Assembly (NCBI GenBank): GCA_003838145.1
Contig: QYZZ01000057.1
Span: forward strand, 1 to 64,000
DNA: 64,000 bases
From: Tindallia sp. MSAO_Bac2
Lineage (GTDB): Bacteria > Bacillota > Clostridia > Peptostreptococcales > Tindalliaceae
Direction of reading: 5' to 3'
The notes below the pieces were generated by a model that made no database searches, had not been told where the DNA came from, and saw nothing but the letters and a program-made list of their open reading frames with translations. Positions 1 through 64,000 of this stretch are shown in pieces (the stretch's first letter is position 1; every line of letters starts with the position of its first letter). Position numbers and translations under genes: made by a program.

Positions 1-36
1 CGCGACTGTTGTTCAATGGGAAAAATTGTAATGCTT

Positions 37-87
37 AGAGACAGAAAAGACCCGATCAGAAAAGATGATCGGGTCTTTTCTGTCTCT
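37..87. repeat. Long perfect hairpin (21-bp arms)
   Basis: Arms at 37-57 and 67-87 are perfect reverse complements with a 9-nt loop. Neither side is followed by a clear T-run, so it is not a textbook intrinsic terminator, although the A/T-rich parts of the arms could still make it act as one for a gene lying left of the window. Bases 88-240 hold no other gene that I can see; only the leader of the next gene is there. Confidence 0.6.
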
Positions 88-240
88 GCACTACAATTCT
101 TTCCTTAATAATTATATCATATCCTTAGCTTCAAGTCCTTTGGGAAAGATATCAATAATAATCACTATAAAGGGTAAATACGTTATATAGCAATATCATA
201 AAAAAGACTGTTTTGCCGATATTAATTAAGAGGTGATCTT

Positions 241-909
241 ATGTCCAAAATATCATCGGTAAATAAAGACAGAATATCCACCTACTATGTTAATCGCAAA
301 ATCAATAATCAACAGGTCGCCAAAGTTGACGAGTTAGAGAGAGTTAACCCTATACAAAACAGCATGTCTAACTCCAGCGAGAACTATCTGCTATTTTCCG
401 ATATGTTCTATGGCAAACTTCGGGATCTAAAACAGTTTTATAAAAAATTTTATGCTCACGAACAAGCATTGGAAGAAGTTTTAGAAAAGTTTAGACGGAG
501 TGATCAGCCTGAGGAAGTAAACGAATGGATTTCTATTATCATTGAACTTTTCAATAAGTATAATCAGGCTTTGGACAGCTTAAGGGATTTTGAAAGAGAA
601 ATAGGCATGGATCACAGTTCTAAAATTATTCAAACGGTACATCGTTACCTTCCTCAACTTCAGCAATTAGGAGTCAGTCTTAAAACAAACGGACATCTCG
701 ATACTTCATCTAAAGCTCTGCTATTAAGATTAGAAGAAGATCCGAGCCGTATTAACTTTCTGTTCATCTATCAACAAGGGCTTCTTTATGACCTAAATCA
801 AATCTTTAAAAAAATACAAGCCAGACCAAATCAAAGTGTTTTCCTTGAAAAAATGGATCAGGCCATCAATCACTATACAAGTGGTCAAATTGTCGATAAA
901 AAGTCTTAA
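241..909 (+). CDS. Hypothetical helical cytoplasmic protein, 222 aa
   Basis: I do not recognise this protein. It starts with ATG behind GAGGTGA about 6 nt upstream. It has no signal peptide, no membrane segment and no cysteine. The first 50 residues look disordered (rich in N, S, K and Q). Residues of about 55-220 alternate charged and hydrophobic residues as expected for a long helical bundle, with a short polar break near 150-160. It stands alone, followed by a tRNA gene with its own promoter. Lineage-specific proteins of this shape are sometimes surface, flagellar or sporulation accessories, but nothing in the sequence shows such a role here. Confidence 0.7.
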   Translation: MSKISSVNKDRISTYYVNRKINNQQVAKVDELERVNPIQNSMSNSSENYLLFSDMFYGKLRDLKQFYKKFYAHEQALEEVLEKFRRSDQPEEVNEWISIIIELFNKYNQALDSLRDFEREIGMDHSSKIIQTVHRYLPQLQQLGVSLKTNGHLDTSSKALLLRLEEDPSRINFLFIYQQGLLYDLNQIFKKIQARPNQSVFLEKMDQAINHYTSGQIVDKKS

Positions 910-925
910 ATTGATTGCCAGATGG

Positions 926-954
926 TTGACATGATCCTGCGAAGGCGGTATACT
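926..954 (+). promoter_or_regulatory. Sigma-A promoter of tRNA-Leu(GAG)
   Basis: A perfect -35 TTGACA (926-931) is followed by a 17-nt spacer and -10 TATACT (949-954). Transcription would begin near 961, about 75 nt before the tRNA, leaving a 5' leader for RNase P. Confidence 0.8.
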
Positions 955-1034
955 GATAAAGTAATTTTTACAAAGTATGCAGATGCTTATGATATATATG
1001 CGTACAGGTTTGTAAAGTAATTGTCTTGTATTTT

Positions 1035-1119
1035 GCGGTAGTGCTGGAATTGGCAGACAGGCAGGTTTGAGGGATCTGTGTCTTAGGGCGTGTGGGTTCA
1101 AGTCCCACCTACCGCACCA
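1035..1119 (+). tRNA. tRNA-Leu (anticodon GAG)
   Basis: This is a class II tRNA with a 7-bp acceptor stem (1035-1041 with 1109-1115), discriminator A at 1116 and encoded CCA at 1117-1119. The anticodon stem 1062-1066/1074-1078 holds a 7-nt loop with anticodon GAG at 1069-1071, which reads CTC and CTT. The long variable arm (about 1079-1091) and a T-loop of TTCAAGT fit tRNA-Leu. A terminator follows directly. Confidence 0.95.
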
Positions 1120-1145
1120 AAACAAAAAACTACCTAATATAATCG

Positions 1146-1176
1146 AAACCCGAAGGCCTAAGCCTTCGGGTTTTTG
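1146..1176. terminator. Terminator after tRNA-Leu, also at the end of the lipoprotein gene
   Basis: A 12-bp stem (1146-1157/1162-1173) with a 4-nt loop is followed by T-rich sequence on the plus strand. It sits between the tRNA and the stop codon of the convergent minus-strand gene and probably works in both directions. Confidence 0.85.
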
Positions 1177-2778
1177 TTATTCTTCTTCAGTAACGACAAT
1201 ATACGCTGTTTCTATTCCTTCGAAAATATTATATCCGTGAGGTTTTAATTCCCCTCTGAGTGTTTCCCGGTGCAAGACGGCATGATCCTTATAAAACAAA
1301 CTGATGTATGGCATTTCATCTATAAAAAGATCCTGAAAGTCGAGCCATCCCTCTTGCTTTCGGCTTTGATCTGCTGCAGCAAAAATAGTTTCAATTACTT
1401 CATCCATTTTTTCGTTCTGATATCTGATAAAATTTCCTCTGTCTAGTTGGGATGAATGGAATGCGAAGGATAAGTCCGGCAACACAGAAAGATGCCATCC
1501 AGTCAATACCATATCAAAATTGCCTTCAGCAGTTCTCTCCTGCATATTTTCCCATTCAACTTCTTCTATATCCACCTCTAATCCGGCATTCCGGAGATAA
1601 TCAGCAATAATTTGAGCCGTTGCAACACGAAGTTGATTATCTTCGTTGGTCAGAAGAGAAAAGGTTGTTCCTTCGGGAATTTCCAGTTCCCCGATTAACT
1701 CTTCTGCCTGAGCTGGATCAAAAGAATATTTATTCTGGTCCAGCTGATTAAGCCACGAATCTGGAAAAACGGGTGTATCAGTTACAACACCGTTGTTAAA
1801 ATAGAGTTGTTCCAGGATTTCCTCTCTGTTTATCGCATAAGCAATTGCCTGACGTAGTTCTTTTTGACTTAGCCACTCATTTTCAAAATTAACACCAAGA
1901 AATTCATATTGATTTGACAGAAATGACTTACCCGTGATTTCATCTCTGTCGGTATGCTTTGTCCAATCAATGGCTAATGGCTCAACTAAATCAATCTCAC
2001 CACTTTCAAACATTGACATGGCAGCTTCCCGGTCTGGCACCACTGAAACAAATATTTCCTGAATATAAGGCGAGTCTCCCCAATATTCATGAAAGTAGTT
2101 AAGCTCAAAGGACCGGGATTTATCATAGTCAATTACTTTGTATGGTCCGGTTCCAACGATGGTAAAGTCTTCAGAATTTAGAATCGAACTACCGGAACCG
2201 CTGAAAATATGCTGTGGCAATACAGGAAAAACCAGTGCCTCAAGACCATTACTAAAGGGTCTGCTGAAGCTTACCTGCACCTGATTATCATCGATGCTTC
2301 TAACATCAGATATTTGATTAATAATATCCGCATGAACAAATGGGTATTCCAGGCGGTTCAATTGATCTTTCATCATATTTATTGTGAAAATAACATCATC
2401 AGGGGTTAAGTCTTCACCATCGTGCCATTTAACACCATCCCGAAGTGTAAAGGTTATGCTTTGACCAGCTTCGTTCCATTCCCAGTCGCTGGCAAGTAAG
2501 GGTTCTATTTCCCTGTTCTCGTTGAAAGTCACAAGACCTTCGTAAACTAAATGATACAACTGGGTCAGCGATTGGTTAGCATTAAAAAGCGGGTTAAGAT
2601 TATCCGGTCTTGTAACTGCCAGCCTTAGAGGCCCACTATCTTCTGGGTTAATTTCTATTTCAGTTGTCATTTCTTCATTTGTTTCATCCTGTTCGGCTGG
2701 TGAATCCTGGCAGCCAGACATAAGCAATGTTATCGTAAGTAGTATTGAAAGTATTACAGTCCATTTATTATTATTCAA
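1177..2778 (-). CDS. ABC transporter solute-binding lipoprotein, peptide/nickel type (SBP_bac_5)
   Basis: This is a 533-residue extracellular binding lipoprotein. The signal peptide ends in lipobox LMSGC with the lipid-modified Cys at about 23, and an acidic linker follows. The mature part carries family 5 hallmarks: NLNPLFNANQSL near the start, 'VYEGLVTFNE', 'FTLRDGVKWHDGEDLTPDDV' and 'AIAYAINREEIL'. Family members capture oligopeptides, nickel chelates or similar solutes. No permease or ATPase gene is adjacent, so its transporter is elsewhere or its role is different. The start is TTG, chosen because GGGAGG lies 8 nt upstream. It overlaps the end of coaE by 8 nt and is the last gene of polA-coaE-lipoprotein. 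Confidence 0.88.
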   Translation of the reverse strand: MNNNKWTVILSILLTITLLMSGCQDSPAEQDETNEEMTTEIEINPEDSGPLRLAVTRPDNLNPLFNANQSLTQLYHLVYEGLVTFNENREIEPLLASDWEWNEAGQSITFTLRDGVKWHDGEDLTPDDVIFTINMMKDQLNRLEYPFVHADIINQISDVRSIDDNQVQVSFSRPFSNGLEALVFPVLPQHIFSGSGSSILNSEDFTIVGTGPYKVIDYDKSRSFELNYFHEYWGDSPYIQEIFVSVVPDREAAMSMFESGEIDLVEPLAIDWTKHTDRDEITGKSFLSNQYEFLGVNFENEWLSQKELRQAIAYAINREEILEQLYFNNGVVTDTPVFPDSWLNQLDQNKYSFDPAQAEELIGELEIPEGTTFSLLTNEDNQLRVATAQIIADYLRNAGLEVDIEEVEWENMQERTAEGNFDMVLTGWHLSVLPDLSFAFHSSQLDRGNFIRYQNEKMDEVIETIFAAADQSRKQEGWLDFQDLFIDEMPYISLFYKDHAVLHRETLRGELKPHGYNIFEGIETAYIVVTEEE

Positions 2779-3400
2779 TCAAAAAACCTCCCAGTTTATT
2801 CTTATCACAAAGCTTAAAAAAGTGGTGCTCTACTTGCTGCTGCAAAAGGCTCAAGTTCTCATTATTGTTGAAAACTACATCAGCTCTTTCTTTATTCGAT
2901 TGTTGACCAGGTTGAGCTTTAATTCTATTCATTGCTTCTTTATGTGTAATGCCATCTCTGGCTATGATTCTTTCTGCCCTTAAATCTTCTTTTGCATCTA
3001 CATACCATATTTGTTCAGTTTTTTTGTCCAAACCGGTTTCAAACAAAAGTGCCGCATCAATAACAGCAATTTCTGCTTCTGCTTGATTATAAAAATAGTT
3101 CAGGCGTTGCTCTATCTCATAAATAATATATGGATGCACCAGTCTATTTAACTTTTCCCGCATGCACTTATCTCCAAACACTATTTTACCAAGTGCTTTC
3201 CGATCTAAACTCCCATCTTCTCTAATTATTTTTTCTCCAAAATAATTTCGCAGCTTTTCCAAGGCCGGTTCACCTTTTTCAACTACTTTTCTGGCCACTT
3301 CATCAGCATCAATAACATAAACCCCTTTATGTTTGAGCATGTCTGATACTGCACTTTTCCCGGATCCAATGGGTCCAGTTAATCCAATTACTTTTTTCAT
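2771..3400 (-). CDS. coaE: Dephospho-CoA kinase
   Basis: CoaE carries out the last step of CoA synthesis, ATP-dependent phosphorylation of the 3'-OH of dephospho-CoA, in the cytoplasm. The P-loop GPIGSGKS lies at residues 9-16, followed by 'VIDADEVARKVVEKG', 'IDAALLFETGLDK' and the lid 'ERIIARDGITHKEAMNRI', all typical; 209 residues is a normal length. I chose the ATG at 3400, which has AGGGG 7 nt upstream and leaves a 10-nt gap after polA; an in-frame start at 3424 would overlap polA. polA-coaE adjacency is common in Firmicutes. Confidence 0.95.
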   Translation of the reverse strand: MKKVIGLTGPIGSGKSAVSDMLKHKGVYVIDADEVARKVVEKGEPALEKLRNYFGEKIIREDGSLDRKALGKIVFGDKCMREKLNRLVHPYIIYEIEQRLNYFYNQAEAEIAVIDAALLFETGLDKKTEQIWYVDAKEDLRAERIIARDGITHKEAMNRIKAQPGQQSNKERADVVFNNNENLSLLQQQVEHHFFKLCDKNKLGGFLIE

Positions 3401-3410
3401 CGCTTTTCCC

Positions 3411-6089
3411 CTATTTAGCATCAAACCAATTGTCAGCTATCGATAAATCAACTTTTAGCGGCACTTGTAAAGTCATGGTATTCTCCATTTCGCGCTTTAG
3501 GATAGCGGCCACCTGATCAACTTCATAATCTGGTGCCTCAACAATCAATTCATCATGAACTTGTAAAATTATTTTTGCATTTAAACCTTTTTCTTTTAAT
3601 TTGTGATGCACTTTCACCATGGCAATTTTAATAATATCAGCTGCCGTACCCTGAATAGGAGTGTTCATAGCCAGACGCTCACCAAAAGAACGTTGATTAA
3701 AGTTTCTGGAATGTATTTCAGGAATGTAACGAATGCGGTTCATCAGTGTGCGAACTGAACCATTTTTTTTGCCTTCTTTTATCATTTCATCTATATATTC
3801 CTTCACTCCGGGATACTGTTCAAAATACTCATTGATATACTCCTGTGCTTCCTTGCGGCTGATATTAAGATTGGTCGAAAGACCATAATCACTAATTCCA
3901 TAAATAATTCCAAAATTCACTGCTTTAGCCTTGCTGCGCATGGTATCAGTCACTTCTTCAACGGGTATATTAAATATTTGAGAAGCAGTTCGAGTGTGAA
4001 TGTCCGCCTCGTCCCGAAATGCTTTCAACATATCTTTATCATTTGCCAAATGCGCCATAATCCGTAACTCTATCTGCGAATAATCCGCGTCAATAAACTG
4101 GTGGCCTTCTCTGGCAACAAATATTTTTCGCAGTTGCCTGCCCATTTGGGTTTTAACAGGAATGTTTTGCAGGTTCGGCTCAGAACTGGAAATTCGTCCT
4201 GTAGTTGTAACAGCCTGGTGGAAAGTTGAGTATATTCTTTTATTCTTTTTATTAAGTATGGCTCCAAGACCATCAATATAGGTATTCTTGATTTTGGTAA
4301 GTTGTCGGTACTCTAAAATGAGAGGTATAATTTCATGTTTATCTTTCAGCTTATCCAAAACTTCTGCATTTGTAGAAAGCCCAGTTTTAGTTTTTTTAAT
4401 CGGTGGTAATTTAAGTTTTTCAAAAAGCACCTCACCAAGCTGTTTTGGTGAATTCAAGTTAAACTCTACCCCTGCTGAATCAAATATGCTTTTTTGATTA
4501 CTTTCTATTTTTATCTCATATTCTCTTCTTAGTTCTTCCAGAAATACAGCATCAGCGCCTATACCTTCATACTCCATTACTGCCAATACTTCAGTAAGTG
4601 GCAGTTCTACCTGATAATAGAGTTCTTCCAGTTTTTCTTCCTTTAGCTTTTCCTTAAGTGGCTGGTAGAGTTGGTGGATGCATTGCATTGTGCCCGTGAG
4701 CAGTTCTTCAATTTTAATTGTCTCAGCCTCATGTGCCTCTATTTTTTTCTTTCCTTTGCCCAGCCATTCTTCCGGTTCATCAATCTTGGCACCTTCATAA
4801 TGTGCCGCCATATCTGAGATTGAATAACTGGACTTGGAGGGATTAATTAAATAATCCGCCAGCATGACATCAAAGTTGTCACCAGCTATTCCTTTTTCTT
4901 GTTTCAGCAAATATCCATGCTCTTTCTTAAGGTCATGGGTGATTTTAATCACTGTGTCATTTTCAAGCCAACTCCAAAACAGCTTTAGCATTTCGATAGA
5001 CTCATCATCATCCTTTACCAAAAACCATCCGGCGGCCTTGTAGTCGTCCAGTGCAAAAGCAATAGCAGCAGGTGATTTGTATGGAACATGCGCTCCATTG
5101 GATAAAGAGTAATAATAAAGCTTACCTGTATTGTTTACTATATCCGATAATTCTTTCAGATCCTCCAGCCTTTCAAATTGTCTCAAAGAACCTTGATTTT
5201 TATCTCCCGATGGTATTGGAGCATCCTTTGAAATTTTATCCAACAGGCTGTTAAACTCATATCTACGGAAGAGCTCTACCAGTTTTTTATGATCAGGTAT
5301 TCCTGGTTTCATTTCTTCAATTGGCAGTTCCACCGGTACATTCGTCTCAATAGTAGCAAGTTTTTTACTTAGTACTAACTGTTCCTGATACTCAACAACT
5401 TTATCTTTCAGTTTTTTATTGCTAATATTTTCCTGCTGTTCAATTATTCTCTCTATTGATCCAAATTCCTTAATCATTTTGATTGCAGTTTTAATGCCAA
5501 CACCTGGTATACCAGGAATGTTATCAGATTTATCTCCCATCAACCCTTTCAAATCTATCATCGCATCTACCGGAATTTCAAATTCCGATTCGAGCTTTTC
5601 CGGATCATAACGTTCAATTTGCGAAATACCTTTTTTTGTAATCATAACAGTGGTCCGTTTTGAAACAAGCTGGAGTACATCCTTATCACCAGAAACGATA
5701 TATGTATGACAGCCATCGCTCTCGGATATTTTTGTTACCGTACCAATTAAATCGTCTGCTTCAAAGCCCTCCAGTTCCATCCGATAAAGTCCCAGCGCAT
5801 CCAGAATTTCCTTGAGAGGTTCCACCTGCTCTGCCAATTCCTGAGGCATTTTTTTTCTTCCAGCTTTATAGTCCGTGTATTCTTTATGGCGAAACGTGGG
5901 AGCTTTTAAATCGAAGGCAACAGCCAGATAGTCAGGATCTATTTCCTCCCGCACTTTAAATAACATGGTTAAAAATCCATAAATACCATTCGTATTTATG
6001 CCTTCTCTATTCGTCAAAGGAGGTAATGCATAAAAAGCCCGGTTCACAAGACTGTTTCCATCTATAATAAGCATTTTCTTGCCTTTCAT
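3411..6089 (-). CDS. polA: DNA polymerase I
   Basis: This repair and Okazaki-fragment polymerase has 892 residues. The N-terminal 5'-3' exonuclease (about 1-290) shows 'IDGNSLVNRAFYALPPL', 'GFEADDLIGT' and 'GLMGDKSDNIPGIPG'. The middle 3'-5' exonuclease-like domain (about 300-470) lacks the DxE of Exo I and the other acidic ligands, so proofreading is probably absent, as in Bacillus-type Pol I. The polymerase domain has motif A DYSQIELR, motif B 'RSKAKAVNFGIIYG' and motif C QVHDE. The ATG at 6089 has GAAAGGAAG upstream; the longer in-frame reading would begin upstream of the likely promoter. Confidence 0.97.
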   Translation of the reverse strand: MKGKKMLIIDGNSLVNRAFYALPPLTNREGINTNGIYGFLTMLFKVREEIDPDYLAVAFDLKAPTFRHKEYTDYKAGRKKMPQELAEQVEPLKEILDALGLYRMELEGFEADDLIGTVTKISESDGCHTYIVSGDKDVLQLVSKRTTVMITKKGISQIERYDPEKLESEFEIPVDAMIDLKGLMGDKSDNIPGIPGVGIKTAIKMIKEFGSIERIIEQQENISNKKLKDKVVEYQEQLVLSKKLATIETNVPVELPIEEMKPGIPDHKKLVELFRRYEFNSLLDKISKDAPIPSGDKNQGSLRQFERLEDLKELSDIVNNTGKLYYYSLSNGAHVPYKSPAAIAFALDDYKAAGWFLVKDDDESIEMLKLFWSWLENDTVIKITHDLKKEHGYLLKQEKGIAGDNFDVMLADYLINPSKSSYSISDMAAHYEGAKIDEPEEWLGKGKKKIEAHEAETIKIEELLTGTMQCIHQLYQPLKEKLKEEKLEELYYQVELPLTEVLAVMEYEGIGADAVFLEELRREYEIKIESNQKSIFDSAGVEFNLNSPKQLGEVLFEKLKLPPIKKTKTGLSTNAEVLDKLKDKHEIIPLILEYRQLTKIKNTYIDGLGAILNKKNKRIYSTFHQAVTTTGRISSSEPNLQNIPVKTQMGRQLRKIFVAREGHQFIDADYSQIELRIMAHLANDKDMLKAFRDEADIHTRTASQIFNIPVEEVTDTMRSKAKAVNFGIIYGISDYGLSTNLNISRKEAQEYINEYFEQYPGVKEYIDEMIKEGKKNGSVRTLMNRIRYIPEIHSRNFNQRSFGERLAMNTPIQGTAADIIKIAMVKVHHKLKEKGLNAKIILQVHDELIVEAPDYEVDQVAAILKREMENTMTLQVPLKVDLSIADNWFDAK

Positions 6090-6127
6090 ACCCAGACACT
6101 TCCTTTCTTTTCCATATGTCCTTTGAT

Positions 6128-6156
6128 ATTGTATCATGATTTGACCTATGCAGTAA
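6128..6156 (-). promoter_or_regulatory. Probable polA promoter
   Basis: On the minus strand, -35 TTACTG (6156-6151), a 17-nt spacer and an extended -10 TGaTACAAT (core 6133-6128) lie about 40 nt upstream of the chosen polA ATG. This also argues against a start further upstream. Confidence 0.55.
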
Positions 6157-6174
6157 ACGAAAGAAATCTGGACC

Positions 6175-6202
6175 ATTCAGCACCAATTATTCAGCACCAA
6201 TT
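6175..6202. repeat. Tandem 14-bp duplication
   Basis: ATTCAGCACCAATT occurs twice head to tail (6175-6188 and 6189-6202), and ATTC starts a third copy. It lies between the polA promoter and the tRNA promoter and looks like replication slippage. Confidence 0.8.
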
Positions 6203-6206
6203 ATTC

Positions 6207-6235
6207 TTGACTTTAAAATAAGATTATGGTAAGAT
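6207..6235 (+). promoter_or_regulatory. Sigma-A promoter of tRNA-Leu(CAA)
   Basis: -35 TTGACT (6207-6212), a 17-nt spacer and -10 TAAGAT (6230-6235) place the start of transcription close to the mature tRNA 5' end at 6250. Confidence 0.75.
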
Positions 6236-6249
6236 AATCCACGTACTTA

Positions 6250-6336
6250 GCCGCGGTGGCGGAACTGGCAGACGCAGCAGACTCAAAATCTGCCGATGGA
6301 AACATCGTGGGGGTTCGATTCCCTTCCGCGGCACCA
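6250..6336 (+). tRNA. tRNA-Leu (anticodon CAA)
   Basis: This class II tRNA has acceptor stem 6250-6256/6326-6332, discriminator A and encoded CCA (6334-6336). The anticodon stem 6277-6281/6289-6293 encloses the loop CTCAAAA with anticodon CAA at 6284-6286, which reads TTG. It is the second leucine isoacceptor within 6 kb, and the two flank the polA operon. Confidence 0.95.
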
Positions 6337-6348
6337 TGAACGTCCGTA

Positions 6349-6381
6349 ATATCCTTCGAGGTTCTCGAAGGATATTTTTTT
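6349..6381 (+). terminator. Terminator after tRNA-Leu(CAA)
   Basis: A 12-bp stem (6349-6360/6364-6375) with a 3-nt loop runs into a T7 tract. The CDF gene starts only 30 nt later, and I see no separate promoter for it here, so leaky read-through may express it. Confidence 0.85.
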
Positions 6382-6411
6382 AATCAAACCTTTGCAAGGA
6401 GCTGTATCCTA

Positions 6412-7293
6412 TTGAATGATGAAGTACGCTTTCAAAAAGCAAAAAAAGTTTCCCTTGTCAGCATTATAGGGAACCTTTTATTAACTATCACTAAGCTCAT
6501 TGCTGGTTTTTTTGCCGGGAGTACAGCTCTGGTTGCTGATGCGTTCCATTCTGCATCTGATTTGATTGGAACAGTTATTCTTTTAAAGGGTATGCAAATT
6601 GCACATCAGCCAGCTGACGAAAATCATCCTTTTGGCCACCATAGAGCGGAAACTATCACTTCGGAAATTCTGGCTGTTATCCTGATGATTACAGCAGCGG
6701 GCATTGGATATGAAGGCATTCGTATACTTGCTTCAAATAACATTGTTGTTCCACAGGCAGCCGCAGTTTATGTTGCCCTTTTATCCATAGCTGCAAAAGA
6801 AGGCATGTTTCGCTACTCAGCAAAAATAGGAAATGAAATAAATAGCGATGCCATCATTGCTGATGCCTGGCACCATCGTTCTGACGCTTTTTCGTCTATT
6901 GCAGCTCTTGTTGGTATAGTAGGATCAAGATTTGGCATGACTTTCATGGACCCGGTTGCAGCACTTTTTGTGGCTTTGCTGATATTTCGAGCAGGAATTC
7001 AAATATATCGAAAAGCTGTCTCTACTCTGATGGACACAGCTCCTTCCGACGATAAGCTGAAAGAACTTATGGACGTTATCATAGCTGTGGATGGCGTTAA
7101 ACAGGTAGACGACCTTCGGGTCCGACGGTACGGCTCAAAAATGATCATTGATCTCAAGATCAGCGTGTTGCCGGAACTAACTGTTGAAGAGGGTCATAAT
7201 GTAGCCGCCAGAACCAAAGTCAAAGTTCTCGAGACGGATGACAGCATCCAGGATGTGTTAATTCATGTCAATCCTTATTATAAAGATCACTGA
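6412..7293 (+). CDS. Cation diffusion facilitator (CDF) metal exporter
   Basis: This inner-membrane divalent-cation/proton antiporter has 293 residues. Six membrane helices span about 13-200, followed by a cytoplasmic ZT-dimer domain of about 85 residues. The metal site is visible as HxxxD in helix 2 (H46, D50) and HxxxD in helix 5 (H154, D158), the pattern usual for Zn-preferring members; 'HPFGHHRAET' is the conserved loop. The start is TTG behind AAGGAG about 10 nt upstream. It converges on degU with only 15 nt between the stops. The exact metal (Zn, Fe, Mn or Cd) cannot be read from the sequence. Confidence 0.9.
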   Translation: MNDEVRFQKAKKVSLVSIIGNLLLTITKLIAGFFAGSTALVADAFHSASDLIGTVILLKGMQIAHQPADENHPFGHHRAETITSEILAVILMITAAGIGYEGIRILASNNIVVPQAAAVYVALLSIAAKEGMFRYSAKIGNEINSDAIIADAWHHRSDAFSSIAALVGIVGSRFGMTFMDPVAALFVALLIFRAGIQIYRKAVSTLMDTAPSDDKLKELMDVIIAVDGVKQVDDLRVRRYGSKMIIDLKISVLPELTVEEGHNVAARTKVKVLETDDSIQDVLIHVNPYYKDH

Positions 7294-7308
7294 TGTCTTT
7301 ATTGAAAA

Positions 7309-7971
7309 TCAAATGCTTTTAATTTTATTTCTGAATGCATAAATAGCAGCCTGTGTCCGGTCTCCAACCTTAATTTTTTTAAAGATGTTCGAGACATGAT
7401 TTTTAACAGTTTTTTCGCTTATAAACAGGGTGTTGGCAATTTCCCGATTATTCAGCCCATCTGCGATCAATGTTAAAATTTCGTATTCCCGTTTTGTCAG
7501 GCTCACTTTTTTGTCTGCTATTTCTTCACTTTGCTCCAGATTTTTAAGCTTTTGCAGCTGTTGCTTTTCTCCTTCAGCCATTGTTGGATAAACGTAGGAT
7601 ACCCCTTCATTCACTTCTCTTATTCCATCGATAAGTACCCGACTTTCGGCATCTTTTACGATGTAACCGTTAGCACCCAAGTTAAAGGTTTCAAATAAAT
7701 ACTCTATTTCTTCATGGAATGTCAGAATGATTACTTTTATACTCTGATCCAAATCTTTGATTTTTCTAAGTGCTTTAATCCCATTTACATTTGGCATGTT
7801 TATGTCGAGCAATACAACATCCGGCTTCACTTCCTGCACTTTTTTTACACATTCTTCACCATCTCTGGCTTCACCAATAACTACTATATCATCCTCAAGC
7901 GAAAGAATCTGACTCAATCCCTGTCTCACCAAGGAATGATCATCTGCTATCAATACTCTGATTTTTTCCAT
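7309..7971 (-). CDS. degU: Response regulator, NarL/DegU type
   Basis: This is the DNA-binding partner of the kinase encoded just upstream. The receiver domain (about 4-120) has the acidic pair D10/D11, phospho-acceptor D56 in 'VVLLDINMP' and a conserved Lys in 'IVKDAESR'. A LuxR-type helix-turn-helix (about 155-215) follows, with 'LTKREYEILTLIADGLNNRE' and 'ISEKTVKNHVSNIFKKI'. The 220-residue length and the pairing with a soluble DegS-like kinase favour DegU, which in Bacillus governs degradative enzymes, motility and biofilm. It overlaps degS by 32 nt, so translation is coupled. Confidence 0.85.
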   Translation of the reverse strand: MEKIRVLIADDHSLVRQGLSQILSLEDDIVVIGEARDGEECVKKVQEVKPDVVLLDINMPNVNGIKALRKIKDLDQSIKVIILTFHEEIEYLFETFNLGANGYIVKDAESRVLIDGIREVNEGVSYVYPTMAEGEKQQLQKLKNLEQSEEIADKKVSLTKREYEILTLIADGLNNREIANTLFISEKTVKNHVSNIFKKIKVGDRTQAAIYAFRNKIKSI

Positions 7972-9133
7972 CTGTTTCTTCCTCCTGTTTATCTGTCGGT
8001 ATTTTGATTAGCAACGTGGTCCCTTTTCCTGGTTCTGATTGCACCTTCAAATTTCCATTTAAAAGCTCTGCCCTTTCTTTCATGTTCACAATACCAAACC
8101 CATTATCAACACTTCTGCGAATGTTCTGCGTATCAAATCCTATACCGTTATCTTTTATCGCCATAGTCACAAATTTATGTTCCTGATCTAAAATAATATC
8201 CACTTTTTCAGCCTGCGCATGTTTTGTAATGTTATTTAAGGCTTCCTGTGCAATTCTAAATAGTGCCAATTGAAGAACAGAGTCCTCCATATTAAAGTCA
8301 GGAGAGCAGTGAAAGGTTATTTCTATTCCAGTTTCCGACTGAAAATCCTCAAGGTATCTTCTTAGGGTTGGCACAATACCAAGATCATCAATAGCCATAG
8401 GTCTTAAATTATATATTATTTTCCGTATCTCTCTGGTGCTTCCGCGCACCAGATCTTTTAAAACCTGGGCTTCTGTCTTGGCTTTTTCAATATCTTTATC
8501 CATTAGTTTTTCACAGTATTCTATCTTTAACAGTATGTTTGAAAATGACTGAGCCGGTCCGTCATGTATTTCGCGTGATACTCTTTTGCGTTCTTCTTCC
8601 TGAACCTGGATGATTTTCCTTCCCATCAGGTGACGTTGCTCTAAGTCAGTAATTGTATTGCTGAAGTCTTCCATGTTACCTTCCAGAAATTCCAGCGCCA
8701 CACTAAATTTTGTCGTCAGTTTTTCCGCTTTTTCAAGGTTTCTGCGTGCACTTCTCAAGTGAGCCTCAATTTCTTTTCTTTCATTAGATAATTTTTCTTC
8801 TTCTTTATGTTTAAGAATTAGCTTCACCTGTAAATCATTTGCTCTTTCATAGGCATCCCTTATTTTGGCTTCGCTGTGCCGGGAGAAATCACGACTGACT
8901 TCAACTAATGCACGCCTGCTTTTTTTTTCAAGTTGTTCCAGTTTGTCCAGCTCCAAGATAACTGACTGTATTTGTTGATTTACATCCTCCAGCTTAGCTT
9001 CCAGTCTGGAGCATTCTTTATTTAGATTATCCGTTATCTCAAATACTTCTTCTTTGCTTTCTTCAATTGCACTGAATATTCGACTCAGCACCTGGTTCAT
9101 TTTTACTGCACTTTGAATGTACCCGTCGCTCAT
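7940..9133 (-). CDS. degS: Soluble sensor histidine kinase, DegS type
   Basis: This 397-residue kinase has no membrane segment. Residues of about 10-180 form the DegS sensor region with long coiled coils. The HisKA_3 motif 'RVSREIHDGPAQSF' carries the phospho-acceptor His190. The ATPase domain (about 270-385) has N and G boxes including 'AQEALNNITKHAQA', 'DNGIGFD' and 'GFGIVNMKERAEL'. The length and the position of the His match Bacillus DegS closely. It is preceded by the DUF896 gene, followed by degU with overlap, and acts in the cytoplasm on an unknown intracellular cue. Confidence 0.88.
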   Translation of the reverse strand: MSDGYIQSAVKMNQVLSRIFSAIEESKEEVFEITDNLNKECSRLEAKLEDVNQQIQSVILELDKLEQLEKKSRRALVEVSRDFSRHSEAKIRDAYERANDLQVKLILKHKEEEKLSNERKEIEAHLRSARRNLEKAEKLTTKFSVALEFLEGNMEDFSNTITDLEQRHLMGRKIIQVQEEERKRVSREIHDGPAQSFSNILLKIEYCEKLMDKDIEKAKTEAQVLKDLVRGSTREIRKIIYNLRPMAIDDLGIVPTLRRYLEDFQSETGIEITFHCSPDFNMEDSVLQLALFRIAQEALNNITKHAQAEKVDIILDQEHKFVTMAIKDNGIGFDTQNIRRSVDNGFGIVNMKERAELLNGNLKVQSEPGKGTTLLIKIPTDKQEEETDGKNQSIDSR

Positions 9134-9163
9134 CTGATTTTCCCCTTATGAACTCTGACGTTA

Positions 9164-9340
9164 TTAATCCACATACTCGATGTCGATGTTATCAAGCCTT
9201 TGGCGAAAGGATTTTCTAAAGGCAGCCAGGTATTCTTTTCTCAGGGCTTCCTGTTCTTTCTTCTCCTTAGCACTCAGTTCCCGTTCTTTTGATATTTTAG
9301 CAAGTTCATTAATCCGGGCCAGTTGTTTTTTATCCAGCAT
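9164..9340 (-). CDS. DUF896 (UPF0291) small protein, 58 aa
   Basis: This is a short gene that is easily missed. ATG at 9340 has AAAGGAG 8 nt upstream; it encodes 58 residues starting MLDKKQLARINELAKISKER and ending in DNIDIEYVD. The pattern 'ARINEL...KEKKEQEALRKEYLAAFRKSFRQRLDNI' is the DUF896/YnzC signature: a two-helix hairpin of a family widespread in Firmicutes. A direct function has not been settled. It lies 30 nt upstream of degS on the same strand and is very probably co-transcribed with degS-degU. Confidence 0.9.
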   Translation of the reverse strand: MLDKKQLARINELAKISKERELSAKEKKEQEALRKEYLAAFRKSFRQRLDNIDIEYVD

Positions 9341-9540
9341 TTATTTCGCTCCTTTATTCTTAAACTACCATATTCATCCATTAATATCCTACCATAAATA
9401 CCGTTACTTTTCATCATCTGGGAATAAAGACCCGAATACAGGCCTATGGTTCTAGTACTATTGGTTTTATAACCATTATTAAGGTCGCTAAACAGATTTA
9501 AATTTTCCTGGTGAATTACAAGGCAATTTCAAAGCAAATA

Positions 9541-9568
9541 TTGCATCTTTCTCATTTTTATATATAAT
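9541..9568 (+). promoter_or_regulatory. Promoter of the M23 peptidase-bactofilin operon
   Basis: -35 TTGCAT (9541-9546), a 16-nt spacer and a perfect -10 TATAAT (9563-9568) place the transcript start near 9575, giving a very short leader with GGAGGG just before the ATG at 9590. Confidence 0.7.
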
Positions 9569-9589
9569 GGTGACGTGAGGAGGGTTGCT

Positions 9590-10585
9590 ATGGATAAAAA
9601 AACGGCTCATATCGCCAATAAACCTCAGCAAAAATATACCTTAATGCTTGTGCCTAACCATTCAGGCAAAATATACCGTTTTTCCGTTCTTGCATGGATT
9701 CCCAAAACCATTGCAACTTTGTTGATGTTCACAGTGTGTAGCCTTGCCTTTGGAACCTTTTATTTTTCCAGTGAGCTTAAGGATACCCAGGGTGACTTAT
9801 ACACCGAAAAAGCTCTAACTAACCGACTTTCTCAGGAAAACGAAGAACATCTTGATGAGATTGCGTTTCTCAAGTCTGAGTATCAGAAAATCGACAAAGA
9901 ACTGGCTTCGCTTAAACAACTGGAACACCAGGTTATGGACATGGTCGGCCTTGAAACAGACAGTGATGAATCAGGTGCAAACAGATTTGCCATTGAAAAT
10001 AGCTCGCAAAGCGGACTTGAGGATGAACATCCAATTTTTGCAATGGTTTCCAGATCTGCCAGTATGCGTTCTGCCGGTCCCGGGCTGGAAGAATACCATG
10101 TAGATGTCGAATACCTCAACAATTTGATTTCTTCACAGCGAAACAAAATGGAGCAATTGGTTGGTGATGTAGAGGACCAGCTGGAGTACCTGGAGGCTAA
10201 GCCAAACAAATGGCCTGCTCAGGGAAGAATAAGCTCTCCCTTCGGCGAAAGAATTTCACCCACAAACAGACGCACAACCGAGTTTCATCAGGGAATTGAT
10301 ATCGCCAACGCTTCCGGCACTCCCGTAATCGCTTCCGGTAGTGGTATTGTTACATATTCCGGCTACAATGGAGGGTATGGACGGATGATCATCATATCTC
10401 ATGGCTATGGATATACATCCGTATATGCCCACAACAGCCAAAATCTGGTAGACGTTGGTGATCAGGTTGCAGAAGGAGATACCATTGCAAGGATGGGTCA
10501 GACCGGTCGTGCAACCGGTCCGCATTTGCATTTTGAAATAAGAGTTCATGGAGAACCAAAAGACCCGATTGACTTTCTTGAATAA
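9590..10585 (+). CDS. Membrane-anchored M23 (LytM-type) metallopeptidase
   Basis: This is a cell-wall-facing peptidase or LytM regulator of 331 residues. An N-terminal cytoplasmic stretch is followed by one membrane helix (about 35-60), a coiled-coil region (about 65-115), a linker, then the peptidase domain (about 200-330). The zinc site is complete: HxxxD in 'FHQGIDIA' and HxH in 'PHLHFEIR', so it should be active on peptidoglycan crosslinks. The start is the ATG with AGGAGG 6 nt upstream; an in-frame GTG 15 nt earlier is less likely. The next gene is a bactofilin, a frequent pairing in which the scaffold localises the hydrolase. Confidence 0.92.
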   Translation: MDKKTAHIANKPQQKYTLMLVPNHSGKIYRFSVLAWIPKTIATLLMFTVCSLAFGTFYFSSELKDTQGDLYTEKALTNRLSQENEEHLDEIAFLKSEYQKIDKELASLKQLEHQVMDMVGLETDSDESGANRFAIENSSQSGLEDEHPIFAMVSRSASMRSAGPGLEEYHVDVEYLNNLISSQRNKMEQLVGDVEDQLEYLEAKPNKWPAQGRISSPFGERISPTNRRTTEFHQGIDIANASGTPVIASGSGIVTYSGYNGGYGRMIIISHGYGYTSVYAHNSQNLVDVGDQVAEGDTIARMGQTGRATGPHLHFEIRVHGEPKDPIDFLE

Positions 10586-10604
10586 AGCTGTTAGGAGGAC
10601 TTAG

Positions 10605-11060
10605 ATGTTTAATAAAAAACAGGAACCAGCAACACCGCAGTTTGATAATTTTGATACGCTGATTGGTAAAAAGTCAGAGTTTGAAGGTACTATTAAAGCA
10701 CAGGATCCGATAAGAATTGACGGAGTTCTAACTGGCGAAATCATAAGTGAGGCAGACATTGTTATTGGCGAAGGTGCGGAAATTAAGGGAAATATTCAAT
10801 GTAAAAATATTTTGCTGGCAGGCACTGCCAATGGAAATATACAAGCCGCAGGTCGACTTCACATAACCAGTACCGGAGCACTTTACGGTGATGCCTCTAT
10901 TTATTCTTTTATAGTGGATGAAAAAGGAATATTCGATGGTGGTTGTCACATGAGAAAAAGTGAAGAAGCAAAGCCAGATACATCAAAATCCGAATCTTCC
11001 AATGAAAAAAACGAACAGACCGGGAGCCGAAGAAATTCTTCCCGAAAAAATCGTTCTTAA
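10605..11060 (+). CDS. Bactofilin (polymer-forming cytoskeletal protein)
   Basis: This 151-residue protein has a right-handed beta-helix core (about 20-115) of repeating hydrophobic turns, such as 'EGTIKAQDPIRIDGVLTGEI' and 'IVIGEGAEIKGNI', flanked by short disordered tails; the C-tail is rich in K, S, E and R. Bactofilins polymerise without nucleotide and recruit cell-wall enzymes. It follows the M23 gene by 19 nt with its own GGAGG and ends at a terminator, so the two form a small morphogenesis operon. Confidence 0.93.
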   Translation: MFNKKQEPATPQFDNFDTLIGKKSEFEGTIKAQDPIRIDGVLTGEIISEADIVIGEGAEIKGNIQCKNILLAGTANGNIQAAGRLHITSTGALYGDASIYSFIVDEKGIFDGGCHMRKSEEAKPDTSKSESSNEKNEQTGSRRNSSRKNRS

Positions 11061-11093
11061 AATTAAAAAGCGCCAAAAGGCGCTTTTTAATTT
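11060..11093. terminator. Bidirectional terminator
   Basis: A 15-bp stem (11060-11074/11079-11093) with an AAAA loop and A/T-rich outer arms gives U-runs on both strands. It contains the stop codon of the convergent DUF881 gene. Confidence 0.88.
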
Positions 11094-11794
11094 ATATTAG
11101 CTTCAATAAACTGAACTGATTTTTCCCTGGCAGGTTTTCCAATAATTAGTTCATCTTTATATTCAATTTTTGATACGATACCATCTCCATGCATTAAATC
11201 AAAAATAAAGGTTCGATGCTGAACATACCGCTGAAACTCATTTTGATTGCCAATAGCCTTAATAACATATGGCGGAGCAATTGGATATCCATTGATTTGA
11301 ATATGATTACCAGCCAGTGTTATTTCACTTCTGGCTGTAATCCGTCTTTCGTTGATTGAAATAACTTCTCCTCCGTGTGTTCGCAGTTCATTGGCCAGTG
11401 TAACAAGATATTTTTTTCTTTCAACCAGCTCGGCAATATTTTCTTCGAACATTCCCTCCAGGGTTATTTCTATTCCCGGACCTTTTACTTCCTGATGACC
11501 GGCAAGCATTTGGTATTCAGCAATCTCTCCCATAAGTTTCTGTATAGCAAGATTACCTTCTGACCTTTCCATTTCCACAGTCTGAATTTCTTCTCTTAAC
11601 AATTCTATTCTTTGCTTCATGTCGTCATTAACCTTCTTCAGATCTTTTATTTCCTGAAACCCTTCGGTGTTTCCCGAGATAGCCAAAGGATCCTGAGCCT
11701 CTAGGTGTTGGTTTGCATCCATATTCAGCCCCAACAAGATGCCGGAGATCATAAAAAAAAGTAACATCAGTATTTGTGGTTGCTTGTTTTTCAT
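11087..11794 (-). CDS. DUF881 family membrane-anchored protein
   Basis: This 235-residue protein has one N-terminal membrane helix (about 6-24), a coiled coil (about 45-90) and the DUF881 domain (about 90-230; 'GPGIEITLEG', 'ELRTHGGEVISINERRI' and 'PYVIKAIGN' are typical). Relatives (YlxW/YlxX) usually lie near division or cell-wall genes, and their biochemical role is not known. The bulk of the protein should lie outside the membrane. It follows trpS by 42 nt and ends inside a shared terminator. Confidence 0.85.
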   Translation of the reverse strand: MKNKQPQILMLLFFMISGILLGLNMDANQHLEAQDPLAISGNTEGFQEIKDLKKVNDDMKQRIELLREEIQTVEMERSEGNLAIQKLMGEIAEYQMLAGHQEVKGPGIEITLEGMFEENIAELVERKKYLVTLANELRTHGGEVISINERRITARSEITLAGNHIQINGYPIAPPYVIKAIGNQNEFQRYVQHRTFIFDLMHGDGIVSKIEYKDELIIGKPAREKSVQFIEANIN

Positions 11795-11836
11795 GTCTCC
11801 ACATCCTTTGCGGCTTCAGACAAACATGAAGCTTAA

Positions 11837-12838
11837 TTAAAAGCTTACCAATCCAATTTTTTCTCTAACATCTTCCATCGTCTTCGAAGCAGCTTCTCTG
11901 GCTCGATCAGCACCTGACCGATACACATTTTCCAGGTAGTCGCTATTTTCCATATAAAGACGATATTTTTCCCGAAAAGGTTTTACGTTTTCAATAATTA
12001 TTTCAGCAACTTCTTTTTTTAGAGCTCCATATCCTTTTCCTTCAAAAGAATTCACTACATCTTCACGGTCTTTTCTGCTTAAGGCACTGTAAATAGAAAG
12101 CAGGTTTTGTACACCCGGCTGTTCCGGTCTGTCAAGTATTTCATTGTAGCTATCTGTTACTGCTTTTTTCAGTTTTTTTACAATGACATCATCGTCGTCC
12201 AGCATATAGATTACCGCATTCTGATTTTCATCAGATTTTGACATTTTTTTATTCGGTTCCTGCAGGCTCATGATTTTAGCACCCTGCTTCCCAACATAAA
12301 TATCCGGGACGGCGAAAGTTTCTCCAAAGATATTGTTGAAGCGAATCGCTATGTTTCTGGAGAGTTCAAGGTGCTGACGCTGATCTTCCCCTACCGGAAC
12401 AAGATTCGTTTTATAAAGCAGTATATCTGCAGCCATAAGAACTGGATAAGTGAACAAACCAGCATTAATATTTTCCTGATGCCTCTCTGATTTATCCTTA
12501 AACTGAGTCATCCGACTTAATTCTCCCATATATGTATAGCAATTCAGGAGCCAGGCCAGTTCTGTATGTTCACGGACATGGGATTGAAAAAAAATGACGT
12601 TTTTTTCGGTATCAAGGCCTGATGCCAGGTACTGAGCCAAAAAAGACAAGCATGTATTCCGGAATGTTTCAGGGTCCTGTTTTACAGTCAAAGAGTGTAA
12701 ATCTACAATTGAATAATAACATTGATAATCCTTCTCCAATTGTTTCCAGTTTTGGAATGCACCTATATAGTTTCCCAAAGTCATGCTGCCTGTTGGCTGC
12801 GCACCGCTAAAAATCACTTTTTGTTGCTGATTCAGCAT
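11837..12838 (-). CDS. trpS: Tryptophanyl-tRNA synthetase
   Basis: This class I synthetase charges tRNA-Trp. Its 333 residues are the normal length for the bacterial enzyme. The HIGH-type signature is 'PTGSMTLGNYIGA' near residue 20, and the KMSKS loop is 'KKMSKSDENQN' near 200; 'GEDQRQHLELSRNIA' is the tryptophan-pocket helix. AAAGGAG precedes the ATG. I found no T-box in front of it; it is carried on the transcript of the small membrane protein upstream. Confidence 0.96.
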   Translation of the reverse strand: MLNQQQKVIFSGAQPTGSMTLGNYIGAFQNWKQLEKDYQCYYSIVDLHSLTVKQDPETFRNTCLSFLAQYLASGLDTEKNVIFFQSHVREHTELAWLLNCYTYMGELSRMTQFKDKSERHQENINAGLFTYPVLMAADILLYKTNLVPVGEDQRQHLELSRNIAIRFNNIFGETFAVPDIYVGKQGAKIMSLQEPNKKMSKSDENQNAVIYMLDDDDVIVKKLKKAVTDSYNEILDRPEQPGVQNLLSIYSALSRKDREDVVNSFEGKGYGALKKEVAEIIIENVKPFREKYRLYMENSDYLENVYRSGADRAREAASKTMEDVREKIGLVSF

Positions 12839-12860
12839 ATATCCTTACTCCTTTCGTTTT

Positions 12861-13049
12861 TTATAATTCTTCCAGTTGTTCGATTCTTTCCTCAAGCTCC
12901 TGGATTTTTTCCAAAATTTTTGCTTCCCGTTCCAGCCTGTCATCCTTTTTATTAAAATGACGAAGAACAATAACGGCAATCAGTACCGGTACTCCAAGCA
13001 ATAACAGCACCAATAGAAGGTTCATTATTTGATAAAATATGATATTCAC
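12861..13049 (-). CDS. Small membrane protein with coiled-coil tail, 62 aa
   Basis: I do not recognise a named family. Residues 8-30 form one strongly hydrophobic helix, and residues 34-62 form an acidic heptad-like coil (KILEKIQELEERIEQLEEL) facing the cytoplasm if the positive-inside rule holds. The GTG at 13049 has AAGGGG 9 nt upstream, while the in-frame ATG at 13025 has no ribosome site. It is the promoter-proximal gene before trpS, 22 nt apart. Confidence 0.75.
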   Translation of the reverse strand: MNIIFYQIMNLLLVLLLLGVPVLIAVIVLRHFNKKDDRLEREAKILEKIQELEERIEQLEEL

Positions 13050-13092
13050 TCTAATCAGCCCCTTGCCATCTTCATCATATTGCTACCTGAAT

Positions 13093-13121
13093 ATTATAAC
13101 ACAGCTATTCAAAGCTGCAAA
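13093..13121 (-). promoter_or_regulatory. Promoter of the small membrane protein-trpS transcript
   Basis: On the minus strand, -35 TTTGCA (13121-13116), a 17-nt spacer and a perfect -10 TATAAT (13098-13093) lie directly downstream of the glutaredoxin terminator. Confidence 0.75.
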
Positions 13122-13126
13122 ACATA

Positions 13127-13162
13127 TAAAAGCCCTCAGACGACCAGTTGTCGTCTGAGGGC
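13127..13162 (-). terminator. Terminator after the glutaredoxin gene
   Basis: A perfect 13-bp GC-rich stem (13132-13144/13150-13162) is followed on the minus strand by a short T-run. Confidence 0.88.
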
Positions 13163-13173
13163 CTAAAAAATTC

Positions 13174-13404
13174 TTATCCCAGTAAACTATCCAGCTTTTC
13201 TTTGTCAACACCTACTACCATCTCTTCGTCAACTTTAATAACCGGAACAGCCATGATTCCTTTTTCCATTAGTTCTTTTCTGGCGGCGACATCAGATTGA
13301 ACATTTTTCTCTTCAAACTCCACACCCTTTGATTGCAAGTACTCTTTTGCAGTTGTGCAATGTGGGCATGTTGTTGAAGTATAGACAACTACCTTTTTAG
13401 ACAT
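13174..13404 (-). CDS. Glutaredoxin-like thiol-disulfide protein (NrdH/YruB type)
   Basis: This is a small cytoplasmic redox protein of 76 residues, a complete glutaredoxin fold. The active site is C13-P-H-C16, the cis-Pro loop is '[16 protein letters not shown]' and the family C-terminal '[10 protein letters not shown]' is present. Members accept electrons from thioredoxin reductase and reduce ribonucleotide reductase or other disulfides; the partner here is not shown. The start has AAAGGAGG at good spacing. It lies 130 nt downstream of the ArsR gene on the same strand and ends at a strong terminator. Confidence 0.9.
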
Positions 13405-13534
13405 ATAGTATCCTCCTTTAAAATTACATAATATAAATGATTATATACCCGCATTAAAGACTTTTAAACGCCTGGTTATCGTTTTTATATGGCAGTGCAA
13501 TACTTCGGTCATATAACTGCATTTCATTGCACAA

Positions 13535-13867
13535 TTATTCCGGCTGTTTACTCCTGTTGCCATTACAATTATGCTCTGCCAAAACATACGGAAACTGATC
13601 TATGTTAATTAACTCTTTATCAATAAAACACATTATTTCTTTCAGGGTATCGTTATTCAACCCATAAAACATCCACTTTCCTCTTTTTTCCACCAGAACC
13701 AATCCTGCCTGTTGCAATATTTTCATGTGATGAGAAATCGTTGGCTGTTTAAGCTGAAAGTTTTCCTGTATATCACAGGCACATTTTTCACCATCTGAGA
13801 GCATCATTAAAATCTTAAGCCTCGTTTCGTCTCCCAGGGCTTTAAAACACTCGGCATTCATTTTCAT
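13535..13867 (-). CDS. ArsR/SmtB family winged-helix regulator
   Basis: This is a 110-residue dimeric transcription repressor. Its winged helix covers about 5-90, with 'FKALGDETRLKILMMLSDGE' and recognition helix 'LKQPTISHHMKILQQAGLV'. Cys29-x-Cys31 in 'EKCACDIQ' sits where ArsR/CadC proteins bind As(III), Sb(III) or Cd(II) with a CxC pair, so a metal or thiol signal is likely. A further Cys lies in the C-tail. The ATG at 13867 is used because AGAGGTG is 7 nt upstream. No arsenic or cadmium pump is adjacent; the downstream glutaredoxin is the nearest possible target. Confidence 0.88.
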   Translation of the reverse strand: MKMNAECFKALGDETRLKILMMLSDGEKCACDIQENFQLKQPTISHHMKILQQAGLVLVEKRGKWMFYGLNNDTLKEIMCFIDKELINIDQFPYVLAEHNCNGNRSKQPE

Positions 13868-13916
13868 GTGCTTCACCTCTTTCCATCATATAATTAAATC
13901 GTTATGTTTTTATTAA

Positions 13917-13945
13917 ATAATACATGTTTCACCCAAAGCTGTCAA
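13917..13945 (-). promoter_or_regulatory. Promoter of the ArsR gene
   Basis: A perfect -35 TTGACA (13945-13940), a 17-nt spacer and -10 TATTAT (13922-13917) are present. The 35 nt downstream are extremely A/T-rich with imperfect ATTTAAT repeats that could serve as the autoregulatory operator. Confidence 0.75.
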
Positions 13946-14039
13946 CCAGCCAACTCAATTGGTCATTTACCCGTATTATAACATTAAATAACGAAAATTA
14001 TATACTTTTTTTCAGAAAATCTGGTTTGCACAAACTGGT

Positions 14040-14690
14040 TTAGTTTATTTCAACTCGCTCAGCCGTAACCATGTAAATAACTCTTTCGCTAATATTGGTT
14101 GAATGATCTGCTATTCGCTCCAGAAACCTTGCAATTAAAAGCAAGTGAAATGCCTGTTTAATAACCTTCTGATCTTCAATCATCATTTCCATCAATTCCA
14201 GGTATACTCTTTCATATGTTTCATCAACTTCGTTATCCTCATATGCAACTTCCCTGGCCAAGTCAAGATCTTCCTTTAAAAATGAGTCCAGGCATTTCGC
14301 AACCATTTTTTCCGATAATCTGGCCATTTTAGGAATATCTACCAGCGGCTTTATAAACTCTTCATCGCCAATTAACCGCGTCTGTTTTGCAATATTAACA
14401 GCGTGATCTCCCATACGCTCAAGATCGGTTATTGCTTTTAATATGGTTCCAATAATTCTAAGGTCTTTAGCCATTGGTTGCTGAAGTGCAATAAGTTCCA
14501 TGCATTCCTTTTCAATCTCCAGTTCCAGTTCATCAATTTTGTCGTCCATTATATAGATTTTTGCTGCTTTCTCCATATCTTGTTCCATCAAAGCCTGCAA
14601 GGATTCTTCAATAATTTCCTGAACCATGGACCCCATTTTAAGCAGTTTTATCTTTAATCCTTTCAAACGCTCTGTATAAGTTGTTCTCAT
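14040..14690 (-). CDS. phoU: Phosphate-signalling protein PhoU
   Basis: This 216-residue protein is made of two PhoU three-helix repeats (about 10-105 and 115-210). Each has the conserved metal-cluster patterns, seen as 'ITDLERMGDHAVNIA' and 'ARFLERIADHSTNIS'. It couples the state of the Pst transporter to the PhoR kinase and restrains phosphate uptake. It is the last gene of pstC-A-B-phoU, 11 nt after pstB, as in most bacteria. Confidence 0.95.
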   Translation of the reverse strand: MRTTYTERLKGLKIKLLKMGSMVQEIIEESLQALMEQDMEKAAKIYIMDDKIDELELEIEKECMELIALQQPMAKDLRIIGTILKAITDLERMGDHAVNIAKQTRLIGDEEFIKPLVDIPKMARLSEKMVAKCLDSFLKEDLDLAREVAYEDNEVDETYERVYLELMEMMIEDQKVIKQAFHLLLIARFLERIADHSTNISERVIYMVTAERVEIN

Positions 14691-14701
14691 TATTTATCCT
14701 C

Positions 14702-15454
14702 CTACCCAAACCGGCCTGTAACATAGTCTTCGGTACGCTTATCCGACGGCGATGTAAAAATCATCTGTGTATCACCTGATTCAATTACTTCTCCCATTAA
14801 AAAAAATACGGTTTTATCTGATATGCGTGCAGCCTGCTGCATTGAATGCGTAACGATTACGATGGTGTAATCTTTCTTCAGCTGTTCGATTAATTCTTCA
14901 ATTCTGGAGGTGGCAATTGGATCCAAGGCTGATGTCGGTTCGTCCATCAGAAGTACCTCCGGCTCCATTGCCAATGCTCTGGCGATACAAAGTCGTTGCT
15001 GCTGGCCTCCGGATAAGCCTAATGCCGATTTCTGAAGTCTGTCCTTTACTTCATCCCAAAGGGCCGCTTCTTTTAAGCTTTTTTCTGCAATTTCATCCAG
15101 TTTGGCTTTTGATTTCACTCCATTACGCTTCGGACCATAAACAACATTTTCATAAATCGATTTTCGAAATGGATTAGGGCTTTGAAATACCATTCCAACT
15201 CTTCTTCTAAGGGACGCCACATCCACATCCGGTTCATAGATATTTTGATCTTCCAAAAACAAACTCCCTTTTATAGTGACCCCGTCAATTAAATCATTCA
15301 TACGATTCAACACTCTGATAAATGTTGATTTCCCACAGCCGGAAGGGCCTATCAGCGCTGTCACTTTGTTTTCTTCAATGTCCATGTGTATATCTTTCAA
15401 CGCCTGAAAATCACCATAAAATAAATTCAAATCCTTAACGGATATTTTAGGCAT
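14702..15454 (-). CDS. pstB: Phosphate ABC transporter ATPase
   Basis: This 250-residue ATPase powers high-affinity phosphate import. Walker A is GPSGCGKST, the signature is LSGGQQQRL and Walker B is '[13 protein letters not shown]', followed by the His switch '[13 protein letters not shown]'. The sequence '[14 protein letters not shown]' and the C-terminal 'YVTGRFG' are PstB-specific. It lies between pstA and phoU, with intergenic gaps of 32 and 11 nt. Confidence 0.97.
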
Positions 15455-15486
15455 GTATTCCTTCTCCTTTCAATAACTTCTTGGTA

Positions 15487-16332
15487 TTATGCTCTGTTTG
15501 CCATTTTAAAGCGTATTCGAATCAAAGTGGCTATAGCAAAAAATATCGATACAATCCCCAGTAACACTAAAGCGGTTCCATATTTAATGCTTTCCGGCAT
15601 ATTGGGAACCTGAGTCGATATGATATATAAATGATACGGCAATGCCATTACCTGATCAAAGACAGATCGTGGAAGTCGGGGCAGAAAGAAGGCAGCAACC
15701 GTCAGCAATATTGGAGCTGTTTCTCCAGCTGCCCGGCCTATTCCCAGTATGGCACCGGTGATGATGCCCGGGGCAGCATGTGGAAGCACCACATGTCGGA
15801 TTGTCTGCCATTTTGTTGCGCCCAAAGCCAGGGAGGCATCCCGGTACTTTTGATGGACGCTTTTCAATGCTTCTTCCGAAGTCGTTATAATAATTGGAAG
15901 GATCAGACAAGCCAGAGTCAGTGCACCTGCCAAAATAGAACTGCCAAATCCCAGGAACAACACAAAAAGACCAAGTCCAAACAGTCCATAGACAACAGAC
16001 GGCACTCCCGCCAGGTTTAGAACTGCTAAACGGATCATCCGGGTCAGAAAACCCTGTTTCGCATATTCAGTTAGATATATTGCAGATCCTATTCCTAAGG
16101 GCAGGGCAAATAATATTGTTCCAATAATTAAATAGAACGTCCCTAAAATAGAAGGAAAAATCCCGCCTTCCCTCATACCCTGCCTGGGCATGGCTGATAA
16201 AAACTCCCAGTTAATCGTTCCAATTCCTTTTACGAATATAAACCCAATCATCAGAATCGTTGGAATCACCACTAAAGCCGTTAAGGAAGTCAGAACACCG
16301 AAAGCAAATTTTTCTTTTGTACGCTTATTCAT
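15487..16332 (-). CDS. pstA: Phosphate ABC transporter permease PstA
   Basis: This 281-residue permease has six membrane helices. Its EAA loop, 'DASLALGATKWQTIRHVVLP', contacts PstB, and 'GIGSAIYLTEYA' is a conserved PstA/PstC segment. It pairs with PstC to form the channel. Its start lies 2 nt after the pstC stop, so the two are translationally coupled. Confidence 0.95.
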   Translation of the reverse strand: MNKRTKEKFAFGVLTSLTALVVIPTILMIGFIFVKGIGTINWEFLSAMPRQGMREGGIFPSILGTFYLIIGTILFALPLGIGSAIYLTEYAKQGFLTRMIRLAVLNLAGVPSVVYGLFGLGLFVLFLGFGSSILAGALTLACLILPIIITTSEEALKSVHQKYRDASLALGATKWQTIRHVVLPHAAPGIITGAILGIGRAAGETAPILLTVAAFFLPRLPRSVFDQVMALPYHLYIISTQVPNMPESIKYGTALVLLGIVSIFFAIATLIRIRFKMANRA

Positions 16333-16334
16333 TC

Positions 16335-17318
16335 TTATTTCCCTCCTTTGCGGGCTCTTTGCAAGACGTAATCAGCAAACAGGTTAATTACACTTGTCAT
16401 AATCAGGAGTACGATGCCTACTGCAAACAGTGAATAATAATGAGCACTTTGCCGTACCGTATCTCCCATTTCCGACGCAATGGTAGCTGTCATAGTTCTA
16501 CCGGATTGAAGCAATGAGGTGGGAATTCTAGCTGCATTGCCCGTTACCATCATCACTGTCATGGTTTCACCAATAGCACGACCAATCCCCAGCATGACAC
16601 CGGCAATAATTCCAGATGAAGCCGCTGGTACCAGTACGTGAAATATGGTTTCAAAACGTGTTGCTCCTAATGCCAGTGATGCCTCCCGGTATTCTTTGGG
16701 CAGGGCAGTTATGGCATCATCCGAAACGCTGATAATGGTTGGCAGAGCCATAAAAGCAACTAAAATCGATCCGGTTAATAAGGTAAATCCAGATGACAGG
16801 TTAAAGGACAGCCGAACCCAGTTAGAAAGCACAACAATACCTAAAAAACCCAGCACCACCGACGGGATTGCTGATAAAAATTCTATAATAACCTTCAGAG
16901 CCGTCCGGGTTTTCGGCGGTGCCACTTCTGAAATGAAGATGGCACTGCCGATTCCTATGGGGACGGATATAAGGATAGCACCTGCTGTAATCCAGAGCGT
17001 CCCTAAAACCAGGGGGATTACTCCAAAACGTTGCGGTGTACTTCTCGGAGACCAAGATGTTCCCGTAAGAAATTCTCCAATAGTCATGGTATCAAACAGT
17101 GAAATTCCTGAACTAATCAAAAATGCAAAGATTAATGCCAGAATCAGAATCGACGCAATTCCAAGGACAAATATTATTTTCTCAATGATAAATTCACTTA
17201 ATCTATTTTTATAATTACTTTTTAAGTTTTTTTCATGTTTAAAGGATTCTTCTAATGTTTCTTCTTCCTGGCTATATACTTTTTCTTCTTTTCTCAGGCT
17301 GTACATTTGTTGTTTCAT
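16335..17318 (-). CDS. pstC: Phosphate ABC transporter permease PstC
   Basis: This 327-residue permease begins with an unusual charged cytoplasmic N-extension of about 45 residues (rich in K and E) before the first helix; the rest is a normal six-helix PstC. The EAA loop 'EASLALGATRFETIFHVLVP' and 'GIGSAIFISEVAPP' are diagnostic. It is the first gene of pstCAB-phoU, 196 nt from pstS. Confidence 0.95.
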   Translation of the reverse strand: MKQQMYSLRKEEKVYSQEEETLEESFKHEKNLKSNYKNRLSEFIIEKIIFVLGIASILILALIFAFLISSGISLFDTMTIGEFLTGTSWSPRSTPQRFGVIPLVLGTLWITAGAILISVPIGIGSAIFISEVAPPKTRTALKVIIEFLSAIPSVVLGFLGIVVLSNWVRLSFNLSSGFTLLTGSILVAFMALPTIISVSDDAITALPKEYREASLALGATRFETIFHVLVPAASSGIIAGVMLGIGRAIGETMTVMMVTGNAARIPTSLLQSGRTMTATIASEMGDTVRQSAHYYSLFAVGIVLLIMTSVINLFADYVLQRARKGGK

Positions 17319-17414
17319 CCACTACACCTCCCGGACTTGTTGTCCAAACAAAGCTCTATCATCCGTGAAACCCCCATAGTTTCCTTCAGATTAATCTAGT
17401 TTCAGTACATACCT

Positions 17415-17441
17415 GATGGACCGCCATATCAGCGATCCATC
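17415..17441 (-). other. Hairpin between pstS and pstC, without T-run
   Basis: Arms 17415-17424 and 17432-17441 pair over 10 bp (one G-U on the transcript) with a 7-nt loop, and no U-tract follows. Such a structure can stabilise the upstream pstS message or cause partial termination, which would make more PstS than permease. The remaining 17319-17514 gap shows nothing else. Confidence 0.5.
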
Positions 17442-17514
17442 GGAATATACAATGTTTAGTCTCTTGCAATTTTATTAAGGTTAATACACTTACTGCATTG
17501 GCCGATTTAATATT

Positions 17515-18414
17515 TTAGTTCAATGGAATAAACCCAATATCTGCAACTACTTTCTGCCCTTCTTCACTAAGGATAAAATCAACATATTCTTTCATCGCTC
17601 CTGTTGGCTCACCGGCAGTATATAAATGCAGCGGTCTGGCAACCGGATATCCAGCTTCTCCAGGAATATACTCAGTACCATTTTCAACTACTGTAACTGT
17701 TTTGGTATCTTCGGAAAGATAGCCCATGCCTACATAACCAATTCCGCCTGTGTCTTGAATAACACCTTCTACAATCGCCTGAGTTGATGGCATCAGGTTG
17801 GCATCATCAGAAAAATCTTCACCCATCAATACAAAGTCTCTAAAAAATACGTACGTTCCTGAGCTGGTGTCTCTTGAGTACATTCCAATTTCGACATCAT
17901 CTCCGCCGAGTTCGCTCCAGTTGGTAACTTCACCAGTAAAAATGGCTTTAATCTCATCCATGGTCAGCTGATCCACAGGATTATCATTGTTTACTACTAA
18001 TGCAATACCGTCTCTTGCAGCCACAATTTCATAAATCTCAATTCCATTATCCAGTCCCTGTTGGATTTCATCTTCAGAAATAGACCTGGACACTTGCGCC
18101 ATATCTATCGTTCCGTTAATTAATGCCGCCACACCTGTTCCGGATCCTCCGCCAGTTACAGAAACCATGGCTTCCGGGTGCTTGTCCATAAAGGCTTCTG
18201 CCCATCCCTGGCCAAGATTTACCATTGTGTCAGAACCTCTAACTTCAATCATTTCACTTAAGTCCGCATCTGAACTTTGACTTTCTGCTGCACCATTTGC
18301 AGATTCTGCTTCGTTTGCCGGCTCTTCGTTTACTGCCTCTTCCTGACCTCCACAGCCACTTAAAATCGTAGCTGCCATGATAACGCATAAAAGCATAACC
18401 ATCCATTTCTTCAT
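17515..18414 (-). CDS. pstS: Phosphate-binding lipoprotein
   Basis: This 299-residue extracellular phosphate-binding protein has a lipobox ILSGC with Cys21, then a low-complexity linker rich in E, A, N and S to about 55. The PBP domain has 'RGSDTMVNLGQGWAEAF', 'GGGSGTGVAALINGTID' and 'RDTSSGTYVFF', which supply the phosphate ligands. It is the first gene of the Pst transport unit, with its own Pho-box promoter and a strong ribosome site (GAGAGGAG). Confidence 0.96.
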   Translation of the reverse strand: MKKWMVMLLCVIMAATILSGCGGQEEAVNEEPANEAESANGAAESQSSDADLSEMIEVRGSDTMVNLGQGWAEAFMDKHPEAMVSVTGGGSGTGVAALINGTIDMAQVSRSISEDEIQQGLDNGIEIYEIVAARDGIALVVNNDNPVDQLTMDEIKAIFTGEVTNWSELGGDDVEIGMYSRDTSSGTYVFFRDFVLMGEDFSDDANLMPSTQAIVEGVIQDTGGIGYVGMGYLSEDTKTVTVVENGTEYIPGEAGYPVARPLHLYTAGEPTGAMKEYVDFILSEEGQKVVADIGFIPLN

Positions 18415-18462
18415 TGCTTAAATTCTCCTCTCAAAATTGTTTTGTATCTCGCTTACAATAAG

Positions 18463-18468
18463 ATTATA
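18463..18468 (-). promoter_or_regulatory. -10 element of the pstS promoter
   Basis: TATAAT (18468-18463) lies 20 nt downstream of the last Pho-box repeat and has no recognisable -35. This is the arrangement expected of a PhoP/PhoB-activated promoter. Confidence 0.75.
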
Positions 18469-18488
18469 ATGCCTGCTCTTCAGGAGTT

Positions 18489-18527
18489 GGTTAAGCAAAG
18501 GTAAACGAATTGTTAAGTTCATGTAAA
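18489..18527 (-). promoter_or_regulatory. Pho box: four direct hexamer repeats upstream of pstS
   Basis: On the minus strand, TTTACA (18527-18522), TTAACA (18516-18511), TTTACC (18505-18500) and TTAACC (18494-18489) are each separated by exactly 5 nt, an 11-bp period. This matches the TT(A/C/T)A(C/T)A repeats bound by Bacillus PhoP dimers. The phoB and phoR genes end just upstream, so the pst unit should be induced in phosphate starvation by their products. Confidence 0.88.
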
Positions 18528-18535
18528 GAAAAAAG

Positions 18536-18566
18536 ACGAAAAAAAGAACCGCTCTGAAAGCGGCTC
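18536..18566 (-). terminator. Terminator after phoR
   Basis: An 8-bp GC-rich stem (18546-18553/18559-18566) is followed on the minus strand by T7, so phoBR and pstS are separate transcripts. Confidence 0.88.
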
Positions 18567-18568
18567 AT

Positions 18569-20338
18569 TTACTGGTGTAGTGGTATGGATATGATAAATT
18601 CTGTTCCTTTTCCCGGGCCGGCACTGTGGACTTTTATTTTTCCGGCCATGGATAGTACAATATGTTTTACGATAGCTAACCCCAGCCCGGTTCCTCCCAT
18701 TTTTTTCGACCTGGCTTTATCCACCCTGTAAAAACGCTCAAAAAGCCTGGGGATATCCTTCTCAGGAATGCCAATACCTGTATCTTTTACCCGAATCACC
18801 AGCTGGTCATATCGTTCATATACAATGAGGCTAACTTTTCCACCGCCTGGTGTGTACTTAATGGCATTATCTATAAGATTAATCATCATTTGTTTCATTC
18901 TGTCTTCATTGCCCTGGATAAAAGACAGCTTTCCAGGTATTTCCGTAAAAAAATCAATTCCTTTCGATAATGCTATTGGTTTCATTATATTTTCAACTTC
19001 CATAAATACTTTTGATGGAATAAATGTTGCGGTTCTTTCCTTATTTTTGATATTTTCAATTTCCGAGAGTGTTAAAATATCATTGATGAGCCTTGTTAAC
19101 CTCTCAGTTTCAATTTCAATGATCTCCAAAAACCTGTTTTTTGTGTCTTCGTCTTCGATTTCACCGGATTTCAAGGTTTCCACAAAGCCACTGATGGACG
19201 TCAGAGGGGTTTTAAGTTCATGAGTTACGTTTGTAACAAAATCCGATCTCACTTTTTCCAGTTTTCTAACTTCAGTCATATCGTCAATCAGAATAACCAG
19301 TCCCATAATTCTTTCCGGATCATCCTCTTTTCGAATCAAATTAGTATAAACCCGAAAGACTTTTTCTTCGGGAGTCTTCATATTAATTTCAAACTGATTT
19401 TCCGCTCCAAGCTCCAAAGATCGCTTAATAAGTTCATCCATTTCATTATTGCGGACAACTTCTAAAATATGATGCTTTTTAACATCCTCAAAAGAAACAT
19501 TAAAGAATTTTTCTGCAGCTACATTCATTAAGATAACTGATTCTTTCGGATCGACTGCAATAATAGGATTATTTATACTTGCCAAAAGGGCCTGAAATCT
19601 GGAATTGCTTTCAGAAAGCTGTGGGATTAGCTGGTTTAAAGTCTCTGCCATATGATTAAAATGCTCTGCCAGTTCAGACAGTTCATCATCAGAGTCCAGA
19701 TAAATACGCTTGTCATAGTCACCTTCCGACATCTGCTTTGTCATGTTAACAAGCGCCCGGATGCTGTCAATCATCCTGTCAATAAGCTTAGATCCCAGGA
19801 TAAGTGCTATTAGCAAACCAAGCAAGGTAGAGAATGCAATGTACCGAACAATGTTCCTGGTTAGGGCATCAATATCGGATAAATCCATTGACAGTCGAAC
19901 TACATAAGCTTTCTCTTCGTTCATAGCGATCGGTAAAGCTATGTACATCATTTCCCGGTTCATTGTGGTACTGTAACGAACCACGCGGCCTGATTCGCTA
20001 TCTGTTAGGGCTGCCTGTATTTCCGGTCTGTCCAGATGATTATCCATTTCGTATGTTTCAGAACGCGTGTCAACCATCACATAACCGTTATCGTCTATTA
20101 TCGTTATACGAACTTCTCCTTCTTCAGCCATTTCCTGTATTACTGTTCTAAAAAAGTCAGAATCCAGGTCCATTTCCGCAGAGCGAATCATGGTAGCTAT
20201 CAGCTTTGCATTTGTTAACAGTCTTTTTTCCAGTTCATCTGTATAGCTGCGATTAACCAAATTTACCGACAGAAACCCTATAAGGGTTGAACTGATAAGC
20301 AGGATACTGACAAAAGACCAGAAAATTTTTCGTTTCAA
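18569..20338 (-). CDS. phoR: Phosphate-regulon sensor kinase PhoR
   Basis: This is a 589-residue membrane kinase. Helices at about 7-27 and 165-185 bracket an extracytoplasmic sensor domain of about 135 residues; HAMP (about 185-240), PAS (about 245-350), HisKA with His in 'NVTHELKTPLTSISGF', and the HATPase with 'IDNAIKYTPGGG', 'DTGIGIPEKD', 'RFYRVDKARSKKMGGTGLGL' follow. The order and length match Bacillus PhoR. It sits 43 nt after phoB and upstream of pstS, and it should sense phosphate status through PstSCAB and PhoU. Confidence 0.93.
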   Translation of the reverse strand: MKRKIFWSFVSILLISSTLIGFLSVNLVNRSYTDELEKRLLTNAKLIATMIRSAEMDLDSDFFRTVIQEMAEEGEVRITIIDDNGYVMVDTRSETYEMDNHLDRPEIQAALTDSESGRVVRYSTTMNREMMYIALPIAMNEEKAYVVRLSMDLSDIDALTRNIVRYIAFSTLLGLLIALILGSKLIDRMIDSIRALVNMTKQMSEGDYDKRIYLDSDDELSELAEHFNHMAETLNQLIPQLSESNSRFQALLASINNPIIAVDPKESVILMNVAAEKFFNVSFEDVKKHHILEVVRNNEMDELIKRSLELGAENQFEINMKTPEEKVFRVYTNLIRKEDDPERIMGLVILIDDMTEVRKLEKVRSDFVTNVTHELKTPLTSISGFVETLKSGEIEDEDTKNRFLEIIEIETERLTRLINDILTLSEIENIKNKERTATFIPSKVFMEVENIMKPIALSKGIDFFTEIPGKLSFIQGNEDRMKQMMINLIDNAIKYTPGGGKVSLIVYERYDQLVIRVKDTGIGIPEKDIPRLFERFYRVDKARSKKMGGTGLGLAIVKHIVLSMAGKIKVHSAGPGKGTEFIISIPLHQ

Positions 20339-20381
20339 TACTACTCACCTTCTTTTGAGGGCAGAGATGCCCAGTCGATAC

Positions 20382-21077
20382 TTATTTGATTTTATAGCCT
20401 ACTCCACGTACGGTTTCAATATACTCTTCCAAACCATCATCACCAATTTTTTTTCTGATATTTCTGATATGCACATCTACCGTTCGGGTTTCACCAAAGT
20501 AATCATAACCCCATATTTCATCCAGTAAAAAATTCCGCGAAAGAACCTTCCCCTGATTCATCATTAAAATTTTTAGTAAATCATACTCTTTCAGGGTCAG
20601 CTCTATCGAAATACCGCCCACCTTTGCTTCATGGCGCGTTAAGTCCAGTTCCAGATTTTTGATGGTCAGAATCTGTTTTTCTGATTGAGATTCCTTGCGT
20701 GATCTCCGCAAAACAGTTTTTACTCGTGCTGCCAGTTCTTTAACACTAAATGGCTTTGTTATATAGTCATCCGCACCTAATTCAAGCCCAAGAATGCGGT
20801 CAATTTCCTCAGATTTTGCTGTAAGCATTATAATAGGTAAGTCAGCATTTTTTTCGGATTTCCTTATTAATTTGCATATTTCCACACCATCTATATCCGG
20901 TAACATTAAGTCCAGGACCATCAAATCGACTAAAGTATCTTCCAGAATGCTCAACGCTTCTGATCCGTCATTAGCTGTCAATACCTTATAGCCGGATTTC
21001 TCCAAATTAAATCGTATTAGTTCCAGAATATTTTCCTCGTCATCTACAACCAGTATTGTTTTACTGCTTTGCCCCAT
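20382..21077 (-). CDS. phoB: Phosphate-regulon response regulator (PhoB/PhoP)
   Basis: This 231-residue OmpR-family regulator has a receiver domain (about 7-120) with D12/D13, phospho-acceptor D56 in 'LMVLDLMLP' and K in 'DDYITKPFSVKE', then a winged helix (about 135-230) with 'LTLKEYDLLKILMMNQGKVL' and 'RTVDVHIRNIRKKI'. The neighbouring phoR and pst genes and the Pho box assign it to phosphate control. It starts 22 nt after the CsoR-like gene, probably on one transcript. Confidence 0.93.
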   Translation of the reverse strand: MGQSSKTILVVDDEENILELIRFNLEKSGYKVLTANDGSEALSILEDTLVDLMVLDLMLPDIDGVEICKLIRKSEKNADLPIIMLTAKSEEIDRILGLELGADDYITKPFSVKELAARVKTVLRRSRKESQSEKQILTIKNLELDLTRHEAKVGGISIELTLKEYDLLKILMMNQGKVLSRNFLLDEIWGYDYFGETRTVDVHIRNIRKKIGDDGLEEYIETVRGVGYKIK

Positions 21078-21099
21078 AAACCTTCCACCCCCTTAAGCC

Positions 21100-21357
21100 T
21101 TATTTAAGAAATTGCGCTATTTTATGGATAGTACGGTTGACTTCATCACGATCTGACGGGTTTTTAATAATACATTCTGCTGCGTGATCTTTGATTAGTA
21201 TCCATCCAACTTTTTCGACGGATGACTTAACCGCAGTGATCTGCTGCATGATGTCTTCGCATTCTTTATTTTCTTCAATCATTTTTTCCACACCTTGAAT
21301 GTGGCCACGGATAATTTTCAATCGTTTGATAAGATCTTTTCTTGCATCATCTTCCAT
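21100..21357 (-). CDS. CsoR/FrmR-family metal-sensing repressor
   Basis: This 85-residue all-helical DUF156 protein carries the Cu(I) ligand set of CsoR: Cys33, His58 and Cys62 (counting from the chosen start), in 'NKECEDIMQQ' and 'DHAAECI'. That C-H-C pattern separates it from nickel (RcnR), formaldehyde (FrmR) and persulfide (CstR) sensors, though specificity is inferred. The ATG at 21357 lies 9 nt after AGGAGG; the ATG two codons earlier is only 3 nt away. No copper pump is nearby; instead phoB follows at 22 nt. A -10 TATAAT at 21419-21414 may be its promoter. Confidence 0.88.
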   Translation of the reverse strand: MEDDARKDLIKRLKIIRGHIQGVEKMIEENKECEDIMQQITAVKSSVEKVGWILIKDHAAECIIKNPSDRDEVNRTIHKIAQFLK

Positions 21358-21530
21358 CGTCATTCTCCTCCTATGTTTCCTTATTTCTTAGTTATTCCTT
21401 TATCGCTAGAGACATTATAACACAATTTCTTTGTATCAAATCTATTTTTGTTTAACGAAGACTTCAGCGGGTATCATGTTTTTTGAGGCCCTGTGGGCAA
21501 ATTAATTACAAGCTGAAAGGAGATAATAAT

Positions 21531-21692
21531 ATGGAAAAATATGTTTGCATGCCATGTGGATACGTTTATGATCCGGAGGCAGGAGATCCTGATTCCGGAG
21601 TAGATGCAGGAACTGCCTTTGACGATATACCCGAAGACTGGGTATGTCCGGTTTGTGGCGCTGGAAAGGATATGTTCGAACTGGAAAGCTAA
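21531..21692 (+). CDS. Rubredoxin
   Basis: This 53-residue one-iron electron carrier has C6-x2-C9-G and C39-x2-C42-G, which bind Fe(SCys)4. The segments '[18 protein letters not shown]' and '[14 protein letters not shown]' are the usual rubredoxin fold. It supplies electrons to superoxide reductase, rubrerythrin or similar partners in anaerobes. The ATG at 21531 follows AAAGGAG. It stands alone, divergent from the CsoR-like gene and convergent with engB. Confidence 0.96.
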
Positions 21693-21700
21693 GGAAATTC

Positions 21701-21747
21701 AAAACCACCCGTCGCAGAAAAAATATTTCTGCCGGGTGGTTTTTTTA
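21701..21747. terminator. Bidirectional terminator between rubredoxin and engB
   Basis: An interrupted long stem, with outer arms 21701-21711 and 21733-21743 and an inner CAGAAA/TTTCTG stem, runs into a T7 tract on the plus strand. It reaches the engB stop codon. Confidence 0.85.
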
Positions 21748-22332
21748 TTGTTCTAAATGTATTTTTAACAGATCCCACACTTCGTCAATACCCGTTTTTT
21801 TCAGGGAAGAAAATGGAAGAATAATGGCCGATTCCGGCATCCCTAATTTGGTTTTAATTCTCCTCATTTGCTGTATCTGTCGAGAACGCGATAATTTATC
21901 CGCTTTCGTTGCTACAACCAGCTGGCCAAATCCCTGGTAGCGGATCCATTCATACATAATACGATCATCCTCGGAGGGATCGTGCCTTATATCAACCAGC
22001 AGTACTACTTCGCGAAGAGTATCTCTGTTAGCAAGATAGTTTTCAATCATTTTACCCCATGAATCTCTTTCTTTTTTAGACACTTTAGCGTAGCCATAAC
22101 CAGGTAAATCAACGAGAAAGAAGTGTTGATTTATTCGATAAAAATTGATGGTTCGTGTCTTTCCCGGTGTTCCGCTGGTTTTTGCCAGTTTTTTCCTTCC
22201 CAGCAGTGTATTAATCAATGATGACTTGCCAACATTAGATCGACCTGCAAGAGCAATTTCCGGCACTGCTTCCTCCGGAAACTGCTCAGGTTTTACATAA
22301 CTTCCAATAAACGACGCTTCATTAATTTTCAT
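21745..22332 (-). CDS. engB: Ribosome-assembly GTPase EngB/YsxC
   Basis: This 195-residue TrmE-Era-EngA-EngB-family GTPase is needed for late 50S assembly. G1 is GRSNVGKSS, the G2 region is '[14 protein letters not shown]', G3 is '[12 protein letters not shown]' and G4 is TKAD. Length and N-terminus are typical. It overlaps lon by 11 nt; the lon-engB order is conserved in Firmicutes. Confidence 0.95.
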
Positions 22333-24673
22333 TTTGAGGCTCCCTTAAGAGTGCATGCTCCAGCACTTCATCCATATGTTCCACGAATACAAACTCAATT
22401 TTTCTTTTTACGTTTTCCGGGATTTCATCCATATCTTTCTTGTTTTCCATCGGCAACAACACTTTTTTGATACCCGCTCTTTTAGCAGCAAGTACTTTTT
22501 CTTTCACTCCACCAATAACAAGCACTCTTCCGCGTAACGTTATTTCTCCCGTCATTGCCACGTCTTTGCTCACCGGGATACCCGTTAACGAAGAAATAAC
22601 CGCTGTTGCCATGGTGATGCCGGCAGAAGGACCATCCTTAGGCGTCCCGCCTTCCGGTATATGAATATGAATATCCCTGTTGGAATGGAATTCCGGGTCA
22701 ATACCCAGCACATCAATACGGGAGCGAATATAAGATATCCCAGCTCTGGCCGATTCTTTCATAACGTCCCCAAGCTGTCCTGTAAGCACCAGCTTTCCAG
22801 TTCCTTTCATTGGAGTTACTTCAATGGAAATGGTGTCGCCTCCCACTCTTGTCCAGGCAAGACCTCTGGCTATACCCACTTCGTCCTTTTGAGCCGCCAT
22901 TTCATAACGGAACTGAGGAGTACCCAAGTATTTCTTTATATTACCGGGATTAATTCGCACATACTGTATTTCTTCTTCAACAATCCGCTTAACGACCTTA
23001 CGGCAAATATTGGCAATTTGCCTTTCAAGGTTGCGAACACCGGACTCTCTTGTATAGTTGTTGATAATGTCTCTTAATGCATTTTCTGATATTTTAAGGT
23101 TGTCGGTTTTTAGTCCATGATCCTTAATTTGTTTCGGAAGCAAATATTTCTCTGCTATACTCAGTTTTTCATCTTCTGTATAGCCAGGAATTCGTATTAC
23201 TTCCATCCTGTCCAGTAACGCTCTTGGTATTGTATCCAACGTATTGGCAGTTGTAATGAACATGACTTTGGATAAATTAAATGGCAATTCCATAAAATGA
23301 TCTGTAAAATCATGGTTCTGTTCCGGATCCAAAACTTCTAAAAGAGCCGAAGCAGGATCTCCTCTGAAATCACTTGCCAGTTTGTCAATTTCGTCTAATA
23401 AGAAAACAGGATTCTTTGTGCCCACTTGCCGAATTGAGCTTATAATTCGTCCCGGAATGGCACCAATATAAGTTCTGCGATGACCACGTATTTCCGCTTC
23501 ATCACGCACTCCACCCAGGGACATTCTGACAAATTTACGATTCAGGGCGCGCGCTACAGATTTTCCAATAGATGTTTTACCAACTCCCGGGGGGCCAACA
23601 AGACATAAAATTGGTCCTTTCATGGACTTGGACAGCTGGCGAATTGCCAGATACTCCAATATTCTTTCTTTAACTTTTTCAAGTCCGTGATGGTCTTCTT
23701 CCAAAATGTCTGAGGATTTTTTCAGATCCATTCGATCTTTTGTCTCTTTGTTCCAGGGGAGATTCAATACCCAGTCAATGTAATTTCGAATAACACCGGT
23801 CTCTGCAGATGATGCCGGTAATTTCATCAGGCGTTCTATTTCTCTTTCAATCTTCTGGTGAAGCTCTTTTGGAAGTTTAATTTTTTTCAGTTGCTTTTTA
23901 TATTCCTCAACTTCTTCCAATACACCTTCGTCTTCTCCCAGTTCTTTTTGAATGGCACGAAGCTGTTCCCTTAAATAATATTCTTTTTGAACTTTATTAA
24001 TTTGTTTTTTAACCCTTGTATTGATCTTCTTTTCAATTTCTAAAATCTCGATTTCTTCCAACAGGAATCGGTACAGGGTTTCAAGCCTTTCTGAAGGATC
24101 AAAAGCTTCAAGCATTTCCTGTTTTTGATGGGGTTTAAGCACTACGTTAGCAGCGATGGTATCCGCAAGTCGTCCTGGTATTTCGATTTCAGTAATGGTA
24201 ATAAAGATTTCCGGTGATATTTTATTGCTGGCTTCAATATACTTCTCAAAGGTATCCACGACACTTCTCATCAAGGCTTCTGTTTCTGCATCAGGTGTAT
24301 CATCTTCCTCATTATCCTGTTCTTCGACCTCTACAACAAAGTAAGGTATTTCCTGCACAAATTTTTTAACCCGGCCTCGTTTAATACCCTCCACCAGGAC
24401 ACGTATGTTGTCGCCTGGAAGTTTCAGCATTTGTTTAACCCTGGAAATTGTACCTACTTCGTATACGTCTTCAGAGGTTGGCGAGCTGGTTTCTGCCTCC
24501 TTCTGCGCCGAAAGAAAGATCATTTGATCATTAACCATAGCTTCTTCCAGGGCATTAATAGATCTTTCCCGTCCAACATCAAAGTGTAAAACCATGTGTG
24601 GAAACACGGTTAAACCCCTTAGGGGTATAAGCGGCAACGTATGTTGATCCAGTTTTTCTTTCTGCTCATCCAT
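22322..24673 (-). CDS. lon: ATP-dependent protease Lon
   Basis: This 783-residue LonA removes misfolded and regulatory proteins. The N-terminal substrate-recognition domain covers about 12-205, with coiled coils to about 300. The AAA+ module has Walker [10 protein letters not shown] and Walker B '[10 protein letters not shown]', and the protease domain (about 595-775) has catalytic Ser in '[14 protein letters not shown]' with a downstream Lys. AAAGGAG precedes the ATG. I see no CIRCE or CtsR operator in its 125-nt leader, so heat-shock control is not evident. Confidence 0.97.
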
Positions 24674-24804
24674 GTAATCATCTCCTTTATATTAATTCAC
24701 TCAGCGAAGTATGTTGTCATTGACTTGTTTTTTATCACAAAGCCCTGTATGGATATCTACCCATTTTTCTGTTAAAATAATGTTATTGCAGCAAAACAAA
24801 GTTT

Positions 24805-24833
24805 ATTATACCCTTTCCTGCCTTACGTTGCAA
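24805..24833 (-). promoter_or_regulatory. Promoter of lon-engB
   Basis: On the minus strand, -35 TTGCAA (24833-24828), a 17-nt spacer and -10 TATAAT (24810-24805) lie about 125 nt before the lon start. Confidence 0.72.
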
Positions 24834-24902
24834 GAATAGACTATTTACAGATTCGTACAAAGCTCAGCATTACACCAATATTATTTAACAGGAGGTCGAG
24901 TA

Positions 24903-25451
24903 ATGAATCCAGGCTTATGGAAGTTGTTTAGTATTTTTTTTCGCGTCGGGGCTTTTACCTTCGGTGGCGGATATGCTATGGTTCCAATTATTCAAAAAGA
25001 ATTAGTTGAAAAATCCGGAATTCTTTCAAACGATGATTTTATTGATATTCTAGCCGTTTGCCAAAGCATGCCGGGTGCTATTGCCACAAATGTTTCCGCC
25101 TACGCCGGCTACAAAATAGCCAGATATAAAGGCGCCGTGGCCTGTATTTTAGGAACTATCAGTCCTTCCGTAATCGTTATTTTATTGATAGCCCGCTTTT
25201 ATCAGCAAATAGTCGGCATGGAATCAATACAGCTGTTCTTTTTAGGTGTCCGACCAGCTATTGTTGCATTACTTTTTGTAACTTTATTGAAGCTTCTTCC
25301 CTCAATCCCTAAAACAATATTTTCTTTACTGATTGTTATTTTTTCACTCATCGCACTTCACTGGCTGGAAATACATCCCATAGCAGTCATCATCTCCTGT
25401 ATGGTTGTCGGTCTAATCAGTGAACACCGAAAGAAGGGAGCCTCCTTATGA
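24903..25451 (+). CDS. Chromate-type transporter, N-terminal half (short ChrA)
   Basis: This 182-residue membrane protein of the CHR family has the N-half motifs 'FFRVGAFTFGGGYAMVPIIQ', 'ICQSMPGAIATN'-like (here AVCQSMPGAIATNVSAYAG) and about six hydrophobic helices. Short-chain CHR proteins work as pairs, with the partner encoded next. The annotated activity is chromate efflux, but the native substrate in anaerobes is unproven. GGAGG precedes the ATG, and the stop overlaps the next start by 4 nt (ATGA). Confidence 0.88.
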   Translation: MNPGLWKLFSIFFRVGAFTFGGGYAMVPIIQKELVEKSGILSNDDFIDILAVCQSMPGAIATNVSAYAGYKIARYKGAVACILGTISPSVIVILLIARFYQQIVGMESIQLFFLGVRPAIVALLFVTLLKLLPSIPKTIFSLLIVIFSLIALHWLEIHPIAVIISCMVVGLISEHRKKGASL

Positions 25452-25966
25452 TACATCTGCAATTAATGATCGTTTTTATGCGTATCGGAGTTTTTACTTT
25501 TGGTGGCGGTTATGCCATGCTGCCGCTGATTCAGCGGGAAGTGGTTCGTTCACAGGAGTGGATTACTGCCTCAGGTTTAGTTGATATGATTGCTATCTCT
25601 CAAATGTCTCCGGGGCCAATTTCCATTAATCTTGCTACTTTTATAGGATATACACAGGCTGGCATTTCTGGTGGCCTGATGGCTACCTTTGGGGTTGTAT
25701 CTTTAACTTCTGTGCTGGTGCTGATCGCAGCGCGGGTTTTAATAAAGAATCCTGACCATTTTCTTGTAAAAGGTTTTTTTAAAGGTATCCGGCCAGCCGT
25801 CATCTCCTTTATCCTCGCTGCTATTCTATCACTATACGAGGTGTCTGTCCCAGATTTAAAATCAGCTGGTATCATGGTAGGTTCCTTTCTGATATTCTGG
25901 AAATTCAAAATACATCCAGTACCCATTATTTTATGTTCAGGGTTTATTGCAGTTCTTATCTTTTAA
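25448..25966 (+). CDS. Chromate-type transporter, C-terminal half (short ChrA)
   Basis: This is the second, inverted-topology partner, 172 residues long. Motifs 'MRIGVFTFGGGYAMLPLIQ' and 'ISQMSPGPISINLATFIGY' mirror the first half. The 4-nt overlap suggests equal synthesis and a heterodimer. A small unknown gene follows 35 nt later. Confidence 0.88.
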   Translation: MIHLQLMIVFMRIGVFTFGGGYAMLPLIQREVVRSQEWITASGLVDMIAISQMSPGPISINLATFIGYTQAGISGGLMATFGVVSLTSVLVLIAARVLIKNPDHFLVKGFFKGIRPAVISFILAAILSLYEVSVPDLKSAGIMVGSFLIFWKFKIHPVPIILCSGFIAVLIF

Positions 25967-26001
25967 TTCGACAATATCTTTGAAAAGGAAAGTGATAATC
26001 A

Positions 26002-26268
26002 ATGAAGGCAAAAACTGTTTATAAAGGACATGTTATCGAGTTCAGCCGTTCACTTGCAGAGCTAACCCTTTCTCTGGATGGCGAGGTGCTGGATCGCAGA
26101 AAAGGCAGCCTTCGCAACCATAAAGTAGATACTACTTTAGAAGCTGTCATCGAAAGAGGGAACAACCAGGGTTCAGTCATTCGTGCAGAACTGAATTTGG
26201 GTCTTTTCACAGATAAAGTGCTTTTTTATTTTAACAGCGAGCTCATTGATCAGAAAAAAATACTGTGA
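26002..26268 (+). CDS. Hypothetical small protein, 88 aa
   Basis: I do not recognise this family. Residues 1-88 look like a small beta-rich domain (alternating 'VYKGHVIEFSRSLAELTLSLDGEVLDRRKG' and 'SVIRAELNLGLFTDKVLFYFNSEL'), soluble and without cysteine. It has AAGGAAAG upstream, follows the ChrA pair on the same strand and ends at a terminator. Bacterial proteins of this shape are usually uncharacterised cytoplasmic proteins, and no link to transport is visible beyond position. Confidence 0.75.
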   Translation: MKAKTVYKGHVIEFSRSLAELTLSLDGEVLDRRKGSLRNHKVDTTLEAVIERGNNQGSVIRAELNLGLFTDKVLFYFNSELIDQKKIL

Positions 26269-26278
26269 GAATCAATAA

Positions 26279-26330
26279 AAAACAGCTTTCTTTCATTGAC
26301 ATGACGTCTTTGAAGAAAGCTGTTTTGTTA
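26279..26330 (+). terminator. Terminator of the ChrA operon
   Basis: A 14-bp stem (26279-26292/26313-26326) is closed by a 20-nt loop, with T-rich sequence after it. Its A-rich left arm gives a U-run on the other strand, so it may also serve the convergent ACT gene. Confidence 0.8.
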
Positions 26331-26336
26331 TTTTGT

Positions 26337-26789
26337 TTATTCCCAACAGAAATGAATTAATTCCTCTGCTTCTTTCTCAGTGCTGATAAGTCTTATGTCT
26401 TCTTTACTCAGGCAGTCAATTGCTTTTTCCAGCTGATCCACTCTGAAGATTACCAATGCTTTCCGGGGCTTGGATCCCATAAACGCATACATATATTCAA
26501 TATTAACATCATGCCCTTCCAGTATCTCCAGAACGGTATTCAAGCCGCCAGGAGTGTCATCCATCTCAACCGCTAAAACTTCCGTCATTTTAACGGCAAA
26601 ATGATTCTTTTTCAGAACCGAAACAGCTTCTTCAGGTTTGTCAACAATCATTCTGAGTACACCAAAATCCGCCGTATCTGCCAGCGTCAGTGCTCTCATA
26701 TTTATTTTAGCTTCGGCCAAAACTTTTGTTGCAGCCTTCAAACGGCCAGGTGAATTTTCAAGGAATACGGATAATTGTTTGATAACCAT
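26337..26789 (-). CDS. Tandem ACT-domain protein
   Basis: This 150-residue protein has two ACT domains (about 3-65 and 70-140) beginning 'LSVFLENSPGRLKAATKVLAEA' and 'VLAVEMDDTPGGLNTVLEIL'. ACT domains bind amino acids and dimerise. This family is very often found next to phenylacetate-CoA ligase genes, as it is here (64 nt after paaK), and it shares paaK's phenylalanine T-box leader. A role as an amino-acid-responsive partner of PaaK or of the linked 2-oxoacid oxidoreductase is inference. Confidence 0.9.
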   Translation of the reverse strand: MVIKQLSVFLENSPGRLKAATKVLAEAKINMRALTLADTADFGVLRMIVDKPEEAVSVLKKNHFAVKMTEVLAVEMDDTPGGLNTVLEILEGHDVNIEYMYAFMGSKPRKALVIFRVDQLEKAIDCLSKEDIRLISTEKEAEELIHFCWE

Positions 26790-26853
26790 TTTTTAAACCT
26801 CCCTAGATTTTATTCCACTTGGTTCATTATACCATAATTTTTCAAACCTTCTT

Positions 26854-28152
26854 TTACAGTTTGCGTCGATCAATAACTCTTTTTGCCTTCCCTTCACTTC
26901 TTGGAATTGTTTTGGGCTCTACCAGTTTAATCTTGACAGATACTCCCAAAACACTTTCTATGTTATGTCTGATACGATAGGCCAGCTCCTCAAGTGATCT
27001 TACTTCATCAAAAAGAGTTGTTTCTGATATTTCAACCTGTACCTCAAGCATATCAAGTTGACCATGGCGTTCCACCACTAACTGATAATGCGGTTCAACT
27101 TCTCCCATTTGCAGCAGCACATGTTCCACTTGAGATGGGAACACATTAACACCACGAATGATAAGCATGTCATCGCTCCTGCCTTCTATACGGCCGATTC
27201 TTCTGAGTGTTCTGCCACAAGCACAGGCTCCGGAAAAAATACGCGTAATATCTCCTGTTCGGTAACGTATAATCGGTAATGCTTCTTTAGTTAATGAGGT
27301 GAATACCAGCTCGCCTCTTTCCCCTTCAGGAAGAACTTTTCCTGTTTCAGGGTCAATTATTTCCATAATGAAATGATCCTCCATCACGTGAAGTCCATCT
27401 TGTTCCTGACATTCTACAGCAACTCCGGGACCAATTATTTCACTCAGGCCGTAGATATCAATAGCCTTTAAGTTCAGCCTCTGCTCAATTTCTTTTCGCA
27501 TATTTTCTGACCAGGGCTCTGCTCCAAATATTCCGGCTTTTAATTTTAAATCTGCAGGATTGATACCGCTTTCCTCTATAGATTCTGCTAAGTAAAGGGC
27601 ATAAGAAGGAGTGCATGTAATTATCGTACTGCCATAGTCCTTCATAATCATTACTTGACGGTCTGTATTACCTCCGGAAATAGGAATAATGGAAGCGCCT
27701 ATCTTTTCCGCACCATAATGAACGCCAAGCCCCCCTGTAAACAGCCCATAGCCATACGCGTTCTGAATAACGTCCTGTCGCTGAACACCAGCACTCATCA
27801 AAGAACGGGCCATCAATTCAGACCAGGTATTAATATCTTTTCGAGTATATCCTACTACTGTTGGTTTCCCGGTGGTTCCAGAAGACGAATGAATCCTGAC
27901 AACGTCCTGCATTGCCACCGCAAACATATCATAGGGGTAGTTATCTCTCAGGTCCTGCTTGCGGCAAAATGGCAGTTTTTGCAGATCACTGAAATTTTCA
28001 ATTTCAAAAGGATCCACTCCTGCAGCCTGGAATACTCTCCGATAATGCGGGACATTATGGAAAGCCATTTCCACTGTTTTCTGCAACCTCTTGCGTTGCA
28101 GGTTTTCAAGTTCATCTCTTGACATACATTCTTTTTGCTGATTCCAATACAT
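26854..28152 (-). CDS. paaK: Phenylacetate-CoA ligase
   Basis: This 432-residue adenylate-forming enzyme makes phenylacetyl-CoA (or another aryl-acetyl-CoA) from acid, CoA and ATP. The P-loop is '[16 protein letters not shown]', then '[13 protein letters not shown]', '[15 protein letters not shown]', a four-Cys-like 'FSGACACGR' zinc loop, and the C-terminal '[18 protein letters not shown]' with '[14 protein letters not shown]'. The ATG at 28152 has AGGAGG 8 nt upstream. A Phe-specific T-box controls it, which suggests use in making phenylalanine from phenylacetate rather than in aerobic degradation; no paaABC or paaG-type genes are near. Confidence 0.93.
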
Positions 28153-28209
28153 CTTTCCATCCTCCTCCATTTTTTAAAACTTTCGGCTTTATCAGGAGGA
28201 AAATATAAT

Positions 28210-28500
28210 AAAAAAGAAACCTTCCTCCTTTAAAGGGACGAAAGGTTTCCGCGTTACCACCCTAATTGACTGTGTATACAGTCCACTTAATTCTGGATAC
28301 AGGCGTTTTGTTGTCCGATATCCACACCCTGTAACGGGGGTTACGTTCAGACCTACTCTTGTTTCAGCCTGAAAACTCCAGAGAGAACTTCAGTAAAACT
28401 ATCCAGAGAATGCTTCCAGTCAATGGCATTCTCTCTCTGTATGGAATCGACTTTACTTACTTTTCTCCTTCATTGTTTTTTCTGAATATTTTCTGATTTA
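28210..28500 (-). promoter_or_regulatory. T-box leader of paaK-ACT, specifier UUC (Phe)
   Basis: Reading the minus strand, stem I runs from about 28472. The specifier loop GAAG-TTC places the codon UUC at 28387-28385, aligned with the same GAAGTTC in the pheS leader. The T-box AGGGTGGTAACGCGG lies at 28263-28249, and the terminator (28249-28216, then T6) overlaps the antiterminator. Uncharged tRNA-Phe should therefore switch on paaK and the ACT gene. Confidence 0.9.
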
Positions 28501-28506
28501 CGGAAA

Positions 28507-28535
28507 ATTATACATGGGTCGTCAGCACCTGTCAA
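28507..28535 (-). promoter_or_regulatory. Consensus promoter of the paaK T-box operon
   Basis: Perfect -35 TTGACA (28535-28530), a 17-nt spacer and perfect -10 TATAAT (28512-28507). It is the strongest promoter sequence in the window and suits control by attenuation alone. Confidence 0.9.
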
Positions 28536-28662
28536 TCTTTTTTTATTTCAGATTTTTTATTCCAGATTTTTTTCAAAATATTTATTCTCTCATTATGTCT
28601 TTTTATTCCGGGTATAAATTAACCTGATAATTAACTGAATCCAAAAATAACAGGGAGGGCTT

Positions 28663-28827
28663 ATGATGGATTCGAAGAAAAAGAAATGGCTGACCGGAAT
28701 TATGGTTCTTTCTGCAGCAGTATGGAGCATTTTAGTTTCCGGCTTGTTAAAAGATGTAGAAGCACTCCTTCTACCTGTTCTCATAGTTGTTTGGCTATTC
28801 ATGGTATTGCAATGGACCAGACGTTAA
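28663..28827 (+). CDS. Small two-helix membrane protein, 54 aa
   Basis: The ATG-ATG start at 28663 lies behind AGGGAGGG. The product begins MMDSKKKKWLTGIMVLSAAV and ends in WTRR, with two hydrophobic helices (about 9-28 and 33-49) split by a short charged LKDVEA turn; both ends are basic and should face the cytoplasm. I do not recognise a family. It is divergent from the paaK leader, and its last 33 nt overlap the 3' end of the nagZ-like gene. A possible -10 TATAAA is at 28612-28617. Confidence 0.6.
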   Translation: MMDSKKKKWLTGIMVLSAAVWSILVSGLLKDVEALLLPVLIVVWLFMVLQWTRR

Positions 28828-30021
28828 ATTATATTGCTTCTTTAATTCCAGTATTATCTTCACAGATTCATCCAGCTTCTGTTCCGGTAGAATATCCTTC
28901 TTAACTGCTTCCACAATTGCTTCATGAGTTTTAACAGGCTCCGTCGGCATCAGCAAAAGATTTGTTCCGGCTTTTAACGCTTTCACTGCTGCTTCCGAAC
29001 TATGCCATTCACTGGCAATTGCCTGCATTTCCAGCGCATCAGTTATCACAAGTCCTTCAAATCCCATTTTTCCTCTTAACAAATCTGTAATGATCTTCTC
29101 AGACAATGTTGCCGGATAAGTATCATCATAAAGAGGAACCATCAAATGCGCCGTCATAATTGCTGGAATCCCTTTGTTAATCCCTTTTTGAAAAGGAAAT
29201 AGCTCAACGCTTTTCATTCGCTCCTCTGGATGCATCAAAGTCACTTGCTGGTAATGAGTATCCTGATCTGTGTCACCATGTCCTGGAAAATGCTTAAAAA
29301 CTGGTATAATACCTTCTTCCATCATGCCATCAGCCTGTGCCAATGCCATCCTGGCTACCATTTTAGGGTCTGAGCCAAAAGAGCGGTCTCCTATTACCGG
29401 ATTCTCAGGATTGCTGTCCACGTCGGCTACCGGCGCCATATTCATATTAAAACCCAACTCCGCCAGATGTTTTCCAAGCAACTTTCCAGAATCGTAAACT
29501 TTGTCTGTATCTCCAATACCTCCCAAGACCCTGTTACCTGGCAGTACCGGAAATTCGATACCTTTGCCCGTTAATCGAGATACGCTTCCTCCTTCTTCGT
29601 CCACCGCTATAAACAATGGAATATCAGCTGTAGACTGCAAATCATTGATAAGTTTTATCACCTGTTGTTCATCAGCAATATTTTCTGAGAAAAGAATGAC
29701 TCCGCCCGGCTTCATTTGTTCCAGTATGTCCTTTAGCTCGTCGCTAACTGTTAGAATGGCCTCCCCTTCATAATCATGCCTGAAAGCAGGCATGATTACC
29801 TGCCCTGCTTTTTCTTCAAGGCTCATACTGTCAATCAGATCTCTGATACTATCCGTATTCTTATTTTCCTCTACTTCATGGTCGCCAGCTATATCTTCCG
29901 GCAATTTCTTTGTTGGTAAGCTTTCTTCTTTTTCTTTTGCTGGCTCCGATACGCAGGCTGTCAAAAAAAAGAGAAGGATCAATAAAAAGTAAAGACTACG
30001 CTTCGTATGGATTCTTGCCAT
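28795..30021 (-). CDS. nagZ: Beta-N-acetylhexosaminidase lipoprotein (GH3, NagZ-like)
   Basis: This 408-residue family 3 glycosidase removes N-acetylglucosamine, most likely from cell-wall muropeptides. The signal peptide ends in LTAC with lipid Cys23, so it acts outside the membrane. GH3 motifs 'DEEGGSVSRLTGKG', 'APVADVDSNPENPVIGDRSFG', 'KHFPGHGDTDQDTH' (His-Asp general-acid loop of NagZ) and nucleophile Asp in 'GLVITDALEMQAIA' are all intact. The ATG at 30021 has AAGGTGG 6 nt upstream; the start overlaps the end of dpaL by 26 nt. Confidence 0.92.
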   Translation of the reverse strand: MARIHTKRSLYFLLILLFFLTACVSEPAKEKEESLPTKKLPEDIAGDHEVEENKNTDSIRDLIDSMSLEEKAGQVIMPAFRHDYEGEAILTVSDELKDILEQMKPGGVILFSENIADEQQVIKLINDLQSTADIPLFIAVDEEGGSVSRLTGKGIEFPVLPGNRVLGGIGDTDKVYDSGKLLGKHLAELGFNMNMAPVADVDSNPENPVIGDRSFGSDPKMVARMALAQADGMMEEGIIPVFKHFPGHGDTDQDTHYQQVTLMHPEERMKSVELFPFQKGINKGIPAIMTAHLMVPLYDDTYPATLSEKIITDLLRGKMGFEGLVITDALEMQAIASEWHSSEAAVKALKAGTNLLLMPTEPVKTHEAIVEAVKKDILPEQKLDESVKIILELKKQYNLTSGPLQYHE

Positions 30022-31228
30022 CCCATACCACCTTCCGATAATGTTCAGGATCCGTGTCACCCTCTGTGTTAATACACAGTACTCGCGCATTCTCATCGAG
30101 CTCCAGATGATCTTTTAATTCTTTCAAAGAGGCGTTTTCCATAATGACACTTAGCAGTCCTACACCCACTGCACCAGACTCTCCAGATATAATGATTTCA
30201 TCTCCGTCAAGGGGTGCAGCTAAAATCCTCATTCCCCGAGCGGCAATTTCATCCGGGCATGATATGTAAGCCGCAGCATAATGATTAATAATTTTCCATC
30301 CCACTAGATTAGGCTCGCCACAAGCCAGTCCGGCCATAATAGTATTCATATCCCCCCCTACAGCATGAGGAAGACCGTCATTGATCTTTGCAGACCGGTA
30401 ATAACAGTCAGCCTGATCAGGCTCAACAATAATAAATTTCGGAGCATTTTCCCGGTACTTTTCGACAAAGTACCCCACGATGGCAGCAGCAAAGGATCCG
30501 ACGCCAGCCTGTAACATAATATGGGTTGGTGGCTTTCTTTCATCTTTCTCAATTTCCATGATAATTTCATTAGCCATGATTGCATATCCTTGCATTATCC
30601 ATCCCGGAATTTTTTCGTAGTTTTCCCAAGCTGTATCCTGCACAACAATTCCACTATTTTGTTCAGCATATTCCTGAGAATAACGAACCGCATCATCATA
30701 GTTTAAGTCTGTAATTTCCGCCGTTGCTCCTTCTTTCTGAATTCTTTTCAGCCTAAAGAGCGATGACCCCTTTGGCATAAAAATATGCGCCTTATGGCCA
30801 AGTTTATTTGCCGCCCAAGCCAAACCATGTCCATGATTACCGTCAGTTGCTGTCACGAAGAGTATTTCACCAAACTTCTTCCTTGTATCTTCTGATAAAA
30901 GTTCTTTCAAGGATACTTCTTCCGGTTCTTTGCCCAGCCTCTCACAAAGAACTCTTACCACCGCATAAGCACCACCCAATACTTTAAAGGCATTCAAATC
31001 AAAACGATGAGATTCATCTTTGATCAGTATATCCTGCACACCCATTAATCCAGCCAATTTTTTAAGATAAACCAATGGAGTTTCCTGATATTCTTCCATT
31101 TGCTTTAACCATTGCAGCGCATGATTAATATGGCTGGGATTTAAAAAAGTCGTTAGCTCTTCTTTGTAGCTGTTTTTGCCAGTTTTGTCGTTTCTGATCC
31201 ATTGTATCTGACTCTTGCTGTCTGCCAT
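29996..31228 (-). CDS. dpaL: Diaminopropionate ammonia-lyase
   Basis: This 410-residue fold-type II PLP enzyme splits 2,3-diaminopropionate (and often D-Ser) into pyruvate and ammonia. The Schiff-base Lys lies in 'RFDLNAFKVLGGAYA', the cofactor phosphate/aldimine region in 'TATDGNHGHGLAWAA', and 'QAGVGSFAAA' and 'SGESGAVGVGLL' are DpaL hallmarks. Length is normal. GGAGG precedes the ATG. The upstream region holds a cre-like site and a -10 TATAAT. Confidence 0.94.
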   Translation of the reverse strand: MADSKSQIQWIRNDKTGKNSYKEELTTFLNPSHINHALQWLKQMEEYQETPLVYLKKLAGLMGVQDILIKDESHRFDLNAFKVLGGAYAVVRVLCERLGKEPEEVSLKELLSEDTRKKFGEILFVTATDGNHGHGLAWAANKLGHKAHIFMPKGSSLFRLKRIQKEGATAEITDLNYDDAVRYSQEYAEQNSGIVVQDTAWENYEKIPGWIMQGYAIMANEIIMEIEKDERKPPTHIMLQAGVGSFAAAIVGYFVEKYRENAPKFIIVEPDQADCYYRSAKINDGLPHAVGGDMNTIMAGLACGEPNLVGWKIINHYAAAYISCPDEIAARGMRILAAPLDGDEIIISGESGAVGVGLLSVIMENASLKELKDHLELDENARVLCINTEGDTDPEHYRKVVWDGKNPYEA

Positions 31229-31290
31229 CTGAATACCTCCTGTTTTATCATTTCGATTATTATATCACAGAGAACATAAAAAATGACAAA

Positions 31291-31304
31291 AGCAAACGCT
31301 TTCA
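31291..31304. promoter_or_regulatory. Candidate cre (CcpA) site between dpaL and the ACT-UPF0210 pair
   Basis: On the minus strand TGAAAGCGTTTGCT fits the Bacillus cre consensus TGWAARCGYTWNCW at every position. It lies about 65-75 nt upstream of the dpaL start and about 150 nt before the ACT gene. Carbon-catabolite control of dpaL would make sense for an amino-acid degradation enzyme. Confidence 0.6.
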
Positions 31305-31451
31305 TTTTCATTTGCTATTTCAATACCCACTGGAACGTGTTATAATTTTGCATATTATTCAGAAATATTCAACCGCAAAATATGGACGAAAGATGTTTAA
31401 ACAGTGGTAAAATATCGGATAGCAAATATGAAATGGGAAGGGAGTTATGAA

Positions 31452-31730
31452 ATGGATCAGCAAAAGGTAATTATTTCAGTACTTGGAAGAGACAGGGTGG
31501 GCATTATAGCAACTATATCCAACATTTTAGCAGACCATAATGCGAACATCGTTGATATCAGCCAAACGATCTTGCAGGATTATTTTACGATGATTATGTT
31601 GGTGGATGTAACACACTCGCCATTGGAGTTTAATGAACTCAAAAAAAGAATAGCAGAAGCTGGTGATGCTATTGGTATGCAGGTTAATGTTCAGAACACT
31701 GAAATTTTCGACTACATGCACCGCATTTAG
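31452..31730 (+). CDS. ACT-domain protein, UPF0237 family
   Basis: This 92-residue single ACT domain has 'VLGRDRVGIIATISNILADHNANIVDISQTI' and 'FTMIMLVDV', which are strongly conserved in UPF0237. It lies 14 nt upstream of a UPF0210 gene; the two families travel together in many Firmicutes and archaea, suggesting that it senses an amino-acid-like ligand for the UPF0210 protein. The ATG at 31452 follows AAGGGAG. The function of the pair is not established. Confidence 0.93.
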   Translation: MDQQKVIISVLGRDRVGIIATISNILADHNANIVDISQTILQDYFTMIMLVDVTHSPLEFNELKKRIAEAGDAIGMQVNVQNTEIFDYMHRI

Positions 31731-31744
31731 GAGGGTAATATAAG

Positions 31745-33115
31745 ATGATACAAACATCCGTCGCCAGACAGGAAATTATGGAAACCATACGTATGGTTCA
31801 AATGGAAAACCTTGACATAAGAACTATCACTATGGGCATCAGCTTGCGAGATTGTGCTGATCCGGATGCTGAGAAAGCATGTCAAAACATATATGACAAA
31901 ATTACTCAAAAAGCAGAAAAATTAGTTTCAGTTGGAGAAGAAATCGAGAGCCGTTATGGTATTCCAATCGTTAATAAACGCATCTCTGTAACCCCGGTTT
32001 CAATGGTTGCAGAGTCATCAAAAACCAAGGACTATGTTCCTTTCGCCAAAGCTCTGGATCGTGCTGCTCAAGCCGTTGGTGTAAATTTCATCGGTGGTTT
32101 TTCTGCTATGGTACAAAAAGGAACAACCCTTGGAGATGAGAACCTTCTTAAATCCATCCCCGCTGCTTTAGCTGAAACAGAACGAGTCTGTTCTTCAATC
32201 AATGTGGCTTCCTCGAAAGCCGGCATGAATATGGATGCGATCAATCAAATGGGACATCTAATTAAAAAAACCGCTTATCAGACGAAAGACAGGGACAGTA
32301 TTGGTTGTGCAAAGTTGGTTGTTTTTTGCAATGTTCCTGAGGATAATCCATTTATGGCCGGTGCATTTCATGGAGTGGGCGAACCGGAAGCGGTAATCAA
32401 CGTCGGCATCAGCGGACCCGGCGTAGTGCGCAATGCTGTTCTAAAGCACCCTGAGGCCGATTTCGGGGAATTAGCCAGCGTTATTAAGAAAACTGCTTTT
32501 AAGATCACCCGTGCGGGAGAACTGGTTGGAAGTGTAGCTTCAGAAACTTTGGGAATCCCCTTTGGTATTATAGATCTCTCTTTAGCTCCTACTCCAGCTG
32601 TCGGTGACAGTGTTTCCGATATTTTAGAGGGTATGGGTCTGGAGCAAACCGGCACCCACGGCACAACAGCTGCTCTGGCAATGCTAAATGATGCCGTAAA
32701 AAAAGGAGGTATTATGGCATCTTCTCATGTTGGCGGACTCAGCGGAGCATTCATACCCGTCAGTGAAGATGCCGGAATGATTGAGGCTGTCAGAGCCGGC
32801 ACACTAACTTTTGACAAGTTAGAGGCAATGACATCAGTCTGCTCTGTTGGACTTGACATGATTGCCATACCGGGTAATACCAGCGCAGAAACTATTTCAG
32901 CCATCATAGCCGATGAAATGGCCATCGGAATGATTAATCGAAAAACAACAGCTGTTCGGATTATTCCTGTACACGGCAAAGAACTTGGTGACGAAGCCAT
33001 TTTTGGAGGATTGCTTGGTTCTGCTCCCATAATGAAAGTAAACGGGAAAAAATCTGACGCATTCGTAAAACGAGGGGGCCGAATCCCTGCACCTCTGCAA
33101 TCATTTAATAATTAA
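31745..33115 (+). CDS. UPF0210 family protein (PFL-like fold)
   Basis: This 456-residue cytoplasmic protein of unknown function has the family features '[23 protein letters not shown]' near the start, '[20 protein letters not shown]', '[28 protein letters not shown]' and '[18 protein letters not shown]'. The fold resembles pyruvate formate-lyase, but I see no C-terminal glycyl-radical motif, so it should not be named as that enzyme. It has GGAGGG upstream, follows the UPF0237 ACT gene and ends at a strong terminator. Confidence 0.93.
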
Positions 33116-33137
33116 CAAAAATTTAAATATAATAGAA

Positions 33138-33186
33138 ATGCCCATGAATATCGCAGGATATTCATGGGCATTCAATGTTTTTTGAT
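33138..33186. terminator. Terminator between the UPF0210 gene and tyrS
   Basis: A perfect 15-bp stem (33138-33152/33157-33171) with a 4-nt loop is followed by TCAATGTTTTTT. It is placed to end both converging transcripts. Confidence 0.85.
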
Positions 33187-33187
33187 T

Positions 33188-34411
33188 TTATTTAATAACT
33201 ACTCGATGGTATGTTTTTTTGCCTTTCTTTATCAAAAGAGATCCTTCGACAAAGGCTTCCTGGTCAATGACATAGTTAATATCTGTCACCTTTTCATCAT
33301 TGATGGTTATTCCACCTTGCTGCACCAATCTGCGCGCTTCTGAACGAGAAGGGACCAGCTCTGTTTCCGTCAGCAAGGACAAAACATCCTTACCCTTCGT
33401 TAGGTCAGTTTCTTTAAATTCCGTTGTTGGAAGATCTTCAGCCAAACCGCCACCAAATACTTTTTTTGCTGCTTCCTGAGCTTTATTTGCTTCTTCTTCA
33501 CCATGCACAATTTTTGTCGCTTCATAAGCCAGACGTTCTTTTGCCTTATTCAGCTCAACACCCTCCACACTGCATAGTTCATCTATTTCATCCAAAGGTA
33601 GAAAAGTCAATAATTTCAATGTCTTCTCCACATCACGATCGTCAACATTTCTCAGGTACTGATAAAATTCATAGGGCGATGTTTTGTCAGGGTCCAGCCA
33701 AAGAGCTCCTGATTCTGTTTTGCCCATTTTGGTTCCTTCACTGGTTGTCAATAACTGAAACGTTAGTGCATATGAATTCCCATTCTCAACTTTTCTGATT
33801 AATTCATACCCGGCAAGTATATTAGACCATTGATCATCACCACCCATTTGCATCTGGCAGTCGTAGCGACGATATAATTCCAAAAAGTCATAAGCTTGCA
33901 TAATCATGTAATTAAATTCCAGAAAAGTAAGCCCCTGTTCCAGCCTCGCTTTATAACATTCTGCTGATAACATTCTATTAATGGAAAAATGTCGACCTAC
34001 TTTCCTCAAAAATTCAATGTAGTTTAAGCCCAGCAGCCACTCTGCATTATCAACCAGTATTGCTTTTCCTGGCGAAAAATCTAAAAATCGCTCAAATTGC
34101 TCTTTAAAGCGCATTGCATTGTGTTGAATTTGATCAGGTGTCAACATTTTTCGCATGTCTGTTTTTCCGGATGGGTCTCCTACCATAGTGGTTCCGCCAC
34201 CCAGCAGAACAACAGGTCTGTGGCCTGCATTTTGCATATGCATCATTACCATGATCTGAACATAATGCCCAAGATGTAAGCTTTCTGCTGTCGCATCAAA
34301 TCCAATATAAAATGTAATGGGATCTTTGGCCATCCTCTCACGAAGATCATCTTCATGAGTTACCTGGGCAATATAACCCCTTTCCTTAAGAACGTCAAAC
34401 ACATTCTTCAT
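33188..34411 (-). CDS. tyrS: Tyrosyl-tRNA synthetase
   Basis: This 407-residue class I enzyme has the HIGH motif '[11 protein letters not shown]', the KMSKS equivalent '[15 protein letters not shown]' and a C-terminal S4 RNA-binding domain (about 340-400; '[22 protein letters not shown]'). The 'KMGKT' and the LGH forms place it with the TyrRS subgroup common in Firmicutes and proteobacteria. It has no leader of its own: the gap to zapA is 27 nt with GGGAGG, so it belongs to pheS-pheT-zapA-tyrS. Confidence 0.96.
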
Positions 34412-34438
34412 TCAGTTCCTGCCTCCCTCGTTAAATGT

Positions 34439-34966
34439 TCAAACCTTATTTTTTTGCTGTAATTCAACCACCTGCAGCTGACTTTCATAAAGCTGATCCT
34501 GCAGTTCTTTTATAACTTCGTTTGCTTTTTTCAGTTCCTGGTTTTTATCCTCCATATTTTTGTGGAGTTTTTTTAGTTCAGCCTGATTTTGATCCTGTTC
34601 TTTTCTGATATCATTGAGTTTTTGCTGCAAATTTCTGCTATGCTCTTTTTCCTGACTCAGCGATTTATTCTTCTGGTTTAACTCTTTTTTCATTTCCAGA
34701 ATATCATCGTTTTCCAAAGGCCGTTTTTCTTTTAGTGAAGCCTTTTCCTGTTCCAGTTTAAGGTATAGGTCTGCAATATTAATAGATGTCAGGACCGCAA
34801 CCATTGATAAGCTTAGCTCACGATGATGCCTGGCTATTTCCTGCATTTTTTCATCCACAAAAGTACCGATACGTATTAGGTATTCTTTTGTTTCTCTTCC
34901 TGCAATAGGGTATTCCTGGCCGTTAATTTTCATGATTACCCGGTTCTTATTATCCGCCAACGACAT
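34439..34966 (-). CDS. zapA: ZapA-like cell-division protein with long coiled coil
   Basis: The N-terminal ZapA domain (about 8-75; 'INGQEYPIAGRETKEYLIRIGTFVDEKM') is followed by a predicted coiled coil of about 95 residues, longer than that of most ZapA proteins (about 90-140 residues in all). ZapA bundles FtsZ filaments. The ATG at 34966 aligns best with the family; AAGGAG is close to it, and the alternative ATG at 34996 falls inside a TATAAT sequence. pheT-zapA adjacency is common in Firmicutes. Confidence 0.85.
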   Translation of the reverse strand: MSLADNKNRVIMKINGQEYPIAGRETKEYLIRIGTFVDEKMQEIARHHRELSLSMVAVLTSINIADLYLKLEQEKASLKEKRPLENDDILEMKKELNQKNKSLSQEKEHSRNLQQKLNDIRKEQDQNQAELKKLHKNMEDKNQELKKANEVIKELQDQLYESQLQVVELQQKNKV

Positions 34967-35045
34967 CCACTCCTTGACTGAGAACTGTGCCACCATTATA
35001 ACATAAACCTGATATAGACGTATATCTGACTTAGCGCAGTTCGGA

Positions 35046-37448
35046 TTACTCTCTCAAACTTGCTCCAATCTGTTCTTTTAGTTCTTTAACCAGTTTCTGA
35101 ACCACTTCGTCCACTTCACTGTCTTTTAGCGTTCTCTCAGCATGCCGGAATGTCATGCTGTATGCAACACTTTTCTGCCCTTCTCCAATTTGGTTACCCT
35201 GATAAACATCAAATAGTTGGAACGATTCCAACCAGTCGCCACCATAACTGCTAATTATATCCTCAATTGATTTAACAGGCGTGCTTTCACCCACTACCAG
35301 CGCCAGATCCCGTACAATTGAGGGATACTTTGGCAGAGATTTATATAGTGGTGCGACAGATGCTAATTCCAGCAAAAGATCACCATTCAGCTCAGCTGCA
35401 TAGCACCGTTCCTTGTCAATATCATAGTTTTTGCTAACCATTGGGTGTATTTCACCCAGTGTTCCCAATAGCTTTCCATTTGAATATATTGCAGCACAAC
35501 GTCCTGGATGATAACTTGGGTGATTGCTTTCAGATTCAAAGGTTATCTGCTCCAGGCCCATCTCCCGGAATAAGTGCTGTACGATTCCTTTTAAGGTGAA
35601 GAAGTTTTCCTCACCTCCATAAATACCAATAATGAGTTCGGTTACTTCCAAGGGAAGCACATCTTCGCTTTCACCAAGCTTTGAATAGAAAACGCTACCC
35701 ATTTCATAAAAACGAGCTTCAGGAACATTGCGGTGGATATTACGAGCTATTACCTCCATCATGTTCGGCAGTATGCTTGTACGCATAACACTTGTTTCGT
35801 CCCCCAGCGGGTTAAGCAACTTAACAAAATCCCTTTTAAAGCTTTCTTTTGGCAAACGGATAGCATCCGCACTGGATGGGCTCACAAAAGAGTAGGTCAA
35901 GGATTCATAGCAACCACAGGCTGCCAGGGTGTTCTTTATTCTTTCCTGCATTTTCTGCAGTTCTGATAGTCCTCCTACCATAATATCACCTTTCATTAAG
36001 GTAGGTTCAATATTGTCAAATCCATAAATTCTTCCTATTTCTTCAATGAAATCCGCTTCCTGCTGTAAATCATTTCTAAAGGTCGGTACGGTAACCTTAA
36101 TTATTTCTCCGGACATTTCCGCTTCAATTTCAAGCTTATTTAATGTGCGGATCATCTCATCCATACTTATGTCCGTGCCCAGCAACCCATTCACTTTTTC
36201 TGGTCGCACCGTGGCTTCTCTTGGAACTACCGGTTTCGGATATTCATCCAAAACACCGGAATCTATTTTACCCGCTCCCAGTTCTTCAATGAGCTGACAA
36301 GCCCGATTTGCTGCCAACAGACATAGCTCCGGGTCCATTCCTTTTTCAAATCGAGATGAAGCTTCTGTTCGAAGTCCCAACTCCTGTGATGTTTTTCGGA
36401 TTCGATCCTGGTTGAAGTTTGCGGATTCCAAAATAATGGATGTAGTCTTCTCAGTAACTTCTGAATCTTCACCACCCATTACTCCTGCGATTCCAAGGGC
36501 TCCCTTTTCATCGGCAATTAATGTCATCCCTGCAGAAAGTTCTCTGTCAACGCCATCCAGGGTTCTGAATACTTCTCCTTCTTCAGCCTTTCTGACAATG
36601 ATATGCTGATTTTTGATGGTTTCTGCATCAAAAGCATGAAGCGGCTGCCCAACCTCCAGCATGACATAATTGGTAATGTCCACTACATTGCTTATAGGAC
36701 GGACGCCAGCCTGAATCAACCGCTGTTGCATCCATTGTGGAGAAGGTTCAATTTTCACATCAGAAATCCTTCTTGCCACATATCGAAAGCATCCTTCTGT
36801 GTCTTCAATTGTTATTTTTGCGCTATTTATCCAGTCAGTTCCTTCTTCTTTTAAAGAAACCTGCGGAGATCGCAGCTCAGCGTTTAACGTGGCGGCTGCT
36901 TCGCGTGCTATCCCCATCACACTTAAGCAATCAGGACGATTGGATGTTATTTCAAATTCTATTACATCTTCAATCAACGGGACTGTATCTGTAAAAAGAG
37001 TTCCTACAGGTGCATCCTGATCCAGAATCCAAATGCCACCCTTAAATTCCTCAGGGACCATATGCTTCGGGATGCCCAGTTCATCGGGAGAACACATCAT
37101 TCCCTGTGATGCTTCGCCTCTGAAATAGGTTTCTTCAATCACCATTCCGTTTGGCAGTTCAACCCCTTCCAGAGCTAAAGGTATTTTATCCCCTTCCCGA
37201 ATATTTTCTGCACCTGTTACAATCTGAAGCTTTTTTTCACCAGTAGTTACCTGCGCAACAACCAGCTTGTCTGCTCTTGGGTGAGGATCTATCTTTTCTA
37301 TCTCTCCTATTATGATTTGATCCAGCCCGTCTCCCCAGCGCCTTATTTCTTCGACTTTTGAACCAGACATCGTCATTTTATCAGCTAAATCATTGGTGCC
37401 AATCTCTATATCTACATATTCTTTCAACCATTTTATCGGTACAAGCAT
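35046..37448 (-). CDS. pheT: Phenylalanyl-tRNA synthetase beta subunit
   Basis: This 800-residue large subunit has the N-terminal tRNA-binding/EMAP-like domain (about 40-150; 'RADKLVVAQVTTGE'), the B3/4 editing domain (about 210-390), B5 (about 400-475), the inactive class II core and a C-terminal anticodon-binding FDX-ACB domain (about 705-800). GGAGG lies before the ATG, 32 nt after pheS. It forms an alpha2-beta2 enzyme with PheS in the cytoplasm. Confidence 0.97.
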   Translation of the reverse strand: MLVPIKWLKEYVDIEIGTNDLADKMTMSGSKVEEIRRWGDGLDQIIIGEIEKIDPHPRADKLVVAQVTTGEKKLQIVTGAENIREGDKIPLALEGVELPNGMVIEETYFRGEASQGMMCSPDELGIPKHMVPEEFKGGIWILDQDAPVGTLFTDTVPLIEDVIEFEITSNRPDCLSVMGIAREAAATLNAELRSPQVSLKEEGTDWINSAKITIEDTEGCFRYVARRISDVKIEPSPQWMQQRLIQAGVRPISNVVDITNYVMLEVGQPLHAFDAETIKNQHIIVRKAEEGEVFRTLDGVDRELSAGMTLIADEKGALGIAGVMGGEDSEVTEKTTSIILESANFNQDRIRKTSQELGLRTEASSRFEKGMDPELCLLAANRACQLIEELGAGKIDSGVLDEYPKPVVPREATVRPEKVNGLLGTDISMDEMIRTLNKLEIEAEMSGEIIKVTVPTFRNDLQQEADFIEEIGRIYGFDNIEPTLMKGDIMVGGLSELQKMQERIKNTLAACGCYESLTYSFVSPSSADAIRLPKESFKRDFVKLLNPLGDETSVMRTSILPNMMEVIARNIHRNVPEARFYEMGSVFYSKLGESEDVLPLEVTELIIGIYGGEENFFTLKGIVQHLFREMGLEQITFESESNHPSYHPGRCAAIYSNGKLLGTLGEIHPMVSKNYDIDKERCYAAELNGDLLLELASVAPLYKSLPKYPSIVRDLALVVGESTPVKSIEDIISSYGGDWLESFQLFDVYQGNQIGEGQKSVAYSMTFRHAERTLKDSEVDEVVQKLVKELKEQIGASLRE

Positions 37449-37480
37449 TCGTATATCCTCCTTTGATCTTCTTCAATTTT

Positions 37481-38500
37481 CTAAAACTGGTTTAGAAACC
37501 GCAAATCGTTTTCATAAAGCAGACGAATATCGTCAATCCCATACTTTTGCATGGCAATCCGGTCAATTCCCATCCCGAATGCCCAACCACTGTATTTTTC
37601 GGGATCTATTCCGCAGTTTCTTAACACATTCGGATGAACCATTCCAGAACCCAGCATTTCAATCCAGCCACTACCCTTACACATAGGGCAGCCTTCTCCC
37701 TGACACTTAAAGCAGGTTACATCCACTTCTGCACTTGGTTCAGTAAACGGAAAATAATGAGGACGGAATTTAGTTTTTGTATGTTCACCAAAGAGGTGTT
37801 TTGCAAATATTTCCAGACTGCCTTTAAGATCGCCCAGGGTGCTTTTTTCATCTACTACCAGTCCTTCCAGCTGATTAAACATAGGGGAATGGGTAGCATC
37901 CGGGGTATCATTTCGAAAGCATCGGCCTGGTGAGATCACGCGAATTGGTGGTTTCGTTTGTTTCATAACCCGCACCTGCACCGGAGATGTCTGTGTTCTG
38001 AGAATCGTGTTTTCATCAATATAAAAAGTATCTGAAAAATCGCGGGATGGATGATTAGGCGGGGCATTCAACATGTCGAAGTTGTTGCTGACGGTTTCCA
38101 CTTCCGGTCCTTCCACCACTGTAAAGCCCATTCCAATGAACACTTCTTTCAATTCATCCAATGCCTGTGTCAGAGGGTGCCTTGAACCCTGGACCGGAAG
38201 CTTTCCAGGCATGGTAACATCAATTGTTTCTTTCATTAATCTGGCTTCCATGGCTTCAGCATGAATGCGTTCTCTTGTTTCATTAATTGATTTTTCCAGC
38301 GATTCCCTCACTTCGTTGGCAACCTGCCCGATCCTGGGTCTCTCTTCCTTGGGAAGACTCCCCATGCTCCGCAGCACTTCAGTCAAAGCACCCTTTTTTC
38401 CCAGGTATTTAACGCGAATTTCTTCTACCTCTTTCGATTCCTTTACTTTTTCCAGAAGTTCTGCCGCTTCTTTCTGGAGTTGTTTCAATTTTTCTTCCAT
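37481..38500 (-). CDS. pheS: Phenylalanyl-tRNA synthetase alpha subunit
   Basis: This 339-residue catalytic subunit begins with a coiled-coil tRNA-contact region (about 1-85), then a class II core with '[20 protein letters not shown]', motif 2 '[18 protein letters not shown]' and motif 3 '[13 protein letters not shown]'. The phenylalanine pocket residues of that core look intact. It is the first gene after a Phe T-box. Confidence 0.97.
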
Positions 38501-38546
38501 TTTATTTATACGCTCCTCCCAAATAAATTATTATTCATCAAAAAAC

Positions 38547-38825
38547 AAAAAACTTTCATCCCACAAAGGGACGAAAGCTGTTCCGCGGTACCACCCTAAT
38601 AGCATAAGTTTTATTATGCCTCTCAAAGATCTTAACGGGATCTGTCCGCTAATGCTTACTATTGTTCTGCATTAGAGCTCCTGAGCGAACTTCCACCGAA
38701 CTCATTTTTAGATGTTTTCAGCCTGGACATCTATTCTCTGAAAAATGGGTGTTCAATGTACTTTCTCATTCATTGCGTTACACATATTATGCTTTTCATA
38801 TCCCTAAACAAGCCAGATAAATTTG
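38547..38825 (-). promoter_or_regulatory. T-box leader of pheS-pheT-zapA-tyrS, specifier UUC (Phe)
   Basis: Minus-strand RNA starts near 38825. Stem I carries the specifier loop GGTGGAAG-TTC with UUC at 38689-38687, the T-box AGGGTGGTACCGCGG at 38597-38583 and a terminator (stem about 38577-38553) followed by T6. Uncharged tRNA-Phe should allow read-through into pheS. Confidence 0.95.
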
Positions 38826-38831
38826 ATCAAC

Positions 38832-38860
38832 ATTATACCACATTTCAATTTCATCTACAA
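38832..38860 (-). promoter_or_regulatory. Promoter of the pheS T-box operon
   Basis: -35 TTGTAG (38860-38855), a 17-nt spacer and perfect -10 TATAAT (38837-38832). The -35 overlaps the 3' end of the rRNA methyltransferase gene. Confidence 0.75.
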
Positions 38861-39651
38861 GAATCAGTGATGTGAAACATCAACACACTTCCTGCAACTG
38901 CGGCATTCAATGACTGTGTCTTCCCTCTCATTGGTATGGTAATTCTTTGCGCTACCATAGCCAAAAGATCAGGATGAATTCCACTGGCTTCGTTTCCGAT
39001 CAATAACGCCAAAGGCGCTTCATATTTCACTGTCGTGTAAGAAATTCCGTTTTCAAGCGCAGCTCCCAAAATTTGGAATTTCTTCTCTTTCATTATTTCA
39101 AGTACATCTTCTGTATTATTCAGTTCGATAACTGGTATGTGTGATACCGCTCCTGTAGCAGCACGGATACATTTTGAGCTGTAAGGATCTGTGCTTCCAC
39201 CGGTCAACAAAATGCCATCAAAGCCTGAAGCTTCAGCTGAACGAATCAATGTGCCCATATTTCCGGGATCCTGTATTTTATCCAACATCAATATATACTG
39301 GCTGTTCTCCAATAAGTCTGAAAGATTATGGTCAGGAATTCGAACAACTGCCATTAGCCCTTGCGGATTCTTGGTATCTGCAATTTTTTTCATTACTTCA
39401 CTTGTCACTTTATACAGTTCAATTTTTGAAGTGCGAATTTGCTGTAGTATGTCAGTTCCACCAGGTACAGAGTCAATTTTGCTTTCATAAAAAACACACT
39501 CTATCTGTTTTGAGGCTGACAGTGTATCCTGAATTCCACGAATTCCTTCAAGCAGGAATTGCTGATATTTTTTTCTGTTCTTCCGCATGTGGAGTGCTGC
39601 TGCTCTTTTTACTATAGGATTCGAAGTACTCTCAATGGTTTTTTCTTTCAT
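38851..39651 (-). CDS. SpoU/TrmH-family RNA 2'-O-methyltransferase
   Basis: This 266-residue SPOUT enzyme uses S-adenosylmethionine to methylate a ribose in rRNA or tRNA. A substrate-binding N-domain (about 1-95; 'FLLEGIRGIQDTL') precedes the knotted domain, with motif 1 'LDKIQDPGNMGTLIRSAEASGFDGIL', motif 2 'LLIGNEASGI' and motif 3 'ITIPMRGKTQSLNAAVAGSVLMF'. The position after rplT is common for 23S rRNA methylases in Firmicutes. The ATG at 39651 has AAGGA about 8 nt upstream. Confidence 0.92.
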   Translation of the reverse strand: MKEKTIESTSNPIVKRAAALHMRKNRKKYQQFLLEGIRGIQDTLSASKQIECVFYESKIDSVPGGTDILQQIRTSKIELYKVTSEVMKKIADTKNPQGLMAVVRIPDHNLSDLLENSQYILMLDKIQDPGNMGTLIRSAEASGFDGILLTGGSTDPYSSKCIRAATGAVSHIPVIELNNTEDVLEIMKEKKFQILGAALENGISYTTVKYEAPLALLIGNEASGIHPDLLAMVAQRITIPMRGKTQSLNAAVAGSVLMFHITDSCR

Positions 39652-39691
39652 TAGAATCATCCTTGCCCAAAAACGTTGATTATATATGTAT

Positions 39692-39729
39692 AAAAAGCAA
39701 AGCCCAAAGAGGCAGAAGACCACTTTGGG
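39692..39729 (-). terminator. Possible terminator after rplT
   Basis: A 7-bp stem CCCAAAG/CTTTGGG (39723-39729/39703-39709 on the minus strand) is followed by CTTTGCTTTTT. It is modest, so partial read-through into the methyltransferase gene is likely. Confidence 0.55.
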
Positions 39730-39739
39730 ATTAAATGCT

Positions 39740-40099
39740 TTATGCGTTTAGTTTTTCTTTTGATATCTCTACCAGTTTGGCAAAACCATCCTTATCATGA
39801 ATCGCCATTTCTGATAACATTTTACGATTCACTTCTACGCCTGCCTGCTTCAAGCCATTCATAAAACGAGAGTATGAAAGCCCGTTCATTCTGGCGGCTG
39901 CATTAATTCTTGTAATCCATAATTTTCTGAAGTCGCGCTTCTTAAGTTTTCTACCTTTATAAGCATGACTTAATGCTTTAATAACGGTGGCATTAGCTGT
40001 TTTAAACAGTTTGCTCCGCGCACCACGATATCCTTTAGCAAGCTTCAGTATTTTTCTGTGTTTCTTCTTGGCATTAACTGCCTTTTTCACTCTGGCCAT
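39740..40099 (-). CDS. rplT: 50S ribosomal protein L20
   Basis: L20 has 119 residues: a basic, extended N-terminus ('[28 protein letters not shown]') and a globular C-half ('[22 protein letters not shown]'). It is a primary binder of 23S rRNA and, in Bacillus, also binds its own operon leader. It is third in infC-rpmI-rplT. Confidence 0.98.
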
Positions 40100-40124
40100 G
40101 ATTTATTTCCTCCTTAGCTGATCT

Positions 40125-40313
40125 TTAAATCATTTCTCTGATTTTTTTCAGTTCACCTTTAAAAACAGTGGTTGGTTTACGTAGTTTTCTTTTTCTTTTA
40201 GCTGACTTTTTCGTCAATATATGGCTTTTATACGCTTTTGCTCTTTTAAGCAGTCCTGATTTTGTTTTTTTGAAACGCTTGGCAGCGCCTCTATGGCTTT
40301 TCATTTTTGGCAT
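40125..40313 (-). CDS. rpmI: 50S ribosomal protein L35
   Basis: This 62-residue basic protein '[20 protein letters not shown]' to 'LKKIREMI' is a canonical bL35. It lies 30 nt after infC and 25 nt before rplT, with GGAGG before the start. Confidence 0.98.
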
Positions 40314-40343
40314 TAAGATTTCCTCCTTTGTTAATAAAGCACT

Positions 40344-40859
40344 CTATTGAGTCTTGGGGATAAGAAACATAATCAACTGTCGCCCTTCCATTTTGGGCGC
40401 TTTTTCGACAGCAGCATATTCATCCATCATATCCTTAAATTCATCCATAACTTTTCGGCCCAAACCAATATTGCTTAGCTGTCGACCTCTGAAACGAAGT
40501 GTTACTTTAACCTTGTCTCCATTTTTGATGAACTTAATTGCCTGATTTGCTTTCACCTGCATGTCATGCTCTTCGATATTAGGACTAAGACGAATTTCTT
40601 TTACGTTGATTACTTTCTGATTCTTCTTAGCTTCTTTTTCTTTTTTAGCCTGTTCGTATTTGTATTTTCCGTAATCCATAATACGGCATACCGGCGGCTT
40701 TGCCTGGGGTGCTACTTTCACCAGGTCAAGATTCTTTTCATCCGCCATTTTCTGAGCTTCTTTCGTGGAAACAATTCCCATCTGTTCGCCTTCAGAATCA
40801 ATCAGCCTGACTTCCTTTTCTCTGATTTCTTCATTGATTTGCAGTTCTTTAATCGTAAT
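40344..40859 (-). CDS. infC: Translation initiation factor IF-3, non-AUG (ATT) start
   Basis: IF-3 keeps ribosomal subunits apart and proofreads start codons. The N-domain 'QINEEIREKEVRLIDSEGEQ' lies upstream of the first in-frame ATG (40781), so the true start must be earlier; in-frame ATT codons at 40859 and 40853 follow GGGAGG, by 4 and 10 nt, giving 171 or 169 residues. An AUU start is the known autoregulatory device of infC, because IF-3 discriminates against it. The C-domain 'EIRLSPNIEEHDMQVKANQAIKFI' is intact. Confidence 0.9.
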   Translation of the reverse strand: MTIKELQINEEIREKEVRLIDSEGEQMGIVSTKEAQKMADEKNLDLVKVAPQAKPPVCRIMDYGKYKYEQAKKEKEAKKNQKVINVKEIRLSPNIEEHDMQVKANQAIKFIKNGDKVKVTLRFRGRQLSNIGLGRKVMDEFKDMMDEYAAVEKAPKMEGRQLIMFLIPKTQ

Positions 40860-41073
40860 GGCACCTCCCTGAACACTTTGTGGATAACAGAATTAGAACG
40901 AATCACAAATGACACGCATTTAGAACATATAAAAGCGGATGGTGGTCACCATCCGCTTCATAGACATTTATACACAGCACGCAAGAATATCATCTATTCC
41001 GGCAGTCATGTCATCTATTGACCCTGTCGAGCTATGCTGCAGGGTGAGAAACGGATCGTTCTACTTTGTTTAG
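40860..41073 (-). promoter_or_regulatory. infC-rpmI-rplT leader, probable L20-responsive attenuator
   Basis: About 210 nt of untranslated leader is highly structured. A hairpin with arms ACCCTG/CAGGGT is followed by a perfect terminator-like palindrome (40933-40942/40949-40958 plus inner pairs) with TTTTAT after it, 75 nt before infC. In Bacillus, L20 binds the equivalent leader and causes premature termination. Homology is inferred from position and architecture. Confidence 0.65.
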
Positions 41074-41079
41074 ATTTAT

Positions 41080-41108
41080 AGTCTACCACCAGTTCGTTTT
41101 TTTGTCAA
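41080..41108 (-). promoter_or_regulatory. Promoter of infC-rpmI-rplT
   Basis: Perfect -35 TTGACA (41108-41103), a 17-nt spacer and -10 TAGACT (41085-41080), placed just after the thrS stop codon. Confidence 0.75.
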
Positions 41109-41117
41109 GCAATTCTA

Positions 41118-43049
41118 TTATTGGTCTATCTCTATTGTTAATTCCTTTTCGTTAATTTTCCGTTTAAGCTGCGATAAAAATGCTTCCGGCTTCATGGATC
41201 CAATTTCTCCACCATCTCTGATACGAAGATTAACGGTTTCGCTTTCCATTTCACGGTCACCAATAATCAGCATATATGGCACTTTTTCCAGCTGTGCTTC
41301 TCTGATTTTATAACCAATTTTCTCATTTCGATCATCCAGCTCCACCCGGATACCTTCCTGCATTAACTGATGACGTAAGGCTTTCGCATATTCCATCTGT
41401 TTGTCAGAAATAGGCATTATCCTGGCTTGTACAGGAGAGAGCCACAAAGGAAATTTGCCTGCAAAGTGTTCGATTAAAATACCAATAAAACGCTCAATAC
41501 TTCCAAATATAACTCTATGAATCATAATAGGTCGATGTTTTTCACCATCAGAGCCCACATAATTCAGGTCAAATCGCTGCGGCATCTGGAAATCCAATTG
41601 GATCGTACCGCATTGCCAGGTGCGTCCCAGGCAGTCCTCCAGATGAAAATCAATTTTAGGCCCATAGAAAGCACCGTCACCTTCATTGACTTTATATGGC
41701 AATTCTCTTTCTTCCAGCGCTTCCTGAAGAGCCGAAATTGCCATATTCCATTCCGCTTCAGTACCCATGGACTTTTCCGGTCGGGTTGACAGCTCAACAT
41801 GATACTTAAATCCAAACATCTTGTAAACATGATCGACAAAATCGATTACACCGATTATTTCATCTCTTATCTGCTCTGGAAGCATAAAGATATGTGCATC
41901 ATCCTGAGTGAAGCATCGAACTCTCATTAAACCATGCAATACACCGGACATTTCGTGGCGGTGGACTAATCCCAGCTCACCCATGCGAATGGGGAAGTCT
42001 CTGTAACTATACATCTTTCGCTTATAAACCAGTACAGCTCCCGGACAATTCATCGGTTTAACCGCATAGTTCATGTCATCGATTTTTGTAAAATACATAT
42101 TCTCCTGGTAATGGTCCCAGTGGCCGGATTGATGCCACAGGTCTTCGTTTAAAATTATGGGTGTGCGTATTTCTTCGTATCCTCGCTGCACATGAGCCTG
42201 TCGCCAAAAATGCTCCAGTTCATTACGAATTACCATTCCCTTTGGATGAAAGAATGGAAAGCCAGGCCCTTCATCCAGCAAGCTGAATAGATCCATTTCT
42301 TTTCCAATTTTTCGGTGATCCCGTTTTTTCGCTTCTTCAATTCTCTCCAGATATTCTGTCAGTTCTTTTTTCTTTTCAAAGGCCGTACCGTAAATCCGCT
42401 GAAGCATCTTATTCTCTTCGCTGCCTCTCCAGTAAGCTCCTGCAACGCTTAGCAGTTTAATTGCTTTTACCCTGCCGGTTGAGGGCGCATGAGGTCCTGC
42501 ACAAAGATCAGCAAATTCACCTTGTTTATAAAAAGAGATGGTTTCTCCTTCTGGAAGCTCTTCAATTAACTCTACTTTGTAAGGTTCGCCTGCTTCTTTG
42601 ACAAAATCAATAGCCTCTTCCCTTGACAGTTCAAATCTTTCTATTGGCAAATCCTCTTTTACAATTTTTTGCATTTCTTTTTCAATTTTCTCCAGATCTT
42701 CCGGACCAAAGCTATGTTCCGTATCAAAATCATAATAGAATCCATCTTTAATCGCAGGGCCAATGGCAAGCTTTGTTTCCGGATACAACCGCTTAACTGC
42801 TTGAGCCAGTATATGTGAACCGGTATGTCTTAAAAATATTTTTCCATTTTCATCTTCGAATTTAACAAGGTTCAGCTCTGTATCTTCTTTCAAAGGATAC
42901 ATGTAATCAACAGGCTCACCATTAATTTCACCCCCTACTGCTGCTCTTGCGAGTCCTTTACTTATATCCTCAGCCACTTCCAGGACTGTGGTACCTTTAG
43001 GATAAACTTTTACAGTACCATCTTTTAACTTTACTTGTATTTTTTCCAT
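41118..43049 (-). CDS. thrS: Threonyl-tRNA synthetase
   Basis: This 643-residue class II synthetase has TGS (about 1-60), editing N2/SAD (about 65-240; 'HTGSHILAQAV' and the C/H zinc-like 'FADLCAGPHAPSTGRV'), the catalytic core (about 245-530; zinc-binding 'MNCPGAVLVYKRK' and 'LGLVHRHEMSGVLHGLMRVR') and the anticodon domain (about 540-640). Editing and catalytic residues look complete. It is monocistronic here with a Thr T-box leader, and infC has its own promoter downstream. Confidence 0.98.
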   Translation of the reverse strand: MEKIQVKLKDGTVKVYPKGTTVLEVAEDISKGLARAAVGGEINGEPVDYMYPLKEDTELNLVKFEDENGKIFLRHTGSHILAQAVKRLYPETKLAIGPAIKDGFYYDFDTEHSFGPEDLEKIEKEMQKIVKEDLPIERFELSREEAIDFVKEAGEPYKVELIEELPEGETISFYKQGEFADLCAGPHAPSTGRVKAIKLLSVAGAYWRGSEENKMLQRIYGTAFEKKKELTEYLERIEEAKKRDHRKIGKEMDLFSLLDEGPGFPFFHPKGMVIRNELEHFWRQAHVQRGYEEIRTPIILNEDLWHQSGHWDHYQENMYFTKIDDMNYAVKPMNCPGAVLVYKRKMYSYRDFPIRMGELGLVHRHEMSGVLHGLMRVRCFTQDDAHIFMLPEQIRDEIIGVIDFVDHVYKMFGFKYHVELSTRPEKSMGTEAEWNMAISALQEALEERELPYKVNEGDGAFYGPKIDFHLEDCLGRTWQCGTIQLDFQMPQRFDLNYVGSDGEKHRPIMIHRVIFGSIERFIGILIEHFAGKFPLWLSPVQARIMPISDKQMEYAKALRHQLMQEGIRVELDDRNEKIGYKIREAQLEKVPYMLIIGDREMESETVNLRIRDGGEIGSMKPEAFLSQLKRKINEKELTIEIDQ

Positions 43050-43084
43050 GATCTTCCTCCTGTCTTTTTTTAGTCACCCAAAAA

Positions 43085-43418
43085 ACAAAAAACCCTTCTT
43101 CCCCTGTATATCAGGGCGAAAAAGGATTCCGCGGTTCCACCTGATTGGAGCTTTCGTTTCACTCCACTCGTTATGACGATATCGGAGTCACCGGTTTCTT
43201 TTAGAAACTGCTAGCGAATGGTTTTCAGCAAAGCCTACACAGAAATGTTTTCAGCCAGGACATTTCTTCTCTTTTTGCGGTTTTTCACTTACTCTTTTCG
43301 CATCATTGCCTTTTCAATTTAAACAATCTTCCTTACATCAGGCAGCGTTTCATCCATCCGGAAGGCGAAGTGCGTTATCTATTCAACGATGATTGAAATA
43401 ATATTTGCTTCTGCTACT
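43085..43418 (-). promoter_or_regulatory. T-box leader of thrS, specifier ACC (Thr)
   Basis: Minus-strand stem I spans about 43305-43208; the specifier loop GAAA-ACC-A places ACC at 43222-43220, just before TTCGC, which pairs with the 5' GCGAA. The T-box AGGTGGAACCGCGG is at 43142-43129, and a terminator runs into T6 near 43087. About 110 nt of extra leader precede stem I. Confidence 0.93.
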
Positions 43419-43424
43419 TTGTTA

Positions 43425-43453
43425 ATTATACCATGTCAGGAAATCAAGGTCAA
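43425..43453 (-). promoter_or_regulatory. Promoter of the thrS T-box transcript
   Basis: -35 TTGACC (43453-43448), a 17-nt spacer and perfect -10 TATAAT (43430-43425). The -35 lies inside the 3' end of the DUF445 gene. Confidence 0.8.
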
Positions 43454-44041
43454 AACCCAGGCCTGAAAAAAACCAATCAGCATACCAAGCACACCGCCAA
43501 GCCTTTCTATGTGCTGCAATTCTTTCCTGGCAACGTTTATGATCATATTTTCCAGATATTCCATAGGGTAATCATTAATTTTCACTTCTATTAAGTCTGC
43601 CAGTTTTAGTTTTTGAGCCTGATCATCCACCAGATGGTCGATCATTTCAGTAATGATTCTGTCTCCTTCCTGGTCCAGTAAATCATTAACAAAAAAACTA
43701 ACAGGTTTACGCATTGCTCTTCTGATCATTCCTGGTATTCGTTCAAGAATCATATTGTTCAGATAAATTTTCAAAAATATTTTTAAATCTTCTCTTTGCT
43801 GGGGTTCACCAAAAGTTTGTAATATATCGGCCATGGACACTAATTCTTTTTCTATTTGCTGACCGACATTTTTAGCGATTTCCTGCTTGCGTCTCGGAAT
43901 AAGTCCCTGTATTTGGAATCCAATGACAGGAATGCGTATTGGATTGTAGGGTTTAAACAAAAGTCGAATAGCAATTATATTGGTTGTCCATCCTATAAGC
44001 CCACCTATGACAATCAATACAATCCAATTGATGGGACTCAT
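43436..44041 (-). CDS. DUF445 family membrane protein (short form)
   Basis: This 201-residue protein has a hydrophobic N-helix containing 'GGLIGWTTNIIAIRLLFKPYNP' (diagnostic of DUF445/YheB) and a C-terminal hydrophobic segment 'LGMLIGFFQAWVLTLIS'; the middle is a helical cytoplasmic domain. It is shorter than the usual roughly 380-residue members. The function is unknown. Its start overlaps the thioredoxin-like gene stop (TAATG), so it is the last gene of a five-gene operon. Confidence 0.85.
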   Translation of the reverse strand: MSPINWIVLIVIGGLIGWTTNIIAIRLLFKPYNPIRIPVIGFQIQGLIPRRKQEIAKNVGQQIEKELVSMADILQTFGEPQQREDLKIFLKIYLNNMILERIPGMIRRAMRKPVSFFVNDLLDQEGDRIITEMIDHLVDDQAQKLKLADLIEVKINDYPMEYLENMIINVARKELQHIERLGGVLGMLIGFFQAWVLTLIS

Positions 44042-44355
44042 TATCCCACCTCTACTTTCAGCCGCATCTCAAGTTCTTTCAAATCGATAAACCGTGAAGC
44101 TCTATATATTTCTTTTCCCTGATAAAACAAAATGACAGCGGGTACAGTAAAAACCAGATGAGCACCGGATATTTCCGGTATTTCTTCCAGATCCACCTCA
44201 AAGACTTCCACCTCAGGATAGTTTTTAAGCAGTTCATCAAGCTTAGGCTTTATTGCATGACACACTTCACAGCTTGAGATTCCAACATACAGAATGGCTG
44301 ATGATTGTTTTTCTGCACAGGATTCCCACATTTCTATCGTATTTACTTTTATCAC
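44041..44355 (-). CDS. Thioredoxin-fold protein with CEVC active site
   Basis: This 104-residue single thioredoxin domain has redox pair C29-E-V-C32 in 'VGISSCEVCHAIKP', cis-Pro in 'VFTVPAVILFYQGKEI', and no signal peptide. The non-standard CEVC centre instead of CGPC suggests a specialised partner. The GTG start immediately follows the 2-hydroxyacid dehydrogenase stop, with AAGGAAGG upstream. Confidence 0.85.
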   Translation of the reverse strand: MIKVNTIEMWESCAEKQSSAILYVGISSCEVCHAIKPKLDELLKNYPEVEVFEVDLEEIPEISGAHLVFTVPAVILFYQGKEIYRASRFIDLKELEMRLKVEVG

Positions 44356-45363
44356 TTAATCCTTCCTTTCATGAATGCTGCTACTATATTCCGGATTTAC
44401 AACATTAATGGGTTTTCCATCCAGAAACTGTCGAAGATTATCTGCCGCAAGTGACATCAGTCTTACCCTGGCTTCGGTTGGTGCCCAGGCTATATGAGGT
44501 GTTATCAGGCAATTTTTTGCATTCAAAAGTGGATTAGACGACAAAATCGGCTCTCTTGATACAACATCAACTGCTGCTGCTGCAATTTCATCAGAGTTCA
44601 GTGCATCTGCCAGATCTTGTTCTGATACAAGCTGCCCTCTGGAAGTGTTAATTAAAATAGCTGTCTCTTTCATTATCTTAAGGGTTCTTTTATTAATCAT
44701 TGCTTCTGTATCAGGAAATAAGGGACAATGAAGGCTGACAACGTCTGCTTCTTTAAATAACTCATCTCTTTCTACGTAGCGTACCCCCTGTGCCTGAAAA
44801 GCCGGATCGATGCTGCGGCTGTTTACTACCAGATTCATTCCCATTGCTTCGGCAATTTTACCTACTGCCTGGCCAATTCTTCCATAGCCAACAATACCCA
44901 TAGTTTTTCCGGCCAGCTCTATTAAAGGAAATTTCCAGAAGCTCCAGTCAGGATTCCGGGCCCATTCTCCTTCTTTCACAGCCTGATGGTGTGCACCAAC
45001 ATGATGGCACACTTCCAGCAGCAGAGCAAAAGTCATTTGAGCAACCGCTTCTGTTCCGTAGGTTGGTACATTTACCAATGCCACGCCCTTTTGGGTTGCA
45101 GCTTCTACATCCACTACATTATATCCAGTTGCCAGCATGCCGATATACTTCAGTCGGTCCATATGCCGCAACGCTTCCTCTGTTATCGGTGTTTTGTTCG
45201 TTAGTATCACATCAGCATCTTTTGCTCTTTCAATCACTTTGTCCTGATCATCCATATCATATCCGGTTCGGTCATATACCTCTAAGTCTCCCATCTTTTC
45301 AAAAGCTTCCCAGCTTAAATCTCCCGGGTTCAGCGTGTAACCGTCCAAAACAACGATTTTCAT
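44356..45363 (-). CDS. D-2-hydroxyacid dehydrogenase (glycerate/hydroxypyruvate type)
   Basis: This 335-residue NAD(P)-dependent enzyme interconverts 2-hydroxy- and 2-oxo-acids. The Rossmann motif is 'GIVGYGRIGQAVGKIAEAMG', the catalytic Arg lies in 'LINTSRGQLV', Glu in 'VDVVSREPI', and the His in 'NCLITPHIAW'. The N-terminus 'VLDGYTLNPGDLSWEAF' is typical of the hydroxypyruvate/glycerate branch. Its ATGA overlaps the diguanylate cyclase gene. Confidence 0.92.
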   Translation of the reverse strand: MKIVVLDGYTLNPGDLSWEAFEKMGDLEVYDRTGYDMDDQDKVIERAKDADVILTNKTPITEEALRHMDRLKYIGMLATGYNVVDVEAATQKGVALVNVPTYGTEAVAQMTFALLLEVCHHVGAHHQAVKEGEWARNPDWSFWKFPLIELAGKTMGIVGYGRIGQAVGKIAEAMGMNLVVNSRSIDPAFQAQGVRYVERDELFKEADVVSLHCPLFPDTEAMINKRTLKIMKETAILINTSRGQLVSEQDLADALNSDEIAAAAVDVVSREPILSSNPLLNAKNCLITPHIAWAPTEARVRLMSLAADNLRQFLDGKPINVVNPEYSSSIHERKD

Positions 45364-46592
45364 TCAGAATCCTCCTTTTGCAGTTCTGCAGTCTGGTGTT
45401 CAATTAATGCCTGCTGTTTTGCCTTTTTTCTGTTCTTGCGTTTTTCTTTGTACATACGATTTTCAGCACGGGTAAATATTACATCTGTGGACTCATCAAT
45501 TGCATTTTTTATTGCATATCCTAAGGATATACTTGGTTTTATCAGATCAAAATCAGACTTTTCACAGCCAAACTTAATTCTATCGATAACTTTTTTTGCA
45601 TTTTCATCATCTGAATTAGGGAGAATAATGCCAAATTCATCGCCTCCCCACCTGGCAACAACATCTTCATGCCTAACTGCATTTTTAATAATGGAGGCCA
45701 TTTCTGTCAATAACCGATCTCCTGCATGATGTCCCAGGGTATCATTAATTCTTTTCAGGCCGTTGGCATCTCCCAGAATTATTGTTAACGGCATCTTTCG
45801 CTGGACATTCAGACGCTTAACTTCTTCCTCAAAATATCTTCGGTTATATAGTCCCGTTAATGAATCGTGGTAGCTTAAATACAAAATACGAGATTCTCTT
45901 TCACGCCTTTTCTGAGCATCCTCACACCAGCCCTGATAATAAGTGTACCATGACAAGCTGAGAAGGATCAGACCGGCAGCAGTAATGGTGAAAAGCCAGA
46001 TAATTGTCCTATTCATGAAAACAAGCTGCTTTTCTACTGAAGTATGCATTATCCCCACCAGGCGGTCAAGAGATTGTTGCAGCTCCATCTGATTGCTTGT
46101 ATAATTCCAGCCAGACAGAAGTTCAAAGGCTTCTTGCCTGTTGCCTCTGCTGATAAGAAAAAAGCTTCTTTCTTCCAAGTCACCAATTGCTTTAAGCAGT
46201 TGCTTTGTTGTACCTATCTCTTCAGAGACCGCTTCTGATTCAATTATATTGGGAATATCATTCATTACCTGATCCAGCTCTGATTCATAGACTTCATACT
46301 GGTTTCGCCAGGACAGATCACCGGTGGCAGATGCCATATTAGCCGCCATTTCAAGACTTTTTGTATAAAAAAGCAGTTCACCGGACATTCTTTCCAGGGG
46401 TAAGTTCTCGCTTTCAAATGTACTGATGGTTCTGTAAGAATATGCCAGATTCCACAAAAGTACCGCAATCAATGATATGGTTACCGTCACAGAAATAGCA
46501 AACCATTTATTTGCAAACAGATTTCTAAGCCGGGATTTATTCCCTTCTTTTGGTTTATTCATTTCAATAACTGCAGCTCCTTTGTTATGCAT
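45360..46592 (-). CDS. Membrane diguanylate cyclase (GGDEF)
   Basis: This enzyme of about 410 residues makes c-di-GMP from two GTP. Two membrane helices (near residues 30-50 and 195-215) enclose an extracytoplasmic helical sensor of about 145 residues with a four-helix-bundle look; a GGDEF domain follows with an intact GGDEF in 'ARWGGDEFGIILP' and an RxxD inhibitory site (RHED) exactly 5 residues upstream. It is therefore likely to be active and product-inhibited. The ATG at 46592 overlaps the stop of the binding-protein gene (TAATG); an ATG at 46562 has AAAGGAG but 14 nt away. Confidence 0.92.
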   Translation of the reverse strand: MHNKGAAVIEMNKPKEGNKSRLRNLFANKWFAISVTVTISLIAVLLWNLAYSYRTISTFESENLPLERMSGELLFYTKSLEMAANMASATGDLSWRNQYEVYESELDQVMNDIPNIIESEAVSEEIGTTKQLLKAIGDLEERSFFLISRGNRQEAFELLSGWNYTSNQMELQQSLDRLVGIMHTSVEKQLVFMNRTIIWLFTITAAGLILLSLSWYTYYQGWCEDAQKRRERESRILYLSYHDSLTGLYNRRYFEEEVKRLNVQRKMPLTIILGDANGLKRINDTLGHHAGDRLLTEMASIIKNAVRHEDVVARWGGDEFGIILPNSDDENAKKVIDRIKFGCEKSDFDLIKPSISLGYAIKNAIDESTDVIFTRAENRMYKEKRKNRKKAKQQALIEHQTAELQKEDSE

Positions 46593-47476
46593 TACGGTAA
46601 AATCCACTCATTAACAATTTCTTCATTTTCATCTATCCATATCCGGGCAGCTTCTTCAGGGCTAACTCCATTTTCATGAATCAAGAGCATAACATGTTCC
46701 ATATGTTCCGGTTCCCAGTAAAATCGATCTAAAAGTTCATATACCTCTGGCATATCTTCCTCCAAGCCTTCACGCACAATGGTATGAATCCTTTCACTAC
46801 TTCCATAGCTGCCTAAGGGATCTTTCAGATACTTTAAGTCCCACCGCGCAAATTTCCAGTGCGGAGTCCAGCCCGTTACCACAATCCATTCCCCATCATC
46901 AATGGCGTTTTCAAGGGTTTCTACCATTGTAGCATCACTTCCGGTTACAAGTTCATATTGATTCAGCCCATAATCTTCAATTGCTTTTTCTGTTGATGTC
47001 ATGAGTCCGGCGCCAGGATCAATGCCTATTATTCTTTCTCTGAACTGAGTTCCATATTTTTTAAGATCTTCAACAGAATCGATGGTTACATAAGTTGGAA
47101 CAACCAAACCCATGAATACATTCTCCAGGTTCGGACCAAGATCCACAACATGATTTTTATGTTTATCTAAATAATGATGATGCAATGACGGAAGCCAGGC
47201 AGCAACCATAGCATCCTGATCACCTGATGCAACAGCTTCCCACATAGCAATGGCGGATACTGGCAGCAGCTGACATGAATAACCGAGCTTTTCTTCAATG
47301 ACAGCCTGAACCACATGAGCACTGGCTACTTCAGTAGCCCAGTCCACATAAACAATTTTCACAGTATCTTCGCCAGCTGTTATTTCTGTAGCATAATCAG
47401 GATTCCGAGGAGTACAAGCATACAACAGAAACATTGACAGTATTATTATGATTATTTGTTTTTTTATTAAGAACAC
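46592..47476 (-). CDS. Glycine-betaine-type substrate-binding lipoprotein (OpuAC family)
   Basis: This is a 294-residue OpuAC-domain lipoprotein. The signal peptide ends in LLYAC with Cys21. 'VYVDWATEVASAHVVQAVIEEKLGY' and 'WLPSLHHHYLDKHKNHVVDLGP' are characteristic; several Trp residues (for example in 'GWTPHWKFARWD') could form the quaternary-ammonium box. No permease or ATPase is adjacent. Instead a diguanylate cyclase is translationally coupled downstream, so a sensory role is plausible. It has a GTG start with GGAGG 6 nt upstream. Confidence 0.9.
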   Translation of the reverse strand: MFLIKKQIIIIILSMFLLYACTPRNPDYATEITAGEDTVKIVYVDWATEVASAHVVQAVIEEKLGYSCQLLPVSAIAMWEAVASGDQDAMVAAWLPSLHHHYLDKHKNHVVDLGPNLENVFMGLVVPTYVTIDSVEDLKKYGTQFRERIIGIDPGAGLMTSTEKAIEDYGLNQYELVTGSDATMVETLENAIDDGEWIVVTGWTPHWKFARWDLKYLKDPLGSYGSSERIHTIVREGLEEDMPEVYELLDRFYWEPEHMEHVMLLIHENGVSPEEAARIWIDENEEIVNEWILP

Positions 47477-47509
47477 TCAGAACCTCCATTCCTTTAGTTC
47501 TATGTTCCC

Positions 47510-47538
47510 ATTTTATATGAACAGCTGAAAAAACTCAA
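47510..47538 (-). promoter_or_regulatory. Likely promoter of the binding protein-diguanylate cyclase operon
   Basis: -35 TTGAGT (47538-47533), a 17-nt spacer and -10 TAAAAT (47515-47510), about 35 nt upstream of the GTG start. Confidence 0.55.
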
Positions 47539-47591
47539 GTTGATGCACACCGTCAATTTGTTTTACACGTACTCATTACGGCAAGAAAACG

Positions 47592-48059
47592 TTATTTATT
47601 CCTGTTCCTTGATTCATAGCGTTGCTTACCCTCCTGGTATAATAACTGCTCCTCGTCGTTATAAATCTCTATTTCCGGCACTTTGATCGGCTTTCCATCA
47701 TTATTAAGTGCAACCATTGTAAAATAGGCTGTTGCTGCCTTTGTTCCAGGCTGATTGTTTCTGATATCCTCCACCCAAACTTCCACTTTAATTTCCATAG
47801 AGCTATTTCCTGTGTATATCAATCTTCCTTTACTTGTCACAAGATTACCAATATGAATTGGTTGTAAAAATTCGATTTCACTTACTCTGGCCGTTACGGC
47901 TCTACTGGCATGCGAATGCTTATAGGCAACCAGGCCTGCTGTGTTATCCATCATCTTCATTATTTCTCCACCGTGAACGTTACCTACCAGATTAGAATGC
48001 TGATGTTGCATAACATTACACAAGTTAACAGCCGAATTGCCAATAGATTTACTTTTCAT
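47592..48059 (-). CDS. Hotdog-fold acyl-CoA thioesterase (YciA/BACH type)
   Basis: This 155-residue enzyme hydrolyses acyl-CoA. The hotdog domain covers about 10-130, with 'NLVGNVHGGEIMKMMDNTAGLVA' holding the catalytic His-Gly-Gly and Asp, then 'RVSEIEFLQPIHIGNLV'. Chain-length preference cannot be read. It is a single gene with its own flanking non-coding sequence on both sides. Confidence 0.9.
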   Translation of the reverse strand: MKSKSIGNSAVNLCNVMQHQHSNLVGNVHGGEIMKMMDNTAGLVAYKHSHASRAVTARVSEIEFLQPIHIGNLVTSKGRLIYTGNSSMEIKVEVWVEDIRNNQPGTKAATAYFTMVALNNDGKPIKVPEIEIYNDEEQLLYQEGKQRYESRNRNK

Positions 48060-48119
48060 TTATACCACTCCAATTGTTAATTTTTGAGAAAACACAGAAC
48101 AGTTAAAAAGGATTATATC

Positions 48120-48166
48120 AAAAAAATCAAAACGGCTCCATCGATTTGTAATCCGTTGGAGCCGTT
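48120..48166 (-). terminator. Terminator of the two-component/ABC operon
   Basis: A 10-bp GC-rich stem (48131-48140/48157-48166) with a partly paired inner loop is followed on the minus strand by TTGATTTTTTT. Confidence 0.85.
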
Positions 48167-48172
48167 GCAAAA

Positions 48173-48805
48173 TTAAAAGTGCTTTAAATAAAATATAGCC
48201 AGCTGTGTACGATCCCGTAATGACAGCTTTTCTAATAATACAGAAATATTATTTCTGACAGTTCCTTCACTAAGATGCAGCTTTGTAGCAATCTCTCTAT
48301 TGGAAAGACCTTCTCCTATGAGTTCCAGCACTGCCATTTCACGAACTGTCAACCGAAAATCTTCAGGTTCTGCCTTTCTGCGATCGTCAATAAATGCCGT
48401 CAGACTGCTGGCCACCTCCGCTTCCAGCACCATGCTGCCTCTAGCAACTGAACGCAGGGTTTCCACAATACTATCAGCTGGCTGACTTTTCAATATATAC
48501 CCAGAAGCTCCATGTTTCAAAGCCTCTTTTATGTAACCTTCTTCTTTAAATGTTGTCAGGATAACCACTTTGACACCAGGAAATTGCTCTCGTATATAGC
48601 GTGTTCCCAGCACACCGTCCATTACCGGCATTCTAACGTCCATTAGAGTTATATCCGGCAGCACTTTTTCACATAATGTCAGTGCGTCCTGACCATTAGA
48701 TGCCGTTCCAACAACCTGAAAATCATCTTCCATATTCAGGATTAGTTGCAAGCTATCCCGAATAAGCGCATCGTCGTCAACAATAATTATTTTAACCATT
48801 CTCAT
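48173..48805 (-). CDS. NarL-family response regulator (LnrK/LiaR-like)
   Basis: This regulator of about 210 residues has a receiver domain with phospho-acceptor D56 in 'DITLMDVRMP' and Lys in 'YILKSQPADS', and a LuxR helix-turn-helix at the C-end ('LTVREMAVLELIGEGLSNRE' and 'LSEGTVRNNISVLLEKLSLR'). It overlaps the kinase gene (TGATG). Next to an ABC-2 exporter, it most resembles regulators that induce drug-export genes in response to membrane-active compounds. Confidence 0.88.
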   Translation of the reverse strand: MRMVKIIIVDDDALIRDSLQLILNMEDDFQVVGTASNGQDALTLCEKVLPDITLMDVRMPVMDGVLGTRYIREQFPGVKVVILTTFKEEGYIKEALKHGASGYILKSQPADSIVETLRSVARGSMVLEAEVASSLTAFIDDRRKAEPEDFRLTVREMAVLELIGEGLSNREIATKLHLSEGTVRNNISVLLEKLSLRDRTQLAIFYLKHF

Positions 48806-49899
48806 CACCTACTTCCTTCCTGTGGCAGGATACAAACAATCATGAATCCCTTTTGCGGAGTAACCGAAAAGCTTCCTCCTGCATTTTCAACGCGTTCTCT
48901 AATTCCACTGATTCCCATTCCTTCATGAATATGGCTGCATCCGGATCCATTGTCTTTCATGAATAACCGGATGATTTCTTCCCTTATCTCTATCTCAATT
49001 TCCACTACTGTGGCATCAGAATGACGGGCGGTATTCGTTAATGCTTCTTTTATTGAGGAGGTCAGTATTTCCACTTGTCGCGGAGTCAGTAATCCTATGT
49101 CCCCCATGTGTCGGAAGTCTACAGGACAGTATTGAAAACCATCGATTATTTTCTCGAAATGTGACCATCCAATCACTGTGTCAGGTCGAATATTATGCAC
49201 GGTGTTTCTTAATAATTCCAACGAACCGGATAGTCCATTAACGGTCTTTTGTAATAGCTCTCTGGATTTTTCAGGATCTTTTTCCATCAGTTTTTCTGCT
49301 GCCTGAAGCTGAATCAGATTCCCAGCCAGATTATGACCAAGGTTGTCGTGGATCTCTCCGGCAATTCGGTTTCGTTCACGAATTTCAACCAGGCGAGCTG
49401 TTTCATCAACGGACTGAATTAGCTTACGTTTGGTTTCCTCCAGCAAGTACCTGCTTTTTCTTTCCCGATCATAGGTTTTTTGATATTCGGCATCGGATTT
49501 TTCAATCCTGCGCTTAAATTCACCCAGGCAAGTGCTCAGAATAATCAGCAACACAAACCCCATCAGCCATTCTTGAGACAGAAAAAAAATACCAATCGGT
49601 ATAAGAAGCAAAACAATTGGTATTAATCCTTTCACTGCCAAATCATAAGCTGTAATACTCAATAAAGCCAGATAAACAGGGCTGTATCCTGCTAAAAAAA
49701 AGATCATTGCTATTTCCAGATATATCAGGACATTCCAGTTCCAGAACCTGGTTCGGAATATGTATGAAGCCAAAATCAACAAAAAACCTGCTGAGTCTAT
49801 TACTGTAACAACATCACCTGCAATCAGACCAATCATCACCCAAACAAGCATTATAAGTTTAAGCATGTAATTTGAGAATAAGATACGGTTGCCGATCAT
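48805..49899 (-). CDS. Membrane histidine kinase, HisKA_3 type (LnrJ-like)
   Basis: This 364-residue kinase has four to five hydrophobic segments in the first 125 residues with hardly any extracytoplasmic loop, typical of intramembrane-sensing kinases. A linker coil (130-175), His184 in 'RNRIAGEIHDNLGHNLAGNL', and an HATPase ending 'GMGISGIRERVENAGG' follow. It is co-transcribed with the regulator and has its own promoter behind the exporter genes. Confidence 0.88.
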   Translation of the reverse strand: MIGNRILFSNYMLKLIMLVWVMIGLIAGDVVTVIDSAGFLLILASYIFRTRFWNWNVLIYLEIAMIFFLAGYSPVYLALLSITAYDLAVKGLIPIVLLLIPIGIFFLSQEWLMGFVLLIILSTCLGEFKRRIEKSDAEYQKTYDRERKSRYLLEETKRKLIQSVDETARLVEIRERNRIAGEIHDNLGHNLAGNLIQLQAAEKLMEKDPEKSRELLQKTVNGLSGSLELLRNTVHNIRPDTVIGWSHFEKIIDGFQYCPVDFRHMGDIGLLTPRQVEILTSSIKEALTNTARHSDATVVEIEIEIREEIIRLFMKDNGSGCSHIHEGMGISGIRERVENAGGSFSVTPQKGFMIVCILPQEGSR

Positions 49900-49926
49900 G
49901 TTAATCCTCTTTCCGCTTTTGAACTA

Positions 49927-49955
49927 ATTATCTATAATCCAAAGGGTTATGTCAA
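49927..49955 (-). promoter_or_regulatory. Promoter of the kinase-regulator pair
   Basis: Perfect -35 TTGACA (49955-49950), a 17-nt spacer and -10 GATAAT (49932-49927) lie in the 88-nt gap after the second permease gene. Confidence 0.72.
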
Positions 49956-49987
49956 CATTTTTGCCACTCTTTGCATATTATTAGCTT

Positions 49988-51097
49988 TTAAGAAATAAGC
50001 ACTTTTCGCCAGCTTCCCAACAGAAACAAAACAATACTGAATAAGATAAGAATTGACATTTCCCAGGCTGCAGCCATTATACTTCCATTGATTACCACAT
50101 GAGTAACTGCATCCATCAACCAGGTAGTTGGTAAAAATATTCCGATATGCTGAAACAATTCCGGCATTATTTCTCTGGGCCACAGCATACCCCCCAGCAT
50201 GGCCATTGGAGTAATCAACATCGAAGCTGTTGCACCTGCCTGACGTTTATTCCTGGACAAAGAGGCCACAGCAACACCAAAGGCCACGCAAACGACAGCA
50301 AACACAGACATCACTCCAAAAAGCGCCGGCACATCTACACCTAAATACAGATCCAGCACAAAGTTTAAAATGAAAAACACGCCGCTGATTTGGATCAGCA
50401 TGATCACTAAAAATCCAACGATATTCTGTATCAAGTAATTCCATTGTGGTAATGGTGATGTTTGTATCCGATAAAAAGTCCTGTTTTCTCTATCCTTCAA
50501 AAGATGGATTGATGAATACATGGATAAAAAAAGCATATTCATTCCCAGAATGCCCATGCTGAAGATAGCTCTTTCGATGATACCACCATCAACCCCGTTA
50601 CTTTGAATTATTTCCAGACCCAGGGGTCCTTCCTGATATAACTGTAAACGCTCATAAAAGACTTCTGTATCTCCCTCTGCCATTATTGCCAGGTTCTTAG
50701 CAGCCCGAACATATGCATCTGCAGCTAATTGTACCGGAATGATTGAATTCGACTCCTGAATTTTATAGCTGTGTAATACTGGACTGTTTCCATTGATCAG
50801 TTCTTCAGTAAAACCTTTTTCCAGCTCAAATACCAGGCTGACCCTGCCGCCTGACAATGCTTGATTTATCTCTTCTTCCTGAAGCATCGTAATCGACGCA
50901 TGATCCTCAAGGACTTCCTTCAGTTGCTTTGCCAATAGTGACTCGTCCTGATCAACAAGGCCTACATTTGGGTAACCCGTCCCATTATTTCCCACACCAA
51001 GGAGCAGACTGATCATCAGCGGAGGAAGGACCAGGATTAACAGCAAACTGAGCTTGCTGCGCAGCATTCTTTTAAAACAGTTTTTTAAAATAATCAT
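49988..51097 (-). CDS. ABC-2 type exporter permease (LnrN-like)
   Basis: This 369-residue permease has an N-terminal helix, a large extracytoplasmic domain (about 45-180) and five C-terminal membrane helices (about 185-365), the layout of ABC2_membrane_3 (DrrB/YhgE-like) exporters. 'ITPMAMLGGMLWPREIMPELFQHIGIFLPTTW' is the conserved late loop. It overlaps the first permease by 4 nt, so the two likely form a heterodimer. Confidence 0.88.
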   Translation of the reverse strand: MIILKNCFKRMLRSKLSLLLILVLPPLMISLLLGVGNNGTGYPNVGLVDQDESLLAKQLKEVLEDHASITMLQEEEINQALSGGRVSLVFELEKGFTEELINGNSPVLHSYKIQESNSIIPVQLAADAYVRAAKNLAIMAEGDTEVFYERLQLYQEGPLGLEIIQSNGVDGGIIERAIFSMGILGMNMLFLSMYSSIHLLKDRENRTFYRIQTSPLPQWNYLIQNIVGFLVIMLIQISGVFFILNFVLDLYLGVDVPALFGVMSVFAVVCVAFGVAVASLSRNKRQAGATASMLITPMAMLGGMLWPREIMPELFQHIGIFLPTTWLMDAVTHVVINGSIMAAAWEMSILILFSIVLFLLGSWRKVLIS

Positions 51098-52224
51098 ATC
51101 TGGTACCTCCGTTCCGCTAAGAGTGCCAAAACATATGTGACAAGAATAATGAGGATCATCATCAGCATAACCAAAAGTAGTCTTTCTGTGTTACCGTCAT
51201 AAATAACGTTAAAGATTGCGCTTTGTGAAAGATGATTCGGTATCAAATACTGCATTCTGTAAAGAAGGGAATCCTGCTGAATATTTATCTGAAAAAATCC
51301 ACCAGAGAAGAATGTCATCAACGGAACGATGATCATAAGGATATTGCCTGACAGCGTTTCATTCCGTGTGATCATGATGACTGCCGTTCCCAGTCCAACA
51401 GCCATTAAAGCTGTCAACAGAATGATCCCCGCCAGCATCAGCCAATTGCTTCCCCAGTTCACTCCATAAACAAAATAGGTAAACCCAATAATAAAGAGTG
51501 CTTTAAGAACTATCGTCGTCAGGTTGGACAAAACCAGCCCCAGATAATGCTCCGTTGAACCAATCGGTGTTGATTTTATTCTATTACCTGTTGAACTGAG
51601 ATAGGCTTCTTTCATCCCAAATACCGCATAATTGGTGCCGTACATCATAAACATCACCAGCATGGTAACCGCATAATAGTCCATGGCTCCCGGTCTGTCA
51701 TGAGAGACATTCAATGGCCTTTCAACGATATTACTCCCCTGGTAATCCAGCCTTCCTTCCATTCCTGTAGTGTCCATTGCCATTACCGTATTGGCACCGC
51801 TAATAAAGTTTTTTATTGCGTTTTCAACAATGGAGGCTTGTAAAGGATGAGTAGGGCTGCCGTAAAATGCGATCATTCCAGTGTCTTCTTCAAGTATGCT
51901 TACGGGAAGATGAACAAACGCATGTCCTTCTCCATCTTCCACCAAATTCATTCCTGCTTCGAGGGTGGAAGCAGCTCTGATGGTGATAAACCTTTCATTT
52001 TCCAAGTTCTCTATAAACACTTCAAATGCTTCGCCTACAGGTCCCTGGTCTTCATTAAGATAGATGGCTTTTGTGTCTGTGACTGGCGGTGTTTGAAAAG
52101 CGCCCTCCAATGACACTCCAAGAATAAAAATCAACAGGAGTGGTAACAGCATCATTTCCAGATAAGTGGTCCGATCCCGTATATTTTGAATGAATTGATA
52201 ACGAAACATGGTCCATAGACGCAT
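51094..52224 (-). CDS. ABC-2 type exporter permease (LnrM-like)
   Basis: This 376-residue protein has the same architecture as the next gene: one N-terminal helix, an outer domain of about 150 residues, five C-terminal helices and the conserved 'MIIVPLMTFFSGGFFQI' region. It begins 18 nt after the ATPase gene, with a GGAGG-type site, and is probably assembled with its neighbour into one exporter. Confidence 0.88.
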   Translation of the reverse strand: MRLWTMFRYQFIQNIRDRTTYLEMMLLPLLLIFILGVSLEGAFQTPPVTDTKAIYLNEDQGPVGEAFEVFIENLENERFITIRAASTLEAGMNLVEDGEGHAFVHLPVSILEEDTGMIAFYGSPTHPLQASIVENAIKNFISGANTVMAMDTTGMEGRLDYQGSNIVERPLNVSHDRPGAMDYYAVTMLVMFMMYGTNYAVFGMKEAYLSSTGNRIKSTPIGSTEHYLGLVLSNLTTIVLKALFIIGFTYFVYGVNWGSNWLMLAGIILLTALMAVGLGTAVIMITRNETLSGNILMIIVPLMTFFSGGFFQINIQQDSLLYRMQYLIPNHLSQSAIFNVIYDGNTERLLLVMLMMILIILVTYVLALLAERRYQI

Positions 52225-52242
52225 GATAATTCCTCCTGTATT

Positions 52243-53181
52243 TTACTCTGCATCCCGGAGTGTTTTTCCGGTCAAAGTCAAAAAGACGCTTTCCAGAGTA
52301 ACTTTATCTACCTGCAATGAGTGTATTTCCGCACCCAAGTTACTGATGATCAGGCTGATTTGTCCGATCAAGGCACTGTCTTTTTTAGCCAGAATAGTGA
52401 TTTCTTGTCCTTTCGTATGACAATCAATGACTCCTTTTAGTTTCTTAATTTCTTCCGTCATGGAATAGCTGATATCCGAGACAGTCAATAGAATTCGCTC
52501 TTCTGATGAAATCATTTTTTTCAACTCGTCAGAAGTCCCCTGTGCAATGATCCGTCCCTGATCCATGATGGCTATTTTGGAACAGATTGCGTCTATCTCT
52601 TCCATATAATGAGATGTATACAGAATTGTAGAACCTTCTCGATTCAGTGCACGAACCGACTCCAGAATATGATTACGGGACTGGGGATCTATGCCTACCG
52701 TTGGTTCATCCATGATGATCAGCTTGGGTTGGTGAACAATGGCGCAGGCAATATTCAGGCGTCGCTTCATTCCACCGGAAAATTTTTTAGGGAATTTTTT
52801 TTGATGTTCGTCAAGCCCTACAAATTTCAGTGATCGTTGAACTCTTTCCTTTAGTAAATCACCCTTTAGTCCGTAAAGACCGCCAAAGAAAGCAACATTT
52901 TCCCAGGCATTCAGATCATCAAACAGGGCAATTTCCTGTGGCACTAACCCTATTCCTTCTTTGATTCTTTTTCCATTTATTCCAAGATCCTGACCAAATA
53001 TTTTAATGCTTCCCTGGTCTATCTTTGAAAGCCCGGTGATCATATTAATCGTTGTTGTTTTTCCGGCACCATTGGGGCCCAGTAATCCGAATATTTCCCC
53101 TTCACGTATTTTTAGTGAAAGATGATCAACAACGATGTCATGATGATAACGCTTAACCAGTTGATCCATTTCCAGCAGCAT
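52243..53181 (-). CDS. ABC exporter ATPase (LnrL-like)
   Basis: This 312-residue ATPase has Walker A GPNGAGKTTT, signature FSGGMKRRL, Walker B 'LIIMDEPTVGID' and the His switch 'LYTSHYMEEID'; a C-terminal extension (about 225-312) is typical of multidrug/antibiotic ATPases of the DrrA class. AAGGGGG precedes the ATG. It heads the exporter genes and lies 59 nt after the DUF418 gene without an intervening terminator. Confidence 0.92.
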   Translation of the reverse strand: MLLEMDQLVKRYHHDIVVDHLSLKIREGEIFGLLGPNGAGKTTTINMITGLSKIDQGSIKIFGQDLGINGKRIKEGIGLVPQEIALFDDLNAWENVAFFGGLYGLKGDLLKERVQRSLKFVGLDEHQKKFPKKFSGGMKRRLNIACAIVHQPKLIIMDEPTVGIDPQSRNHILESVRALNREGSTILYTSHYMEEIDAICSKIAIMDQGRIIAQGTSDELKKMISSEERILLTVSDISYSMTEEIKKLKGVIDCHTKGQEITILAKKDSALIGQISLIISNLGAEIHSLQVDKVTLESVFLTLTGKTLRDAE

Positions 53182-53240
53182 GATAATCCCCCTTTGCCTG
53201 CGACAAGTTATTCAGCAAGAATTGAAATCATTTGTACCAT

Positions 53241-54449
53241 TTACTGAACTGCAGCTTCTTCCATGGTTGTTTCTTTACGGAAAGGCGGGCGCTGCTTATA
53301 TGTTAATGCACGCCACAACCATTCCATGGGGCCAAAATGATATTTAGAGAGCCACCAGGTACTGAAGGGAATTTGGGTCAGATAAACTGCAATGGTTATG
53401 CCCCATAACCCTGCTGCCCCAACCCGTTCATAAAGACCCAGTCCATATCCGTTAAACAGAAGGGCCCCAATCACCGAATGCATCAAATAGTTTGTCAGCG
53501 CCATGCGCCCCACATTTGCAATGGGCTTTAATCGTCTGGCACCATCCTTTTTAAGACGAAACAGGCATAGTCCGCTGACGTAGGCCGCTCCCAGCACCGG
53601 GGCGCCAATGATCCAAAAGAAGCTGGAAATCCACGCTGATTCTGCAAAAAGAATGTAGGCACCATTGAGAGATATTCCGAATACCAGACCCCAGATGAAT
53701 ATTTTTCTAAACACATCGTAATGATGCTCTAATTTTTGAAATACTTTCATACGACCTGCCAGAAGCCCCAGCAGGAATAAAGCCATAATAGTGCCACCCT
53801 GAACAAGTAACATTGATAGAAACGCTATTATGGAAGCACCTGCCTGAAATAATGAAACCTGTAAGAAAGAACCTTCATTGTATATTTCTCTTGCCATTTC
53901 AATGATATTAATTCCTTCCGGCGCTTCGCCTCCACCAGCAAGGGGACCTCCAACCAACCCCAGAACAGCAAAATTTAACAGAAGGAAAATGGCAGCCCAT
54001 ATCACTAATGTGCGATTGCTTCGTTTTCGAAATGCCAGCAGTAAGAACCCTAAAATTGCGTAAATCCGAAGGATATCACCAATAAAAAAGAATACGGCAT
54101 GGATAATCCCCAGAATAAACAACACAATGAGCCGACGGGGATAAAAAGATCTTAGTTTCTGACGTTTTTCCTCTGCCCTCATCATTTGCACCGAAAAACC
54201 AAAACCAAACAGAAATGAAAAAATAACATAAAATTTACCCGTAGCTAAAAAATCAACCATGAAACCCGCCAGTTCATCATACCAGGGAACGCTTGGTGCA
54301 ACATAGCCAGGAAGCCATACCGGGCCGGCCATGCCTGCAATGTTCACTACAAGAATTCCAAAAATGGCAAAACCACGTAAGATATCGAGTATATCCATGC
54401 GTTCCGAACTTTTCGCCGGGCTAATTAATTGATTTTGCTGATTTGTCAT
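53241..54449 (-). CDS. DUF418 family multi-pass membrane protein (YeiB-like)
   Basis: This 402-residue protein has about ten hydrophobic helices. The N-terminal 'ERMDILDILRGFAIFGILVVNI' and C-terminal 'LTNYLMHSVIGALLFNGYGLGLYERVG' and 'HFGPMEWLWRALTY' motifs mark DUF418. The family resembles acyltransferase-3-type membrane enzymes in overall shape but has no proven reaction. It is the likely first gene before the exporter operon; the intergenic region upstream holds a strong palindrome. Confidence 0.88.
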   Translation of the reverse strand: MTNQQNQLISPAKSSERMDILDILRGFAIFGILVVNIAGMAGPVWLPGYVAPSVPWYDELAGFMVDFLATGKFYVIFSFLFGFGFSVQMMRAEEKRQKLRSFYPRRLIVLFILGIIHAVFFFIGDILRIYAILGFLLLAFRKRSNRTLVIWAAIFLLLNFAVLGLVGGPLAGGGEAPEGINIIEMAREIYNEGSFLQVSLFQAGASIIAFLSMLLVQGGTIMALFLLGLLAGRMKVFQKLEHHYDVFRKIFIWGLVFGISLNGAYILFAESAWISSFFWIIGAPVLGAAYVSGLCLFRLKKDGARRLKPIANVGRMALTNYLMHSVIGALLFNGYGLGLYERVGAAGLWGITIAVYLTQIPFSTWWLSKYHFGPMEWLWRALTYKQRPPFRKETTMEEAAVQ

Positions 54450-54573
54450 TATAAATCTCTCCTTCCAAAAAGTCGATGCAGTAGACGGATTTGATATTAA
54501 TTATGCTTTTTTATATCATTTCTAACTATATTATATTAAAAATTAGCTTGAACACCAGTGATACTCCGCCAAA

Positions 54574-54599
54574 ATAAGCATGACAAATGTCATGCTTAT
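54574..54599. promoter_or_regulatory. 12-bp inverted repeat operator over the -35 region
   Basis: Perfect arms 54574-54585 and 54588-54599 (ATAAGCATGACA/TGTCATGCTTAT) are separated by 2 nt. The repeat covers the -35 of the plus-strand YbjQ promoter and lies 125-150 nt upstream of the divergent DUF418 gene. No T-run follows, so a protein-binding site is more likely than a terminator. Confidence 0.7.
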
Positions 54600-54609
54600 A
54601 GCGTATAAT
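54580..54609 (+). promoter_or_regulatory. Promoter of the YbjQ operon
   Basis: Perfect -10 TATAAT (54604-54609); -35 ATGACA (54580-54585) at 18 nt, or TGACAA at 17 nt, lies within the palindrome. Confidence 0.65.
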
Positions 54610-54682
54610 GAAATTACTCTTCATAACGGCTATCCTAGCGTCACTCCAGTTCGTCAAGATCCAATGGAATAGAGGTGGAAAA

Positions 54683-54910
54683 ATGTCAAAATACCTGGCA
54701 CCTGTTGTGATTTTTATCCTGCTTGCAGGCTGGCTGGGGATCTATGCCTTCGGAATTTTACAGATCCCGGATGTTACTAACTGGATGAAGGGTTTTAAAG
54801 CGGTAGGCCTTATGGTTATTCTTCTTATAGCCGCTATGTTAATGGTGGTTTTAATCCAACGATTTCGGGAATTGAGAGAGGAGAACGAAGATGATTATCG
54901 TAAATACTGA
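54683..54910 (+). CDS. Small membrane protein, 75 aa, ahead of ybjQ-like gene
   Basis: I do not recognise a named family. Two membrane helices (about 5-24 and 38-60) are followed by a charged cytoplasmic tail 'RFRELREENEDDYRKY'. The ATG at 54683 follows AGAGGTGG; an upstream in-frame start at 54608 lies in the promoter -10 and is rejected. It overlaps the next gene by 20 nt, so the two products are probably made together. Confidence 0.8.
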   Translation: MSKYLAPVVIFILLAGWLGIYAFGILQIPDVTNWMKGFKAVGLMVILLIAAMLMVVLIQRFRELREENEDDYRKY

Positions 54911-55205
54911 TTATATCACCGGTAAAAACTTGGAAACCCTGGGACTGGTAAAGGGGTCCATTATCCAGGCAAAGCATGTTGGCAGGGACATTATGAGCGG
55001 CCTTAAAGGACTGGTGGGAGGCGAACTCACTTCCTATTCCGCCATGATGAACGAAGCCCGGGCCATTGCCACCAAGCGCATGGTTGAGGAAGCACAGGCC
55101 ATGGGTGCCGATGGCATCGTTAATGTCCGATATGTATCCGCCGCTGTTATGCAGGGCGCCGCTGAAATTATGGTTTATGGAACTGCTGTCAGATTCAAAA
55201 TCTAA
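54891..55205 (+). CDS. YbjQ/UPF0145 family protein
   Basis: This 104-residue cytoplasmic protein forms the pentameric YbjQ fold ('LGLVKGSIIQAKHVGRDIMSGLKGLVGGELTSYSAMMNEARAIA' and 'GADGIVNVRYVSAAVMQGAAEIMVYGTAV'). The family is called heavy-metal-binding by structure annotation, but a physiological role is unproven. It is translationally coupled to a small membrane protein, which may tether it. Confidence 0.92.
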   Translation: MIIVNTDYITGKNLETLGLVKGSIIQAKHVGRDIMSGLKGLVGGELTSYSAMMNEARAIATKRMVEEAQAMGADGIVNVRYVSAAVMQGAAEIMVYGTAVRFKI

Positions 55206-55258
55206 AAGATTATTACAGTTATTTAAGGTACGCATACAATTTTCCTTATCCAATATAT

Positions 55259-55303
55259 AAGCCATAGTGCGATTAAAATTTATTCGCTCTATGGCTTTAT
55301 TTA
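55259..55303 (+). terminator. Terminator of the YbjQ operon
   Basis: A 9-bp stem AAGCCATAG/CTATGGCTT (55259-55267/55289-55297) with further inner pairing is followed by TATTTAAT, a weak T-rich tail. Confidence 0.65.
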
Positions 55304-55333
55304 ATCCTTTTTCACATCTTTCATTGTCATCTT

Positions 55334-55882
55334 CTATGATTGACGGATTGTATCAACAATGGGTTGTATCGATTCTTTGTTCATAAAGTCAACTGGATTT
55401 TGGATGCATTCCAGAACTCCACGATCTTCTTCTGTCCGCTCTTCTTCCTTTTTGCTTTTAATTTTTGCTGCCAAGGCTTTCATCATCATTTTGTGGGTAA
55501 ATTTTTGTTTTTTATGGTCATAGGCTCCTCGCAATAAGAAGAAATCAGCTTTTTTCTTCATTTCCGCCGTTAGGTTCGCTTCCCGAACTTCATTAATGAA
55601 TTTTTCTACAACAGGCGAAAGGCCCACAGCACAAATGATAATTCGTTTGTCCTTTATTTGATCATACATTTTATGAAAGGTTTTCATACCGTTTATGCCG
55701 GCTGCATAGAGTCCGCCGCCAAAAACAATGACATCATATTTTTTCAGGTCATCGGCTTTTATGCTATCCAGATCAAAACAGTTCCCACCAGTTTCTTCAG
55801 CAATCCACTCGGCATATTGCTTTGTGCTGCCATAAAAACTTTTATACAGTACAACTGCCCGCTTGTTTTCTTTCTTTTCCAT
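55334..55882 (-). CDS. Flavodoxin-domain protein
   Basis: This 182-residue FMN-binding electron-transfer protein has the phosphate loop 'YKSFYGSTKQYAEW', a flavin-stacking region 'VIVFGGGLYAAGINGM' and the strand 'RIIICAVGLSP'. The family (flavodoxin_5/protoporphyrinogen-oxidase-like) often serves quinone or haem-precursor chemistry; here a basic insert 'KALAAKIKSKKEEERTEEDR' precedes the C-end. The ATG at 55882 follows GGGGGA. It lies 29 nt after the FMN-binding membrane protein gene. Confidence 0.9.
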   Translation of the reverse strand: MEKKENKRAVVLYKSFYGSTKQYAEWIAEETGGNCFDLDSIKADDLKKYDVIVFGGGLYAAGINGMKTFHKMYDQIKDKRIIICAVGLSPVVEKFINEVREANLTAEMKKKADFFLLRGAYDHKKQKFTHKMMMKALAAKIKSKKEEERTEEDRGVLECIQNPVDFMNKESIQPIVDTIRQS

Positions 55883-55911
55883 TTTGATTCCCCCACTCAT
55901 GAATTGATCAA

Positions 55912-56295
55912 TTATTTCATTGCATTTTCTATGGCTTTTAAATATGTTTTAGAGGTAACCGTCGCACCGGAAACCACTTCCACTTGTGTGCTTTGGCCTT
56001 CTATTACAGAATCCGTAAGTTCACGAATTGCATCATCCTGCTTTTCACGGGGCTGATCATTAGCAATTATTTCGGAAACTTTCCCGTTTTTAATAATCAC
56101 TTCGACTTCATTATTCCACCTGTAGAACTCAATGGAGCCCAGGTATGAACCGTCTTCTTTTTGGGAAAAATCGATGTCTTCCACCACCAATTCCGCGCCC
56201 TCTTCCAGACCTCTTGTCAGAAAGAACAGACCTGCAGCTGCTAAAAGCACGATGACTGCCGCCGCTACACCAGCAACCTTAAAAACTCTTTTCAT
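55912..56295 (-). CDS. Membrane-anchored FMN-binding domain protein
   Basis: This protein of about 128 residues has one N-terminal helix (about 7-27) with no lipobox, then an extracytoplasmic FMN-binding domain whose 'VEVVSGATVTSK' carries the Thr that receives FMN covalently (from the ApbE transferase) in the Rnf/Nqr/PplA family. It is a likely extracytoplasmic electron carrier. AAAGGAAG precedes the ATG. It is between a MarR gene and a flavodoxin gene. Confidence 0.9.
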   Translation of the reverse strand: MKRVFKVAGVAAAVIVLLAAAGLFFLTRGLEEGAELVVEDIDFSQKEDGSYLGSIEFYRWNNEVEVIIKNGKVSEIIANDQPREKQDDAIRELTDSVIEGQSTQVEVVSGATVTSKTYLKAIENAMK

Positions 56296-56326
56296 CCTCA
56301 ACTTCCTTTCAAAATAGTTTTTTCCT

Positions 56327-56785
56327 TTAAAATTCTTCCACCGCCTGAAACAGTTTTTTAAACAGACTTACGGTCATTTTTACTTCTTCGTCGCTTACAT
56401 TTTTATATAACTTTTCTAAAAACTGATTTTGTTCAGCTTCTTTCCCTTTCCAATAATCCTTGCTTTTTTCTGTTAATTTAAGACGAAGCACCCGTCCGTC
56501 TGACTCGTCTTTTTCAAACACTAAAAACTCTTTTTGCTGAAGCTTCAGAGCCATCTGCTTAACATTTTGATGGGAAGTCCCCATTAATCTTGCCACATCT
56601 CCCAGGGTCGGTCCTTGCCTTTCGTCAAACTGAAGGATCATAACCGTTAAAAACCATTGACGAAGCGTCATATCGTCTTCTGCCAACGTCTGGTCTCCCA
56701 ATGCCTGAAGTCGGTTAGAAAGCAAAAAAATACTTCCAAAAATAAACTTTTTATCATCCAGACTGCTATCTGCTTTTACCTGCAT
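56327..56785 (-). CDS. MarR-family transcription regulator
   Basis: This 152-residue winged-helix protein has dimerisation helices at both ends, recognition helix 'RLMGTSHQNVKQMALKLQQK' and wing 'EKDESDGRVLRLKLTEKSKD'. It has no cysteine, so ligand rather than thiol sensing is expected. The ATG at 56785 has GGAGG 6 nt upstream. It is first in MarR-FMN protein-flavodoxin and very probably represses this operon through the palindrome in front. Confidence 0.92.
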   Translation of the reverse strand: MQVKADSSLDDKKFIFGSIFLLSNRLQALGDQTLAEDDMTLRQWFLTVMILQFDERQGPTLGDVARLMGTSHQNVKQMALKLQQKEFLVFEKDESDGRVLRLKLTEKSKDYWKGKEAEQNQFLEKLYKNVSDEEVKMTVSLFKKLFQAVEEF

Positions 56786-56817
56786 TTTCAACCTCCACTA
56801 AATATGTAATATGTTAC

Positions 56818-56845
56818 CCACTTATGTAATATATTACATAAGTGG
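56818..56845. promoter_or_regulatory. 28-bp perfect palindrome, probable MarR operator
   Basis: Arms CCACTTATGTAATA (56818-56831) and its exact complement (56832-56845) are contiguous. The core TATGTAATATATTAC recurs imperfectly beside it at about 56803-56816 (TATGTAATATGTTAC), giving two binding sites. The palindrome covers the -10 and part of the spacer of the operon promoter, ideal for autorepression. Confidence 0.85.
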
Positions 56846-56856
56846 TGACAAGTCAA
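56828..56856 (-). promoter_or_regulatory. Promoter of MarR-FMN protein-flavodoxin operon
   Basis: -35 TTGACT (56856-56851), a 17-nt spacer and -10 TATATT (56833-56828), the latter inside the palindrome. Confidence 0.78.
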
Positions 56857-56887
56857 GCATTTCTTTAAAATAATTCTAAATTATAAT

Positions 56888-56918
56888 TGCAAAAACTCCC
56901 CCTTCTGCAAGAGGGAGT
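56888..56918 (-). terminator. Terminator of the YhdH-like gene
   Basis: A 10-bp stem ACTCCCTCTT/AAGGGGGAGT read on the minus strand (56918-56909/56904-56895, one G-U) is followed by TTTTTGC. Confidence 0.85.
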
Positions 56919-56948
56919 CTGGCAATACAACGTCTCCAGTTTAACCAA

Positions 56949-57947
56949 CTACGAATGATCGTGCTTTAGAATTGCCCGTCCTGAATGTGAACCTTGCAGC
57001 ATTTCTGACACTTCTTGATCCAAGGCTTCTAATCCAATCGTTTTTATCATGGAATCCAGATTTTCCGGCTTCCAAGAGTCCGAAAGCAGATTCCAAATCT
57101 CTGATCGTAATTCTCTTGGACATTGGACTGAATCAACTCCATATAGCGTAATGCCTCTTAGAATAAATGGATAAACATAACTTTGGAATTTATCCCCACC
57201 TACGTTTCCACAGGTTGTGACAACACCGTTATAAGCTGTGGTTTTCAGGACTGAAGCCAGCATATTGCCACCAACAGTATCAATCACACCGGCCCACCGG
57301 GATTTTAACATAGGTTTCCCTTCTGTATCTTCTACCTCTTCTCTTGGAAGCACCTTCTGAACTCCCAGCTGCATCAGTGCATCTTTCTGAACATCAGCCT
57401 TACCAGTTGTCACAACAACATTATATCCCAATTTCACCAGTATCTTTGATGCAATTGTTGCAACACCCCCTGTACCTCCTGTAACAAGCACTTCTCCAGC
57501 GTCTTTATTCACCGATAGCAGCAACTTATATACGGATAATGCTGCTGTGAAACCTGCTGTCCCGAACATCATGCTTTCTTCCAGCGGTAAATTGGGTGGT
57601 TTTTTCACAGCCCATTCTGCTGGTACTCTGATATATTCTCCAAAGCCTCCATCTGTATTCATTCCCAAATCGTAACCAGTTACAATCACTTCATCTCCTG
57701 CTGAAAATTGTTCTGTCTGGGATTCTTCAACAATTCCAGCAGCATCAATTCCGGGAGTATGAGGATAATTTCGGGTTACACCTTTATTGCCTATACAGGA
57801 CAAAGCATCTTTGTAGTTCAGGGATGAAAAGAGTACTTTTATCAGCAAGTCTCCCTTTGGCAATTCATTTTTTTCCCGCTGAACAATGGATCTGGTAAAA
57901 CTTCCTTCTTCTTCCACAATACGAAAAGCACGAAAAGTTTCACTCAC
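56949..57947 (-). CDS. YhdH/AcuI-family NADPH-dependent reductase (MDR superfamily)
   Basis: This 332-residue medium-chain reductase lacks the structural zinc site. Motifs 'SSLNYKDALSCIGNKGVTRNYPHTPGIDAAG', 'GFGEYIRVPAEWAVKKP' and the nucleotide loop 'VLVTGGTGGVATIASKIL' place it with YhdH/AcuI, which reduces acryloyl-CoA or quinone-like enones. The substrate here is not determined. It is single, and it converges with nothing. Confidence 0.9.
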   Translation of the reverse strand: MSETFRAFRIVEEEGSFTRSIVQREKNELPKGDLLIKVLFSSLNYKDALSCIGNKGVTRNYPHTPGIDAAGIVEESQTEQFSAGDEVIVTGYDLGMNTDGGFGEYIRVPAEWAVKKPPNLPLEESMMFGTAGFTAALSVYKLLLSVNKDAGEVLVTGGTGGVATIASKILVKLGYNVVVTTGKADVQKDALMQLGVQKVLPREEVEDTEGKPMLKSRWAGVIDTVGGNMLASVLKTTAYNGVVTTCGNVGGDKFQSYVYPFILRGITLYGVDSVQCPRELRSEIWNLLSDSWKPENLDSMIKTIGLEALDQEVSEMLQGSHSGRAILKHDHS

Positions 57948-57997
57948 TATTTATCACTCCTTAAATTTTTTCTATGTTATTTATATTGAAAGAAGAA

Positions 57998-58031
57998 AAA
58001 TCATCGTATCCAAAGTCCGATACGATGATTT
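57998..58031 (-). terminator. Terminator of the aminotransferase gene
   Basis: A perfect 13-bp stem (57998-58010/58019-58031) is followed on the minus strand by TTTCTTCTTTC. Confidence 0.85.
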
Positions 58032-58047
58032 CAAATAATATTATATC

Positions 58048-59280
58048 TTAGCTTCCAACTTTCATAGAATATTTTCCTTCATATTGACGCAACAGATTGC
58101 CTAATTTTTCAATTCCCTCACGGATTTTTTCAGGCGGTACCGCTCCAAAGCTGAGACGCATGCAGTTATTTCCTTTTCCATTCCCTTGAGTAAAGAATCC
58201 TTCTCCGGCAACGTACGCTACCTTAACTTCCGGGTTTGTTGATGCTTCGGTTAACATTTTTGTTGTATTTAAGCCTTGCGGTAACTCTGCCCAGGTAAAA
58301 AGTCCACCGTCAGGACTGGTTCGTTTAGTTCCCATCGGGAAGTATCGGTCTATCGACTCCAACATTGCATCTCTTCTAACTTTATGAACGGAACATAGTT
58401 TCCGATGATGTTCGGGATAATGGCCTCTTTTGAAAAATTCAGCACAAATTATCTGTGGCAAAATTGCCGTATGGGAGTTGGTTGCACTCTTTGCATCAGC
58501 CAGCTTTTCCATAATTGTTTCATCGGCCACAAGGTAGCCCAGACGGCTTCCTGGTGAAAATATTTTTGAAAAACTGTTTGCCATTACCACATGACCAGTG
58601 GCATCGAATGCTTTTACCGGTGGAAGCTCCACTCCATTGTATCGAATGTCTCTGTATGGATCATCTTCCAAAACGACAACGTCATACTGGCTTGCCAGCA
58701 GCGCAGCTCTTTTCCTGCGCTCCAGCGAAAGTGTAATTCCAGTAGGATTTTGGAATGTCGGTATCAGATAAATCATTTTAGGATTGTATTTCTTAATTTT
58801 TTCTTCTAAGTCATCCATATTCATACCATTCTCATCCGTTTCCACAGCAATGCATTTTGCCTGGAACATGTCAAATATCTCGACTGAATGGACAAAAGTC
58901 GGTGATTCCACCAGAATTACATCACCCGGATCAATAAATACCTGACACATAAGGTTCATTGCTTCCAAACCTCCAGCCAGTATCATCGTGTTTTCAACAG
59001 TTGTCATGACACCTTTTGGCTCAATCAGATCACTAATAACCACTTCCCGGAGGTCTCTCACACCCATTACAGGACCATAAGACAATGCTTCTACTCCTCG
59101 AGTATCTCTTTGAAGAATATCCTGAGTAATTTCTCTAATTGTTTCAACCGGTAGACATTCTTTCGCAATAGCACCGCCACCAAAAGAAATTACCTCCGGA
59201 TCGTTCATGGCTCCAAAAAGATTTCTAATCACAGCGGCTGATTTTTCCATTGACTTCATACGACTCGCAAATTTTGACAT
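58048..59280 (-). CDS. Class I/II PLP aminotransferase (LysN/ARO8-like)
   Basis: This 410-residue fold-type I enzyme carries the Schiff-base Lys in 'MANSFSKIFSPGSRLGYLV', 'IYLIPTFQNPTGITLSLERR' for the cofactor ring and a C-terminal Arg in 'CMRLSFGAVPPEKIREG'. It belongs to the 2-aminoadipate/aromatic group (no DNA-binding domain, unlike MocR). The substrate is likely an aromatic or branched amino acid. The ATG at 59280 has AAAAGGAG 8 nt upstream. It stands alone under its own promoter. Confidence 0.9.
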   Translation of the reverse strand: MSKFASRMKSMEKSAAVIRNLFGAMNDPEVISFGGGAIAKECLPVETIREITQDILQRDTRGVEALSYGPVMGVRDLREVVISDLIEPKGVMTTVENTMILAGGLEAMNLMCQVFIDPGDVILVESPTFVHSVEIFDMFQAKCIAVETDENGMNMDDLEEKIKKYNPKMIYLIPTFQNPTGITLSLERRKRAALLASQYDVVVLEDDPYRDIRYNGVELPPVKAFDATGHVVMANSFSKIFSPGSRLGYLVADETIMEKLADAKSATNSHTAILPQIICAEFFKRGHYPEHHRKLCSVHKVRRDAMLESIDRYFPMGTKRTSPDGGLFTWAELPQGLNTTKMLTEASTNPEVKVAYVAGEGFFTQGNGKGNNCMRLSFGAVPPEKIREGIEKLGNLLRQYEGKYSMKVGS

Positions 59281-59358
59281 ATTAAAGGCTCCTTTTCCTG
59301 CAGAGCTTCTCATGATTCAGGATTTGATGAGGCTTGTCTGCTTTGTTTATAATCAATG

Positions 59359-59387
59359 ATTCTACATGATATGCTCGAAAATGTCAA
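59359..59387 (-). promoter_or_regulatory. Promoter of the aminotransferase gene
   Basis: Perfect -35 TTGACA (59387-59382), a 17-nt spacer and -10 TAGAAT (59364-59359). Confidence 0.78.
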
Positions 59388-59428
59388 CGGTGAAAAGACA
59401 AATGTCTTTCATGGAGGTATTGTTGCAC

Positions 59429-59466
59429 AAAAAAACTCCCACCAGATTTTAACCTAATGAGAGTTT
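59429..59466 (-). terminator. Terminator of the CBS-domain gene
   Basis: On the minus strand AAAACTC and GAGTTTT arms flank a 20-nt imperfectly paired loop and run into T7. Confidence 0.65.
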
Positions 59467-59475
59467 TATAAGTTT

Positions 59476-59943
59476 TTACTCTGTCGAAGCCAAGTAATTA
59501 ATCATATCGCCCCGCCCAATCAGACCGCAAAGTTTACCGGATTCATCAACCACCGGTACATGCTTGACTCTTTTTTTCATCAATTTTGCAACTTCATGAC
59601 CCGGAAGCTCCTCTTTTACAGAAACAACCCGTTTAGTCATTATTTTTTCTACAGTAGTCATTGCAAGAAGATCTGCTCCCTGCCGATAATCTGTTCTTTC
59701 ATCAGCGTTATCATAAGGGGATATCCACCCGGAAGAGTCCAGCATTGGAAGCACATGTGTTTTACCGGAATATTCCAACACATCACTTTCAGATAGCATA
59801 CCTACCAGTTTATCGTCCTCATCAATTACCGGTAAAATTCCAATACCCCGGTCGGCAAAAATGCGGACTGCTTCTTTCAAGGTTGTTCCAACTTTTACGC
59901 TTGCAATTTCCGTATTCATAATGTCTTTTGCCAGCACCTTCAT
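59476..59943 (-). CDS. CBS-domain pair protein
   Basis: This 155-residue protein consists of a Bateman module: CBS1 (about 5-60, 'AVRIFADRGIGILPVIDEDDKLVGMLSESDVL') and CBS2 (about 95-150, 'VAKLMKKRVKHVPVVDESGKLCGLIGRGDMI'). Such modules bind adenosyl ligands (AMP, ATP, SAM) and regulate partners. No effector domain is attached and no partner gene is next to it. Confidence 0.92.
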   Translation of the reverse strand: MKVLAKDIMNTEIASVKVGTTLKEAVRIFADRGIGILPVIDEDDKLVGMLSESDVLEYSGKTHVLPMLDSSGWISPYDNADERTDYRQGADLLAMTTVEKIMTKRVVSVKEELPGHEVAKLMKKRVKHVPVVDESGKLCGLIGRGDMINYLASTE

Positions 59944-60063
59944 ATCCTCAACCTTCCTTCCGATTTTCTAATAATTTGCAGAGTCTGCTGAAGAATTGTA
60001 TTGTATACGAAAATACCCTATTTGCTCCACATTATTCAAAATATGTCACTTTACATTACTTTA

Positions 60064-60444
60064 TTAAAAGTCTGGATACTCTACCAGTGGGTCTTTAAAG
60101 TTACGGATGCCACCTTTAGGCTTAATCACATCATCTTTATACCTGGGAATGACGTGAAGGTGCAGGTGAAAAATTGTCTGCCCAGCTGCGTCTCCGTAAT
60201 TAATTCCAATATTATATCCATCAGGCTGGAACTCATCATCTAAAATTTTTTTGCATTGATTCAGCAAATCATACATAGCCAGTATTTCTTCCGGATCTAA
60301 GTCAAATGGTCCCTTTGTATGCCGCTTAGGTATGATTAAAGTATGCCCGTGATTAACAGGAAAAAGATCATATACGGCATAGGCGTATTCATTTTCAAGG
60401 TATTTTGTCTTCTGAACTTCATCACAAAAAGTACAGCTATTCAT
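60064..60444 (-). CDS. HIT-family nucleotide-binding protein
   Basis: This 126-residue protein has the histidine triad 'FHLHLHVIPRY' near 95-103, with 'VNHGHTLIIPKRH' upstream and N-terminal Cys pair C4-x2-C7 (SCTFCDE), a zinc site common in bacterial HIT hydrolases. It likely hydrolyses nucleoside phosphoramidates or dinucleotides. The ATG at 60444 follows GGAGGGG. It lies 20 nt after the aldo/keto reductase, last in a three-gene operon. Confidence 0.92.
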   Translation of the reverse strand: MNSCTFCDEVQKTKYLENEYAYAVYDLFPVNHGHTLIIPKRHTKGPFDLDPEEILAMYDLLNQCKKILDDEFQPDGYNIGINYGDAAGQTIFHLHLHVIPRYKDDVIKPKGGIRNFKDPLVEYPDF

Positions 60445-60464
60445 ATTCTTCCCCTCCAATAGTT

Positions 60465-61472
60465 TTACAGATACGGTTGATAGTCTTCCAGGTTTTTTCG
60501 CAACAATTCTGGTGTATCTAATCCGTACGGACATCGATCTTTGCACTGATTGCAGTGAATACAATCTTCAATCATCAGCATTTTGTTTTTCCATTCCTCT
60601 GTTGTTGTCATAAATCCCGGAGCTCTTCTGAGCAAGAGGGACATGCGAGCACACTGAGGTATATCAATAGCCACAGGGCATGGCAAACAGTAACCACAAG
60701 CTCTGCAAAACTCGCCACTCAGCTCTTCCTTATCCTGCTCAATAATATTTTTAAAGGAAACACTCATTTCCGGCGGGTTTTCATGATAGTGAATAAATTC
60801 ATCCAGTTCTGCTTCCTGCTGGATCCCCCATATTGGCAGAACGTGGTGAAATTGACTGATAAAAGCGTATGCAGCTGCTGAGTGATGAATTAACCCTCCC
60901 GCCAATGCTTTCATTGCTATAAATCCAACTTTTTTTTCACGACAACGATTCACCAGGTCCATTTCCCGTTGGTCTGCCAGATAACTGAATGGATACTGAA
61001 GCGTATCGTAAAGACTGGATTCTACCGCTTCCTGAGCTACAGACAACCGATGATTTGTAATGCCAATATAACGAATTTTGCCTTGAGACTGGGCTTTTTG
61101 CATAGCTTCATATAGTCCACTGCCGTCATCCGGCATCGGGCAAAAACTCGGTGTGTGGAATTGATATAAATCAATATAGTCAGTTTGTAGATTTGAAAGG
61201 CTTGTTTCCAGATCCTCCCAAAATTCCGCAGGTGTTTTCGCTTTTGTTTTACTGGCAATTATTATTTTCTCACGGACATCCCCTAAGGCTCTGGCAATCT
61301 TTTCTTCACTATTGCTGTATACTCTGGCAGTATCATAAAAATCGACACCTTGGTTATAGGCTTTTTTAAGCAAATGGTCCGATTCATCGTCGGTGATTCT
61401 CTGAATCGGCAGAGCGCCAAATCCGTTTTTGTTAACCTTTATATCAGTTCTTCCAAGGGTAACAGTTTTCAT
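60465..61472 (-). CDS. Aldo/keto reductase with 4Fe-4S cluster domain
   Basis: This 335-residue protein has an NADPH-dependent barrel (about 1-255; catalytic Asp and Tyr in 'VDFYDTARVYSNSEEKIARAL', 'YIDLYQFH') followed by a ferredoxin-like tail with 'CRACGYCLPCPVAIDIPQC' and 'CIHCNQCKDRCPYGLD', the cysteines for two clusters. These fused enzymes occur mainly in anaerobes and couple ferredoxin-type electrons to carbonyl reduction. The start ATG overlaps the hydrolase stop (ATGA). Confidence 0.93.
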   Translation of the reverse strand: MKTVTLGRTDIKVNKNGFGALPIQRITDDESDHLLKKAYNQGVDFYDTARVYSNSEEKIARALGDVREKIIIASKTKAKTPAEFWEDLETSLSNLQTDYIDLYQFHTPSFCPMPDDGSGLYEAMQKAQSQGKIRYIGITNHRLSVAQEAVESSLYDTLQYPFSYLADQREMDLVNRCREKKVGFIAMKALAGGLIHHSAAAYAFISQFHHVLPIWGIQQEAELDEFIHYHENPPEMSVSFKNIIEQDKEELSGEFCRACGYCLPCPVAIDIPQCARMSLLLRRAPGFMTTTEEWKNKMLMIEDCIHCNQCKDRCPYGLDTPELLRKNLEDYQPYL

Positions 61473-62233
61473 TCGTCATTACTCCTTTCAAGTATCCTGC
61501 GTAATGTGCCGACAAAAGCTTCCGGTTGTTCCAGCATAACAAAATGACCCGCTTTGATACTTCGATGAATATTTTTTTCTGGAATATGACCGTATCCATA
61601 TTTTTTTACTATCTTTTCTTTAATGGTTTCAGTTGGCACCAGACTTCGACTTAACACCAGATGAATCGGCACCTGTATGTCTTTAACTTCTTTATGTAAC
61701 TCTGTATGCAATAGGCTTTTCATGTATTTAAGATATGCTTCTCTTTCCGTTTGCTTTGCTGTAGCGACCAACTGATGATACAGGTCCATATCTCCTGTCA
61801 TATGAGCATACTGCCTTTCGATGGCCTTATCAAAGTTTTTTTTCAAGGTATTCATGACCATTCGTTTAAGGAACCAGAACCGAATTTGACGGGTGGGAGT
61901 ATCCATTAGTACAAGCCGTTCCGTTAAATCAGGATGCATCAACTCCATTTTTAACGCAATCATTCCGCCAAGACTATGACCAATAATAGCACTGGGTTTC
62001 CACTTAACCTGCTGAAGCATGTCTATAAGTTCTTCCGCCGTTTTTTCTAATGAAATAGTGTCAGGTACGCTGCTGTTCATCCCGTGACCGTACAAGTCCA
62101 GTGAGACACAATGATAATCTTTTTTTAATAATTCAACCGCATCATCCCAGCAGTGTCGATCCGAACCAAGACCATGTATAAACAAAAGGGTGGGGCCTTC
62201 ACCCTGTCTTATAAATTCCAGTTTTTCTGTCAA
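61469..62233 (-). CDS. Alpha/beta-fold hydrolase
   Basis: This 254-residue enzyme has the oxyanion region 'LLFIHGLGSDRHCWDD', nucleophile Ser in 'IIGHSLGGMIAL', an Asp near 'LVLSRSLVPTETIK', and His in 'IKAGHFVMLEQPEAF'. It is a general esterase/lipase or C-C hydrolase fold, and the substrate is not evident. The TTG start has GGAG 8 nt upstream. It heads the hydrolase-aldo/keto reductase-HIT operon. Confidence 0.85.
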   Translation of the reverse strand: MTEKLEFIRQGEGPTLLFIHGLGSDRHCWDDAVELLKKDYHCVSLDLYGHGMNSSVPDTISLEKTAEELIDMLQQVKWKPSAIIGHSLGGMIALKMELMHPDLTERLVLMDTPTRQIRFWFLKRMVMNTLKKNFDKAIERQYAHMTGDMDLYHQLVATAKQTEREAYLKYMKSLLHTELHKEVKDIQVPIHLVLSRSLVPTETIKEKIVKKYGYGHIPEKNIHRSIKAGHFVMLEQPEAFVGTLRRILERSNDE

Positions 62234-62287
62234 ATCCCATCACTCCATTTCTAAAACAATTACATTTTTTGGAATTCCCTGAATCTT

Positions 62288-62315
62288 ATTCTATCATAGG
62301 TTTAGGCTTTCACAA
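62288..62315 (-). promoter_or_regulatory. Promoter of the hydrolase-AKR-HIT operon
   Basis: -35 TTGTGA (62315-62310), a 16-nt spacer and an extended -10 TGaTAGAAT (core 62293-62288), just after the lpdA terminator. Confidence 0.68.
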
Positions 62316-62356
62316 AAACAAAACTCCCTGTTTATCATTCTTAAACAGAGAGTTTT
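62316..62356 (-). terminator. Terminator of lpdA
   Basis: A 15-bp stem with one mismatch (62320-62334/62342-62356) is followed by GTTTTTGT on the minus strand. Confidence 0.85.
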
Positions 62357-62382
62357 AATGAGGGTAGAGATTTGCAGTACTA

Positions 62383-63768
62383 TTATCTTTCAGGAAACAA
62401 ATGGAATGGCAAGCCCATGGCAGCCATGGCTGCTTCTCCCATTCCTTCATTAAAAGTAGGGTGCCCATGAACCTGATGAGCTACTTCTTCCAGGCAAGCT
62501 TCAAGTCCGATGGCCAGTGCACCCTCAGCAATCAGATCTGTTGCACGGTCGCCCAGAATATGAACGCCTAAAATTTCGTCTGTATCTGCATCTGCAATAA
62601 TTTTTATAAAACCTTCCATCTCATAATCCGCCAGGGCTTTTCCTAATGCTTCATAAGGAAATAATCCCACTTTTACATCATTTTTAACCTGACGGGCTGC
62701 CTGTTCTGTCATCCCCACGCTGGCTGCTTCAGGAAATGTATATAAACCACCGGGGATCGTTCGATAATCCATTTTGTTAGACTGGCCCATGGCATTTTCT
62801 GCTGCCAGTAACCCTTGATGAGCTGCCGTATGCGCCAGCATCATTTTAGCTGTACAATCACCGATAGCATACACGCCGGGAACATTGGTTTCCAGATATT
62901 CATTGATTACCACAGCATTGTTATTCAACTCAATCCCAAGGATCTCCAAGCCGATATTTTCCACATTTGGCTGGCGTCCTGTTGCTACAAGAAGGCTTTG
63001 TACTTCAATGGTTTCCGGCGTATTATCTCCTTTTGCTGTTAGTAATAATCCATTTCCAGCTTTTTCAACCTTTTCCAGTGTTGCATCTGTGTATACATCT
63101 ATCCCTCGCTGTTTCAGGATTTCTGTCATTGCTTCCTGCACCAGCTTATCTTCTCTCGGAAGTATCGTGGGGAGCATTTCCATCATGGTTACCTTACTAC
63201 CCAATGCTTCAAACAAAATGGCAAATTCTACAGCGATAACACCGCCACCCAAAATAGTCAGCGTTTCCGGTATTTCTTTAAAGGAGAGAGCACCAGTGCT
63301 ATCCACTACCTGTGGCAGATTCAACCCGGGAACAGGAGGCATCATTGGCCGTGATCCGGTAGCTATAATCAGCCGGTCATAAGAAATATCCTGATTTCCT
63401 TCTTCTGTGCTAACTACTACTGTTTTATTGTTTTTTAGTGTACCTCTGCCATTTATTATGTTGATCTGATGCGCTGCCAGCAACATGGCTACGTTTGAAG
63501 TAAGCTGATCTACCACATCGTTCTTTCGCTGCATTAATTTTTCAAAATTAAGTTTCATCTGGACGTCTACGCCATAGGCTTCCATTTTCTTCTGTTCGTG
63601 GAGCCATCGAGCCGCCCTCAGGAGGGTTTTTGTAGGAATGCAACCTGTGTTAAGACAAACGCCTCCAATTCTGTTTTCCTCTATAATAGTGACTTCCGCG
63701 CCCAGCTGAGCTCCTCTGATAGCAGCTGCATAGCCACCCGGTCCACCACCTAAAATTACCAGTTTCAT
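62383..63768 (-). CDS. lpdA: Dihydrolipoyl dehydrogenase (E3)
   Basis: This 461-residue flavoprotein reoxidises dihydrolipoamide of a 2-oxoacid dehydrogenase or glycine cleavage complex. The FAD loop is 'LGGGPGGYAAAIRGAQLGAE', the redox disulfide is C38-x4-C43 in 'GVCLNTGCIPTK', the NAD loop is 'ILGGGVIAVEFA', and the catalytic base is in 'QVHGHPTFNEGMG'. The second ATG of ATG-ATG is 6 nt from AGGAGG. It follows an E2 gene by 15 nt. Confidence 0.95.
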   Translation of the reverse strand: MKLVILGGGPGGYAAAIRGAQLGAEVTIIEENRIGGVCLNTGCIPTKTLLRAARWLHEQKKMEAYGVDVQMKLNFEKLMQRKNDVVDQLTSNVAMLLAAHQINIINGRGTLKNNKTVVVSTEEGNQDISYDRLIIATGSRPMMPPVPGLNLPQVVDSTGALSFKEIPETLTILGGGVIAVEFAILFEALGSKVTMMEMLPTILPREDKLVQEAMTEILKQRGIDVYTDATLEKVEKAGNGLLLTAKGDNTPETIEVQSLLVATGRQPNVENIGLEILGIELNNNAVVINEYLETNVPGVYAIGDCTAKMMLAHTAAHQGLLAAENAMGQSNKMDYRTIPGGLYTFPEAASVGMTEQAARQVKNDVKVGLFPYEALGKALADYEMEGFIKIIADADTDEILGVHILGDRATDLIAEGALAIGLEACLEEVAHQVHGHPTFNEGMGEAAMAAMGLPFHLFPER

Positions 63769-63783
63769 CATAGACCTCCTTTG

Positions 63784-64000
63784 CTAAACCAGCGCCATGC
63801 CGGGTTCTTCAATGGACTGATTCAGCGTGGTCATAAATCGTGCAGCAGCCTGACCATCAACAATCCGATGATCAAAGGACAGTGACAGCCACATCATTGG
63901 ACGCCTTTGCAAAACATCTCCAACAAAAACCGGTTTGTCCACCATTCGTCCGACACCCAGAATGGCACATTCAGGAGGATTGATAATTGGGGTAAAAGCA
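63784..64000 (-). CDS. 2-oxoacid dehydrogenase E2 acyltransferase, C-terminal part (cut by the window edge)
   Basis: The gene runs off the right edge; 71 codons before the stop are visible. The catalytic loop 'LSFDHRIVDG' (the His and Asp-Gly of lipoate acyltransferases) and the preceding 'GVGRMVDKPVFVGD' are complete. It belongs to a pyruvate, acetoin or branched-chain complex with lpdA directly behind, in the order E2-E3. The acyl specificity cannot be seen from this fragment. Confidence 0.9.
   Translation of the reverse strand, partial: AFTPIINPPECAILGVGRMVDKPVFVGDVLQRRPMMWLSLSFDHRIVDGQAAARFMTTLNQSIEEPGMALV

What the first reader, a model, noticed from the sequence alone, without database searches (positions are those of the whole stretch)
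55334..56856. MarR-controlled extracytoplasmic flavin module with a 28-bp perfect palindrome
A MarR regulator, a membrane-anchored protein with a covalent-FMN motif facing outwards, and a cytoplasmic flavodoxin form one operon. A perfect 28-bp palindrome plus a second imperfect TATGTAATATGTTAC copy sits on the -10. The gene set links inside and outside flavin carriers and could be a redox or quinone-stress response, or a small electron-export path.
Basis: partly seen in the sequence, partly recalled or inferred. Interest (0 to 1): 0.5.

Follow-up and report, generated by a model that had tools for sequence, protein, structure and literature searches.

The report
Self-repressed operon of two flavin proteins
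A bacterium carries a small three-gene operon whose own repressor most likely sits on a doubled palindrome at the promoter and controls two flavin proteins, one probably outside the membrane and one inside; the same repressor and DNA signal recur in many related bacteria, so the switch looks real, but what the flavin proteins do is still unknown.

Summary
A perfect 28-bp palindrome (56818-56845; the only one with arms of 9 bp or more in the window) and a second copy 20 bp away lie on the promoter of an operon: MarR regulator, membrane-anchored FMN_bind protein, flavodoxin. Relatives of this MarR carry the operator GTAAYRYRTTAC before their own operon: 11 or more of 12 positions in 40 of 59 loci and 19 of 24 further loci, against 0 of 21 more distant MarR genes, often as pairs spaced 20 bp. 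The pair is unique in its genome. It also precedes MarR genes with other cargo, so it is most likely the operator of a local autorepressor. Flavodoxin and/or FMN_bind share the operon in 38 of 59 loci (0 of 21 controls; 3 of 24 at phylum level). The FMN acceptor Thr/Ser is kept in 19 of 19 FMN_bind genes, the window's included. Inducer and role are not shown; haem synthesis and bilirubin reduction are disfavoured; no electron conduit is recognised in the operon. New variant of a known kind; moderate interest.

The parts
56851..56856 (-). -35 box TTGACT
   Evidence: Consensus scan; TTGAC-like box with a 17-bp spacer recurs in relatives
56828..56833 (-). -10 box TATATT, inside operator 1
56818..56845 (.). 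Operator 1: perfect 28-bp palindrome; 20-bp core 56822-56841
56802..56821 (.). Operator 2: second 20-bp copy (core GTAACATATTAC on the minus strand, 56806-56817), 20 bp from operator 1
56327..56785 (-). MarR-family regulator gene (152 aa from ATG 56785; a TTG at 56791 is a less likely start)
55912..56295 (-). FMN_bind protein gene, 127 aa: basic N-terminus, one hydrophobic helix (by eye), FMN_bind domain
55960..55962 (-). Codon of the candidate FMN acceptor Thr in VVSGATVTS
55334..55882 (-). Flavodoxin_5 gene, 182 aa, with a helical insert before the last helix
55259..55297 (.). Hairpin, likely terminator between this operon and the converging YbjQ-like gene

Best explanation
A local, self-repressing switch. 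MarR dimers bind two adjacent 20-bp operators, about two helical turns apart, that cover the -10 box and the start site, and so block transcription of their own operon (inferred from footprints; binding itself not shown). A ligand, not identified, presumably releases the repressor. The operon then makes more MarR, a membrane-anchored protein whose domain outside the cell receives FMN on a Thr from the ApbE of the genome (inferred), and a cytoplasmic flavodoxin whose helical insert resembles that of a flavodoxin known to handle tetrapyrroles. The likeliest role is inducible disposal or buffering of a redox-active compound, with one flavin protein on each side of the membrane; that role is a guess, while the switch has strong comparative support.
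For: Operator GTAAYRYRTTAC at 10 or more of 12 positions upstream in 51 of 59 loci of this MarR (shuffles: mean 9.4, max 20), 44 of 51 without the 8 loci that seeded the profile, and at 11 or more in 40 of 59; further loci from a phylum-wide search 19 of 24 at 11 or more (shuffles mean 0.35, max 3); more distant MarR genes 0 of 21 at 11 or more (5 of 21 at 10). Hits (9 or more) spaced exactly 20 bp: 26 pairs v mean 0.35, max 3 in shuffles. The site also stands before MarR genes without the flavin genes: 17 of 21 at 10 or more, against 34 of 38 with them. A promoter near the operator in 45 of 51, with the -10 at offset +4 or +6 from an operator core start in 27. Operator pair found once in the genome, no second place within 3 mismatches. 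Flavin genes in the operon in 38 of 59 v 0 of 21 controls, in several gene orders. FMN acceptor kept 19 of 19; FMN_bind profile hits 8p2b, named Clostridiaceae bacterium FMN4 domain 1, at 1.3e-11 with SGAT aligned. One ApbE match.
Against: No binding or expression data. At 11 of 12 the operator is found in only 9 of 21 loci without flavin genes, against 31 of 38 with them. No shuffle control was run for the promoter geometry, and operators of this sequence hold -10-like letters of themselves. At phylum level only 3 of 24 relatives have the flavin genes, and other cargoes are common, such as one family in 16 of 45 loci, so the ligand may have nothing to do with flavins. FMN_bind and flavodoxin occur together in only 12 of 59. 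The operon is patchy: at 0.001 the MarR was found in one of three other genomes of the genus and none of three of the family. The match of recognition helix and operator centre (39 of 39) rests on 1 to 3 independent contrasts and has exceptions among the further loci (L121, L117). Single-protein MarR score is just under Pfam's cut-off.
Confidence: 0.75

Rival explanations
1. Quinone or oxidant stress operon in the manner of MarR regulators that control quinone reductases (recalled): MarR senses the compound and the flavodoxin reduces it.
For: MarR plus a flavodoxin-fold protein; four relatives pair the MarR with FMN_red-like frames (Pfam FMN_red for L062 and L074; L075 and L097 by eye). C. difficile CD2207, a putative flavodoxin with one or two extra helices, is predicted to share a transcript with a MarR gene (PMC10913485, passages).
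Against: No inducer known; in the passages seen, CD2207 is not among the flavodoxins named as induced by oxidants. The outside FMN protein has no obvious part in it.
Confidence: 0.35
2. Small electron-export path: the cytoplasmic flavodoxin feeds electrons to the outside FMN protein for an extracellular acceptor.
For: One inside and one probably outside flavin carrier under one repressor; ApbE in the genome.
Against: No conduit between the two sides is recognised among the three genes; the partners are often apart.
Confidence: 0.12
3. Tetrapyrrole operon like bilQRS, hemG or hmuF: the flavodoxin acts on bilirubin, protoporphyrinogen or a haem breakdown product.
For: Flavodoxin insert; FldH (8g64) is the best Foldseek match and has the longest alignment among the 50 listed VIA rows, 156 residues, Z 11.9; weak BilS and HemG scores in 3 of 10 proteins each of the insert class and a stronger but sub-cut-off HemG score in L057 (63.2 v 142); MarR scores weakly with BilQ.
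Against: No PF00724 (old yellow enzyme, the family to which BilR was assigned) and no ferrochelatase match in a 97.5% complete genome, while 13 and 8 of 14 control genomes have them. BilQ 30.8 v cut-off 125. The window flavodoxin itself has no BilS or HemG hit to 0.001.
Confidence: 0.15
4. The palindrome is a site for another regulator or a chance repeat.
For: No direct binding data; the operator is weaker in loci without flavin genes at the strict threshold.
Against: It stands before this MarR subfamily across cargoes and not before more distant MarR genes.
Confidence: 0.05

Closest known systems
bilQ-bilR-bilS (bilirubin reductase operon; PMC10769871, passages seen)
   Same: MarR gene with a flavodoxin-like gene, described in Clostridioides and Clostridium strains; weak sequence likeness to BilQ, and to BilS in relatives
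   Different: No PF00724 protein in this genome; far under the BilQ cut-off; an FMN_bind gene and no bilR
C. difficile CD2207 with a MarR gene (PMC10913485, passages seen)
   Same: Putative flavodoxin with extra helices between fifth strand and fifth helix, predicted in one transcript with a MarR gene
   Different: The MarR gene lies downstream there; that predicted transcript has two genes, no FMN_bind
HmuF/FldH of Fusobacterium nucleatum (PMC10404700, abstract and passages seen)
   Same: Flavodoxin with a helical cap after the fifth strand; best Foldseek match and longest listed alignment
   Different: 17-22% identity; haem ligand His134 could not be mapped
ApbE-flavinylated FMN_bind proteins (PMC8238504 and PMC11334425, passages seen)
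   Same: SGAT motif in an FMN_bind domain
   Different: The main text of neither contains the word MarR; the flavinylated flavodoxins of the second paper are Flavodoxin_4, not Flavodoxin_5
MarR regulators with paired operators, such as MexR and ZitR (recalled, no call)
   Same: Palindromes of about 20 bp in pairs at the promoter, autoregulation
   Different: Operator sequence and cargo

Membership tests
MarR autorepressor | MarR-type protein | tested here: met
   Profile of 8 relatives matches 42 distinct solved sequences at 1e-5, best 3nqo at 8.8e-22; the single protein is just under Pfam's cut-off, 26.1 v 27
MarR autorepressor | Palindromic operator at its own promoter, conserved among relatives | tested here: met
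MarR autorepressor | Protein binds the operator and a ligand releases it | not testable with these tools
   Needs gel shift and induction
ApbE-flavinylated FMN_bind protein | FMN_bind domain with [ST]GA[ST]-like motif | tested here: met
   31.3 v 22 bits; SGAT; acceptor Thr in 18 and Ser in 1 of 19, four of them with S or T in place of the A
ApbE-flavinylated FMN_bind protein | ApbE in the genome | tested here: met
   One match, 299.7 v 25.6 bits
ApbE-flavinylated FMN_bind protein | Domain faces outwards | tested here: inconclusive
   Basic N-terminus then one hydrophobic helix, read by eye; no topology program was run
ApbE-flavinylated FMN_bind protein | Covalent FMN | not testable with these tools
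   Needs expression with ApbE
Flavodoxin_5 flavodoxin | Pfam score over cut-off, phosphate loop | tested here: met
   81.6 v 27; YKSFYGST
bilQRS bilirubin reductase operon | BilQ over cut-off and a BilR-family enzyme present | tested here: not met
   BilQ 30.8 v 125; no PF00724 match in the genome
HemG protoporphyrinogen oxidase | HemG-level score and a ferrochelatase in the genome | tested here: not met
   PRK11104 not among the window protein's hits to 0.001; no PF00762 match
HmuF/FldH haem-binding flavodoxin | Helical cap with axial His | tested here: inconclusive
   Cap-like insert and longest listed alignment to 8g64, but model pLDDT 68.9; a nearly invariant His (H130) could not be aligned to His134

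The most novel reading that the evidence does not exclude
A redox module not described in the papers I could search: one MarR sensor jointly controls an ApbE-flavinylated carrier outside the membrane and a cap-bearing flavodoxin inside that reduces a tetrapyrrole- or quinone-like compound, the outside protein handling the same compound or its electrons before uptake or after export.
Probability: 0.2. Interest if true: 0.6.

Novelty: new variant of a known kind. Interest (0 to 1): 0.4.

Why it matters
With the operator read off from 83 loci (59, 24), the local targets of this MarR subfamily can be proposed from sequence, and its varied cargoes (flavodoxin, FMN_bind, DUF6544-like and unnamed membrane proteins) become candidates for one shared inducer. 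It also gives small, probably flavinylated proteins of unknown role a testable regulatory handle.

Tried and rejected
Rejected: chance palindrome; site of another regulator; a wider regulon in this genome (pair found once; the 18-bp core within 3 mismatches gives three other places, and the reversed control pattern also gives 3); HemG and BilR roles.

Led nowhere: the genome-contig scan with the FMN_bind protein gave 3 partial matches, in Roseovarius, Microbulbifer and Pelagibacterium records, not used; phmmer of the flavodoxin in PDB found nothing at 0.01 and only weak hits up to 10; the profile of insert-bearing flavodoxins did not reach 8g64 and that of the mixed set aligned it only before the cap, so His134 could not be mapped. 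Literature: no paper with all terms MarR, FMN-binding protein, flavodoxin, operon, Clostridium; with flavinylation, one RNF/NQR review; the paired-operator search listed 3 papers, none on topic by title and abstract start; the search with Clostridioides difficile and quinone listed one, on lactate oxidation.

Limits and results against my reading: helix and operator centre no longer agree throughout in the further loci; flavin genes in only 3 of 24 there. The 24 further loci are not wholly independent: L114 looks like a near copy of L055, three genomes give two loci each, and some are from one genus. The 21 controls are lower-scoring matches; three have a shortened upstream stretch (L027, L028, L031) and L045 scores close to the subfamily. 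Matches without a locus were not examined; L047-L049 were dropped. The models for flavodoxin and FMN_bind were built from loci that are among the 59. Eight of 59 loci lack an operator at 10 of 12; in some, L050 for one, the frame probably begins too far upstream and hides the promoter. Gene orders start from one MarR gene per locus.

Full report
What is there. On the minus strand the window holds MarR (56327-56785), FMN_bind (55912-56295) and a Flavodoxin_5 protein (55334-55882). Upstream sit TTGACT-17-TATATT (5 such sites found in the region, 4.6 expected), a perfect 28-bp palindrome at 56818-56845 and a second copy 20 bp away. No other perfect palindrome without a loop and with arms of 9 bp or more exists in the 64 kb; the longest arm in 100 shuffles was 11 against 14 here. 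A strong hairpin at 55259-55297 closes the unit against a converging YbjQ-like gene. A terminator-like site at 56898-56917 (2 found, 1.1 expected) lies between it and the acrylyl-CoA-reductase-family gene upstream.

What the palindrome is. I searched the MarR in 60 related genomes (27 with a match at 0.001), then a profile of 8 relatives in 393 genomes of the order (53 with a match at 1e-20) and 391 of the class (43); the sets overlap. 59 loci were read. Upstream of the operon, GTAAYRYRTTAC at 10 or more of 12 positions occurs in 51 of 59 (shuffles mean 9.4, max 20), and hits spaced exactly 20 bp make 26 pairs (shuffles mean 0.35, max 3); spacings of 21 and 25-27 also recur. Leaving out the 8 seed loci gives 44 of 51. 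At the stricter 11 of 12: 40 of 59, 19 of 24 further loci from a phylum-wide search (24 of 398 genomes matched; L114 looks like a near copy of L055), and 0 of 21 more distant MarR genes (5 of 21 at 10). In the same-genus relative L018 the perfect palindrome grows to 40 bp, I think because neighbouring half-sites stand in 20-bp register. The 28 bp here are one 20-bp operator plus four bases on each side.

How it acts. In 45 of 51 loci with an operator a promoter lies near; the -10 box is at offset +4 (17 loci) or +6 (10 loci) from an operator core start, +4 in the window; no shuffle control was run for this. Operator 2 then covers the expected start site. The pair is found once in the genome, with no second place within 3 mismatches. 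The site is also found in loci without the flavin genes: 17 of 21 at 10 of 12, against 34 of 38 with them; at 11 of 12, 9 of 21 against 31 of 38. Part of the gap is a group with a CTAG centre, which scores 10. So the site goes with the regulator, less strictly in MarR-only loci. Two dimers side by side that block RNA polymerase is the natural reading (inferred). Recognition-helix residue and operator centre agree in 39 of 39 loci that could be classed (KQ with YRYR, KK with CTAG), but there is one independent contrast on well-supported branches, three on all, and the further loci hold exceptions (L121, L117). I treat it as suggestive.

The cargo. Of 59 loci, 38 have flavodoxin and/or FMN_bind in the operon: M-F 19, M-B-F 6, M-B 5, M-F-B 2, B-M-F 2, B-M 2, and two with a second MarR; controls 0 of 21. 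Both are there in 12. On the MarR tree, where 22 of 56 inner branches are weak, FMN_bind changes state at least 10 times and flavodoxin 14, so the partners were gained or lost repeatedly. At phylum level the link is weak, 3 of 24. Distribution is patchy even nearby: at 0.001 the MarR was found in one of three other genomes of the genus and none of three of the family. In 45 loci (the 21 without flavin genes and the 24 further ones) the next gene belongs to one family in 16 (Pfam DUF6544, checked on L071 only) and to two unnamed families in 5 and 4.

FMN_bind. The acceptor is Thr in 18 and Ser in 1 of 19 genes, the window's included; in four the A of SGAT is S or T. The family profile aligns over SGAT with 8p2b, named Clostridiaceae bacterium FMN4 domain 1 (1.3e-11). 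The genome has one ApbE match, with a hydrophobic N-terminus (by eye). The FMN_bind protein has a basic N-terminus and one hydrophobic helix, so the domain should face out (by eye).

Flavodoxin. In an alignment of 14 relatives, 10 have a helical insert and 4 are plain; the window protein is of the first kind, in which H130, M133 and M134 are nearly invariant. A model made without an alignment (pLDDT 68.9) matches FldH, the haem-bound flavodoxin of F. nucleatum, best in Foldseek (7.6e-5) and over the greatest length of the 50 listed rows in VIA-align (156 residues, Z 11.9, tied in Z with plain flavodoxins). PMC10404700 (abstract and passages) reports that FldH and HmuF bind haem under a helical cap and reduce anaerobilin. 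This hints at a tetrapyrrole- or quinone-like substrate, no more: the model is of modest quality and His134 could not be mapped.

What is known. bilQRS pairs a MarR and a flavodoxin-like protein with bilirubin reductase (PMC10769871, passages); this genome has no match to PF00724, the family of BilR. C. difficile CD2207 is predicted to share a transcript with a MarR gene (PMC10913485, passages). The two flavinylation papers do not contain the word MarR in their main text (PMC8238504, PMC11334425, passages). I found no paper describing this three-gene set in the searches; that library holds open-licence papers only.

Verdict. The regulatory part is well supported by comparison, the flavinylation of the FMN_bind protein is likely, and the physiological role is open.

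Noticed in passing
L071, L072, L073, L076, L078, L088, L092, L094, L096, L121, L126-L129, L131, L132: In these 16 loci the same MarR subfamily precedes a conserved protein of unknown function (one member, L071:659-1483, is Pfam DUF6544).
   Followed up: partly
L063:514-1431, L065, L095, L116, L119; similar proteins by eye in L051, L053, L064: A family of multi-helix membrane proteins with no Pfam match to 0.01 (checked on L063) follows the same MarR or its flavodoxin.
   Followed up: no
L061, L082: Two MarR genes of this subfamily in one operon with the flavin genes, orders M-F-M-B and M-M-B-F.
   Followed up: no
L062:2489-3079, L074:1956-2489, L075, L097: FMN_red-type frames take the flavodoxin's place or join it next to the MarR (Pfam checked on L062 and L074, the others by eye).
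   Followed up: partly
G000 contig C58, L113:1322-4590: A frame with CxxCH motifs beside cytochrome-biogenesis-like membrane proteins (by eye) in a genome with no ferrochelatase match: haem may come another way.
   Followed up: no
54574-54599: Perfect 12-bp inverted repeat with 2 bp between the arms, just before the 54608 frame; another possible operator.
   Followed up: no
L122, L124, L125, L128, L129, L131, L132, L136: A MarR group with QNAKR in the recognition helix has operator copies often centred on CATG, in pairs 23 or 25 bp apart.
   Followed up: no
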